Assembly: GCA_947588895.1 (NCBI GenBank)
Contig: CANQBF010000004.1
Location: forward strand, 1-45,911
From: an uncultured Bacilli bacterium
GTDB taxonomy: Bacteria; Bacillota_I; Bacilli_A; RF39; UBA660
Length of the DNA: 45,911 bases
Direction: 5' to 3'
The stretch's first letter is position 1. Each line of letters begins with the position of its first letter. A program made the position numbers and the translations under genes. A model generated the notes under the pieces. The model did no database searches and was not told where the DNA came from. It was given only the letters and a program-made list of their open reading frames with translations. Positions 1-45,911 of the stretch are shown in pieces.

Positions 1-69
1 TTGCATTTATTTTCTTACTTTGCGAAAAAAATTTTTTGTTTTATCTTTTTCTCTATATTTTCACTTAAA

Positions 70-97
70 AAGGAGTGTTTTTTATTTTTCACTCCTT
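70..97 (-). terminator. hairpin, possible second terminator of the polysaccharide operon
   Basis: The arms AAGGAGTG (70-77) and CACTCCTT (90-97) form an 8-bp stem with a 12-nt loop. On the minus strand the stem is followed by five T residues. It lies about 145 bases beyond the SDR stop, downstream of a better terminator, so it may be a backup, or it may belong to a gene left of the window. Confidence 0.35.
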
Positions 98-201
98 AAA
101 GCTGGTTGCAAATTATTAATTTATTAATATATTGTTTATAATATTTCAAAAATTAATTTTTGACAAATCTCAAAATGTCATACCTTTTTACTCCTACTTT
201 T

Positions 202-225
202 AAAAAATAACCTTTTTGGTTATTT
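202..225 (-). terminator. intrinsic terminator of the polysaccharide operon
   Basis: AAATAACC (205-212) pairs with GGTTATTT (218-225) around a 5-nt loop. Read on the minus strand, the stem runs into seven T residues. It sits 16 bases after the SDR stop codon and ends the leftward operon. Apart from the two hairpins, nothing gene-like is visible in 1-240. Confidence 0.7.
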
Positions 226-240
226 AATAAGTATCAAACA

Positions 241-1119
241 TTAATTATATAAAATATCATCTATAGTAATTACAGCGGCACCGCCTGTCATATACATGAT
301 GTCACCAATTACCATATTTCCCATATCACTTACTAAAAATAATGCTCCATTTGCTACTTCCTCTGGAGTAATGTATCGCTTAACTGGAGATGAATCTAAA
401 TATAAATTATCGTCTGATTCAATTTGCATTGAAGTAGCGGTAGGCCCAGGAGCAATGCCATTTACAATAATATCATAGTCTATAAATTTTTTAGCCATAC
501 CTATTGTCAAGCCTTTAGCACCCCATTTTGACAATACATACGGAGCAACAGCTGGCCTTTTTGATGATGAAGACAATACATTCAAAATATTAGCTTTCGT
601 TGAATGTTTCTTTTGTTTTTTCCACATATTAAAAAAACATTGCGATAAAAAATACATTCCTTCCAAATTAGTCCCCATGCACCGTTCATAATCTTCTACT
701 TTTGTGTTTCCAATATTTTCACCCAAAGCTATTCCTGCATTATTTACTAATATATCAATTGTTAAGCCATCTACATTATTCATAATATAATCATAATCAC
801 TTTCAATATTATGTATATCTGATATATCCATTTTAAATCCATACACTTTACAGTTATTAGTTTTACACTTTTTTAACAATTCAACTGCTTTATTTATTTT
901 ATCAATATTACGGCCTGTAATAATTATATTGGCACCATTTAGTAAAAAAGTTTTAGCTATGGCATACCCTATTCCGCTTGTGCCACCAGTAATTAATGCA
1001 GTACGTCCAACCAATAATTCATTAACATAAATATAATTATTAATATATTTCACACACATAAAAGGTTTTTTACATACATAAATAATTTTCTTTAGCATTT
1101 TTTTTATTTTATTTTTCAT
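241..1119 (-). CDS. short-chain dehydrogenase/reductase (SDR)
   Basis: This is a classical NAD(P)-dependent oxidoreductase that reduces a keto group or oxidises an alcohol on a small molecule; the substrate is unknown. The Rossmann nucleotide loop TGGTSGIG is at residues 44-51, NNAG at 126-129, the catalytic serine cluster at 183-186 and YxxxK at 194-198. An arginine after the second beta strand (TGR, 68-70) favours NADPH. The protein has 292 residues, about 40 more than usual, because of a lysine-rich, amphipathic N-terminal extension that could touch membrane or partner. It follows the ThDP enzyme by 31 bases and is the last gene of the operon. The obvious suggestion is that it reduces what the ThDP enzyme makes. 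Family assignment is certain, the role is inferred. Confidence 0.85.
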   Translation of the reverse strand: MKNKIKKMLKKIIYVCKKPFMCVKYINNYIYVNELLVGRTALITGGTSGIGYAIAKTFLLNGANIIITGRNIDKINKAVELLKKCKTNNCKVYGFKMDISDIHNIESDYDYIMNNVDGLTIDILVNNAGIALGENIGNTKVEDYERCMGTNLEGMYFLSQCFFNMWKKQKKHSTKANILNVLSSSSKRPAVAPYVLSKWGAKGLTIGMAKKFIDYDIIVNGIAPGPTATSMQIESDDNLYLDSSPVKRYITPEEVANGALFLVSDMGNMVIGDIMYMTGGAAVITIDDILYN

Positions 1120-1150
1120 ATATATATTATTTCCTCCATTTTCAATTCAA

Positions 1151-2911
1151 TTATTTATTTAACATTTTCTTAACAAAAGTCGTTCCCTTTTTACCAAGCA
1201 TCTTTTTTGCAACTTGTTTCATTTTCATTGTTGAAGATCCTTTTAAATGATATATGAATTCCAATGCTTCTCTTTCATCTTCGCTATTAGTAAAGACTTC
1301 AAATAGCACCGGTTTCTCTTCTATTTTTGATGAAGCAAAAATATCTAAATTCTCTAAAAATTCTTTTTTATTGGAAGCTGACAAGTAATTAAATCCCAAA
1401 TCTTCGGCATAGTGCTTTACTAATTGCTTAGATTTTTGTCCAAAATGTCCATCAGCAGATATATAAGAAACTGCTTTTGCTTCTATACCAGCTTGATATG
1501 TAAAATTATCTTTATTCGTAAACTCCGTACCTCGGCCATTATTGATAAGTAAAATTCTTAAATTATTACCTATGTGTCGATTGCCAAGTGAATTCATATC
1601 GTAAAAAAATGATAAATCTCCTATTACTCCAAAATATAACTTTTCACGATTTGCTAATGATGCTCCTATTAATGATGACATGTTTCCATCTATACCAAAA
1701 CCACCAACATTAGAATAACAAGGTACATTTTTAGGAGATTCAAAAAAGCTCCAATTTCTTAAAGTATTATAAATTCCTAAATGTAAAACAGAAAATTGAG
1801 GAATTTTAGGACGTAGAGATAATGCAATCCAAGCATTTGAAAATGGAAGTTCTTCTTTTTTCTCTTCTACTATTTTTAAAATATTATCATACTCTTGTCT
1901 CCATTCATTATAAAATGCAGTAGATGACTCACATTCTGTTTCTTGTTGTAGATATCGTTTAAAAAATGTTCCTTCATCCATTTCAAATACATAATGAAGT
2001 TTTTTAAATGGATCTCTTAAATCACCATCTAAACTAACTCGCCAAACTTCCTTTGGATTAAATTGTAAATAAGAGCCAGACATATCCCCAATATGAATCA
2101 ATGTACTAATATTTTTACATGGAGCATCATACATTTTTTGACAATCAACAAGTTTATCCATAATTCCATATTTTCCACGATAATTACTTGTTTGATCGCA
2201 TAACACAACAGCATCATACTTTTCACAAAATAAATCCACCATTTCAGTTAATTCAGCACTCCAAGTCAAATGAGACGCCACAAAAATACCTACTCTACCT
2301 GGTAAGAGCTTTGGAAAATTATCATTATATGTAAATCTTTCAATTTTTTTAACAGAAGGCAACTTTTTAATAGAAAAATCATTTGTATATTCTGTACATA
2401 AATTAATATGAACAGGTCCACCTCCATGATGATTAAGCTCTAAAATAGCTTTGTTTACTTTTACCTCGCAAGCCCACCATTCTTTATTTGTATGAACCAT
2501 AGGTAAATAAACACTAAGACGAACGGAATCTTTCGGTTGTACACTTCTATTAATAATTTGTTGAAGACCATGTCCTACTTCATCCAAAGATTTAGTAGAA
2601 GTAATTGCTAAGATAGGAAGCTTACGATAATAAGCTTCTGTTAATCCAGAGAAATAATTACGAGATGCTGTCGCTTGAGTACAACTAAGTGCTACAGTCT
2701 CACCAGTCTCAGCTGCTAATCCACAAGCTATATAAGCAGCAGAACGTTCATCCACAGATGAATAAATTTCAAAAAATGGATCATTACATATACTTTGTAC
2801 AAAACATACATTTGTTGTCCCAGGACTTACAACCACTTTTTTTATACTATGTGCTTTCATTAAAGCAACAAGAATTTGAACATTTTTTTCAGCAGAATAA
2901 TAATTTGCCAT
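1151..2911 (-). CDS. ThDP-dependent enzyme, MenD-like family
   Basis: A 586-residue thiamine diphosphate enzyme with the three-domain plan of decarboxylases and carboligases. The N-terminal Pyr domain starts SPGTT (29-33) and has the cofactor-activating glutamate in DERSAAY (E55), exactly as in MenD. The C-terminal PP domain has GIDG (406-409) and the ThDP/Mg motif GDLS (431-434) ending in NN (457-458); the GDLS form rather than GDG is typical of MenD. No other menaquinone gene is nearby. The context (pyruvyl transferase, flippase, glycosyltransferase, SDR) suggests synthesis of an unusual sugar or acyl precursor for a surface polymer. The C-terminus is a lysine-rich tail. The region is visibly less AT-rich than the rest of the window, which hints at transfer. 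Start ATG has an AAAGGG-type RBS. Confidence 0.8.
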   Translation of the reverse strand: MANYYSAEKNVQILVALMKAHSIKKVVVSPGTTNVCFVQSICNDPFFEIYSSVDERSAAYIACGLAAETGETVALSCTQATASRNYFSGLTEAYYRKLPILAITSTKSLDEVGHGLQQIINRSVQPKDSVRLSVYLPMVHTNKEWWACEVKVNKAILELNHHGGGPVHINLCTEYTNDFSIKKLPSVKKIERFTYNDNFPKLLPGRVGIFVASHLTWSAELTEMVDLFCEKYDAVVLCDQTSNYRGKYGIMDKLVDCQKMYDAPCKNISTLIHIGDMSGSYLQFNPKEVWRVSLDGDLRDPFKKLHYVFEMDEGTFFKRYLQQETECESSTAFYNEWRQEYDNILKIVEEKKEELPFSNAWIALSLRPKIPQFSVLHLGIYNTLRNWSFFESPKNVPCYSNVGGFGIDGNMSSLIGASLANREKLYFGVIGDLSFFYDMNSLGNRHIGNNLRILLINNGRGTEFTNKDNFTYQAGIEAKAVSYISADGHFGQKSKQLVKHYAEDLGFNYLSASNKKEFLENLDIFASSKIEEKPVLFEVFTNSEDEREALEFIYHLKGSSTMKMKQVAKKMLGKKGTTFVKKMLNK

Positions 2912-2938
2912 AATATTTTTTCCCTTTCTTTCAACTAA

Positions 2939-2980
2939 TTCACTGAAATTATTATATCATCAGTGAACTTAATATGTAAA
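2939..2980 (-). promoter_or_regulatory. promoter of the ThDP-SDR pair inside an inverted repeat
   Basis: On the minus strand TTTACA (2980-2975) lies 18 bases before TATAAT (2956-2951), which is preceded by an extended TG. The arms TTCACTGA (2939-2946) and TCAGTGAA (2960-2967) flank the -10 box with 13 bases between them. This looks like a repressor operator, or less likely an RNA hairpin between the pyruvyl transferase and ThDP genes. Confidence 0.5.
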
Positions 2981-2986
2981 ATATTT

Positions 2987-4117
2987 TTAATTATCATTTT
3001 GATCATTTATTGCATTTTCTAAATATTTTTTTGAATTTTTTATTATTACATTTAACTTAATATATACATCTTTGTAATTTATCTCTTTAATATCATTAAT
3101 TTCCTTTGTGTTATACTTTAATAGAATATCTTTTTTTCCAATAATATTTAAAATATTATAAATTCTAGAATTTTGAGAAATAATGTTATTAGGATGATGT
3201 CTTTCAAAGATAGTAAATTGTTTTTTATAAATAATAGAAAAAACTGTCCCATGAAATGAATCAGTAACAACATACTCAGCATTATGTATAAGTGCCAAAA
3301 AATTTCCTACATTACAAGAACGAACTACATTTTTTGAAGCTATATAAGAAAATGGATCATGTGGAATTACCACTAGTTTTAATTTCTTTTTTTTAGCAAA
3401 TTGTCGTACTGCTTTCCAATGATGACGATTATCACTTAAAAAATAACATAAAACATACTTATCTTTAGTTAAGCAACTTCGATCTTCGTATTTTGTCCAT
3501 TCATCTTCTGTTAATAATAAAGTTGGATCTACAACTATATCAGTTTTAATTGATAATAATTCGTCAACTATTTCACATCCTCGTTGTTCTCTCATAGCAA
3601 GTTTTGAGAATCTTTTTAATGCGTTCGTAATACTCTCTTTTTTTTCTTCAGGAATAGTGTTAACCCCAAAACTAGGTGCATACGCAATCAACTTTGTATG
3701 AATATCTTTAAAGTTACCATAGTAAAAATTATGATACCAATTAGGATTCCAAATTTGATCGCTTCCAAATATCAAACAATCATAGTCATTACATATATCT
3801 ATATATTCTTGTTCATTATTTATTTTTTTTGTCATATTACAATTTTTATTAATAATAGTTTCTAAATCAGTAGATTTTTTTTCAAATTGTTTTTTATAAA
3901 TAATTCTTTCATATTTATAAATAATTCTTCCTAAAAAGGTAAAAATTTTTTGTAAAAAATTTTTTTTTATTATTGGCATATTTGCTTGATCATTTAGTTC
4001 AAAATTAATTAAATCCACATTATAATTTAATTTTCTTAAATATTGTTGTAAAGCGATCGCTTGTAATTTAGTTCCATAATTTTCGTATTTAAACCATGTT
4101 ATAATTCCTATTTTCAT
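2987..4117 (-). CDS. polysaccharide pyruvyl transferase family protein
   Basis: The protein (376 residues) matches the polysaccharide pyruvyl transferase family (PF04230), which places ketal-linked pyruvate on sugars of surface polymers using phosphoenolpyruvate. Visible family marks are the N-terminal GIITW..NYGTKLQA segment (residues 4-20), GSDQIWNPN at 118-126, YAPSFG at 146-151 and the donor-site DSFHG at 286-290. No signal peptide is seen, so it acts in the cytoplasm. It follows the flippase by only 3 bases and has a GGAG RBS. It is probably the pyruvylation step on the repeat unit before export. Acceptor sugar cannot be read from sequence. Confidence 0.85.
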   Translation of the reverse strand: MKIGIITWFKYENYGTKLQAIALQQYLRKLNYNVDLINFELNDQANMPIIKKNFLQKIFTFLGRIIYKYERIIYKKQFEKKSTDLETIINKNCNMTKKINNEQEYIDICNDYDCLIFGSDQIWNPNWYHNFYYGNFKDIHTKLIAYAPSFGVNTIPEEKKESITNALKRFSKLAMREQRGCEIVDELLSIKTDIVVDPTLLLTEDEWTKYEDRSCLTKDKYVLCYFLSDNRHHWKAVRQFAKKKKLKLVVIPHDPFSYIASKNVVRSCNVGNFLALIHNAEYVVTDSFHGTVFSIIYKKQFTIFERHHPNNIISQNSRIYNILNIIGKKDILLKYNTKEINDIKEINYKDVYIKLNVIIKNSKKYLENAINDQNDN

Positions 4118-4120
4118 TTT

Positions 4121-5545
4121 TTATCTCCTCACTAATCTCAATTTGACACTGGAAATTAAACCTTTAATAATATCTTTATATGATATTAAAATAATTCCAA
4201 GCATTAGTATTTCTAAAACATATAAAATATAAAAATTATTAACAATCAATAAAATAACAGACTGAATTAATAATATGAAATAGACAAATAGGTCCTTCTT
4301 AAAAGAAAACTTTATTTTAACAAGTTTTTTGGTATATTGAACCCGAAACAACCATACTAAAAAATATGAAATTGCTGTAGATATCGCAGCACCAAGTACA
4401 CCAATCCACTTAATCAATATAAAATTTAAAATAATATTTATAGTGGCCCCACCTATTGTTGTTTTACTAATAATCTTCGAATCTTTTATTGCTACAAATA
4501 GACTTCCTAGTACACCAGATAAGGATCCAAATACAATAGAAATCATTAAAAATGGCATATATTTCCAAGCATTATAAAATTCATTTAAATATAAGAATTT
4601 CGCTAGCGCTTTTGATAAAATAATTAAAAGAGAACAACATAATACCATTAATAAGTTATAAGTAGAATAAACATTTTTTATAAAATTATCTTCATCTTCT
4701 GCACTAAAAGATTTTACAGCTGTAATAGTCCATGCTTGATTAAAAATATTTTGCAAAATAGACAAAATAGATGGAATTTTATAAGCCATAGAATATATTC
4801 CATTAGCTGCACTTCCACACATAAAAATTACCATATATCTATCTGAAGCATTGTTAATCCACCATCCAATGGAATTAAAAACTAAAGGTCTACTATAGTC
4901 AAGAACTTCCTTTTGTAATGTTAAATTATACTTTCCTTTTTTAAGATATTTGTGAAATTTAATGCTTATAAATAGATACACTACAGTAATTAAAGAAGAA
5001 ATAATAGCGGCTAAAAAATATCCATCTATTCCTAAATGAAATACTAGTAAGAAAAGAATATTTAAGGTAAGAAGTACTACTGAATTGATAACTCCCGATA
5101 TAGCAATATAAGAAATTTTATCAAACCCCCGCGTTATATTTTGAGCAAATTGTAAAAACGCGGATGTAATGTATAGAATAACAAAATAGATGAAATATCG
5201 ATTTAGCAATGGGATAATATTAAATATATAATTTATTGTAGCTAATATAAATAAGAATACAACAGATAGTAATAAATATTTGACACTAATTTTACAAATA
5301 TCATCTTTTTTATTCTTCTTGTCTAACAAAAACCGTAATGCTCCTTCATATACATTTAAAGTTAATAAAGGAACTAATAAAGAAATAGTAACATTTATAA
5401 AATCAAAATTTCCATATTCTTCAGTTGTTAATACCGCAGTATATAAAGGTATCAAAAAAAAACTTAAGAATTTACTTCCAAAATTACTTAAAGTTAATAA
5501 TCCAACATTTTGTAACAATTCTTTATATTTTTTCAAACTTCTCAC
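4121..5545 (-). CDS. polysaccharide flippase, Wzx/MATE-like (MOP superfamily)
   Basis: A 474-residue integral membrane protein with about a dozen or more hydrophobic helices and the start LLTLSNFGSKFLSFFLIPLYT, typical of Wzx-type O-unit flippases. It would move undecaprenyl-linked repeat units across the membrane. The GTG at 5545 overlaps the stop of the glycosyltransferase in a GTGA junction. However, the AAGGTGAG motif lies right at that GTG, whereas the TTG at 5536 (codon 4) is 6 bases after AAGGTG, so translation may really begin at 5536. The gene is tightly coupled to its neighbours, so the three form one unit. Confidence 0.88.
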   Translation of the reverse strand: MRSLKKYKELLQNVGLLTLSNFGSKFLSFFLIPLYTAVLTTEEYGNFDFINVTISLLVPLLTLNVYEGALRFLLDKKNKKDDICKISVKYLLLSVVFLFILATINYIFNIIPLLNRYFIYFVILYITSAFLQFAQNITRGFDKISYIAISGVINSVVLLTLNILFLLVFHLGIDGYFLAAIISSLITVVYLFISIKFHKYLKKGKYNLTLQKEVLDYSRPLVFNSIGWWINNASDRYMVIFMCGSAANGIYSMAYKIPSILSILQNIFNQAWTITAVKSFSAEDEDNFIKNVYSTYNLLMVLCCSLLIILSKALAKFLYLNEFYNAWKYMPFLMISIVFGSLSGVLGSLFVAIKDSKIISKTTIGGATINIILNFILIKWIGVLGAAISTAISYFLVWLFRVQYTKKLVKIKFSFKKDLFVYFILLIQSVILLIVNNFYILYVLEILMLGIILISYKDIIKGLISSVKLRLVRR

Positions 5546-6345
5546 CTTTTCATAATTTTATTTTTATAATACTTGCAAGTATAAATGAACCCTTTATTCT
5601 TTATTCTATCAAAAAGAAACATCGGAAAGCAAATTATTTTTGTTATAAACTTTCCATTAGTATTTCCAAAATATTTACACATTTTTCTTTGAATAATCAT
5701 CTTTCTTTTTGCAATAGGAGAACCCCATGACATTTTATATTTATGAATACTATGTGTATTATCAGTTATAGTAACTTTACCATTATAATAATCCATTGGA
5801 CAAAAATAATCTATGGGATAAATTGTAATATCTAAAACTTGCTCAATATGTCCATCTAATTTGGCCCCATTTTCCTTTAATAATTGATTTGTAATGATAG
5901 GACAAGGAGTTAAATTTATTTCTCCATTATCATCATATATAGACATATGTTCATATATTTCTTTGTTCTTTTTTATTCCTTTATGTTTTTTTATAGCTCC
6001 AAATCCTAACCCAGTTGCCACAAAATTATCTACTTCCATACCCATAAAAGCTTTATTCTTTAGCAAGTCGTCAAAACTTTTAATAACTTCTACATCAGTA
6101 TCTAAGTAAATTCCTCCATAATTATAGATAATATCTAATCTAGCATAATCAGATACAAATGCATATTTCTTCTCAGCATAAGCTTCTCTCGTAAATTGAA
6201 TTTTATTTACATCAAAATTACTTTCATCCCATTGAATGATTTTAAAGTCCGGCATATATTTTTTCCATGTTTCAATATTTTTTTTATACTCATCTGGTAA
6301 AGGATTTCCACCAAACCAACAATAATGAATCACTTTAGGTATCAT
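5542..6345 (-). CDS. glycosyltransferase with DXD motif (GT32-like, capsular type)
   Basis: The 267-residue protein starts IPKVIHYCWFGG and carries SDYARLDIIYNYGGIYLD at 65-82 followed by the DTD metal/nucleotide-sugar motif at 82-84, the hallmark of the Gly_transf_sug (GT32) family. It transfers a sugar from a nucleotide donor to the growing surface glycan on the cytoplasmic side. It is the first gene of the leftward operon, with a GAGGTGG RBS five bases before the ATG. Its end overlaps the flippase start by 4 bases. Only one glycosyltransferase is visible here, so the remaining sugar-adding enzymes must be elsewhere. Confidence 0.85.
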   Translation of the reverse strand: MIPKVIHYCWFGGNPLPDEYKKNIETWKKYMPDFKIIQWDESNFDVNKIQFTREAYAEKKYAFVSDYARLDIIYNYGGIYLDTDVEVIKSFDDLLKNKAFMGMEVDNFVATGLGFGAIKKHKGIKKNKEIYEHMSIYDDNGEINLTPCPIITNQLLKENGAKLDGHIEQVLDITIYPIDYFCPMDYYNGKVTITDNTHSIHKYKMSWGSPIAKRKMIIQRKMCKYFGNTNGKFITKIICFPMFLFDRIKNKGFIYTCKYYKNKIMKR

Positions 6346-6367
6346 TGATCCACCTCACATGCTAATA

Positions 6368-6376
6368 ATTTTACCA
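6368..6376 (-). promoter_or_regulatory. candidate extended -10 promoter of the polysaccharide operon
   Basis: On the minus strand TGGTAAAAT forms an extended -10 box about 25 bases before the glycosyltransferase ATG. No good -35 box lies upstream. It is the only plausible start between the operon and the terminator at 6478-6509. Confidence 0.35.
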
Positions 6377-6477
6377 TATTTTTTACACAATTACTACTAG
6401 TTTAGATAAAAACTCATCAAAAATAATATGTAAGCCAAATCTTTCTTTTAAAGAAAAAATGGGCAAAATTAATTAAT

Positions 6478-6509
6478 AAAAAATGAATAGATATTAACTT
6501 ATCTACTCA
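6478..6509 (-). terminator. intrinsic terminator of the nifZ-thiI unit
   Basis: On the minus strand a 10-bp stem (6500-6509 with 6484-6493, one G-U pair, 6-nt loop) is followed by six T residues. It closes the nifZ-thiI-small ORF unit and separates it from the polysaccharide operon. Confidence 0.75.
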
Positions 6510-6568
6510 TCTTATTTTACAATATAATTAAATTATAAATCATTTGTTCATATCTTTTTATTATTTAT

Positions 6569-6724
6569 TCATTTTTTACGATTTACATGACTTTTACTTT
6601 TAGCACTATCTAAATCATTTTTAAATTCATCTTTTACAATATCACATCGATATTCATATGGATTAAAATAATTTAACATTCTTTCTTTATAAGATTTATT
6701 ATCATTTATTTTATTTTTTAACAC
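6569..6724 (-). CDS. small hypothetical protein downstream of thiI
   Basis: A 51-codon ORF starts with GTG at 6724, five bases after a clear GGTGAT ribosome binding site, and ends with TGA at 6569. The product is very polar, rich in lysine, asparagine and tyrosine (NYFNPYEYRCDI in the middle, SKSHVNRKK at the end), with no membrane helix or signal peptide. It begins 44 bases after the thiI stop and before the terminator at 6478-6509, so it is probably co-transcribed with thiI. I do not recognise a family. A short ORF in AT-rich DNA can arise by chance, but the RBS and placement support it. Confidence 0.45.
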   Translation of the reverse strand: MLKNKINDNKSYKERMLNYFNPYEYRCDIVKDEFKNDLDSAKSKSHVNRKK

Positions 6725-6768
6725 TTATATCACCATTATTATTGTGGTAATTTTTATTAAAAATATAC

Positions 6769-7953
6769 TTATAATAAATCTTGATATTCACTTACATATT
6801 CATTACTTAATGTAATTATTTTACGAGTTTTAACTGCTCTATATATCATATCTTCATAATCAATTAATTCTTCATATTCATGACATTTTTCTTTTAAAGG
6901 ATTAATTACAGGATGTTCTGGAACAAAAATAGTACAACAATCTTCATATGGTAAAATACTTATATCATAAGTACCAATTTTTTTAGCAACATCAATAATT
7001 TCTAATTTATCAAAACAACATACTGGTCTTATAATAGGAATTTTTACTACTTCATTAATTGCACTCATACTAGTTAAAGTTTGACTTGCAACTTGCCCAA
7101 TCGATTCCCCATTAACTAATACTTTAGCATTACTATTACTTGCCACAATCGCACTAATTCGATACATCATTCTTCTCATAATAGTAATTAAATAATCATT
7201 AGGTATATTTTTATATATTGCTTCTTGAATTTCTGTAAAGTTAATTATATGCAATTTAATATCATGATTATATAAAGCTAATTTTTGAGCTAATTCTTTA
7301 ACTTTATTTAAAGCATTTTCACTTGTATGAGGAGGACTTTCAAAATATATTGCTTCTAATTTAATTCCTCTTTTCATAGCAAGATAGCCCGCAACTGGGG
7401 AATCAATACCACCACTTAACATAAGTAATCCTTTGCCAAGTGATGAAACAGGATAACCACCAATACCTTTTATACTTTCAAAATAAATAAGAATTTCTTT
7501 TAATCTAATTTCAACATTTATTACTATATCTGGATTATTAACATCTACTTTAATATTATCTTTATTTTTTAAAATATGACTACCAAATATTTTTCTTAAT
7601 TCCATCCCATCAATGGGATAACTTTTATCACTTCTTTTAACTTCAACTTTAAAAGTTTTAAATTCTTTATCGTTAATAACCTCTAATAAATTATTTTTAA
7701 TATCATTAATATCTCTTTCTAAACTTTTATAAGCTAAAACTATTTCATGAATACCAAATATATTTTGTAGTTTATTTATTATTTCATCATAGTTATTATT
7801 GTTTGTTTCAATAAACATTCTTCCATAATCATAATAAATATTACTATCTTTTAAAACAAATTTTATATTATTATTTAATATTTTTAAAAAATAATTACGA
7901 TTATCTTTTTTCGTTGATAATTCTCCATATTTTAAAAATATTACTTTTTGCAT
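6769..7953 (-). CDS. thiI: tRNA 4-thiouridine synthase ThiI
   Basis: ThiI adenylates uridine 8 of tRNA and inserts sulfur to make 4-thiouridine; in some bacteria it also serves thiazole synthesis. The order is an N-terminal ferredoxin-like region, a THUMP RNA-binding domain (about 57-162) and a PP-loop ATPase domain with SGGIDS at 180-185. There is no C-terminal rhodanese domain, as in the Bacillus protein, so sulfur must be delivered by the adjacent cysteine desulfurase. I start at ATG 7953 because TAGGTG lies six bases upstream; a GTG at 7962, immediately after the nifZ stop, would add three residues. The gene is coupled to nifZ. Confidence 0.92.
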   Translation of the reverse strand: MQKVIFLKYGELSTKKDNRNYFLKILNNNIKFVLKDSNIYYDYGRMFIETNNNNYDEIINKLQNIFGIHEIVLAYKSLERDINDIKNNLLEVINDKEFKTFKVEVKRSDKSYPIDGMELRKIFGSHILKNKDNIKVDVNNPDIVINVEIRLKEILIYFESIKGIGGYPVSSLGKGLLMLSGGIDSPVAGYLAMKRGIKLEAIYFESPPHTSENALNKVKELAQKLALYNHDIKLHIINFTEIQEAIYKNIPNDYLITIMRRMMYRISAIVASNSNAKVLVNGESIGQVASQTLTSMSAINEVVKIPIIRPVCCFDKLEIIDVAKKIGTYDISILPYEDCCTIFVPEHPVINPLKEKCHEYEELIDYEDMIYRAVKTRKIITLSNEYVSEYQDLL

Positions 7954-7962
7954 ATAAAACAC

Positions 7963-9081
7963 CTACCCAATTAAATTTTTTAACTTTCTATATTCTACCT
8001 CAAATATTTCTAAAAATCTATTTATTTCTAATACTGTTGTTAAATGAGATATACTTATTCTCATACAAGATTTACTTCTTTCAATACTATCATAAATAGC
8101 CATTACTCCATTACATATTTCATCTTTATTATTAGCACTTACATAAATATCTTTTGTACCAAGTATATTTGCTAATTCATAAGCATTTACTTTATCAAAA
8201 CTAATATTTAAAATATGAGGAATTGAATATTTAGTCTTATTTATACTTATTCCTTCTATTTTTTCTAATGAAGTTGTTAATCTATCATTTAACAAAGTTA
8301 TATATTTTTCTCTTTTTTCACAATCTTTTACTGCACTTTTTAAAGCTTCTTTCATACTGATTATTAACGGAAGAGATATTCCACTAGGATTATTTTTACT
8401 ATTTTTATTACCACACATAAGAGGAGTTATTTTAACTAAATTATTTTTATATAAGAATCCTACTCCCTTTGGACCATAAAATTTATGAGCACTAACACTA
8501 CCTAAATCGATATCACGAAAACTAATGGATGTTTTACCAATAGCTTGTGTTAAATCACTATGGAATAGTGTTTGATTATTTTCTTTTTTGATTATTTGTC
8601 TTAACATTTTTAAGGGTTGCCTTACTCCAGTTTCATGATTAACTGCGCAAATACTAACTAGTATAGTATCTTCCCTAACTAATTTTTTTAATTCATCAAA
8701 ATTAATTAAACCATCTTTATCATTTGATACATAACTTATTTCAAATCCTAAACTCTCTAAATAATTACAAATATTATATATAGATGAATGTTCTAACTTA
8801 GATACAATAATATGTCTTCCTCTTTTATGATTAGCAAGAGCTGCCCCAATTAAAGCCATGTTATTAGCTTCAGTCCCACTACTAGTATAAATAATTTCAC
8901 TTTCCATAATATTAAATAAATTACTTATTTCTTTAGTAGCTTCATCTAATAATTTCTTGCATTTTAATCCCATAGTATTATTACTACTATCAACACCTAT
9001 ATATTCACTACTAATTTTGTTAAAAGTATCAAGAGCACTAGTAGATATTTTAGTAGTTGTACTATAATCTAAATAAGTCAT
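7963..9081 (-). CDS. nifZ: cysteine desulfurase, NifZ/IscS family, partner of ThiI
   Basis: A PLP enzyme (372 residues) that removes sulfur from cysteine as an enzyme-bound persulfide. It has SSGTEANN (67-74), the cofactor histidine (H98), HSDLTQ (174-179) and the PLP lysine in SAHKFYGPKG (K200). Two usually conserved parts are unlike the family. The catalytic loop, normally SSGSACTS, reads SANNKDEICNG, putting the only candidate cysteine at 323 about three residues late. The arginine-containing GGGQERxxRSGT segment is replaced by CGNKNSKNNPSGIS (223-236). It precedes thiI directly, matching the Bacillus nifZ-thiI pair, and so is probably the dedicated tRNA thiolation desulfurase. RBS GGAG precedes the ATG. 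Confidence 0.85.
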   Translation of the reverse strand: MTYLDYSTTTKISTSALDTFNKISSEYIGVDSSNNTMGLKCKKLLDEATKEISNLFNIMESEIIYTSSGTEANNMALIGAALANHKRGRHIIVSKLEHSSIYNICNYLESLGFEISYVSNDKDGLINFDELKKLVREDTILVSICAVNHETGVRQPLKMLRQIIKKENNQTLFHSDLTQAIGKTSISFRDIDLGSVSAHKFYGPKGVGFLYKNNLVKITPLMCGNKNSKNNPSGISLPLIISMKEALKSAVKDCEKREKYITLLNDRLTTSLEKIEGISINKTKYSIPHILNISFDKVNAYELANILGTKDIYVSANNKDEICNGVMAIYDSIERSKSCMRISISHLTTVLEINRFLEIFEVEYRKLKNLIG

Positions 9082-9104
9082 ATTATCAACTCCATCTATA
9101 ATAA

Positions 9105-9133
9105 ATTATATCAAATATTACTTAATATAAAAA
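9105..9133 (-). promoter_or_regulatory. promoter of nifZ-thiI
   Basis: On the minus strand TATAAT (9110-9105) is preceded by an extended TG and, 17 bases upstream, by TTTTTA (9133-9128). It lies 24 bases before the nifZ ATG and just beyond the ezrA terminator. Confidence 0.5.
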
Positions 9134-9155
9134 GATAGAAGTTATAAAACTTCTA
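9129..9155 (-). terminator. intrinsic terminator of ezrA
   Basis: TAGAAGTT (9136-9143) and AACTTCTA (9148-9155) pair with a 4-nt loop. On the minus strand a TCTTTTTA tract follows. It begins 16 bases after the ezrA stop codon. Confidence 0.75.
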
Positions 9156-9170
9156 CCAATAAATATTTAA

Positions 9171-10892
9171 TTATTTATATTCTTCTAATAATTTTTTATG
9201 AATACCAGGTTCAATAATATTAATGGCATTAATTGCACTTTCTAAACTAACTTTAAAATTACCTTTATTAAAAGCATTTTCAGCTTTTGTTAAATTAATT
9301 TCTACATCTTTATTAGTTAAACGATATCTATTTCCATAGACTATTGCAGTTTCTGCCATTTTTGCAGTTTTAACAGTTTCATTAATGGTATTATATACTT
9401 TTAAAACTAAATCTCTTGCGGTATCTACTCTTAAATTTAAAGTTTTAATAGAAATAGGTCTTTGGTCTAATTCTTTGACCATTTCATTAATGGCGAGAGT
9501 TGCTTCCGATAATTCAACATAATAATTTTTAGGAATTACTGGTAATTTATAACTTCTTACTTTTTCCTTAGCTTGATTTAATATATCTTTAATGGCATCA
9601 AGTTCATCTCTTGCTCTAAGTTCATCTTCTTTTAAACTTCCTAATGTTCTTAAAGCATTACTTAATTTTTCTTCTTCTTTTTGTAACCTATTATTAATGA
9701 GTTCCATTTCTTTAGCAAGTTTAGAATAAGCAAAAGATTTACTTCTTTCCATATCTACTACTTTATCATAATCTTCTCTTATTTTATTAAATTCTTCTTT
9801 AATCTCCCCAATAACTAATACTTCATCATCAGTTAAATCATAACTATATTTAATATCATCAATTTTACGATATAACTCATTATTAATTTTTTCTAATTTA
9901 CTAACCTTTATTAAAATACTTCTTTTATATTCATTAAATAATGTTTTAGTTAATTTTTCTTTATCAAAATCATTATATAATGAATCAAAATAATCAAGCA
10001 TTGTTTTAAGTTCAAAAATAGAATCAACAACATTTAAGACATTAAGTCGACTAAATATATCTTGAATTTTTTTATTTACTTCCGTAATATTATATTCAAT
10101 ATTTAAATAATCTAAATTATAACCTTCAACTTTCATTTTATGATATATATTATTTATATCTTCAATCTTTTTAGGTATTAAAATACTTCCTAAATCAACA
10201 ATAGTTTTAGTCTCTTTAATAACTATCTTTAAATTACCTATAATATCCCCGATTGCTTTAACAATTTTGCCAACTTCTAAATATTCATTTTTATCCATAG
10301 CATCTTCAAAAGCACTAAATAATTTATCAACATTTTCAAATTGTAACTCCAAAGGATTTTTAATCATTTCATAATCATTTAAATTATTATTATAGATATT
10401 TTTAATTTCACGATAATCAGCTTTTAATTTAATAATTGTTTCACGATTCTTTTCTTCAGATAAAGTTAATTCTTTTATTTCGGATAATAAGAAGTCAGCT
10501 TTAGTTTTTAAATAATTAATATTAACTTCTGTTTCAATTAATCCTTTTTTTAATTTTTCATATTCTTTTTCATTAAAATCATTTTGTAAATCAATAATTT
10601 CATCAGTTATTTTTGGAATTTCTTTATCTCTAATATTTTGAAATCTTTTTTGCCAGCTTTTATATTTTTTCTTTAATTCTTGATTGTTAATTAAAGTTTC
10701 AACTTTATTTAACTCAGATAATATATTACTAGATATTATTAAATTTTTATCTCTTTCTAAATTATTTATTTTATCATTTAAACTTTTTTTATATTTTCTA
10801 TCCATTAATACTAATAGAATAATAACTATTACCATTGAAATAAAATAATATAAAATAGCTATTGCTATAAAGGTTTCTCTAGTTAGTTTCAT
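9171..10892 (-). CDS. ezrA: septation ring formation regulator EzrA
   Basis: EzrA is a membrane-anchored spectrin-like protein that restrains FtsZ assembly at the poles and helps division at midcell in Bacilli. The sequence begins with a single membrane segment (about residues 7-29, AIAILYYFISMVIVIILLVLM) followed by roughly 540 residues of charged heptad-like coiled coil, the usual EzrA design and length (573 residues here). I place the start at ATG 10892, six bases after AAGGAGT; an in-frame ATG at 10916 has no RBS. It is followed by its own terminator and then nifZ-thiI, an order shared with Bacillus subtilis. Confidence 0.92.
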   Translation of the reverse strand: MKLTRETFIAIAILYYFISMVIVIILLVLMDRKYKKSLNDKINNLERDKNLIISSNILSELNKVETLINNQELKKKYKSWQKRFQNIRDKEIPKITDEIIDLQNDFNEKEYEKLKKGLIETEVNINYLKTKADFLLSEIKELTLSEEKNRETIIKLKADYREIKNIYNNNLNDYEMIKNPLELQFENVDKLFSAFEDAMDKNEYLEVGKIVKAIGDIIGNLKIVIKETKTIVDLGSILIPKKIEDINNIYHKMKVEGYNLDYLNIEYNITEVNKKIQDIFSRLNVLNVVDSIFELKTMLDYFDSLYNDFDKEKLTKTLFNEYKRSILIKVSKLEKINNELYRKIDDIKYSYDLTDDEVLVIGEIKEEFNKIREDYDKVVDMERSKSFAYSKLAKEMELINNRLQKEEEKLSNALRTLGSLKEDELRARDELDAIKDILNQAKEKVRSYKLPVIPKNYYVELSEATLAINEMVKELDQRPISIKTLNLRVDTARDLVLKVYNTINETVKTAKMAETAIVYGNRYRLTNKDVEINLTKAENAFNKGNFKVSLESAINAINIIEPGIHKKLLEEYK

Positions 10893-11026
10893 ATTAAGAC
10901 TCCTTACTATAATCATTTTAACATATTATTAATATTTTTAGAATAATCTTTTTATAATTTGTTAAAATTTGTCAAAATTTCTTTTCTTATTTTATTATTT
11001 ATTTTCAAATTAATTAATATAAAATT

Positions 11027-11055
11027 AAAAAAGTTGAGTTTTCCCAACTTTTTTT
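11027..11055 (-). terminator. intrinsic terminator after the repeat-protein operon
   Basis: The arms at 11027-11036 and 11045-11055 (AAGTTG core) form a stem with an 8-nt loop. Both flanks are A/T runs, so the minus strand ends in six T residues. It lies 15 bases after the stop of the 884-residue gene and could act in both directions. Confidence 0.8.
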
Positions 11056-11070
11056 ACTAACTTATTTATT

Positions 11071-13725
11071 CTATTCTTCGTACATTGCATATAAATAAAT
11101 AGTTTCATTCTTTTGTACTTTATATGATTTTAATTCTTCAGATGATTTAGTACCACTAAAGTTTCTAGACTTCCAATTTGTTAATTTTTTACCATTATCA
11201 TCTGTATAATATGCTTTAGATTCTTCAAATACTTTTGGTACAATTAAATTTTCACCATATAGATAAGCAAAACTTAACATAGATTTATAAGTTTTATACC
11301 ATGAATAAACTAAATAAGAATTATTATAATCTTTATAATAATGGTCAAAAGTTGTAACTCTAGTATATGTATCTGAAGATTTTTCAGTACCATCATTTAC
11401 ACGACTAATATTATGAATATATTTTTGATGATTTAATCCACCTATATTCATAGTAGCAGTGCTGCTAGCTAATACAGCTGGACTACCATATATTTCATCT
11501 TCATAAGTTATATTATAACCAAATAACTTACCATGTAATTCAATTGCAGCATTCTCATTAATAACAATGTTACTTGCAGACAATTTCTCTTCATCAATTG
11601 TTAATTCATTACTATTAATTGCTGTTTTATTTTTTACTTGGAAATTATTAATAGTTAATGACGCATTTTCTTCTACTTTAATACCAATAGTATTTTTAGT
11701 AGTATTTGGTGTCATGTCACTTTTTGTATATTCAGATGGCTTTAAAACATCAATTTTTAATGTTAAATCTTTAATACTTACATGACCAGATTTAATAATA
11801 AATGTATATTTACCACTTGTTATATTAGATTCAATTTCTTTATTATTACCATCTATTACAACATCATTATTAATTTCAATAGGTTCTTTAATTTGTCCCT
11901 CCCAATTTTCAATTATTATTTCTTTACCATTAGTTAAATTTTCTTTTAATTCTTCTTCATTATGTACTTTAACATAATTTGCAGTAAATGTAACATTGTA
12001 AGCATCAGAAGTTTCTTCTTCTTCATTCTTATAATCATCAGTTAAATTAATAGTTACTTTTAATGTTTTTCCATATAAATCATCTAATTTAGCTGAATTA
12101 TAATCTTTAGCTGTAATTTCATTTATTATAGATTTAAATTTTTCTTCTATATTATCATCACTTGTTAATACTTTAGGTTCACTACCATTATATTCTATTG
12201 TTATATTCTTAACATTATCTATATTAACTGCTTTATTAATTGCTTGTAGAATTTTATCAAAATTAGTTGATAATAGTTCTTCTCTATTAATAATATTAAA
12301 TACCATATTTGTATTTTCATTAACTACTGCTGAGAAAGAATCATTATTAATTAATTCAACAAAATTATTTATTATTTTATTTGTATAAACAACTTGTTCA
12401 TATTTAGCTTTTAATTTAATATCTTCCTTTATTTGTGTATTAAAATCAAATTCGTTTTCTTCTTGAGTCGTACAATTTTCATCAGTACATTTAAACCAGC
12501 CAATAAATTTATAGCCATTATAATCAGCATTACCATTTTTATGAGCTTCACCTGGTGTAGTTACTTTTTCATTATAATTGATTACTTCTTCGCCAATTTC
12601 ATCTCCACCATCAGTATCGAATGTAACTGTAAATTTCTTTATTTCCCATTTACCTGTTATAGTAGTGGTATCATTTGTAAAAATACGATTTGTAAGGATA
12701 TCTATTTTACTCTTATCATCATACCAACCATTAAATACATAACCTTCAATATTAGTTTCAGGTATTTGATTATCTGTTAATTTAAATGGATATGTTAATT
12801 CAACTTGTTCTTTACCTTCAACAAATTTATTATCTTCTAGTCCATCAATTATTCCTTTAAATACAACTGTACGTTTGATTTGTTCCCATTTAGCTTTTAA
12901 CTTAACATCTTCCTTTATATGTGTATTAAAATCAAATGTGTTTTCTTCTTGGACTGTACAATCTTCATTAGTGCATTTAAACCAACCTAGAAATTTATAT
13001 CCTTCTTTTGTAGGATCTGGCGTTGGCTTACTTGCTAATTTATCATATTCTACTTGAATACTAGTATTATTTTCAGTATTATCATCATCAAATGTAATCG
13101 TAAATTTCTTTATTTCCCATTTTGCATTTAAAATTATATCTTCGTTTATTGGATTATCTTCTATTTTAAATTCTGTATTTTCACTATCTTTATACCAATA
13201 AACAAAATTATATCCTTCTCTTTCTGGAGTTGGTAATTCAGTTAATTTATTTCCTTTTTCAACTTGAACAAAAGGAATATTATCACCACCATTACTATTA
13301 AAATGTACTTTATGTAATACTTTTGCCTCTTCATAATCAACATATTTGACATCTATTGTTGTATTCATGGTGATTGTATCAGTTCCAACATAATTTGTTG
13401 CAACTTCCCATCCTGTTGGAGTCATTCCATCATAAGTTCTTTCAATAACAAATATTGTCATTTTCCCAAAAATAGTATCACTTTTTTTATCGCCATCATC
13501 AGCTACTTTAATACTTCTTGCTGCAAGCATAATATCTTGAGTATCTAAAATATATTCTGATGAATAAGCATATTCACCAATTAAATAGAAAAAGTCAGCA
13601 TCTTCATTTTTTGTTTCAATAGATGTCGCTAATTCTTTAAGTGTCATCTCTTTTGCATTAACTGGTAATATTGCTGTTATAAATGTTATGACAAGTAATA
13701 ATAAATATTTTGCATATTTTTTCAT
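11071..13725 (-). CDS. secreted protein with four Listeria-Bacteroides (InlB-type) repeats
   Basis: An 884-residue exported protein. A signal peptide occupies residues 1-24 (cleavage after VNA). After a unique domain there are four repeats of the Listeria-Bacteroides/Flg_new type at about 139-203, 208-280, 285-360 and 366-441, each with GY.F.GW/YW and ending LKAKW or similar. Repeats two and four carry an inserted FKCT...C segment with two cysteines. The middle part (about 450-590) is unique, and 590-760 looks like beta-helix (IEINNDVVIDGNNKEI, SGHVSIKDLTLKI). No LPXTG motif or C-terminal anchor is visible, so it may be released or bound non-covalently. It is 16 bases downstream of the BIG2 protein gene and co-transcribed with it. 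An adhesin or surface-layer role is inference. Confidence 0.75.
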   Translation of the reverse strand: MKKYAKYLLLLVITFITAILPVNAKEMTLKELATSIETKNEDADFFYLIGEYAYSSEYILDTQDIMLAARSIKVADDGDKKSDTIFGKMTIFVIERTYDGMTPTGWEVATNYVGTDTITMNTTIDVKYVDYEEAKVLHKVHFNSNGGDNIPFVQVEKGNKLTELPTPEREGYNFVYWYKDSENTEFKIEDNPINEDIILNAKWEIKKFTITFDDDNTENNTSIQVEYDKLASKPTPDPTKEGYKFLGWFKCTNEDCTVQEENTFDFNTHIKEDVKLKAKWEQIKRTVVFKGIIDGLEDNKFVEGKEQVELTYPFKLTDNQIPETNIEGYVFNGWYDDKSKIDILTNRIFTNDTTTITGKWEIKKFTVTFDTDGGDEIGEEVINYNEKVTTPGEAHKNGNADYNGYKFIGWFKCTDENCTTQEENEFDFNTQIKEDIKLKAKYEQVVYTNKIINNFVELINNDSFSAVVNENTNMVFNIINREELLSTNFDKILQAINKAVNIDNVKNITIEYNGSEPKVLTSDDNIEEKFKSIINEITAKDYNSAKLDDLYGKTLKVTINLTDDYKNEEEETSDAYNVTFTANYVKVHNEEELKENLTNGKEIIIENWEGQIKEPIEINNDVVIDGNNKEIESNITSGKYTFIIKSGHVSIKDLTLKIDVLKPSEYTKSDMTPNTTKNTIGIKVEENASLTINNFQVKNKTAINSNELTIDEEKLSASNIVINENAAIELHGKLFGYNITYEDEIYGSPAVLASSTATMNIGGLNHQKYIHNISRVNDGTEKSSDTYTRVTTFDHYYKDYNNSYLVYSWYKTYKSMLSFAYLYGENLIVPKVFEESKAYYTDDNGKKLTNWKSRNFSGTKSSEELKSYKVQKNETIYLYAMYEE
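12421..12998. repeat. internal DNA duplication in the repeat-protein gene
   Basis: Bases 12421-12512 and 12907-12998 align without gaps, with 79 of 92 positions identical by eye. They encode the cysteine-containing insert of repeats four and two. Such near-identical copies are a substrate for recombination and repeat-number change. Confidence 0.8.
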
Positions 13726-13741
13726 TTTTCCATTCCTTTCC

Positions 13742-15109
13742 TTAATTTTCTATAACAACCGTTATTTTAATAGGTGAAGATTTTTCTTCTAAATATAAAT
13801 CAGCAGTTTTACTTGTTGCACCTTCAACATATATTGCACGAATTGAACCAGCATTCTTTTTAGTAGTATGTCCATTAAATATAAAGCCATTATAATCGGT
13901 AAACGTTTCATTATTTTTAGTTAATCTATATGTATATTGTTCAACATCACCAGTACCTGATTGATGTTTTGGCGTTAAATAAAGAACATAAACATCTTCT
14001 TTTACCTTTTCATTAACAACTATTTTTATTGTTGCTTGAACATTTCCATCTTCAGAAGTAACTATTATTGTAGCTTCTCCTTTAGCTAAAGCTGTAATTT
14101 TTCCATTTTCTACTTTTACAACTTTTGGTTTATTACTTTCCCACTTAACATTTTTATTTTTAGCATTACTTGGTGTTATTTCATACTCTAATGTAAGGGT
14201 ATCGCCAACATACATCGTACGACTTTCATCACCTTTTATTTTTATACCTGTAACTTTTACATCTTCTTCAGTAATACTTGGTTCTTGTGTACTTGTTGCT
14301 TCTTTAACAGTAATTTCTTTTTTAGCAGTTTTACTTCCATCTTCAGTTGTAACAGTTATAGTAACTTTACCACTCTTTATACCTTTAACATTACCATTTT
14401 TATCTACTGTAGCTATTTTAGTATTACTACTTTTCCATGTAACTCCATTATTTGAAGCATCTTTAGGACTAACTGTCGCCGTTAATTTAATTGTCTTACC
14501 AACTTCAACTTCGGATTTACCACTAATAGTAACATCAGTTACACTTACAATATCAATAGTTACTGTTACTTCACATTGAGCTGTATATTCACCATCTTCA
14601 GTTGTTACAGTAATAATAACTTTACCTTCACTTATAGCGTTTATTTTACCATTTTCATCAACTGTAGCAATACTTTCATCACTACTAGTCCATCTTAAAT
14701 TAGTATTATTAGCATTATCTGGTGTAATTGTTGCTACTAAAGTATAAGTCCCATCAGGTTGCAATGATAATGTTCCTATATTTAAACTAACTCCATTAAC
14801 TTTTCCATCTTCAACCCATTTAGCTTTTAATACCATTTCTTCTTTAACTTTAGTATTAAAATCAAATAATTTATTTTCATAATACCAACCTGCAAAATTA
14901 TATCCATCTCTAGTTGGATCTTCTGGTTTTGGTATTACACCATCTTTTTTAACCACTAAACCATTAACTTTACTTCCCCCATTAGAATCAAATTTAATTG
15001 AATATTCTTTAGGTGTAAACATTTTAAATATTAAAAATACTATTAATAAAAATATTATAATACCTAAAATAATAAATATTATACGTTTTTTATTATCTGC
15101 ATCCTGCAT
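13742..15109 (-). CDS. membrane-anchored protein with one InlB-type repeat and three BIG2 domains
   Basis: A 455-residue type II membrane protein. A cytoplasmic stub with KKR is followed by a hydrophobic anchor at about 10-30, then one Listeria-Bacteroides repeat (35-98, GYNFAGWYY, LKAKW). Three bacterial Ig-like BIG2 domains follow at about 104-183, 189-268 and 285-365, each with the W.SS....TV..NG....GK..ITVTT pattern, and then a C-terminal domain of about 85 residues. The body is outside the cell. It shares the repeat type with the downstream gene and is transcribed with it, so the two probably form one surface system. The RBS AAAGGAG and the promoter at 15170-15198 define the start. Confidence 0.78.
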   Translation of the reverse strand: MQDADNKKRIIFIILGIIIFLLIVFLIFKMFTPKEYSIKFDSNGGSKVNGLVVKKDGVIPKPEDPTRDGYNFAGWYYENKLFDFNTKVKEEMVLKAKWVEDGKVNGVSLNIGTLSLQPDGTYTLVATITPDNANNTNLRWTSSDESIATVDENGKINAISEGKVIITVTTEDGEYTAQCEVTVTIDIVSVTDVTISGKSEVEVGKTIKLTATVSPKDASNNGVTWKSSNTKIATVDKNGNVKGIKSGKVTITVTTEDGSKTAKKEITVKEATSTQEPSITEEDVKVTGIKIKGDESRTMYVGDTLTLEYEITPSNAKNKNVKWESNKPKVVKVENGKITALAKGEATIIVTSEDGNVQATIKIVVNEKVKEDVYVLYLTPKHQSGTGDVEQYTYRLTKNNETFTDYNGFIFNGHTTKKNAGSIRAIYVEGATSKTADLYLEEKSSPIKITVVIEN

Positions 15110-15169
15110 TTTATTTTCTCCTTTCTTAAATATGCTTTATATATAGAAAAAACTATATATCTCACTAAA

Positions 15170-15198
15170 ATTATATTATAAATAAATTTTTATATCAA
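15170..15198 (-). promoter_or_regulatory. sigma-A promoter of the surface-protein operon
   Basis: On the minus strand TTGATA (15198-15193) and TATAAT (15175-15170) are spaced by 17 bases, near consensus. The short leader contains a hairpin (arms 15139-15146 and 15153-15160, 6-nt loop) just upstream of the RBS. Confidence 0.75.
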
Positions 15199-15216
15199 GA
15201 CCATTTGTTGGCAATA

Positions 15217-15942
15217 TTAACTAATAATAGACTCTAATGCTAAAGTTATCATTTCATTAAGATTTTTTTCTCTATCTTCATCACTTAAAACAATATTTGA
15301 ATATTTAGAATCTGTAACTGTTAATAAACAACTTGCTTCTCTACCACAATAGTTAGCTATATGAAATAAACCAAAAGCTTCCATTTCTTCACCAATTATA
15401 TCTAAATTTCTAGGTATTCGATTAAGAATTCTATCTTCATCAACATATGGGCCAAATATATCCATAGTTAATATATCTCCAATATGAATCTTATAATTTA
15501 ATTCTAAAGCTTTATTAATTATTATTTCATTTAATTCTTTTGATGGATAAGTAATATGTTCTTTATAATCGCTAAATGAATAAGCAAAACTAGATTCACT
15601 ATAAGAACTACTAGCTAATATTAAATCAGAAACGTTAATATCTTTAGTATTTCCTCCACAAGTTCCTATTCTAATTATTTTTTTAACATTATAGAAAGTA
15701 AATAATTCATAGCTATAAATACCCATACTAGGCATTCCCATTCCACTTCCCATAACTGTTACTCTTTTACCTTTATATAAACCTGTATATCCTAACATAT
15801 TTCTTATTTCATTAATACATTTAACATCTTCTAAAAAATTTTCAGCAATATACTTAGCTCTTAAAGGGTCTCCTGGCATTAATACTACTTCAGCTATATC
15901 TTCTTTTTTAGCATTAATATGTAAAGGTTCTAATTGAGCCAT
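15217..15942 (-). CDS. deoD: purine nucleoside phosphorylase, DeoD type
   Basis: A hexameric-type (241 residues, usual length) phosphorylase that splits purine nucleosides with phosphate into base and ribose-1-phosphate for salvage. Marks of the family are MPGDPLRAKYIAE near the N-terminus, GMGMPSMGIYSYEL for ribose binding, RIGTCG for phosphate, GEEMEAF and the catalytic aspartate in TVTDS (TVSDS in Escherichia coli). The RBS AAGGAG is clear. It is 12 bases downstream of an unknown gene and forms the end of a three-gene unit starting at 17980. No hairpin terminator is obvious after it. Confidence 0.93.
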   Translation of the reverse strand: MAQLEPLHINAKKEDIAEVVLMPGDPLRAKYIAENFLEDVKCINEIRNMLGYTGLYKGKRVTVMGSGMGMPSMGIYSYELFTFYNVKKIIRIGTCGGNTKDINVSDLILASSSYSESSFAYSFSDYKEHITYPSKELNEIIINKALELNYKIHIGDILTMDIFGPYVDEDRILNRIPRNLDIIGEEMEAFGLFHIANYCGREASCLLTVTDSKYSNIVLSDEDREKNLNEMITLALESIIS

Positions 15943-15954
15943 AATATCATCTCC

Positions 15955-16422
15955 TTAAATTATTATTACATTTGCTTTAGTAAAATCTTTTTTAGCTTCT
16001 CTTACAAAATTACTACTACCAATTATAGTAACTTCTTCATTTAAATAATCATTATAATTTTTACGCATATCAATATTGATATTAACATTGATATTTAGTT
16101 TTTCATATATTTTATTAACCATACTTACAAAATAATAATTGGTACTAACATTATTATCATTAATATATAATATATAAATACCTTTTTCAAATGCTAAATC
16201 ATGAATAATTTTTAAAGTAGTATAAACATCTCCATTAGTTATAATAACTTTAGTTTTTATTTCATGGTTTAAATAATCTTCATTAATTGAAAATTCTAAA
16301 TATTCAATTAAATCATTACTATTTATGCCAATACCAGAAGGATTATCAGCATAAACAACTTTATCAAATGCTTCTCTATCATAATTTATAACTTGTAATA
16401 ATTGATTATAAATTTCGTTCAT
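15955..16422 (-). CDS. hypothetical protein, alpha/beta type
   Basis: A 155-residue protein without signal peptide or membrane segment. Alternating strands and helices (KVIITNGDVYTTLKIIHDLAF, GIYILYINDN, EEVTIIGSSNFVREA) suggest a small Rossmann-like fold, but no catalytic motif is recognisable. I chose ATG 16422, which overlaps the upstream gene by 17 bases; an in-frame GTG at 16440 would add six residues. The RBS before 16422 is weak (AGAAG), so translation is probably coupled to the upstream gene. It sits between the 524-residue unknown gene and deoD. Confidence 0.6.
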   Translation of the reverse strand: MNEIYNQLLQVINYDREAFDKVVYADNPSGIGINSNDLIEYLEFSINEDYLNHEIKTKVIITNGDVYTTLKIIHDLAFEKGIYILYINDNNVSTNYYFVSMVNKIYEKLNINVNINIDMRKNYNDYLNEEVTIIGSSNFVREAKKDFTKANVIII

Positions 16423-17980
16423 TTTCTTCTTCTGCCTCACTTTGCCATTTATTTATTAAACCATTAATAAATTTAATTGCATCTTCTATACTATATCTTG
16501 TTTCAGCATTTATTTCTTGGAATACTGCTTGTTGCCAAGAATTTAAATTATCATGAAAGATTCTTTTCATTCCTGAATTATCCATTAAACGCATATATTC
16601 AATTAAACTTGTTTTTGATAGTTTACTCATTTCAATAAAATTATCAATATTCATAACATAAGTAGCATTTTCTTTTGCTGGTTTTAAATCTTTAGTTTGC
16701 CAAAACTTTTCTAATATAACTACTCCATTTTGATAAACGAAAGCGTAATAACCTAAAAAGGAATTTTTACCCTCAATTGGTGTACCAATAAAATTAGAAT
16801 TCATCATAATATCTATCCGCATATTAGTTTCTTTTATTAAACCTTCATCAACATCTAATATTTCAATACCATTATCTTCTGTTACTTTTTCTTTTTTATT
16901 CTTTATAATGCCTTCGCCCTTAGGTAAAAATGTCCAATTAACTTGCGTTTCATTTGTATATAACATTTGTAATTTAGACATTAAATCAATATCTTTATAT
17001 TTATCTGGGTCATTTACTACTTCAGGTAACTTTATTAATTTAATTTCACTATGTCTTGCAATTAAACTTTCTAATTCTTTTAAATATTCAAAACGATTAT
17101 AATTATGGACTTTTCTTTTATTTGCTAAAACAAAATCTTTTAATACTGGATTATATTTTTTATTGTCTTTACTAATCATATGTAAAGCTTCTTTATAATA
17201 CATTAAATAGCCATAATTATTACTTAAACCACCATATTTATCTTCATTTACTAAATTGGTTTCATATATTATTTTAGCAAATAATAAGTAAAATACATCT
17301 TTATCAAAACAATCTGCTAATTTATGATAATCAATTTCTCTATCAAAAAAGTCACTTAAGACAATTAGGCCTTTTAATAAATCATTAAATATTCTATCTA
17401 AGTTATTTAAAAATTCTCTAAAACTTAAATCTTCTCCTTGAATACTTTTTTGAATTTCATAATCTTTTAAAGCATCATCATAATATATAGAATTTATTTC
17501 ATTATTCTTTAAATCTTTTATCTTAGCAAGTTTATCTTTTACTTCATTACTATATGCTAATTTAACTGCATCATCACTAATTGTAATATTATTATATAAA
17601 TCAATTAAATGATTTTTTTGTTCTTCAACAGTTTTATTTGTTAAGTCAATATTTTGATTAAAATAACTTAATAAGCTTTTAAAAAACATACTTTTAGAAA
17701 ATTTTAAACATCTACCTTGACTTCTATCATTTTTAGGAGTAGATAAAAAACACATATTAAACTTTAAAATATTACTTGCGGAAGTTCCAAACATTTGCTT
17801 AATTGGTTGAACATATATTTCTTTAAAAAATTCATCAAATAAATTTTTCTTATCTTCACTAATTAAAGCATTTTTATGTAAATTAGTCATGCCAAAAAGC
17901 CAGTCACCATCATAAGATGGGATTGGGTCAAAAATAATATCAGAACTACCATAATTTTTAAAGATTTCTTCTATATTCAT
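16406..17980 (-). CDS. hypothetical protein, 524 residues
   Basis: I do not recognise this protein. It is soluble, with no signal peptide or membrane span. The N-terminal half is mostly helical and charged; the region about 350-450 looks more strand-rich (NWTFLPKGEGII, MRIDIMMNSNFIG, FLGYYAFVYQNGVVILEKFW). No nucleotide-binding or metal motif is visible. It heads an operon with the 155-residue unknown and deoD, starting from an extended -10 promoter at 17999-18027. A link to nucleoside metabolism is possible only by context. Confidence 0.65.
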   Translation of the reverse strand: MNIEEIFKNYGSSDIIFDPIPSYDGDWLFGMTNLHKNALISEDKKNLFDEFFKEIYVQPIKQMFGTSASNILKFNMCFLSTPKNDRSQGRCLKFSKSMFFKSLLSYFNQNIDLTNKTVEEQKNHLIDLYNNITISDDAVKLAYSNEVKDKLAKIKDLKNNEINSIYYDDALKDYEIQKSIQGEDLSFREFLNNLDRIFNDLLKGLIVLSDFFDREIDYHKLADCFDKDVFYLLFAKIIYETNLVNEDKYGGLSNNYGYLMYYKEALHMISKDNKKYNPVLKDFVLANKRKVHNYNRFEYLKELESLIARHSEIKLIKLPEVVNDPDKYKDIDLMSKLQMLYTNETQVNWTFLPKGEGIIKNKKEKVTEDNGIEILDVDEGLIKETNMRIDIMMNSNFIGTPIEGKNSFLGYYAFVYQNGVVILEKFWQTKDLKPAKENATYVMNIDNFIEMSKLSKTSLIEYMRLMDNSGMKRIFHDNLNSWQQAVFQEINAETRYSIEDAIKFINGLINKWQSEAEEENERNL

Positions 17981-17998
17981 TATTTCACTCTCTAATTA

Positions 17999-18027
17999 AG
18001 TATAGCATGATTTTCTCTATTTTAAAA
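17999..18027 (-). promoter_or_regulatory. promoter of the unknown-unknown-deoD operon
   Basis: On the minus strand TATACT (18004-17999) with an extended TG and TTTTAA (18027-18022) are separated by 17 bases. They lie 19 bases before the ATG at 17980. Confidence 0.55.
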
Positions 18028-18059
18028 CTTATTTTCTTTATTTTACTTTTAATTTACAT

Positions 18060-18090
18060 TAATTTTACAATGTCATTAAATGTAAAATTA
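18060..18090. promoter_or_regulatory. perfect 10-bp inverted repeat between divergent promoters
   Basis: TAATTTTACA (18060-18069) and TGTAAAATTA (18081-18090) are perfect reverse complements with an 11-base spacer. The repeat ends one base before the -35 box of the rightward promoter. It is not placed as a terminator and looks like an operator, with the caution that AT-rich DNA yields such repeats by chance. Confidence 0.4.
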
Positions 18091-18091
18091 C

Positions 18092-18121
18092 TTGACTTAA
18101 TAACTTAAGTATTATTAAAAT
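18092..18121 (+). promoter_or_regulatory. promoter of the 205-residue hypothetical gene
   Basis: TTGACT (18092-18097) and TAAAAT (18116-18121) are 18 bases apart, 20 bases upstream of the coding start, and directly adjoin the inverted repeat at 18060-18090. Confidence 0.55.
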
Positions 18122-18141
18122 AATTTTAAGGAGTAGAAATT

Positions 18142-18759
18142 ATGAAGTATTTTAAAATTAAAGATAATTATTTAGTTAAATATAATATCATTATTGAAGA
18201 AGATAAATTAATTAAAATAAAAGAAGAATTAATAGAAAAATGTAGTATTAAAAGTAATATTAATTATATTACCGATAATCCTCCTTTTATAAAAAATTTA
18301 TTAGATTATCAAGAAAAATGTTTAGATGAGAATAAATATGAAATTAGTTATACTCAAATTTTTAATGATACCCTAGTATATGTTATTGATGGTTTACTTA
18401 AAGGAATGGTTGAAAATTTAGATTATTTATTTCATCCAGTAAAAAAAGATACTTCAAGAAAACAAATGATTATTGATAGTATTAATGATATTAATAATTA
18501 TATTTCAAGTTTAAATGATAATACTAAAGTTTTATTACACTACAATAATAGATTAAGAGAATTAAAAAATGAATTAAGTTTAATTGAAGAAAGAAATCAA
18601 AAACATAATTTAGCTTTACTATATATTCCTGAAATATTAACTTATATTCATTTTGAAGAAATAAAAAAATATCCATTACTAGATATTAAAAATTATGTTG
18701 AATTTTTAGAAATAGATAATTTCGATATTAAAACATTAAATAGAAAAAAAGAAAAGTAA
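18142..18759 (+). CDS. hypothetical coiled-coil protein
   Basis: A 205-residue soluble protein, one of the few rightward genes. It is rich in lysine, glutamate, isoleucine and asparagine. A likely helical hairpin or coiled coil covers about 105-160 (DSINDINNYISSLNDNTK, NRLRELKNELSLIEERNQ). No catalytic motif, signal peptide or membrane segment is visible. An AAGGAG RBS lies seven bases before the ATG, and the gene has its own promoter and A/T-rich terminator, so it is a single-gene unit. It stands divergent from the deoD operon and may share its operator. No function can be assigned. Confidence 0.65.
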   Translation: MKYFKIKDNYLVKYNIIIEEDKLIKIKEELIEKCSIKSNINYITDNPPFIKNLLDYQEKCLDENKYEISYTQIFNDTLVYVIDGLLKGMVENLDYLFHPVKKDTSRKQMIIDSINDINNYISSLNDNTKVLLHYNNRLRELKNELSLIEERNQKHNLALLYIPEILTYIHFEEIKKYPLLDIKNYVEFLEIDNFDIKTLNRKKEK

Positions 18760-18773
18760 TTTTTTTCTTTTTT
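18745..18773 (+). terminator. A/T-rich terminator of the 205-residue gene
   Basis: An 11-bp stem (18745-18755 with 18763-18773, one G-C pair) surrounds the stop codon in its loop and ends in a T-run. The stem is weak but well placed. Confidence 0.45.
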
Positions 18774-18878
18774 ATTTGAATATATTTCATTTCTAACTAA
18801 AAATTTAATATTTTTTCGTTAAAAAGGGAATAGATATTATAAATTTTTTTGATTCTTAATAATTGATTTTCTTATATT

Positions 18879-20102
18879 TTAATTTAGATTTTGAATAGTT
18901 CTTTCTTCTTTTATTGTTAAAACACAAAAAGATTCTAAATGTTCAGTATTCACAAACATATCCAATATTTTAAATTCTTTTATTTGATAATATTCATTTA
19001 ATAATTTTAAATCTCTCATTAAGGTACTTTCATCACACGAAATATAAATTATTTTATTAATTTTAGTTTCTATTATTTTATTAATGACCTTTTTATCTAC
19101 CCCACTTCTTGGTGGGTCTAAAATAATAGTATCATACTTATTAGTAATTTTATCTATTATTTTTTTAGTATCATCACAAATAAATTTAACATTATTAATA
19201 TTATTTAATTTAGCATTTTCATTAGCATTTAAAATAGCATTTTTGATTATTTCAACTCCTAAAACAGAATCACTATTTTGACTTGCAACTAGACTAAGAG
19301 TACCAACACCACAATATAAATCAATAATATTATGACTATTTAAAGTATGTTCATTAATAAGTAAAAATAACTTCGAACATATATAAGAATTTACTTGAAA
19401 AAAAGCATCATAACTAACTTTAAATTGATAATCATTAATTTTATCAATAAAATAATCTTTTCCATATATTAATTTGTTATTATAAATTATACCTATTACT
19501 TTAGTATTATTTATAAATTCATCTATATTATTTAATATATCATTACTATCAATAATAATTAACATTTCATCTAAATAATTAATTCTAATAGTTATATTAC
19601 CATTTTTAATATTTAATAATTTTATTTTACTAATAATATTATTAATATTCTCATTTACTAAAAAACATTTATTAACTACAATTAAATTATGACTACGATA
19701 TTCGTAAAAACCAATTTCACCATTCACTATTTTTAAACTAATTTTATTTCGATAATAATATTCTTTATCTGATTTAATTATTTCTTTTACTGAATAATTG
19801 ATATGATTCTTATTAAGTAAATTATTTATTTTATCTAATTTATAATCTAAACTATCATTTAAACTAATATTTAAAAAATCACAACCACCGCATTTATTAA
19901 AATAAGGACAAATAGCATTTATTCTTTTTAAAGATGGTTTTATTACTCTATTTATTTTACCTTCTAAATAATTCTTTTTATTATTAATAATATCTACTAA
20001 AACAATATCTCCAACTACAGTTTTAGGAACAAATATTACTTTATTATCTATATAACCAATACCTCTACCTAAATCATCATATTTTACTATTTCTACTTCC
20101 AT
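18879..20102 (-). CDS. rlmD: 23S rRNA (uracil-C5)-methyltransferase, RlmD/RumA family
   Basis: The enzyme methylates a uridine of 23S rRNA (or tRNA in close paralogues) at C5 using SAM. A TRAM RNA-binding domain covers about 1-55. The 4Fe-4S cysteines are C65, C71, C74 and C146. The SAM site IIDLYCGVGTLSLV and the catalytic cysteine with its helper in ISCDESTLMRD are all present. Length is 407 residues, slightly short for the family. It starts 9 bases after the P-loop NTPase gene, so they are co-transcribed. Which uridine is modified cannot be told, since Bacilli often have several paralogues. Confidence 0.88.
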   Translation of the reverse strand: MEVEIVKYDDLGRGIGYIDNKVIFVPKTVVGDIVLVDIINNKKNYLEGKINRVIKPSLKRINAICPYFNKCGGCDFLNISLNDSLDYKLDKINNLLNKNHINYSVKEIIKSDKEYYYRNKISLKIVNGEIGFYEYRSHNLIVVNKCFLVNENINNIISKIKLLNIKNGNITIRINYLDEMLIIIDSNDILNNIDEFINNTKVIGIIYNNKLIYGKDYFIDKINDYQFKVSYDAFFQVNSYICSKLFLLINEHTLNSHNIIDLYCGVGTLSLVASQNSDSVLGVEIIKNAILNANENAKLNNINNVKFICDDTKKIIDKITNKYDTIILDPPRSGVDKKVINKIIETKINKIIYISCDESTLMRDLKLLNEYYQIKEFKILDMFVNTEHLESFCVLTIKEERTIQNLN

Positions 20103-20111
20103 AACATTCCT

Positions 20112-21056
20112 TTATTTAATAGTTAAAATTCTTTTTAACCCTTTATCATATTCTAATTTTGTATTTATTAAATTTTCAAATATTAAATTACAATTACAAT
20201 CATTTAAATATTCTCCATTATTTAACTTAATATTTGCATTTAAATTTTCATAAAATAAATATATAAATTGTTTCATTAATGTAATATTACCATTAGTAAT
20301 ATTAATTAATCTATTTATATTATTCTGTGATAAAACTAATCTAATTCTTGTCTTTAAATTATTTTTATCAATTAAATTATAATATAAACTATATTTATCT
20401 AATATATCTTCAATAATTTTATCATTATAATTATACTCTATTGTAATAATTTGAGTTTCTTTTAAAATATTATTAGATAGATTATGATTATTATTAATCG
20501 CATATAAAACTTTAAATTTATTTTTAAGTTTATTATATATATAATTTTGATAATTAACATTATTAACAATTAAATCAAAATCATCTAAAACTAATAGATA
20601 ATTATTATTTATGTTACAGTGATTTAAATTTTTATTTAGTTCTTCTAATAATTCAACATAATCAATATTTATAATTTTGGGAATAATTAACATAAAAGCT
20701 TTTTCTTTTTTGGCTATATACTCTATATTAATTATATTTAATAAATTATTAATTCTTCGATAATAAAATAAGAATTCCATTTTAAAGTCATTATTTAAAT
20801 TAATATAATATAGTATTATTTTTTTGATTATTAATAAGATATGATAAATATTTTGGATATTTTTATTAATAAAATATTTTTTTTCATCAAAATTAATTGT
20901 AATATTAATAACATTTGGTAATTTACTTATTTCATTAATTATTGTTGTTTTACCAGAGCCATTATTTCCTTGTAAAAAGATTACATCTTTAGATGTATTT
21001 TGAATTTGTTCAATAATATTGGTAATTACATCTTCTACTAATAAATCTTTTTCCAT
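20112..21056 (-). CDS. P-loop NTPase of unknown function
   Basis: A 314-residue protein with a Walker A motif GNNGSGKTT at 30-38 and a Walker B-like LLVLDDFD around residue 155. The rest is extremely rich in asparagine and isoleucine and shows no second domain that I can name. The layout resembles STAND/AAA-type ATPases (a single ATPase core followed by helices) rather than ABC proteins, as no signature LSGGQ is present. It is 37 bases downstream of the SpoIIM-like gene and 9 before the rRNA methyltransferase. A role in sporulation is conceivable from the first neighbour only. Confidence 0.6.
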   Translation of the reverse strand: MEKDLLVEDVITNIIEQIQNTSKDVIFLQGNNGSGKTTIINEISKLPNVINITINFDEKKYFINKNIQNIYHILLIIKKIILYYINLNNDFKMEFLFYYRRINNLLNIINIEYIAKKEKAFMLIIPKIINIDYVELLEELNKNLNHCNINNNYLLVLDDFDLIVNNVNYQNYIYNKLKNKFKVLYAINNNHNLSNNILKETQIITIEYNYNDKIIEDILDKYSLYYNLIDKNNLKTRIRLVLSQNNINRLINITNGNITLMKQFIYLFYENLNANIKLNNGEYLNDCNCNLIFENLINTKLEYDKGLKRILTIK

Positions 21057-21093
21057 TAGAAATTCCTTTCATTTAAAATAGATTATATTACAT

Positions 21094-21654
21094 TTATTTT
21101 AATAAAGCAAATAATATTGGTGAAATAAAATAAAGTAAAATATTAATAATTAAAACAAATATAATTATATATAAACTATTTTTAAAGTTTTTGATTATTT
21201 TTTCTTGAATATTTAAATCTTTTTTATAAATTATAAAACCAATTGATAATCTACTAATAGTATTTATTTTATAAATAAATATTATCATTAAAATTAAAGT
21301 TAATAATTTATTAATTAAAAGATATAATATAATAAATATTATTCCTTTAATTGGAAATAAGGATATAAATGTAATAGTTAAAAATCCTAAAGAAAAACTT
21401 TCATAATATAAATAAAATATACTTAATGGAATACCGATAATAAGAAAAGATGATATTAATAAAAGGGACATAATTATTAAATCTTTTAAAATAGCATTAT
21501 AATGGATAACATCAAGACTTTTAATGGTATCATAAATATTTGTTTTAAGAGATTTTGATACAAAGAAAAAATAAAATAAACCACAAATAAAACCAATTAA
21601 GATTAATAAAGCTACAATAGTTATAAATAATTTGTGTTTTTTTATTCTTTGCAT
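21094..21654 (-). CDS. spoIIM: SpoIIM-like membrane protein
   Basis: SpoIIM acts with SpoIID and SpoIIP in the complex that remodels septal peptidoglycan and drives engulfment. This 186-residue protein has five or six membrane segments: one at 10-31, then a cluster from about 58 to the end. The central segment LSIFYLYYESFSLGFLTITF and the C-terminal helix ending in ISPILFALLK resemble the DUF95/SpoIIM family. It is a little shorter than the 214-residue Bacillus protein. The RBS CAGGAG lies in the loop of a strong hairpin whose stem contains the start codon. Family membership is likely, not certain. It is apart from the other spore genes. Confidence 0.6.
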   Translation of the reverse strand: MQRIKKHKLFITIVALLILIGFICGLFYFFFVSKSLKTNIYDTIKSLDVIHYNAILKDLIIMSLLLISSFLIIGIPLSIFYLYYESFSLGFLTITFISLFPIKGIIFIILYLLINKLLTLILMIIFIYKINTISRLSIGFIIYKKDLNIQEKIIKNFKNSLYIIIFVLIINILLYFISPILFALLK

Positions 21655-21689
21655 AATATTCTCCTGTATTCCAGTGAATATTATGCAAA
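21648..21689 (-). promoter_or_regulatory. 14-bp hairpin spanning the SpoIIM-like start codon
   Basis: TTTGCATAATATTC (21648-21661) and GAATATTATGCAAA (21676-21689) are perfect reverse complements with a 14-nt loop. In the minus-strand mRNA the AUG (21654-21652) falls in the 3' arm and the CAGGAG RBS in and beside the loop. The structure should control translation, or the same symmetry could be a protein-binding operator. Confidence 0.55.
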
Positions 21690-21745
21690 ATGTCTTTTAA
21701 AAATTCCAAATATATGATATATTTTTATTGTAATGGAGGATTTAT

Positions 21746-21838
21746 ATGAATAAAAAAACACGTAGAATCGTAGCGTGGGTTATGCTTTTTCTAATGATTG
21801 CTAGTGTTATTGTTGGAGTTATTGCTTATTTTATTTAA
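21746..21838 (+). CDS. DUF4044-like single-span micro-protein
   Basis: A 30-codon ORF with an excellent GGAGGA RBS five to six bases before the ATG. The product has a positive start (NKKTRR) followed by one membrane helix from about residue 9 to the end (WVMLFLMIASVIVGVIAYF). The shape recalls the short DUF4044 proteins found in Firmicutes, whose function is unknown to me. It is convergent with the prepilin peptidase gene and their stop codons overlap by four bases. It is too short for normal gene finders but is convincing by RBS and composition. Confidence 0.65.
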   Translation: MNKKTRRIVAWVMLFLMIASVIVGVIAYFI

Positions 21839-22605
21839 AAGATATCAAATAATCCTAGTAAATTAGAAAATTTATCAATAAAGGTAAATACAATTACCAT
21901 TGATGAAATCAAAAATGGACCATATGGAAGTTCATTTTTTTTAATTAAATAAATAGTTGCAACAGCATAAGGAAGAGCTAAAAATGCCGAAAATATTAAT
22001 GCAATTAAACTCATTCTAATGCCAATATCAGGATATCCTAAAGTAAGACCAATTAAGAAGCATAATTTAATATCTCCTCCCCCTAAAGATTCCCGATGAT
22101 ACATTTTATCTCCTAAAAGTTTAATTAAAAACATAAAGAAAAACAAAATAATTCCACAAAAAATACTATATAATGTCCCATTAAATCCAACTTCAAAATA
22201 TCTAATAATTATAATTAAAATACTACCAATAACTAAAGGACTATCTAAAATAATCATATACTTAAAATCACTAACAAAAATAATTAATGTAACTGAAACA
22301 ATTACTAAAAATATTCCTAATTTTAAAGTTAATCCAAAATATAAATAACCAATTAAAAATATACTAGCAGTAACTATTTCCATAATTAAATGCTCAATAC
22401 TTATTCTTTTACCACAATTATTACACTTACCTTTTTGTATTACATAAGAAAAAATTGGTATTAATTCATACCATTTTAATTCCTTATGACAATATTCACA
22501 ACGACTTCGGTCATTTATGACATTTTCACCTTTAGGAAGTCTTGTACCAATAACTAGATAAAATGAACCAAAAATAGCTCCGATAATGAATAATAATATT
22601 GCCAT
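21835..22605 (-). CDS. comC: prepilin peptidase (ComC/PilD, A24 family)
   Basis: A membrane aspartic peptidase that cleaves and N-methylates type IV prepilin-like proteins, needed for pili or for the competence pseudopilus. It has 256 residues with about seven to eight membrane segments. The N-terminal methylase part carries the two CxxC pairs (CEYCHKE, CNNCGKR). The catalytic aspartates are in FVSDFKYMIILD and in GGGDIKL. It lies 8 bases after the PilC/ComGB gene and is translated from the same transcript. The pseudopilin genes are not in the window. Confidence 0.9.
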   Translation of the reverse strand: MAILLFIIGAIFGSFYLVIGTRLPKGENVINDRSRCEYCHKELKWYELIPIFSYVIQKGKCNNCGKRISIEHLIMEIVTASIFLIGYLYFGLTLKLGIFLVIVSVTLIIFVSDFKYMIILDSPLVIGSILIIIIRYFEVGFNGTLYSIFCGIILFFFMFLIKLLGDKMYHRESLGGGDIKLCFLIGLTLGYPDIGIRMSLIALIFSAFLALPYAVATIYLIKKNELPYGPFLISSMVIVFTFIDKFSNLLGLFDIF

Positions 22606-22613
22606 AAAACTCC

Positions 22614-24146
22614 TTACATTACTTGTTCATACATTCCAAACATTGGGATAACTACTGAAATTATAATACCACCAACAACAACTGCTAAGAATGCAATTAA
22701 TACGGGTTCAATAAAAGCTTTTAAATTGTTAACGATATTACGATGTAATCCTTGATAATAATTACTAACTTTTTCCATCATATTATCAAGTTCACCAGTT
22801 GATTCACCAGTAACTATCATAAAGTATGCGACATCAGGAACAGCCCAATGGTCTTTAAATGCTTCTGATATTTTTTCGCCTTTAACGATGTTATTAATTG
22901 TTTTATATAATATCGATTTATAAATTTCATTATTAGTTATTTTACTTAAAATATCAATACTATCAGTAATAAATACGTTATTTCTAAGTAAAGATGAGAA
23001 AGTCTTAGTAAAGATTGCTAACTCATTATAAATAATAATATTTTTAACTACCGGTAGATGCATTAATACAATTTGAACAGTTCTTCTAAATGGTTTAACA
23101 TTTTTATAAGCAAATATGAAAATGATTATAAATAATGCTACACCAGCCACTATAAATAATATATTATGTTGAAGAAAATGACTAAAATTAATAACAAATG
23201 CTGTAATACCTGTAACTTTTACACTATTTTGTTCATAAATTTGAACGAATTGAGGAATAATATAAACTAAAATAAATGTTACAACGCCAATAGCAAATAC
23301 ACTAACGATTGCTGGATATGTCATGGCACTAGTCATTTGTTTATGAGTTTCAAATACTTCAGTATAATAATTAGACATATCTTCTAGAGTTTCTACTAAA
23401 GTACCACTTGCTTCAGCTGCTTTAATCATATTAATTAAGAATGCTGGGAACATATTGCCTTGTTTCTCTAACGCTGCTGAAAAAGAAGAACCTAAAACTA
23501 ATTCATAAGAAATAGCTTGTAAAGCTTTAGCTTTACTTTTCTTTTTCATTTGTCTTTCTAGTATTTTAACGGCATCATGTAAAGTAATTCCCGCTTTTAA
23601 ATAAGTAGATAATTGTTCTAGCAAGAAAATTAACTCTTTATTAGAAAGTTTATTTGAGCCAAAACCTGATTCTTTATACAAGAAATTTATCATATTACTT
23701 GTTTCAATACTATATACAGTATATCCTTCATTAATTAAGAATGCATTTATATCTAGTTTAGACATACCACTCATTGTTCCAGTAATAATCTTACCATTTT
23801 CATCTCTAACTTTATATTTATAAACATTAACTTCTTTACTTCTAGTTGCACCAGTTGTTTGTAAATCTTTAGCTAATTCATTATATTCTTGTTCTAGTTT
23901 AGCTAAAGTTTTTGCACTATAATTGTATTTCTTAACGGTATTAGCATTTTTATTTCCTGCTTGTGCTCCTTCAACTTTAGATGCTTTACTAAATTTCCAA
24001 GTTATCGTATTATAAAGCCATACAAATAAATCAAATGTAACTGCTTTTACACCTTTAAAAGCATATTCAAATATATAAAATATAACTAAAATAATATTTT
24101 TGAAAAAATTTGTAATAGGTGAACCTTTTTTTGTTTCTTCAATCAT
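22614..24146 (-). CDS. type II secretion/type IV pilus inner-membrane protein PilC (ComGB family)
   Basis: The platform protein on which the pilus ATPase acts. The C-terminal 340 residues contain two T2SSF domains, each followed by membrane helices (about 280-300 and 330-350, and at the C-terminus VLIAFLAVVVGGIIISVVIPMF). At 510 residues it is longer than ComGB (about 320-350). The extra N-terminal part has a hydrophobic stretch at 12-50 and a cytoplasmic linker, followed by a segment NVYKYKVRDENGKIITGTM..INEGYTVYSI (about 106-145) known from PilC N-termini. It is transcribed with the prepilin peptidase from a strong promoter. Pilus or DNA uptake function is inferred from the family. Confidence 0.9.
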   Translation of the reverse strand: MIEETKKGSPITNFFKNIILVIFYIFEYAFKGVKAVTFDLFVWLYNTITWKFSKASKVEGAQAGNKNANTVKKYNYSAKTLAKLEQEYNELAKDLQTTGATRSKEVNVYKYKVRDENGKIITGTMSGMSKLDINAFLINEGYTVYSIETSNMINFLYKESGFGSNKLSNKELIFLLEQLSTYLKAGITLHDAVKILERQMKKKSKAKALQAISYELVLGSSFSAALEKQGNMFPAFLINMIKAAEASGTLVETLEDMSNYYTEVFETHKQMTSAMTYPAIVSVFAIGVVTFILVYIIPQFVQIYEQNSVKVTGITAFVINFSHFLQHNILFIVAGVALFIIIFIFAYKNVKPFRRTVQIVLMHLPVVKNIIIYNELAIFTKTFSSLLRNNVFITDSIDILSKITNNEIYKSILYKTINNIVKGEKISEAFKDHWAVPDVAYFMIVTGESTGELDNMMEKVSNYYQGLHRNIVNNLKAFIEPVLIAFLAVVVGGIIISVVIPMFGMYEQVM

Positions 24147-24170
24147 AGTTAACTCCTCTATTCTAGAAAT

Positions 24171-24199
24171 ATTATAGCAAAACTTAAAAATAAAGTAAA
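24171..24199 (-). promoter_or_regulatory. promoter of pilC-prepilin peptidase
   Basis: On the minus strand TTTACT (24199-24194) and TATAAT (24176-24171) have a 17-base spacer, with an extended TG before the -10. The start site lies about 20 bases before the pilC ATG, which has a GAGGAG RBS. Confidence 0.7.
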
Positions 24200-24261
24200 T
24201 ATTAATTCTTTTATTTGGACAATAAAAAAATCTTTTGCATAAAATATACTAGGTGACAATT

Positions 24262-24552
24262 ATGTTTGGACCAAGATTAACACCAGGTTTATCAATATCT
24301 AAAGTTATTGGTGGTATATCTAAAACTTTAGGAGTTGTAAATCAAATTATTCCCATTTATAAAGAAGCTAAACCGATGATTAATAATGCTAGAAATGCTT
24401 TAAATATTATTAAAGAATTTAGTAATACTACTACAAATAGAGTTATGACTAAAAAGGAAGAAAATTTAAAACAAGTAAAAGAACAAATTACTAATATTAG
24501 TAATAAATTAAATAATTCTAGTCAAAATAAAGGTCCTACTTTTTTTCAGTAA
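24262..24552 (+). CDS. YqfQ-like (VrrA family) protein
   Basis: A 96-residue protein beginning MFGPRLTPG, followed by a helix with IIPIYKEAKPMINNARNALNI and a lysine-rich tail. The FGPR start and the Y-PMI--- pattern recall Bacillus YqfQ, a small coat-associated or sporulation-related protein encoded close to trmK and rpoD, which fits this location. I use ATG 24262, five bases after AGGTGA; a GTG at 24253 lies inside that RBS. It runs rightward and its end overlaps trmK on the other strand by 17 bases. Function is unknown; the family match is from memory of the motif and is tentative. Confidence 0.55.
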   Translation: MFGPRLTPGLSISKVIGGISKTLGVVNQIIPIYKEAKPMINNARNALNIIKEFSNTTTNRVMTKKEENLKQVKEQITNISNKLNNSSQNKGPTFFQ

Positions 24553-24559
24553 GACCTTT
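24529..24559. terminator. bidirectional terminator between yqfQ-like gene and trmK
   Basis: AAAGGTCCTACT (24529-24540) and AGTAAGACCTTT (24548-24559) form a 12-bp stem with one mismatch (a G-U pair on the minus strand) and a 7-nt loop. The stem overlaps both coding ends, and each flank is A/T-rich. Confidence 0.6.
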
Positions 24560-25156
24560 TAATATATAATTTTCGTATTTTAATTTTATTTTTTTCTTAA
24601 AGGGAACTTTAGCTATTATTTCATTATTTTTATGAATTAAATATTGATAATATTCTTGATTATGACTAATACCATATTTTATTTCTTTATTAGTTAATCT
24701 TTGCTTACCTTTTTCATATAACATTATTGAATAATAATGCTTATTATCAAGTATTACTTTTTCTGCTTTTAAAACATACCCTAATTTATTAACTTCTTTT
24801 CGTAATTTAGCAAGTTCATTATTACTAGCTAATATTATTTTATTTGGTGTTCTATTACTTTTTAAAATATTTAAAATAGTATTAGTACCCATTCCAGCAA
24901 TTACGGCAGTATTAAAATCTTCTTTTATATTATTAAAACCATCACTTACATAACTATTAATTTGTAATTTTCTTGTAAGAAAATTACTAATAGCCATATC
25001 CAAAGCACTTTGTTTGATATCACTGGCTATTACTTTTTGACATAAATTATTTTCTTTTAAATAAATACATAAGTAACCATGGTCACACCCAATATCAACA
25101 ACTATATCATCTTTTGAAACAAAACTAGCTATTGTCTTTATTCTTTCACTTATCAT
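24536..25156 (-). CDS. trmK: tRNA (adenine(22)-N1)-methyltransferase TrmK
   Basis: TrmK makes m1A at position 22 of tRNA from SAM. The 206-residue protein starts [11 protein letters not shown] and has the SAM site [15 protein letters not shown], then [12 protein letters not shown] and the substrate-site AGMGTNTI. It is about 30 residues shorter than the Bacillus protein at the C-terminus. Its ATG overlaps the rpoD stop (ATGA), so translation is coupled; no good separate RBS is present. The dnaG-rpoD-trmK order is conserved in Bacilli. Confidence 0.92.
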
Positions 25157-26274
25157 TGATTATCTAAGAAATCCCTTAATTTTTTAGCACGAGAAGGATG
25201 ACGTAATTTTCTTAAAGCTTTAGCTTCAATTTGTCTAATTCTCTCTCTTGTTACATTAAATCTTTTACCAACATCTTCAAGAGTATGACAAATACCATCC
25301 ATAAGGCCAAATCTTAATTCCAGAACTTCTTGCTCTCTTGGTTGTAAAGTTTGTAATACTTCTTTTATTTCTTCTTTTAAGATTTCATTTTCGGTATACT
25401 CTTCAGGCGATAAACTAGCTTCATCTTTAAGGAAATCACCTAAATGAGAATCATCTTCTTCCCCAATTGGTGTTTCTAAAGATACTGGTTCTTGACTTAT
25501 TTTAATAACTTCTCTTACTTTATCTATAGAAATCCCCATTTTCTTTGCAATTTCTTCTTCACTAGGTTCTCTATTAAGTTCAAGAGTTAATTGTCTTTGA
25601 ATTCTAACCATTTTATTAATAGTTTCAACCATATGAACTGGTACTCTTATAGTTCGAGCTTGGTCTGCTAAAGCTCTTGTAATAGCTTGTCTTATCCACC
25701 ATGTCGCATATGTTGAAAATTTATAACCTTTATCATAATCAAATTTTTCAACAGCTTTCATAAGACCTAAATTACCTTCTTGAATTAAGTCTAAAAATAA
25801 AAGCCCTCTTCCTACATATCTTTTAGCAATACTAACAACTAATCTTAAATTACTTTCGGAAAGAATTCTTTTAGCTTCTTCATCACCATCAGCAATACGC
25901 ATTGAAATATTCATTTCTTCTTCACTTGATAAAAGACTAATTCTTCCAATTTCTTTTAAATACATTCTAACGGGGTCATTAATATTAACATCTTTGGTTA
26001 TTTCAGCATCATCAAGTAAAATTGGTTCTTCTTCTATTTTACTAGGATTAAAACCACCATCTTCAGCACTAGCTTCTTCATCTTCATTAATAACAGTTAT
26101 TCCTGCATCAACTAAAGAATTATATAAATCATCTAATGAATCAGCATCAAGTTCTAATCCCTTTAAACTTTCCGCTAACTCTTCAAAAGTAATATACCCT
26201 TGTTCTTCGCCTTTTTTAATTAATTCTTCTTTTCTTTCTTCAAATGTTTTAATTTCATGTTCAATTTTTACCAT
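25153..26274 (-). CDS. rpoD: primary sigma factor RpoD/SigA
   Basis: The housekeeping sigma factor (373 residues, as in Bacillus). Region 1.1 (about 1-65) is acidic. Region 1.2 [11 protein letters not shown] is followed by region 2 ([51 protein letters not shown]) that binds the core and the -10 element. Region 3 ([13 protein letters not shown]) and region 4 with the helix-turn-helix for the -35 element ([32 protein letters not shown]) complete it. An RBS, GAGGAAG, lies in the end of dnaG, two bases before this gene, so the two are coupled. Confidence 0.97.
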
Positions 26275-26276
26275 AA

Positions 26277-28019
26277 TTACACTTCCTCTATTTCTATTAT
26301 TTTCTTTTTCATTGCTATTTGTTTTTCAATATTCTCTAGTTGTTCATTTATATCATTCCCATTATATATTTTTTCTTTTATTATTTTTAAATTTTCTTTT
26401 TTTAATAGCTCATCTAAAGCTTTAATATAATCTAAAAATATTTCTTCATTTAATTCTTCAATATTAACACTTCCACATATATTATTGGCAAACTCTTTTA
26501 AATTATCATAATTTTCAATATAAGTTAAGAAATCTGCTAAATTTATTTTATTATTCTTTTCAATATAATATTCGATTTCTGTAACTAAATCTCTTTCAAT
26601 TTGATTATTTAAATAACCTATTTTAGAATTAAATATTTTTAAATATTTACTATCACACATCATATAATATAATATTAAATTAACACACTTTTGATATTTA
26701 GTACTTTTTACTTTAGGTACTACTTTTATTGGTATTTTAACTTCTTCTTTAAATGTAACTTCTTTCTTTAAAGTATCATAATCTATATTATATTCATTAC
26801 TTAATTTCTTTAAAGTAATTTCTTTAGTTAAATTATCTTCTTTATCTAACATTTTAATAACTGATTTAATATAATTTACTAATTCTTCCGTATTATTTAA
26901 ATTTTTATTTTCTTTTAAATATTTTAATTTATAATCGAAATAATTAATACTATTAATAATGGTATCTTTAAATTTATCTACTCCATATTTGATAATATAT
27001 TCATCTGGGTCTTTAGCACCTTCTAATCTTACTACTTTAACTACAATATTAGCTTTTTCTAGTTCACTGCCAACATTTATGGTTGCAAGTGCTCCCGCAT
27101 TATCATTATCAAGCATTAATATAACTGGTACTCTTAATTTTTTTAAAATATCAATTTGTTCTTTAGTAATACTTGTCCCCATTAACGCTAAAACATTATA
27201 AATACCACTGGAATATACTCTAATAGCATCCATATTACCTTCAACTAAAATAACACTTTTTTCATTACGTATATGATTTTTAGCATTATAGTAATTAAAT
27301 ATAATATTACCTTTTTTATATATCTTAGTTTCTTTAGTATTTATATATTTAGCACTATCTTCACCATTAAATATTCGTCCTGTATAACCAACAACTTGAC
27401 CTTCTAAATTCATTATCGGTATCATTATTCGATTAACAAATTTATCATAACCACTTATTCCATCTTTGGTAATAAGTCCTAATTCATCTAAAATATTAAT
27501 ATCATATTTTTTCTTAGTTAAGACATCATATAAATAAGTATTATTATTAATAGCTAAACCTATTTTAAAATCTTTAATTATTTTATCAGTTATTCCTCTA
27601 CCCTCTAAATATTCTTTAGCTTTTATCCCTTCTTTACTATTTAAATTATTTTGTAATATCTTGGTTGTATAATCCATAATTTCATATTCTAATTTATATT
27701 TGGTATTCGTATTTTTAACATTACCAATATCTAAGGGAATTCCTACTTTATCAGCAACTACTTTAACTGCTTCAATAAAACTAATATTTAAATAGTCTTT
27801 AACAAACGTGAAAACATTACCACCTTTATTACAAACAAAGCAATTAAATATTTGCCTATCTTTAGAAACCGACATACTTGGATTATGGTCATCATGAAAA
27901 GGACATACTCCAAAGTAGTTTCTTCCTTGCATTTTAAGTGGTATATAATCCGAAATTATACTAACAATATCAGCCGAATTTCTTATCTCATTTATTTTAT
28001 CTTCACTAATTGTTTGCAT
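26277..28019 (-). CDS. dnaG: DNA primase DnaG
   Basis: Primase lays RNA primers for replication. The zinc domain has C39, H42, C60 and C63 ([18 protein letters not shown]). The catalytic core with TOPRIM fold shows [11 protein letters not shown] and the acidic LMLDNDNAG. The C-terminal third (about 430-580) is the helical domain that binds the replicative helicase. The length of 580 residues is normal for Bacilli. It heads the macromolecular synthesis operon with rpoD and trmK. The ATG is preceded by GAGGGG at a four-base spacing. Confidence 0.96.
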
Positions 28020-28170
28020 TTTTCCCCTCTACTTATATATATAGTCACTACCATGCTGATTTCCTTTTTTTTATTTAAAATTTTTAAAAAAAATAATAAA
28101 TTTGACATTTTTTGACATTATTTTTTTAATTTTATCCCCCAAAATTCCCATTACTAGAAACTATTAGTTT

Positions 28171-28198
28171 AGTATAGCAAAAATTTATAAAAAGTCAA
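28171..28198 (-). promoter_or_regulatory. promoter of dnaG-rpoD-trmK
   Basis: On the minus strand TTGACT (28198-28193) and TATACT (28176-28171) have a 16-base spacer, with extended TG. The leader is about 145 bases long and unusually A/T-rich. It contains a direct repeat of TTTGACATT (28101 and 28111, plus strand) with a 10-base step. Confidence 0.65.
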
Positions 28199-28205
28199 TG
28201 AAAAA

Positions 28206-28231
28206 AGCACTTAAAAACGGATTTAAGCGCT
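28206..28231 (-). terminator. intrinsic terminator of the rnfC-rnfD-like pair
   Basis: On the minus strand a 10-bp stem (28222-28231 with 28206-28215, one G-U pair, 6-nt loop) is followed by six T residues. It includes the stop codon of the RnfD-like gene. Confidence 0.8.
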
Positions 28232-29077
28232 AGTTACTTTTTTCTTCTTTATCTTTATATTCATACTTAAAGATATAATTAAAATACTTAAATATATTAC
28301 CCATATATTATTAAAAATAATATATAAAATAAAAGTTAATATTCCAATACATATACCATATATTTTTTGATTTCTTTCTTTATATGGAGTAAACTTAGGC
28401 AATGTTGCAATAAAAATACTACTAAATATTAATTCTGAATTAATAATAATATCTTCTTTAGTTATTAAATAATATATAAATGCTAATATAATATAAGTAA
28501 TATTTATAGTTAGAGGAATATCTTTTTTATAATATAAAGTATTAACTAAATATATATAACTAATTAGTGAAAATAAAATGCTAGTAGATGATATACCACC
28601 AATACTTCTACCCATTAATATATCAAAAATTGAAAAACTATAAGTAAATTTATCTTCTAATAAATTATTAAAAGAATAATTATTAGTTATTAAACCATTA
28701 ATTAAATAAATAATTAAAAATATTAAACAAACTTGATTACATTTAAAATATTTTTCAATTAATTTAGATAGTATATAACTTATTATTAAAACAATAGTAT
28801 AAATTAATATATTTGTTTTATATGGTATAATCATACTAATTAATATTAAATATACTAAATCATAATTAATTATTATTTTTTTATATTTTATTAAATCATA
28901 TATAATTTTAATAACTATACTTATTAAAGTTATATATATATTCTTAAATATTAATCCCTCATTTATTAAATCTTTATTATATATTAATATACCATTTTTA
29001 TATATACCATATAATATAAATGGTATTAATAAAATAATTGTTTCCCATACAATATTTTTATAACTCTTTTTATTCAT
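28223..29077 (-). CDS. RnfD/NqrB-like integral membrane protein
   Basis: A 284-residue protein consisting almost entirely of membrane helices (about eight to ten). The segment DILMGRSIGGISSTSILFSLI near the middle resembles the RnfD/NqrB FMN-attachment region (G...G..GE/..S-T-S), where a threonine in the family carries covalent FMN; S-S-T-S keeps a candidate threonine. Its start overlaps the RnfC-like stop by one base (TAATG), so the two are made together. The other Rnf subunits (A, B, E, G) are not in the window. Assignment rests on the pair more than on this sequence alone. Confidence 0.55.
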   Translation of the reverse strand: MNKKSYKNIVWETIILLIPFILYGIYKNGILIYNKDLINEGLIFKNIYITLISIVIKIIYDLIKYKKIIINYDLVYLILISMIIPYKTNILIYTIVLIISYILSKLIEKYFKCNQVCLIFLIIYLINGLITNNYSFNNLLEDKFTYSFSIFDILMGRSIGGISSTSILFSLISYIYLVNTLYYKKDIPLTINITYIILAFIYYLITKEDIIINSELIFSSIFIATLPKFTPYKERNQKIYGICIGILTFILYIIFNNIWVIYLSILIISLSMNIKIKKKKVTSA

Positions 29078-30204
29078 TATTTTCCTCCATTTATTACATC
29101 TTTTAAATTAATATTTGAAGGACATATATAATTACATAATCCACAATCTAAACAATTTTTATCTTGTTTATGTTCCTCTAAACATTTAATTACATCAATA
29201 TTAACGGGACATACTTTAACACATACTCCACAATTAATACATTCTCTTAATTCTTTAACTTCTCTTTTTTTAAAGACAATACTCTTTACTTCATCAGTTA
29301 CAATATAATCAGTTAAATCATCTACTTTTATTCCTTTAACAATACCATTTATATAGATATCATAATTTTTATTGTTAATAACTACTAATTTATCAACAAT
29401 TTCTTTTATAGATGTACCTATTCTAGTTTTAACAACCATTGATTTTTCTATAACATCACCACTTATGGTCATAAAAACTTCATTAACAAATCGTTCTTTT
29501 AAGATATTATATAAATTATATATATCATTACTAGTTAAAACTAAAGATTCATCTTCTTTAATATTTAATTCTTTACATAATACTTTATCATAACTAACAC
29601 TATAATAATCTCTTATTAATTTCATATTAATATTATGATATGTACCAATTATCGATTTAACATTTTTAATGGCTCTAAAAAAAGTATCTTTAACAGCAAT
29701 AATCGCATTATCTATTGCTAATATTTTTAATAACTTACTAATAGTATCACATATTTTTGATGAATAACTAGCTAAAATTAGTAATTCATTAAATGTATAT
29801 GGATCTTCATCAATAGAGGTAACTACTAATCTTTTAATATTTTTATGATTAATTTTAGCTATTATATTATCTAAATGATATTCTTTTAATATAGTTAATA
29901 AATCTTCTTTATTAATAATTTTTTTCCTTTTTTCTTTTTTTACTGCTTCTTCTTTAAAATCATTAGTTATTACTAAAGCAGGATATATTTTTTTATTAAT
30001 TTTAATTTTTTTACTACCAGTTATTTTACCTGATATAGATGAAATATAATTACCAAAATATGTATTTTTATAAACATAACTATTCAATTTAAAATTTTCT
30101 TTTTTAACTATCGGTATAAAAATAGTTTTAGAATCTAAATATAAATTAATATTCATATCAAGATTAATATTTTTAGCTTCAGGTATTTTTATAAAAGTAT
30201 TCAT
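29077..30204 (-). CDS. RnfC-like iron-sulfur protein
   Basis: A 375-residue soluble protein ending in two 4Fe-4S motifs: C322-C325-C328-C332P and C351-C354-C357-C361P, in the arrangement of RnfC. Upstream, TSIDEDPYTFNELLILA (about 134-150) lines up with the NGAECEPYLT...R...E segment of RnfC. The glycine-rich GGAGFPT loop that binds NADH/FMN in RnfC is not found, and the protein is shorter than the usual 430-plus residues. So electron transfer through clusters is supported, NADH oxidation is not. It is transcribed with the RnfD-like membrane protein, which would hold it at the membrane. Confidence 0.65.
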   Translation of the reverse strand: MNTFIKIPEAKNINLDMNINLYLDSKTIFIPIVKKENFKLNSYVYKNTYFGNYISSISGKITGSKKIKINKKIYPALVITNDFKEEAVKKEKRKKIINKEDLLTILKEYHLDNIIAKINHKNIKRLVVTSIDEDPYTFNELLILASYSSKICDTISKLLKILAIDNAIIAVKDTFFRAIKNVKSIIGTYHNINMKLIRDYYSVSYDKVLCKELNIKEDESLVLTSNDIYNLYNILKERFVNEVFMTISGDVIEKSMVVKTRIGTSIKEIVDKLVVINNKNYDIYINGIVKGIKVDDLTDYIVTDEVKSIVFKKREVKELRECINCGVCVKVCPVNIDVIKCLEEHKQDKNCLDCGLCNYICPSNINLKDVINGGK

Positions 30205-30265
30205 ATTTCACCAGCTTTACTTACTTAATTATATAATAAATTTGTCATAAAAAAAAGACTTTGTA

Positions 30266-30294
30266 TTGCGAAGTAAATTTTTATATTGTATAAT
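30266..30294 (+). promoter_or_regulatory. promoter of the pilus ATPase gene
   Basis: TTGCGA (30266-30271) and TATAAT (30289-30294) have a 17-base spacer, 42 bases before the GTG start. It is divergent from the RnfC-like gene. Confidence 0.7.
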
Positions 30295-30336
30295 ATTATA
30301 TAGTAAGATAGAAAAAGGGAATAACGGTGATACAAA

Positions 30337-31617
30337 GTGTTTAGGGAATTTGACTACGATAATAAACCGATTGTTGATATTGTTAATGAAATGATTATAG
30401 ACGCTGTTAAACATGGTGGATCTGATATTCACTTTGATCCAACAGAAAACGAGCTTAATGTAAGAGTTAGAATTGATGGTTCTTTACTTGATTATGCTAA
30501 AGTACCTGCAACTATAAAAAAGAATTTAGCAACCAGAATTAAAATTATTTCAGGAATGAATATAACTGAAACAAGACTTCCACAAGATGGTGCAATTAAA
30601 GGGTTAATTGAAGATATGGACGTTGATTTACGTGTATCTTGTTTACCTATTGTTGATGGCGAAAAAATCGTTATTCGTATTCTTGATTATAGTATGAGTT
30701 TAAATGGTCTTGAAACGATTGGACTTACTAAAGATAATTATGAAAAAATTAATAATTTAATAAAAAAACCAAATGGTATTATATTAGTAACTGGTGCTAC
30801 TGGATCTGGTAAATCAACAACTGTTTATTCTATGCTTCAAGTTTTAAATACAACCGATAGAAATATTATTACTGTTGAAGACCCAGTTGAAATGAAAATT
30901 GCTGGTGTTAACCAAGTACAAGTTATGAGTGAAATCGGTTTAACTTTCGGTAGTGCTTTAAGAAGTATTTTAAGACAAGACCCCGATATTATCATGATAG
31001 GTGAAATTCGTGATGATGAAACAGCACGTATTGCTGTAAGAGCCGCTATTACAGGACACTTAGTATTATCTACTATCCACACTAATAATTCCCTTAATAC
31101 AATTGAAAGATTACTTGATATGGACGTTGAAAGATACTTACTAGGAAGTGGTCTTGAAGGAATTATTTCCCAAAGATTAGTAAAAAGATTATGTCCTAAA
31201 TGTAGAAGTGCTAGACCTACTAATGATTATGAAAAGAATTTATTTAAAACTTGTTTAAATATGGATGTTAATCAAATATATACTCCAGTTGGTTGTCCAG
31301 AATGTATTAATGGTTATAAAGGAAGAATTGCTATTCATGAAGTATTAGAAGTTAATCAAGATATAAGAGATGCTATTATTAGTAATGTTCGTAAAGATGC
31401 TTTAAGAAAATTAGTTTATACTAAAGATACAAGTTCTTTATTAAAAGATGGTTTAATTAAAGTTATGGAAGGTTTTACTTCAATGGATGAATTATTAAGA
31501 GTTATTGATGTAAACGATGACTTTGGTAATGAAGATACTGAAATTAAAGATGCAATTATTGGAAAAAGCACTAATAAAAAACCAGTTAATCCTTTCCAAA
31601 ATATGGAAACATTATAA
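30337..31617 (+). CDS. type IV pilus/competence assembly ATPase (PilB/GspE/ComGA)
   Basis: A hexameric ATPase that powers pseudopilin polymerisation. The 426-residue protein lacks the N-terminal MshEN domain of PilB and begins directly with the N2 domain (GGSDIHFDP at 27-35). Walker A GATGSGKST is at 153-161, ITVEDPVE at 178-185, Walker B DPDIIMIGEIRD at 215-226, and the His box HLVLSTIHTN at 241-250. A tetracysteine zinc site, CPKC...CPEC, follows. The start is GTG 30337, five bases after GGTGAT; no in-frame ATG precedes it. It stands alone between its own promoter and terminator, away from pilC and the prepilin peptidase. Confidence 0.93.
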   Translation: MFREFDYDNKPIVDIVNEMIIDAVKHGGSDIHFDPTENELNVRVRIDGSLLDYAKVPATIKKNLATRIKIISGMNITETRLPQDGAIKGLIEDMDVDLRVSCLPIVDGEKIVIRILDYSMSLNGLETIGLTKDNYEKINNLIKKPNGIILVTGATGSGKSTTVYSMLQVLNTTDRNIITVEDPVEMKIAGVNQVQVMSEIGLTFGSALRSILRQDPDIIMIGEIRDDETARIAVRAAITGHLVLSTIHTNNSLNTIERLLDMDVERYLLGSGLEGIISQRLVKRLCPKCRSARPTNDYEKNLFKTCLNMDVNQIYTPVGCPECINGYKGRIAIHEVLEVNQDIRDAIISNVRKDALRKLVYTKDTSSLLKDGLIKVMEGFTSMDELLRVIDVNDDFGNEDTEIKDAIIGKSTNKKPVNPFQNMETL

Positions 31618-31645
31618 AAGACTTCACAACGAAGTCTTTTATAAT
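31611..31645. terminator. 15-bp bidirectional terminator between pilus ATPase and spoIVB
   Basis: ATTATAAAAGACTTC (31611-31625) and GAAGTCTTTTATAAT (31631-31645) are perfectly complementary with a 5-nt loop. The hairpin contains the ATPase stop codon and lies 9 bases from the spoIVB stop, so it serves both convergent genes. Confidence 0.75.
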
Positions 31646-31653
31646 GTATTAAT

Positions 31654-32616
31654 TTATCTTTCCCCTTCTTCTAACATTTTTGTAATAAATAAACCATAAC
31701 CAGTTAAAGGATTATCAACAATTACATGAGTAACAACTCCAACTATTTTATTGTCTTGCATTATTGGTGAACCACTCATTCCTTGAACTACTCCTCCAGT
31801 TTTATCAATTAATTCTTCATCTATTATTTCAAAAGTAATATTCTTAATATCACTGGTTTCATTAATACTTTTTATTCTTATTTTATACTCTCCTACTTCT
31901 TCATTATTTAATACTGTATATATTGAAGCTTCTCCTATTTTAATATCTTTACTACTTCCTACTTTAACTAATTCCATATCATTTAACATATTTTTAAATT
32001 CACCAAATATACCATGATTAGTATTTTTTAATATACTTCCATATATATTATTAAAATAATATTTAGCATTCTTACTACCAGCTTTACCTACCATTGATTT
32101 ATCAATTGATGTAATACTATTTCTAAATATACTACCATCTTTAATTTCCACTATATTTTTAGTATTACTTTCAATTATTTCATGTCCTAAGGCTCCATAT
32201 ATATTAGTACCTGGATCTATATAAGTAAGAGTTCCTATTCCTGTAATACTATCTTTAACATATAATCCAGTCTTATATATACCATCTTCTTTAATTAATT
32301 TTAACTTTGTATTATTAGTTTTGTTATTTCTTTCATAAGTTATTGATACTTCTCCTTTACTTGTATATTTTTCTATTTCATTAGTAAGTTCTTTTAAACT
32401 ATAAACATTAGTATTATTTACTTGTTTAATATAATCTCCTACTTTTAAATCTGATTTATTTAATTTACCATCAATTTGATAAAAACCAACAACTAATACT
32501 CCATCAATATTAATCTCAATACCTAAAGTATTACCACCACGATAAATATAATCAGAATATGCAAATACATTTAAAGGCATTAATAACATTAGTAACATAA
32601 TAATATATTTTTTCAT
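31654..32616 (-). CDS. spoIVB: SpoIVB serine peptidase (S55)
   Basis: SpoIVB is secreted by the forespore and triggers SpoIVFB to release sigma-K. A signal peptide or anchor (residues 1-19, ending in NVFA) is followed by a PDZ domain (about 30-105). The S55 domain has the catalytic histidine in YGALGH (H145), the serine in GMSGSPI (S283) and the aspartate in VDNPLTGYG. I start at ATG 32616 because GGTGA lies five bases upstream; a TTG at 32631 would add five residues without an RBS. At 320 residues it is about 100 shorter than the Bacillus protein. Its presence implies a sigma-K checkpoint or a remnant of it. Confidence 0.88.
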   Translation of the reverse strand: MKKYIIMLLMLLMPLNVFAYSDYIYRGGNTLGIEINIDGVLVVGFYQIDGKLNKSDLKVGDYIKQVNNTNVYSLKELTNEIEKYTSKGEVSITYERNNKTNNTKLKLIKEDGIYKTGLYVKDSITGIGTLTYIDPGTNIYGALGHEIIESNTKNIVEIKDGSIFRNSITSIDKSMVGKAGSKNAKYYFNNIYGSILKNTNHGIFGEFKNMLNDMELVKVGSSKDIKIGEASIYTVLNNEEVGEYKIRIKSINETSDIKNITFEIIDEELIDKTGGVVQGMSGSPIMQDNKIVGVVTHVIVDNPLTGYGLFITKMLEEGER

Positions 32617-32726
32617 ATTCATCACCATCAATATTATTATGTTACTAATTACATTATTTATTTATCCAATATTTGCTAAGTATATCTTAATAATTTTTTT
32701 AATAAATTTTATTATAGAGGTAATAT

Positions 32727-33503
32727 ATGGTAATTAAAAATCTATTATATGGGATTATTATTGGTATTGGTTTTATTGTTCCAGGTGTATCTGGAGGTGT
32801 TATTGCAACTATATTAGGTATTTATGATGAAATAATAAATAAATTATTAAATTTTAAACATAATATTAAATATCTCATGCCATTATTTATAGGTATATTT
32901 ATAAGTATATTATTATTTAGTAATATTATCTTATATTTAATGAATAATAAATTAATATTTATCTCTTATGTATTTATTGGATTAATTTTAGGTTGTATTC
33001 CTTTTTTATTAAAAGAAATAAAAATTAAAACTAAAAAAAATATCTCTATATTACCATTTATTACTACTTTACTTATAGGAATTATTTTATATTTTATAGA
33101 AAATAATTCCTATAATACTGTTAATATTAATTTCTTTATTATGGTAATTGCTGGTATTTTTTATGCAATTGGTAAAATAGTACCAGGTATAAGTGGGAGT
33201 GCTCTTCTTATGTTACTTGGTGTTTATAAATACTTTTTAGAAATAATTGCTAATCCTTTAAATATATCATTAAAAACCTTTTTATTATTAATACCATTTA
33301 TTTTATCATTTATTATAAGTAGTATAATTATACTTAAATTAATAAATTATTTATTAACTAATCATTTTAGAATTACTTACAGCGCAATTATTGGTTTTGT
33401 TTTAACATCAATTTTATTTATATCTCCTAATTATATTAATATAACTTGTATATTTATATTATTATTATCATTTATTATATCTTATTATTTAAGCTGTAAA
33501 TAA
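32727..33503 (+). CDS. popT: DUF368 family, PopT-like undecaprenyl-phosphate transporter
   Basis: A 258-residue membrane protein with about eight helices and two inverted-repeat signatures, GIGFIVPGVSGGVIAT (13-28) and GKIVPGISGSALLMLLGVY (about 150-168). These mark DUF368, members of which (PopT) recycle undecaprenyl phosphate across the membrane for wall and polysaccharide synthesis. It fits the surface glycan genes in the same window. RBS GAGGT precedes the ATG by five bases. It is a rightward gene with nothing co-transcribed until the small RNA candidate. Confidence 0.85.
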   Translation: MVIKNLLYGIIIGIGFIVPGVSGGVIATILGIYDEIINKLLNFKHNIKYLMPLFIGIFISILLFSNIILYLMNNKLIFISYVFIGLILGCIPFLLKEIKIKTKKNISILPFITTLLIGIILYFIENNSYNTVNINFFIMVIAGIFYAIGKIVPGISGSALLMLLGVYKYFLEIIANPLNISLKTFLLLIPFILSFIISSIIILKLINYLLTNHFRITYSAIIGFVLTSILFISPNYINITCIFILLLSFIISYYLSCK

Positions 33504-33527
33504 TAATTATTGATTTATGTAAAATGA

Positions 33528-33555
33528 TTGCAATAGCATAATTTTTTTATATAAT
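33528..33555 (+). promoter_or_regulatory. promoter of the candidate small RNA
   Basis: TTGCAA (33528-33533) and TATAAT (33550-33555) are 16 bases apart, pointing at the non-coding region 33562-33718. It starts 25 bases after the DUF368 stop codon. Confidence 0.6.
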
Positions 33556-33561
33556 AATTTT

Positions 33562-33718
33562 AAGGAAGTGTGAATTTATGTTGTTGCTTTCATCTTACTT
33601 GAAAGCCTCCATCGGTAAAACCCCTTTAGAAAAATAGTTTCGGCATCTCCAGTTCAACACTTCAAGATACTATTAAATACTAAAAGATACCTTTTGTAAA
33701 GAGGTATCTTTTGTCATA
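33562..33718 (+). ncRNA. candidate structured small RNA of unknown class
   Basis: A region without a convincing gene is bounded by a promoter and a terminator and is clearly richer in G and C than its surroundings. GAAGTGTGAA (33565-33574) pairs with TTCAACACTTC (33653-33663) with one bulge, closing a domain. Inside, GCTTTCA (33586-33592) pairs with TGAAAGC (33600-33606) around a 7-nt loop. A CCCC stretch (33621-33624) is predicted single-stranded. It does not match tRNA, SRP RNA, RNase P RNA or a riboswitch that I know. A 19-codon ORF (33578-33637) with an AAGGAAG motif is inside, so a leader peptide is an alternative reading. Confidence 0.5.
33682..33712 (+). terminator. intrinsic terminator of the small RNA
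   Basis: AAAAGATACCTT (33682-33693) pairs with GAGGTATCTTTT (33701-33712), with one G-U pair and a 7-nt loop, and runs into T-rich sequence. Confidence 0.7.
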
Positions 33719-33728
33719 TTTTGTCGAA
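33710..33728 (+). promoter_or_regulatory. tandem Spo0A-box-like sequences
   Basis: TTTGTCATA (33710-33718) and TTTGTCGAA (33720-33728) are stepped by exactly 10 bases. The second is a perfect match to the Spo0A box, and tandem boxes with this step are how Spo0A dimers bind. They lie between convergent units, where a regulatory role is not obvious, and overlap the terminator T-run. Confidence 0.3.
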
Positions 33729-33747
33729 TTAATTTAATATTAAAAGA

Positions 33748-33771
33748 AAAAAATAACCGAAGTTATTTTTT
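33748..33771 (-). terminator. intrinsic terminator of the M23 peptidase gene
   Basis: On the minus strand a 10-bp stem (33762-33771 with 33748-33757, core ATAAC) closes a TTCG tetraloop and is followed by a T-rich tract. It begins 13 bases after the M23 stop. Confidence 0.75.
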
Positions 33772-33783
33772 CTTTATGGAACA

Positions 33784-34524
33784 TTAAAGTAATCTAAGTA
33801 ATTTTTTCCAAGTTTTATTACCTTTAGTAATTACACCATCAACCATACAATTATGGTCTTTTTGAAATTGCTTTACAGCTTTAGTAAATTTAGGTCCTGC
33901 TACACCATCAACATTTCCAACACTTGGATAACCGATTTCTTTTAAATATTCTTGAATATATTTAACTGCTTTATGCCGTCTATTGGTAGTACTTGAGATA
34001 GTTATCGTTTTACTTAAAGTTTCTTTACCTGGATAACCATCAACTTTAGCATTAAATACTCTTTGAATATTTCTTACAAACTTATGGAAATAATCATTCT
34101 CAAAATTAGTATAACCTAGGAGGTATGGAAGTGGATCTACTGCTACTCGTTTATCATTTAAAATAGCAAAGTGTAAATGAGCCCCAAAACTATTACCAGT
34201 ATTACCCATACTACCTACGATATCACCTTTATTAATATTATCTCCTACTTTAACTTTAAAACTATCTTTCTTTAAATGTTGATATCTAGAAATATAATTA
34301 TTTTGATGTTGTATTTCAACATAATATCCCATTAATTCATGACATTTAGCTTTAATTACTTTTCCATTATCAATAGCAATAATATCGTCTAAACTACTAT
34401 TTTTACCTACCATATCTATACCATTATGATTTTTACGATTAGTATTTCTTGTTTTATAATCACTTGTTACATAATGTTCTTTATGTAATAAAACATTATT
34501 TTTAACATCTATTCTTTTTCGCAT
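33784..34524 (-). CDS. M23 metallopeptidase with peptidoglycan-binding domain, no signal peptide
   Basis: A zinc endopeptidase of the LytM/lysostaphin type that cuts peptidoglycan cross-bridges. The zinc ligands are H33 and D37 in NHNGID and the histidines of HLHF (H116, H118). Residues 145-246 hold a C-terminal PG_binding_1 domain (GNVDGVAGPKFTKAVKQFQKDHNCMVDG) with an apparently degenerate first copy (NAKVDGYPGKETLSKT). It is 246 residues long and starts MRKRIDVKN, with no signal peptide or membrane segment. It must therefore act in the cytoplasm-derived compartment, be released by lysis (endolysin or mother-cell lysis enzyme), or leave by another route. RBS AAGGGGA lies in the stem of a leader hairpin. 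Confidence 0.85.
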   Translation of the reverse strand: MRKRIDVKNNVLLHKEHYVTSDYKTRNTNRKNHNGIDMVGKNSSLDDIIAIDNGKVIKAKCHELMGYYVEIQHQNNYISRYQHLKKDSFKVKVGDNINKGDIVGSMGNTGNSFGAHLHFAILNDKRVAVDPLPYLLGYTNFENDYFHKFVRNIQRVFNAKVDGYPGKETLSKTITISSTTNRRHKAVKYIQEYLKEIGYPSVGNVDGVAGPKFTKAVKQFQKDHNCMVDGVITKGNKTWKKLLRLL

Positions 34525-34532
34525 TAAAAATC

Positions 34533-34575
34533 CCCTTCACTCATAAGATATGCGAAATATCTTTAAATGAAAGGG
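34533..34575 (-). promoter_or_regulatory. leader hairpin covering the M23 ribosome binding site
   Basis: AAGATAT (34545-34551) and ATATCTT (34557-34563) form the top stem, CAT/ATG extends it, and CCCTT (34533-34537) pairs with AAGGG (34571-34575) at the base. In the minus-strand mRNA the M23 RBS AAGGGG is the 3' basal arm, so the hairpin may hide it. No T-run follows, so it is not a typical terminator. Confidence 0.4.
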
Positions 34576-34582
34576 CTTATAC

Positions 34583-35713
34583 CTAAGCTAATTTAAATAT
34601 AACATAAGTTAAGAATATTAATAATAAAGTATAAACTATACCACCATTAATATGTTCACTCTTACTACTTTTATATTTTATTCCTACTAACATAGTAGCT
34701 AAATACCCTCCAATTAAACCACCAATATGAGCTGCATTATCAATACCACTAATAGTAAAACCTAAAATTAAATTAATTATAATTATAGGTATTATTTGAT
34801 TAGTTAAAGCATTAGATAAATAAATACGATAATGATATCCAAAATATAATAATGAACCCATTAAACCAAAGATAGCACCACTTGCACCAAGTGACATCGA
34901 ATCTTTTAAGAATACGGCACTAAACATACTTCCCATTAAAGCACTAAGAATATATATAATGGAAAATTTAGTTTTACCAATAACAGTTTCTAATTGACTA
35001 CCAATAACCCATAAAGAATACATATTAACCACTAAATGAACTAAACCACCATGTAAAAAGGCACTAGTAAGTAAACGATAAAATTCAAAGTTTAAAAATC
35101 CTTGTTTACTATTAGCAAACATATATATATATTCTGGTTTAATAATTGTTACAAAATAACATAAGACACATAAGATAATTAATATTTTAGTAATTATTAT
35201 TTTCTTTGGTCTAAATACTTCTTCATATTTATCATTTTCTTCTGCTGTCTTTTTATTAATATCTTCCGTAGCACTTAATACTTTCATAATATTATTAGTT
35301 CTTTGTAAATGTTCGGTTTTAATTTTTGGAAATAATTCGCCAAGTAATTTATTCTTTTTTAAATCATTTATATTACTTACATTAACTGTATTAATTACTT
35401 TATTATCTTCTAATTTAACATTATCATTCATATCTAAACAAATATTTAATACTTTCATTTTAAATGATAAAGTCTTTCTTTTAATTTGTCTTATAACAAA
35501 ACCCATTTTAAACATATCCATATTAAATTGTTCTTCATTATGAATATATTTAGAATTAATACGAATTATTTTATAGGGTGCATCTAAATTTTCTAACCAA
35601 ATTTCATTTTGAGCACCTTTAACATTAATTGGTGAATAATCTTCTTCAGTAACAAAATAATGTACTAAACTCATTATTAATTCATCTTTATTATTAAAAA
35701 TACTATTATCCAT
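34583..35713 (-). CDS. rhomboid family intramembrane serine protease (GluP/YqgP-like)
   Basis: A 376-residue protein. An N-terminal cytoplasmic domain of about 165 residues is followed by about seven membrane helices. The rhomboid motifs are present: HGGLVHLVVNMYSLWVIG, the catalytic serine in GASGAIFG and the catalytic histidine in NAAHIGG. The Bacillus homologue acts in membrane protein quality control. RBS AAAGGAG precedes the ATG and the promoter at 35733-35761 drives it, probably with the M23 gene 58 bases downstream. It is shorter than YqgP, which has extra C-terminal repeats. Confidence 0.9.
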   Translation of the reverse strand: MDNSIFNNKDELIMSLVHYFVTEEDYSPINVKGAQNEIWLENLDAPYKIIRINSKYIHNEEQFNMDMFKMGFVIRQIKRKTLSFKMKVLNICLDMNDNVKLEDNKVINTVNVSNINDLKKNKLLGELFPKIKTEHLQRTNNIMKVLSATEDINKKTAEENDKYEEVFRPKKIIITKILIILCVLCYFVTIIKPEYIYMFANSKQGFLNFEFYRLLTSAFLHGGLVHLVVNMYSLWVIGSQLETVIGKTKFSIIYILSALMGSMFSAVFLKDSMSLGASGAIFGLMGSLLYFGYHYRIYLSNALTNQIIPIIIINLILGFTISGIDNAAHIGGLIGGYLATMLVGIKYKSSKSEHINGGIVYTLLLIFLTYVIFKLA

Positions 35714-35732
35714 TATTACTCCTTTTCATATT

Positions 35733-35761
35733 ATTTTACCCTTTTTCATAATATTAGTAAA
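35733..35761 (-). promoter_or_regulatory. promoter of the rhomboid protease gene
   Basis: On the minus strand TTTACT (35761-35756) and TAAAAT (35738-35733) have a 17-base spacer, 20 bases before the ATG. Confidence 0.5.
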
Positions 35762-35771
35762 GGGTGAAATT

Positions 35772-36092
35772 ATGTATTTATTTTTTCTTATTTATATTGC
35801 AATAATATTATATATTATCTATCCAATTTGTAAAATAGTTTGGTATGATTTACTTGATAGAGATTTAACATTTTTATTATGTACTAATTATCTCTTATTA
35901 TTTTTATTATCTATTATCTTTGATTATCAAACTAATTTATTATTTAGTATTTTAACTAGTTTAACATTAGTTATATTTTCATTTTTATTAGTAAGAAAGA
36001 TTAAATCAACACTAGGTTGTTATCAACTTTTAAGTATTCCTTATTTTTGTTTTTGCGTTTATCTATTTAGTAATATTTTAGTATTAATTTAA
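35772..36092 (+). CDS. small hypothetical membrane protein
   Basis: A 106-residue protein made of about four membrane helices (1-20, 33-50, 55-77, 84-105) with a short positive loop RKIKSTLGCY. RBS AAAGGGTGA is six bases before the ATG. It is divergent from the rhomboid gene and its 3' end overlaps rluD (opposite strand) by 9 bases. I do not recognise a family. The topology recalls parts of prepilin peptidases, but no GxGD motif is present, so this is not proposed. Confidence 0.55.
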   Translation: MYLFFLIYIAIILYIIYPICKIVWYDLLDRDLTFLLCTNYLLLFLLSIIFDYQTNLLFSILTSLTLVIFSFLLVRKIKSTLGCYQLLSIPYFCFCVYLFSNILVLI

Positions 36093-36965
36093 TTTATCAA
36101 TAAAGTCTTGAAAATATTTAGGTAAATCACTTTCAAATTGTAAATTTTCTTTAGTTATAGGATGAGTAAATCTTATAACTTTTGAATGTAAGAATTGTCC
36201 AAATTCAGTAGCATTTTTATTTTGATATACTGGGTCATTATATACTGGATAACCAATATATGCCATATGTACTCTTATTTGATGAGTTCTACCTGTTTCT
36301 AATACTAAACTTACTAAAGTATAATTTTGATATCTTTTAATTACTTTTAAATTAGTTTTAGCAATTTTACCATCACTTCTTACTTCCATTTTATTAAAGT
36401 TGGTTTTACTTCTTCCTATTGGAGCATCAATATATGCTGTACTTGATGGAAATCTCCCTACTAAAAGAGCATAATATTCACGATATACTCTTTTATTTTT
36501 AAAATCTTCTTTTAATATTTCATGAGCTTTATTACTTTTACATACTAACATTAAACCAGATGTATCTTTATCTAAACGATGAACTATTCCAACTCTTTCT
36601 TCTCCCTCTAAGTCACTTAATTCATCAGTATGATACAAAAGCCCACTTACAAGAGTATTATTATGATTACCATTACCAGGATGTACAACTAACCCACTTG
36701 GTTTATCAATAACCATAATATCATCATCTTCATAAACAATGTTTAAATCCATTTTAACAGGACTAATTTCATCTTCAATTATATAATTGGGATTTATTTC
36801 TATTTTATCATCTATTTTTACTTTATAACTAGGTTTAACTTGTTTATCATTTACTTTTATATAATTATCTTTTAACATTTTTGTGATTAATTCCCGACTA
36901 TAGTCGGTATTCATAGCTAAATATTTATCGATTCTTATATCATTTTCTTTAACTATTATTTCCAT
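36084..36965 (-). CDS. rluD: RluA-family pseudouridine synthase (RluD/YlyB)
   Basis: The enzyme isomerises uridines in large-subunit rRNA. An S4 RNA-binding domain (about 1-60, RIDKYLAMN..SRELITKMLKDNYIKVN) is followed by the catalytic domain with HRLDKDTSGLM, the nucleophile being D132. The ATG at 36965 has AAGGAAG at a six-base spacing, while the in-frame ATG at 36992 lies far inside lspA without RBS. The start overlaps the lspA end by 17 bases. The lspA-rluD order equals lspA-ylyB in Bacillus. Confidence 0.92.
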   Translation of the reverse strand: MEIIVKENDIRIDKYLAMNTDYSRELITKMLKDNYIKVNDKQVKPSYKVKIDDKIEINPNYIIEDEISPVKMDLNIVYEDDDIMVIDKPSGLVVHPGNGNHNNTLVSGLLYHTDELSDLEGEERVGIVHRLDKDTSGLMLVCKSNKAHEILKEDFKNKRVYREYYALLVGRFPSSTAYIDAPIGRSKTNFNKMEVRSDGKIAKTNLKVIKRYQNYTLVSLVLETGRTHQIRVHMAYIGYPVYNDPVYQNKNATEFGQFLHSKVIRFTHPITKENLQFESDLPKYFQDFIDKLN

Positions 36966-37416
36966 CAATATCTTCCTTTTTAAATATGGCAATTACAAGT
37001 AATAACATACCTAGTATAATACATATATCTGCTAAATTAAATACTGGATAATCATAACCAAAAATAATAAAATCTAAAAAATCAATAACATAACCATTAA
37101 ATAAACGATTAATAAGATTACCAATAATACCACCATAAACTAAACTAAAAGCAAATGTATTTCTTAAATTATCTTTAAAATTCTTTTGATATATTATTAA
37201 AAATATTAAAAAGACAATACTAATAATTATTAAAACAAATCTACTATTAGCTAAGATATTCCAACTAGCACCAGTATTATATACTTTAGTTATATTAAAG
37301 AAATTATTAATTATTTTAAAACTTTCGCCAGCAATAAAAAATTTATCAACTAACGATTTAGTTAATATATCTAAAAATATCCATAATATAGTTAAACAAA
37401 TTAATTTCTTTTTCAT
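36949..37416 (-). CDS. lspA: lipoprotein signal peptidase LspA
   Basis: LspA cuts the signal peptide of diacylglyceryl-modified prolipoproteins in the membrane. The 155-residue protein has four helices and the two catalytic aspartates, in GYVIDFLDF (D112) and FNLADICI (D130), preceded by the family motif NTGASWNIL. I use ATG 37416 with GGGA upstream; the earlier in-frame ATG at 37449 lies within the promoter. It is read from its own promoter together with rluD. Confidence 0.93.
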   Translation of the reverse strand: MKKKLICLTILWIFLDILTKSLVDKFFIAGESFKIINNFFNITKVYNTGASWNILANSRFVLIIISIVFLIFLIIYQKNFKDNLRNTFAFSLVYGGIIGNLINRLFNGYVIDFLDFIIFGYDYPVFNLADICIILGMLLLVIAIFKKEDIDGNNS

Positions 37417-37431
37417 ATTAATCCCAACTAA

Positions 37432-37460
37432 ATTATACCATATTATCAATTAATTAACAA
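37432..37460 (-). promoter_or_regulatory. promoter of lspA-rluD
   Basis: On the minus strand TTGTTA (37460-37455) and TATAAT (37437-37432) have a 17-base spacer with extended TG. It directly follows the ylmC terminator, so lspA is uncoupled from the sigma factor genes. Confidence 0.7.
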
Positions 37461-37505
37461 ATTATAAAAGATGTTATTCTTATAAATCAACAAGAATAAC
37501 ATCTT
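37461..37505 (-). terminator. 14-bp terminator after ylmC
   Basis: AAGATGTTATTCTT (37468-37481) and AAGAATAACATCTT (37492-37505) are perfectly complementary with a 10-nt loop. On the minus strand TTTATAAT follows. The stem overlaps the last codons of ylmC. Confidence 0.75.
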
Positions 37506-37701
37506 CCCCTATCTTTTTTATTTTTTCAAAACTAAAAGAAGATTCTCCTCCCCTAGTCATCTTTTTTAACATTTTTCTTTCTTCTGATACAAAATAAATA
37601 ATTTTTCCCGTTGTATCAATTTTAGCATCAATAATTCTTCCTAAATTATTACCATCTTTAACATTAATAATATCTTTAGTTTGTAAATCACTTAAAAGCA
37701 T
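37480..37701 (-). CDS. ylmC: YlmC/YmxH family sporulation-associated protein
   Basis: A 73-residue PRC-barrel-like protein. LLSDLQTKDIINVKDGNNLGRIIDAKID is the family pattern and matches YlmC/YmxH, small proteins found next to sigG in spore formers; their exact role is unclear. ATG 37701 has AAGGTGG five bases upstream; a GTG at 37710 would add three residues but overlaps the RBS. It lies 31 bases after sigG and is co-transcribed with it. Confidence 0.82.
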   Translation of the reverse strand: MLLSDLQTKDIINVKDGNNLGRIIDAKIDTTGKIIYFVSEERKMLKKMTRGGESSFSFEKIKKIGEDVILVDL

Positions 37702-37732
37702 ATAATCCACCTTACTAAAGTATATGTTTTAT

Positions 37733-38506
37733 TTATATTAATTTTCGCACATTTTCAATCGCATTTTTCTCAATTCTTGATACTTGAGCTTGACTTATTC
37801 CCATTGCATCAGCAATCTCCATTTGGGTTTTTCCAACAATAAATCTCGATATCAATATTTCTTTTTCTCTATCTTTGATTTTTTGTAAAGCTTTCCTTAG
37901 GGAAATTAACATATCTCTATCAGTATTTATATCTTTGGTATCAGCAATTTGGTCAGCAAGATATATAGTATCTCCCCCATCATTATATATAGGTTCAAAT
38001 ATACTCATCGGGTCTTTTAAACTATCCATTGCATAAGTTATTTCATATTCATCTATTCCTAAATAAAGAGCAATTTCTTCATTAGTTGGATTAGTACCAT
38101 GAATACTTAAGTATTCATCTTGAAATTTAATAATTTTATATGCTAAGTCTTTAACGCTTCGACTAACTCTAATGGAAGTGTTATCTCTAATATATCTTTT
38201 AACTTCCCCAATGATAAGGGGCACGGCATATGTTGATAGTCTTAAACCTAATGTAACATCAAAATTATCAATAGCTTTAATTAAACCTATTACCCCAACT
38301 TGAAATAAATCATCCATATTATATTTAGTATTATTAAATCTTTTTAATATTGATAAAACTAATTTTAAATTACCATTAATAAGTAACTCTTTTGCACTTT
38401 CATCACCATTTCTTAATCTTTCAAATAATTCAGTTGTTTCTTTATTTGTTAACACTACTAAATTATTTGTATTTATACCAGTTATATCTACTTTATATTT
38501 TGCCAT
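37733..38506 (-). CDS. sigG: forespore sigma factor SigG
   Basis: SigG directs late gene expression in the engulfed forespore. The start KYKVDITGINTNNLVVLTN corresponds to the SigG N-terminus (NKVEICGVDTSKLPVL in Bacillus). Core-binding region 2 (NLKLVLSILKRFNN, DDLFQVGVIGLIKAIDNF), FEPIYNDGGD and the helix-turn-helix KTQMEIADAMGISQAQVSRIEK match closely. It is 257 residues. ATG 38506 is five bases from GAAAGGGA; ATG 38521 lies inside the promoter. It follows sigE after a strong terminator, so it has its own control. The SigG-type -35/-10 upstream suggests autoregulation. Confidence 0.95.
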   Translation of the reverse strand: MAKYKVDITGINTNNLVVLTNKETTELFERLRNGDESAKELLINGNLKLVLSILKRFNNTKYNMDDLFQVGVIGLIKAIDNFDVTLGLRLSTYAVPLIIGEVKRYIRDNTSIRVSRSVKDLAYKIIKFQDEYLSIHGTNPTNEEIALYLGIDEYEITYAMDSLKDPMSIFEPIYNDGGDTIYLADQIADTKDINTDRDMLISLRKALQKIKDREKEILISRFIVGKTQMEIADAMGISQAQVSRIEKNAIENVRKLI

Positions 38507-38525
38507 AAAAATCCCTTTCATATCT

Positions 38526-38556
38526 TATTGTGAGATAAAAGATATTTTTTTATACA
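38526..38556 (-). promoter_or_regulatory. candidate sigma-G/sigma-F promoter of sigG
   Basis: On the minus strand TGTATA (38556-38551) is followed after 18 bases by CACAATA (38532-38526). This fits the SigG pattern GHATR-18-CATNNTA with one mismatch. The leader would be only about 14-20 bases, starting at or just before the RBS. No sigma-A promoter is evident in this gap. Confidence 0.4.
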
Positions 38557-38632
38557 AAATATTTTAAACAACTTATTTTCATTCCATTCAATACTTCTAA
38601 TTTCTCTATTCATTACATCATCATTTAATAAC

Positions 38633-38670
38633 ATGTAAAAAAGTTTTGCAAGTACATTTGCAAAACTTTT
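38633..38670 (-). terminator. intrinsic terminator of sigE
   Basis: AAAAGTTTTGCAA (38639-38651) and TTGCAAAACTTTT (38658-38670) form a 13-bp stem with a 6-nt loop. On the minus strand six T residues follow. Confidence 0.8.
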
Positions 38671-38700
38671 GATTTTTTGACTTTTTGCAAACGCAAAATA

Positions 38701-39405
38701 TTATATTTTCATAATACTTTGTAATTTTTTTACTACTTTTTTTTCAATTCTTGAAATATAAGATTGACTTATACCTAACATTTCAGCTACTTCTTTTTGG
38801 GTATATTCTTCGGTATTATTAAGACCATATCTAAGAGTCATTATTTCTTTTTCTCTTTTATCTAAAATATCTATTTCTTTTTTTAAAGTTTCTTTATCCA
38901 TTACATTTTCAAATTCTTTAGGAACAACATCATTATCAGTACCTAAAATATCTTCCAATTTAAGTTCATTACCTTCAGCATCAAAATTTAATGTTTCTTC
39001 TAAACTAACTTCAATCTTTTTTCGTTTATTTTTTCTTAAAAACATTAATATTTCATTGGCAATACATCTTGATGCATAAGTAGCAAGTTTAATATTTTTA
39101 TCTATTTTATAAGTATTTATTCCTTTAATTAAACCAATGGAACCAATAGATACTAAATCTTCAATATCAAATCCAGTATTTTCATATTTTTTTGCTAAAA
39201 ACACTACTAATCTTAAATTATGTTCAATTAAGATATTTCTAGCTTCGATATCGCCACTTTTAGCTTTTATTAAATATTCTAATTCTTTATCTTTAGGAAG
39301 TGGTGGTGGTAATTTATCAGTTGCTCCCACAAAGAAACAATCATTGTACTTATTTTTTAAAAACGCAATTATTTTTTGAAATAAATTTATTTTTATCCCT
39401 CCCAT
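38701..39405 (-). CDS. sigE: mother-cell sigma factor SigE (with pro-sequence)
   Basis: SigE is the first mother-cell sigma factor, made as an inactive precursor and cut by SpoIIGA. The N-terminal pro-region (about 1-29, amphipathic, ending CFFVGATDKLPPPL) corresponds to the Bacillus cleavage region YYIGGSEALPPPL. Region 2 (NLRLVVFLAKKYENTGFDIEDLVSIGSIGLIKGINTY, ATYASRCIANEILMFLR) and the region 4 helix-turn-helix (YTQKEVAEMLGISQSYISRIEKK) are complete. The ATG at 39405 overlaps the spoIIGA end by 13 bases and has no RBS before it; instead GGGAGGG lies just after it. Coupled reinitiation, or a rare ATA start at codon 6, are the options. Confidence 0.95.
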   Translation of the reverse strand: MGGIKINLFQKIIAFLKNKYNDCFFVGATDKLPPPLPKDKELEYLIKAKSGDIEARNILIEHNLRLVVFLAKKYENTGFDIEDLVSIGSIGLIKGINTYKIDKNIKLATYASRCIANEILMFLRKNKRKKIEVSLEETLNFDAEGNELKLEDILGTDNDVVPKEFENVMDKETLKKEIDILDKREKEIMTLRYGLNNTEEYTQKEVAEMLGISQSYISRIEKKVVKKLQSIMKI

Positions 39406-40142
39406 AAATTATAATTTAATAAGCAATTTACATTATCAAATCCTTGAAATTCATTAGATACTCCCAGTAAATAATTAGTATATATTTTATTATCAACAAT
39501 AATATTTTTAATACTTATACAAGGAAGTAAGCTATGATTATTAATAGTATTAATAGGTACATACATTGGACTTCTTATATTATATATGCCCTTTAATGTT
39601 TTTTTATTAACTAAAATTATATATTTATTAGTTATTGGATCTTTTAATTTATTACCAGTATCTAAAAATCCATTTAATTCTAAAGTTTTATTATTTTTAA
39701 AAGTAATTATTACTTTTTTATAATAATTAACTATTTTCTTTAAACTCTTTTGTTCTTTAATATAAATAAATAATATAACTGGTGCAATAGACAAACTAAT
39801 GGGATAAGCTAAATTATTAAATTCTATTTTTAAAAAATAAAGAAAACCAGCTAAAATAACTGATGACATATATAAATATAAAACATTATTGATAAAGTAT
39901 TTAATATTTTTATAAGAAAAAGCAATTAATAACATAATTAAACCTAGTATAATATTAATAATTAATAATAGATATTTGTTAATTTTTAACATTATACTTA
40001 GTGTTGTTAATGATCCAAAAATACTAGCAATTAATATTCTTTTAAATTTAATATTTCTTTTTAATGTGATATTAACAGTTAATAATAATAACATATCATA
40101 AATAAAATTTAATATTAATAATAAATCAATATATATTATCAT
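39393..40142 (-). CDS. spoIIGA: SpoIIGA, pro-SigE processing aspartic protease
   Basis: SpoIIGA sits in the septal membrane and cleaves pro-SigE in response to the forespore signal protein SpoIIR. The 249-residue protein has five membrane helices in the first 125 residues and a cytoplasmic protease domain. The catalytic aspartate is in LNGFLDTGNKLKDP, the pepsin-like DTG-type motif of the family. ATG 40142 is five bases from GGTGA; an upstream in-frame ATG would add 13 residues without an RBS. It overlaps sigE, as in Bacillus. SpoIIR is not in this window. Confidence 0.9.
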   Translation of the reverse strand: MIIYIDLLLILNFIYDMLLLLTVNITLKRNIKFKRILIASIFGSLTTLSIMLKINKYLLLIINIILGLIMLLIAFSYKNIKYFINNVLYLYMSSVILAGFLYFLKIEFNNLAYPISLSIAPVILFIYIKEQKSLKKIVNYYKKVIITFKNNKTLELNGFLDTGNKLKDPITNKYIILVNKKTLKGIYNIRSPMYVPINTINNHSLLPCISIKNIIVDNKIYTNYLLGVSNEFQGFDNVNCLLNYNLWEG

Positions 40143-40158
40143 TTTATTCACCACATTA

Positions 40159-40195
40159 ATTATATAAAAATAATACGACAAAATTTGTCGTATTA
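40159..40195 (-). promoter_or_regulatory. spoIIGA -10 box and palindrome with Spo0A-box-like arms
   Basis: TAATACGACA (40171-40180) and TGTCGTATTA (40186-40195) form a palindrome with a 5-nt centre. Each arm reads outward as TTTGTCGTA, one mismatch from the Spo0A box TTTGTCGAA. A TATAAT (40164-40159, minus) follows 9 bases later without a good -35 box, as in Spo0A-activated promoters. The palindrome is also followed by T residues, so it can be the terminator of the ATPase gene. Confidence 0.45.
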
Positions 40196-40205
40196 TAGAA
40201 TTAAA

Positions 40206-41471
40206 TTAAGGTTTTAATGCTGTTATTGGTAAAATATATATTCCCGTTTCTTTATCTTTAATAATCGCATTTATATTACTTACAATTATAGCCATAAATT
40301 TTGGCTTAACAAGCATATTATCATAAAATTTTAATAAATCTTGTTTTGCTTTAAGAACACTATTAACTCCTAGTTTTATTTCAATAGCTCCATAATCACC
40401 ACCTGGAAATTCTAAAATAGCATCTACCTCTAATCCAGAAACATTATCTCTAAAATGATACAAATGGCCATTTAAATACTCTATATATATTCTTAAATCT
40501 CTTTCTACTAAAGATTCAAACAAAAAACCAAATGTATTCATATCTTTAAGCAATTTTTCTTCAGTTAAATTAAGACAAGCACAAGCTAAAGAAGGGTCAG
40601 TAAAATGTCTTTTGGGAGCTTTTCCTAATCTTTCTTTAGAGCGATAATTCTCACTATAAGCTTCTTGATTTTCTATTAAATATAATCTATCCAGCACATC
40701 TAAATAATCATTTAAAGTTATTCTACTTTGAATAATTTCTTCAGTATCTTGAAAATCAGTAATATCTTTAAGTATAGTTTCTTTACTAACTATTGATGAT
40801 TCATTTCTAGCTAAAGACTTTAATAACATTAACATTTTTGTACGGTCTCTTTTTTTGCCATCATTAATATCTTTATCTAATATTGCTTCTATATAACTTT
40901 TAGGTATTAAATCAATTAATTTTGTTTGTAAATTAGATGGCCAGCCACCTCTTATAATAAGTTTAGCAATATCTCTTATATTAGTTTCTTTTAATTTTTT
41001 ATTTTTTTGAGTGCCATTAAACATATCAGTTAATGAAGCATCACCAGTAGAATCTTTAGATTCATATAAACTCATTGGATACATTTTTAATTTGCCAATG
41101 CGACCAGCACCAGAGTGAAATATTTTATCTTTTTCTATTTCTTTTAATTCAGTAGAACATGTTAAAATATATTTACCCTTTATTTCGTTTTCATCACATT
41201 TTCTTCGAATTTTATCCCATACTTGAGGCATAAGAGTCCATTCATCAATTAATGATGGATATTCATCATTTAAAATTAGCTCTAAATCAAATAAGGCCAT
41301 TGTTTTAGTTGAATCATCATCTAAGTAAAAAATACTATTAGCATGTTTAACGGATGACCAAGTTTTACCACACCATTTTGGACCTACTACAGAAATAGCT
41401 CCAAAAGTTTGTAAATAATCTTCCATCTTTGAATCAATAAGTCTTGGTAAATAATTATCTTTATTTTCCAT
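40206..41471 (-). CDS. ATP-binding protein, AAA_14 plus DUF4143
   Basis: A 421-residue protein of the common AAA_14/DUF4143 class. The Walker A is VVGPKWCGKTWSS (28-40). The acidic Walker B-like segment SLIDEWTLMP (73-82) follows, and the C-terminal part has the DUF4143 pattern RHFTDPSLACACLNL and a PD-(D/E)XK-like core, LEVDAILEFPGGDYGAIEIKLG. Function of the family is unknown; nuclease or toxin-antitoxin-like roles have been proposed because of the C-terminal fold. It interrupts the conserved ftsZ-spoIIGA link and is bounded by its own promoter, terminator and a 23-bp tandem repeat, which points to insertion. Confidence 0.85.
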   Translation of the reverse strand: MENKDNYLPRLIDSKMEDYLQTFGAISVVGPKWCGKTWSSVKHANSIFYLDDDSTKTMALFDLELILNDEYPSLIDEWTLMPQVWDKIRRKCDENEIKGKYILTCSTELKEIEKDKIFHSGAGRIGKLKMYPMSLYESKDSTGDASLTDMFNGTQKNKKLKETNIRDIAKLIIRGGWPSNLQTKLIDLIPKSYIEAILDKDINDGKKRDRTKMLMLLKSLARNESSIVSKETILKDITDFQDTEEIIQSRITLNDYLDVLDRLYLIENQEAYSENYRSKERLGKAPKRHFTDPSLACACLNLTEEKLLKDMNTFGFLFESLVERDLRIYIEYLNGHLYHFRDNVSGLEVDAILEFPGGDYGAIEIKLGVNSVLKAKQDLLKFYDNMLVKPKFMAIIVSNINAIIKDKETGIYILPITALKP

Positions 41472-41495
41472 AAAATCCCCCTCATTTCTAATTTA

Positions 41496-41524
41496 AGAAT
41501 AACACATTAATTTTAAAAAAGCAA
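41496..41524 (-). promoter_or_regulatory. promoter of the AAA_14/DUF4143 gene
   Basis: On the minus strand TTGCTT (41524-41519) and TATTCT (41501-41496) have a 17-base spacer and an extended TG. It lies between the tandem repeat and the gene. Confidence 0.5.
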
Positions 41525-41530
41525 TTTTAA

Positions 41531-41636
41531 TATACATTTTTTAAGACTTTTGATATACATTTTTTAAGACTTTTGATATACATTTTTTAAGACTTTTGAT
41601 ATACATTTTTTAAGACTTTTGATATACATTTTTTAA
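41531..41636. repeat. 23-bp tandem repeat, four copies plus a partial fifth
   Basis: The unit TATACATTTTTTAAGACTTT followed by TGA begins at 41531, 41554, 41577 and 41600. A partial copy of 14 bases begins at 41623. The four full copies appear identical. It lies between the ftsZ terminator and the ATPase promoter, upstream of the latter. The 23-base step is about two helical turns, so copies face nearly the same side of DNA. There are no spacers, so it is not a CRISPR array. Confidence 0.95.
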
Positions 41637-41664
41637 AAAAGTTCTATATTTTTCAATATAGAAC
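41635..41664 (-). terminator. intrinsic terminator of ftsZ
   Basis: GTTCTATATT (41641-41650) and AATATAGAAC (41655-41664) form a perfect 10-bp stem with a 4-nt loop. On the minus strand six T residues follow. It overlaps the first base of the ftsZ stop codon. Confidence 0.85.
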
Positions 41665-42725
41665 TAAAATAAATCATTATTATTTCTAAAGAATGGTGGT
41701 ATTTCTAAATCATCATCAGTTGGTATAGTTCTTCTCTTTGGAAGTTCATCTTGTGGATATAATTCTTCAGTATTATTATCTTCATCAAATCCTGTAGCAA
41801 TAACCGTAACTATTACTTCATCAGTTAAATTTTCATTTTTAATTGCCCCAAAAATAATATTAATATCATTTTTAGAAGCTTCTCTAACTGTTTCAATAGC
41901 ATCTTCAATTTCAAATAAAGTTAAATTACTTCCACCAGTTACGTTAACTATTGCATTAGTAGCACCATCAATAGTAGCTTCAAGCAAACTATTAGCTACA
42001 GCTTGTTTAGCAGCTTCAACTGCTCTATTTTCACCAGCATTACATCCAATACCAATAATAGCGGTTCCTGATTTTTCCATAACTGCTTTAACATCCGCAA
42101 AGTCTAGGTTAACTACTCCAGTTACAGCAATTAAATCAGATATAGATTGAACACCTCTATGTAAAACATTGTCAACTTCTTTAAATGCTGCATCAAAACC
42201 TGTTGTTTTATCAATAATATCTCTTAATTTATCATTTGGAATTACAATTAAAGTATCAACATGTTTCTTTAATTCTTCAATACCCATTAAAGCATTTTCA
42301 GTTCTTTTCTTACCTTCAAATCTAAACGGCTTAGTAACTATTCCTACAGTTAAAGCACCAAGTTCTTGTGCAATTTCAGCAATGATTGGAGCAGCTCCAG
42401 TACCAGTTCCACCACCCATACCACAAGCAACGAAAATCATATCAGCTCCTCTTAAAGCTTCTTCAATTTCGCCTTTACTTTCTAGGGCAGCAGCTCTACC
42501 TATTTCAGGATTAGCACCAGCTCCTCTTCCTCCAGTTATACTTTTACCAATTTGTATTTTATTAGTAGCTTTTGAAGCATTTAATACTTGTAAATCAGTA
42601 TTTACAACATAAAATTCAACACTTTTTACTCCTTCTTCAATCATTCTATTGACTGCATTACAGCCACCGCCACCAACACCGATAACTTTAATCTTTGCTA
42701 CTTGATCCATTTGTAATTCATTCAT
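41664..42725 (-). CDS. ftsZ: cell division GTPase FtsZ
   Basis: FtsZ polymerises into the division ring. The N-terminal part has [14 protein letters not shown] (nucleotide binding) and the tubulin signature [10 protein letters not shown]; the T7 region [11 protein letters not shown] is also present. The linker is short, giving 353 residues rather than about 380. The C-terminal peptide [12 protein letters not shown], which binds FtsA and EzrA (both in this window), matches DDLDIPTFLRNR. It follows ftsA by 14 bases and is co-transcribed with it. An RBS of AGGAG type precedes the ATG. Confidence 0.97.
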
Positions 42726-42739
42726 ATTATCTTCTCCTC

Positions 42740-43981
42740 TTAATTATCAAAAAAGTATCCGAATAATTTTCCTAAAACTGATTCATCGGAAACACTTGTT
42801 TTATTATCACTACCACACAACTCTTCTTGTTCTTCTTTATTAAATATTGAAAAGTCAACATTACGAAGTTTTAATCTACTACCATAGTATTTTATCATTC
42901 CTATTGCAGTACCATACTTGTTATTTCTTGCTCCAATTTCTTCAACTTTTTCTAAGTGACAATAATCTCCTAATAATTCACTAGCTAAAATTGAAAAATC
43001 TTCACTCTCTGTTACTCCTCCTGTAAGTATTATATAACTAATTTCTTTTTTTGTTAATAGATTTATTTGTTTTTTTGCTAAATTAATTATTTCTGTTATT
43101 CTCATCATTACTATTTCTGAGGCATCATATTGATTAATTTTAACATTTTCACCATGCTTATCAGTAAAAGACATTGATTCATTTGGTTGAGCAAGTCTAG
43201 TATGAGAAAGAGCTAAATGTTCTTTAACATATTTAGCATCTTTTTCGTTTATCTTATAAACATAAGATAAATCATTACTTATATTTTTTCCTCCAATATC
43301 CATTACTTCTAAATTAGTAAGTATTCCTTTATTAAATATTGAAACTGTTGTTATATCCTCTCCAATATTTACTACTGCTCCTAATAATTTATTTAATTCT
43401 TTATTATTATGTTCATAATAATCTCCTAAAGGTGATATAACAATATCTACTAGTTCAACATCTATTGCTTTTAAACAAGATGCAATGCCTTCAATATTTT
43501 TCTTAGGAACAGTTATAACAATTGATTTCATTTTTAATTTTTCAGCCGTCATGTTAATTGGATTACTAACTACTTCTCCATTAACTTCAAAACTAGTAGG
43601 AAGTACTGTTACTAATTCTTTATTTTCTGATATTTTTTTATATATACATTTTTGCATAGCTTTAATAATATCTTGATTACTAATTGTTTTATCTTCTTTA
43701 GTTACTGCTACAGTACCAGTACTTAAAAAACATTCAGCATAAGTACAAGGAATAGTAGCTATTACTTTTTTAACAGGTAATCCTAGTATTGCCTCAACTT
43801 TAGCAAATACTTCTTTAAAACTTTCAATCGCACTTTCATTATTTATAACATAACCATTTTTTATACCTCTAGAAGGAGTGTCAACACATGCTAAAATATG
43901 AACTTTATTTCTTACTAGTTCTCCCACTACTAACTTAATAAGAGATGAACCAATATCTAAACTGGCAATTATTTTACGCAC
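42740..43981 (-). CDS. ftsA: cell division protein FtsA
   Basis: FtsA is an actin-like ATPase that tethers FtsZ to the membrane. The N-terminus [18 protein letters not shown] is the phosphate-1 motif, followed by the SHS2 insertion domain (about 80-160). Phosphate-2 is [13 protein letters not shown] and the adenosine motif is YIILTGGV. The C-terminal membrane helix [12 protein letters not shown] is present. It has 413 residues and starts at GTG 43981, eight to nine bases after AGGAGTG. It is transcribed from a near-consensus promoter, separate from rpoC. Confidence 0.95.
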
Positions 43982-44007
43982 TTTTTATCACTCCTACTAT
44001 TAATATA

Positions 44008-44036
44008 ATTATATCGAAAAACCATTTATATATCAA
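44008..44036 (-). promoter_or_regulatory. promoter of ftsA-ftsZ
   Basis: On the minus strand TTGATA (44036-44031) and TATAAT (44013-44008) have a 17-base spacer. The leader contains the AGGAG RBS. Confidence 0.8.
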
Positions 44037-44079
44037 GAATAATTTTTGAATCACTAGTTTACTTATATAGAGTTAATCT

Positions 44080-44110
44080 TAAAAAAAGATTGAAATTTCT
44101 TTCAATCTTT
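44080..44110 (-). terminator. intrinsic terminator of rpoC
   Basis: AAAGATTGAAA (44085-44095) and TTTCAATCTTT (44100-44110) form an 11-bp stem with a 4-nt loop. On the minus strand seven T residues follow. The stem includes part of the rpoC stop codon. Confidence 0.85.
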
Positions 44111-45911
44111 ATGCATTTGCTAAATCTTCATCATTATCTGCTAAGAATTTTTCTTCTAAAACTTCACTAGCGTCATCATCTAATAATTGTTTTTCAAGTT
44201 CAAGTTCAATATCACTATATTGTTTAGCTCCAGTACCTGCTGGAATTAATTTACCAATAATAACATTTTCTTTTAAACCAACTAAATTATCAACTTTACC
44301 ACGCATTGCAGCATCAGTTAAAACTCTTGTAGTTTCTTGGAATGAAGCAGCAGATAAGAATGAATCAGTTTCAAGTGATGATTTTGTAATACCTAACATG
44401 ATTGGATTACCTTTAGCAGGAACTCCACCATTTAAGATTACTGGTTTATTACCTTCAGAGAATTCTCTTAAAGATACAGTTAAACCTTCAACAAAATCAG
44501 TATCACCAGCATCAATTATTCTTACTTTATTAATCATTCTCTTAACAATTATTTCAATATGTTTATCGTTAATATCAACACCTTGTAATTTATAAACATT
44601 TTGAATTTCTTTTAAGATATATTCTTGAGCAGTAAGTGGGTCAGTAACAGCAAGTAATTCTTTTGGAGATATAACACCTTCTGTAAGTTTATCACCAGCT
44701 TTAACTTCATCGCCAACTTCTACTCTAACTTTCATATTGTAATTTGTAATATGTTCTTTAACACCTGAAGCATTTTCAATTACAATTGAATGTTTACCAT
44801 TTTGTTCTTCAACACTTATTACTTTACCTGTAATTTCAGCAATTGTAGCTTTAAATTTAGGAACACGAGCTTCAAATAACTCTTCTACTCTTGGAAGACC
44901 TTGAGTAATATCGTCTCCACCAGCTACACCACCTGTATGGAATGTACGCATTGTAAGTTGGGTACCAGGTTCACCAATTGATTGGGCAGCCATAATACCA
45001 ACTGCTTCACCAGTTTCAACTAAATTACCTGTTGCAAGGTTACGTCCATAACATTTTTGACAAACGCCACCAATTGTTTTACAAGTAAGTACACTTCTAA
45101 TTTCAACTCTCTTAATGCCAGCTTTTTTAATTTTAGAAACAATATTTTCTGTAATCATTTCGCCAGCTTCAAGAATAGTTTCTTTAGTTTCTGGATTAAT
45201 AATTTTTTTAGAAGCATATCTTCCTAAGATACGTTCTTCAAGTGATTCAATAACAGAGCCATCTTTATCATTAATTAAATCATAAACAACAACACCTTGC
45301 ATTGAACCACAATCATGCTCTTTAACAATAATATCTTGGGCAACATCAACAAGTCTTCTTGTTAAATATCCTGAATCGGCAGTACGTAACGCTGTATCAG
45401 CTGAACCTTTTCTTGAACCATGGGTTGATAAGAAGAATTCAGAAACTGATAAGCCTTCCATAAAGCATGATGTAATTGGAATTTCTACAGTAGTACCATC
45501 TGGTTTAGCCATTAAACCACGCATACCAGCAAGTTGTGTAAAGTTTGAAATTTTACCACGAGCACCACTGTTCATCATCATAAATATTGGATTAGTGAAA
45601 TTATCTTTTGATATTTCAGCTAAAGCATCTTTAACTTTATCAGTAGCTTCTGTCCAAATTTGAATAACTCCATTATATCTTTCTTGTTCAGTAATAAGAC
45701 CTTTTTGATATTGCTTATTAATTTTATCTACACGAGATTTTGCTTCTTTAATAATTTCATCTTTAGCATCACTTCTAACAACATCAGCAGCAGAAACTGT
45801 AATACCTGCAACTGTAGAATATTTAAATCCTTGGTCTTTTAATTTATCAAGCATAACTGATGTTTCAGTAGTTTTATATCTTTTAAATACTTGAGCAATT
45901 ATTTGACCTAA
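44109..45911 (-). CDS. rpoC: RNA polymerase beta' subunit RpoC, C-terminal part (cut by the window edge)
   Basis: The 3' 600 codons of rpoC. The frame stays open to base 45911, reading LGQIIAQVFKRYKTTETSVMLDKLKDQGFKYS across the edge in the correct RpoC order, so ATG 45854 is internal. Seen are FMMMNSGARGKISNFTQLAGMRGLM (near the bridge helix), the second zinc site (C of EHDCG and CKTIGGVCQKC), AVGIMAAQSIGEPGTQLTMRTFHTGG (trigger-loop region) and the SI-free jaw. The C-terminus is acidic. It lies upstream of ftsA but ends in a strong terminator, so it is a separate unit. rpoB should lie beyond the right edge. Confidence 0.97.
   Translation of the reverse strand, partial: LGQIIAQVFKRYKTTETSVMLDKLKDQGFKYSTVAGITVSAADVVRSDAKDEIIKEAKSRVDKINKQYQKGLITEQERYNGVIQIWTEATDKVKDALAEISKDNFTNPIFMMMNSGARGKISNFTQLAGMRGLMAKPDGTTVEIPITSCFMEGLSVSEFFLSTHGSRKGSADTALRTADSGYLTRRLVDVAQDIIVKEHDCGSMQGVVVYDLINDKDGSVIESLEERILGRYASKKIINPETKETILEAGEMITENIVSKIKKAGIKRVEIRSVLTCKTIGGVCQKCYGRNLATGNLVETGEAVGIMAAQSIGEPGTQLTMRTFHTGGVAGGDDITQGLPRVEELFEARVPKFKATIAEITGKVISVEEQNGKHSIVIENASGVKEHITNYNMKVRVEVGDEVKAGDKLTEGVISPKELLAVTDPLTAQEYILKEIQNVYKLQGVDINDKHIEIIVKRMINKVRIIDAGDTDFVEGLTVSLREFSEGNKPVILNGGVPAKGNPIMLGITKSSLETDSFLSAASFQETTRVLTDAAMRGKVDNLVGLKENVIIGKLIPAGTGAKQYSDIELELEKQLLDDDASEVLEEKFLADNDEDLANA

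Follow-up and report, generated by a model that had tools for sequence, protein, structure and literature searches.

The aapA/IsoA loci of Helicobacter pylori occur in several chromosomal copies, encode a toxic peptide of ~30 residues and have an antisense RNA on the opposite strand (PMC6733600). Their full-length mRNA is inert owing to long-distance pairing between its 5' and 3' ends, and hairpins in the leader mask the Shine-Dalgarno site (PMC6733600). In E. coli, ibs/Sib is a five-copy repeat family whose antisense RNA spans all of the coding region as well as the ribosome site (PMC4147584), and in ldr/Rdl every one of the long tandem repeats carries both a toxin and an antisense RNA (PMC4147584). 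The hok/Sok systems combine a stable mRNA, which is shut by pairing of its ends, with an antisense RNA, and have many degenerate chromosomal copies (PMC4147584, PMC6733600).

The locus described here lies in a stretch of 45,911 nucleotides from an uncultured Bacilli bacterium, which was analysed as a whole (the window). By analogy, its layout is that of a type I toxin–antitoxin locus, the closest systems being aapA/IsoA, ibs/Sib and hok/Sok. The window element itself is likely to be a copy of a multi-copy locus of this type from which the open reading frame (ORF) has been deleted, leaving the antisense half.

The window element and its paralogue

When the window's own genome (1.1 Mb, 81 contigs) was searched at the DNA level, a copy 93% identical to the window element (E 1e-56) was found on another contig, C14, together with a partial match on contig C6. 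Alignment shows that the distance from the RNA start to the terminator base is 116 bp in the window copy, compared with ~240 bp in full copies. The deletion sits between GTGAATTT and ATGTTG, and removed the 5' arm of P2, P3, P4, the 5' arm of P5 and nearly the entire peptide ORF. The features are as follows (R1 is a covariance model built from 11 full copies):

33528–33555, + strand: sigma-A type promoter, from its hexamers on inspection (−35 TTGCAA 33528–33533, 16 nt, −10 TATAAT 33550–33555) and family conservation
33564–33716, start ~33562, + strand: predicted antisense RNA (antitoxin-like), shortened copy, from C14 homology and the R1 model (70 bits)
33564–33577, + strand: 5' arm of the closing stem P1, GGAAGTGTGAATTT, from the fold and P1 covariation in 92 copies
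33576–33593, − strand: truncated peptide ORF, ATGAAAGCAACAACATAA (MKATT*), intact in the C14 paralogue (34 aa)
33577..33578: deletion junction, 123 nt net lost relative to the C14 paralogue, from pairwise alignment
33586–33606, + strand: 7-bp internal hairpin GCTTTCA/TGAAAGC, from the fold
33606–33610, − strand: GGAGG, Shine-Dalgarno-like site of the truncated ORF (CCTCC on the + strand), from the sequence
33621–33624, + strand: CCCC, complementary to the G-tract in the leader of the peptide mRNA (most full copies have CCCCC)
33651–33663, + strand: 3' arm of P1, AGTTCAACACTTC, from fold and covariation; on the − strand, the predicted start of the peptide mRNA
33672–33700, − strand: putative peptide mRNA promoter (−35 TTTACA 33695–33700, 17 nt, −10 TTTAAT 33672–33677), from the sequence and family conservation
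33681–33713, + strand: intrinsic terminator hairpin of the + RNA, 15 pairs (1 found, 0.2 expected by chance)

A first-pass annotation of this DNA had placed a promoter, a closing stem, a 7-bp hairpin and a terminator here, and all four lie at the stated positions. Taken alone, the + promoter match is no more than chance would give (the region has 19 such sites, with 19.2 expected); it gains credibility from homology, since 81 of 86 related copies keep the −10 box at the same spacing from the RNA start. The window fold is more stable than that of shuffled sequences (−40 versus −28.1 kcal/mol, z −3.1, 1/200). The 7-bp hairpin is peculiar to the window copy, full copies having the peptide start region at that place, and the − strand promoter is located inside the + terminator hairpin.

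A 19-codon + strand ORF (MLLLSSYLKASIGKTPLEK) is also present. Its conservation, which the annotation had named as evidence against a structured RNA, is not seen: its start is created at the deletion junction, and it was rejected as the conserved frame of the family. Any conserved + strand peptide was likewise rejected, as indels break the frames and the antisense frame in register has a pN/pS of 1.65. So was a riboswitch, because the RNA ends at the terminator and no gene lies behind it in register.

The element had been presented as a new small RNA resembling no known class, and the Rfam search indeed gave no family above the gathering threshold. The + strand is non-coding and has the promoter, closed domain and terminator of a predicted transcript, but it is not independent, being a deleted copy of a multi-copy peptide locus. 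The expected conservation downstream of DUF368 was not borne out: no copy was found near the DUF368 orthologues of 29 relatives. These observations make a free-standing, trans-acting small RNA, whose C-rich loop would block many ribosome-binding sites, very improbable although a promoter, a terminator and an unpaired stretch rich in C are all present. That C-rich part of the + RNA, which seems unpaired, complements AAGGAGGTGA-like ribosome sites and is accounted for by its complementarity to the leader of the peptide mRNA. The idea of a CCCC region directed against ribosome binding sites is therefore retained as regards antisense pairing to a ribosome-binding region, but not as a free seed for many mRNAs: it complements the G-tract of this leader, and the strong match is with C14 only. 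The predicted duplex between the window RNA and the C14 mRNA reaches −143 kcal/mol (−46 for shuffled sequences), and those with the other copies of the same genome range from −46 to −60 kcal/mol, near the shuffled range.

The window copy could act as an orphan antitoxin in trans only on the near-identical C14 paralogue. The chances are about even that the window copy is instead an inert, decaying duplicate, untranscribed or without effect. It has lost most of the structure, its place is not conserved in the 29 relatives, and other broken copies exist in the family (fragments at L050, L039, L042 and L074); against this, the window copy retains its closing stem, its terminator and both of its promoters intact. 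An inert remnant would concern the window copy alone and is compatible with the family-level explanation.

Copies, structure and promoters of the family

The own genome (1.1 Mb) contains at least 11–13 copies, on contigs C4 (the window), C6, C8 (two), C14, C27, C38 (two), C39 (two) and C62, plus weaker matches. A full copy is about 240 bp plus the terminator. Same-genus genomes hold further copies, some of them in tandem with a spacing of 336–377 bp. R1 has matches in 28 of 38 genus genomes, and a broader covariance model, R2, built from 92 copies, has matches in 37 of the 38, with up to 18 copies per genome. A degenerate DNA pattern of the peptide start matches 21 stretches in the genome collection, all in uncultured Bacilli metagenome assemblies from rabbit ('Lapin') and goat gut, most of which are recognisable as contigs already found; it has no match in viral contigs. 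A phage or plasmid mobile element was rejected, no match being found in phage and plasmid collections.

Several loci deserve description. L046 (2705–3670), L038 (65–727) and L063 (821–1744) are tandem arrays of two or three full copies, ~336–377 bp apart. At L044 (1403–1462) and L049 (3293–3353), the terminator end of the repeat only is found right behind a gene ending in ...WLLNK*; either a piece of the repeat has been recruited to terminate the gene, or recombination has left it behind. Surface-protein-like genes lie just upstream of the repeat, and divergent from it, at L035, L041, L042, L045, L039, L040, L050 and L051. Their promoter reads TTGACACC-G8-TATTATATAAT, and the run of eight G in its spacer would suit phase-variable expression.

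A covariance model built from homologues had been proposed as a check, and it does support a structure, although the homologues are not downstream of DUF368. Across the 92 copies, the closing stem, a second stem and long hairpins covary strongly, with 51 of 56 pairs changed on both sides and a covariation score of 0.332 (0.156 for shuffled and at most 0.075 for slid alignments). Covariation appears again in 26 matches, mostly from distant genus members outside the R2 build and including two own-genome loci (0.381 versus 0.143), and in 20 loci of other genera (0.503 versus 0.156); these two alignments were fitted to the model, so that the counts lean towards it, but the slide control does not reproduce them. 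The asymmetry between G·U and A·C (284 versus 232 cells) does not say which strand folds.

Promoter conservation was scored on 86 copies. The + promoter has the form TTG...17...TATACT/TATAAT, with the −10 box conserved as mentioned above. The invariant + strand motifs TATTAAA and TTGTAAA correspond to a − strand promoter, TTTACA-17-TTTAAT, within the + terminator hairpin; TTTACA is present in 63 of the 86 copies and the 17-nt spacer in 74. Two conserved promoters therefore face each other, and the arms of the closing stem hold one predicted transcript start each. Since the + promoter is among those kept, the predicted + RNA is antisense to the entire predicted peptide mRNA.

In the R2 scan of the order, 15 of the 33 genera sampled (the window's genus counted) have matches, those in other genera being mostly weak, and the R1 scan of the bacterial family gave one weak match, L155. 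A Shine-Dalgarno-led hydrophobic ORF on the − strand is found in 16 of 19 other-genus loci and in 13 of 452 background windows (p 3e-19); therefore, the design extends far beyond the genus. These loci are very divergent, their peptides are quite different, and a + promoter cannot be clearly recognised at the corresponding position. At L155 (G049, another genus), positions 1573–1660 contain MKKDCQILFHYIIILLLLVIIIYLLNQQ, a small hydrophobic ORF that has GGAGG in its leader, and CAGGGGG tracts are present as well. In the left flank of several divergent loci (L216–L234), a recurring TTGCATAAAATAAAAA(A)GGAACA reads on the − strand as a U-tract that follows the closing stem; in those genera it may serve to terminate the peptide mRNA.

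The opposite-strand peptide and a proposed mechanism

A − strand ORF is present in 79 of 92 copies, or 86 if GTG and TTG starts are allowed. It is preceded by a Shine–Dalgarno site and encodes a single-helix hydrophobic peptide of 28–40 residues, most of the ORFs having 32–41 (e.g., MKATTLNKFLLVIILLLLFIIILKDAVKILEIIF in the C14 copy). In each of the 86 peptides, hydropathy peaks strongly, at the level of a membrane helix (minimum 2.05); most begin positively charged, and many contain a K-D-A motif. The pN/pS ratio of the peptide is 0.35 over 128 close pairs; for codons with a single difference it is 0.30 in the peptide frame, compared with 0.46–1.65 in the other five frames. These ratios indicate that the peptide is under purifying selection.

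No Pfam or NCBIfam model passes its cut-off for the peptides, and PHROGs gives a marginal match of unknown function (E 0.034). Homology to the aapA, hok, ibs and Fst/Ldr toxin families was not found in these three libraries. The family is real, unannotated and previously unnamed; it has many copies, and its kind, type I toxin–antitoxin-like, is a known one.

Judged by its sequence, the peptide is probably a self-toxin, but a small membrane peptide can be conserved without being toxic. The locus might instead encode a family of small membrane proteins with a structured mRNA, with a housekeeping, signalling or bacteriocin-like function, the + promoter serving regulatory antisense transcription only. 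Purifying selection on a short hydrophobic peptide is no proof of toxicity, and a putative bacteriocin family, YxzE-like, is among the best weak library matches, at a non-significant E of 2.9. We nevertheless regard a non-toxic peptide as unlikely: an opposed promoter giving a full-length antisense RNA is kept in 81 of 86 copies, the mRNA is predicted to pair end to end, and many diverged tandem and broken copies are typical of type I loci (PMC4147584, PMC6733600).

The hallmarks of type I systems are found to different extents. A hydrophobic peptide ORF with a ribosome site is present in 79–86 of the 92 full copies, the window copy itself having MKATT* instead. The conserved opposed promoters (86 copies) point to an antisense gene that overlaps the mRNA and has its own promoter. 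Regarding an mRNA structure that limits translation, the end-to-end stem covaries, and occlusion of the Shine-Dalgarno site is weak.

Following the self-toxin reading, a full copy would function through two convergent promoters facing each other across about 240 bp. The − transcript would begin in one arm of the closing stem and encode the hydrophobic peptide of 28–40 residues, with its Shine-Dalgarno leader. Its 5' and 3' ends are predicted to pair (P1/P2), and the leader could fold onto the Shine-Dalgarno site; together, as in hok and aapA, these should keep the full-length mRNA poorly translated. This lock is the least supported step of the mechanism, because the predicted occlusion is barely above that of shuffled sequences (unpaired probability of the site 0.30, versus 0.36). 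The + transcript would start at the other arm, be complementary to the whole mRNA and stop at the terminator; by pairing with the mRNA it would be expected to obstruct the ribosome site and to direct the resulting duplex to RNase III. Peptide that is made would insert into, and harm, the cell's own membrane. In the window, the 123-nt net deletion took out the peptide gene, leaving the predicted antisense RNA, both promoters and the terminator.

The broadest reading is a new type I toxin–antitoxin superfamily that is family-wide in gut Bacilli, genomes of 1.1–1.3 Mb carrying as many as 18 loci. Antisense RNA and toxin mRNA would each start in an arm of a single closing stem, which they share and which co-evolves, and toxin-less copies such as that of the window would be trans-acting orphan antitoxins for a sister locus. 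Taken as a whole it is tentative, and we hold it to be rather doubtful. If true, type I toxin–antitoxin loci are densely represented in the small genomes (about 1 Mb) of a group of uncultured gut bacteria; no Rfam model matches these loci, and no Pfam or NCBIfam model does so above its cut-off. The more than 100 diverged copies with covariation would then be a natural data set on the evolution of mRNA locking and antisense pairing, and the window a case of toxin loss with the antitoxin retained.

Comparison with known systems

The likeness to aapA/IsoA lies in the multiple copies, the short peptide, the opposite-strand antisense RNA and the pairing of 5' and 3' ends, here predicted from the sequence. 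However, IsoA3 is shorter and starts inside the ORF region, whereas the + promoter of the present family lies beyond the 3' end of the mRNA and its transcript covers all of it; the peptides are also longer, with the K-D-A motif in many copies.

An end-paired mRNA, an antisense RNA and many degenerate copies are shared with hok/Sok, again as predicted features. In contrast, Sok pairs in a long leader and acts through mok, and no mok-like leader ORF was identified here. Tandem repeats carrying a peptide and an antisense RNA recall ldr/Rdl, but the latter is a two-gene repeat with another arrangement, and the present peptides pass no Pfam or NCBIfam cut-off.

Like ibs/Sib, the family is a set of repeats with an antisense RNA across the coding region and the ribosome site. 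The ibs/Sib repeat is ~140 nt long, whereas the repeat described here measures about 240 bp plus a terminator, has a covarying closing stem that joins its two ends, and reaches up to 18 copies.
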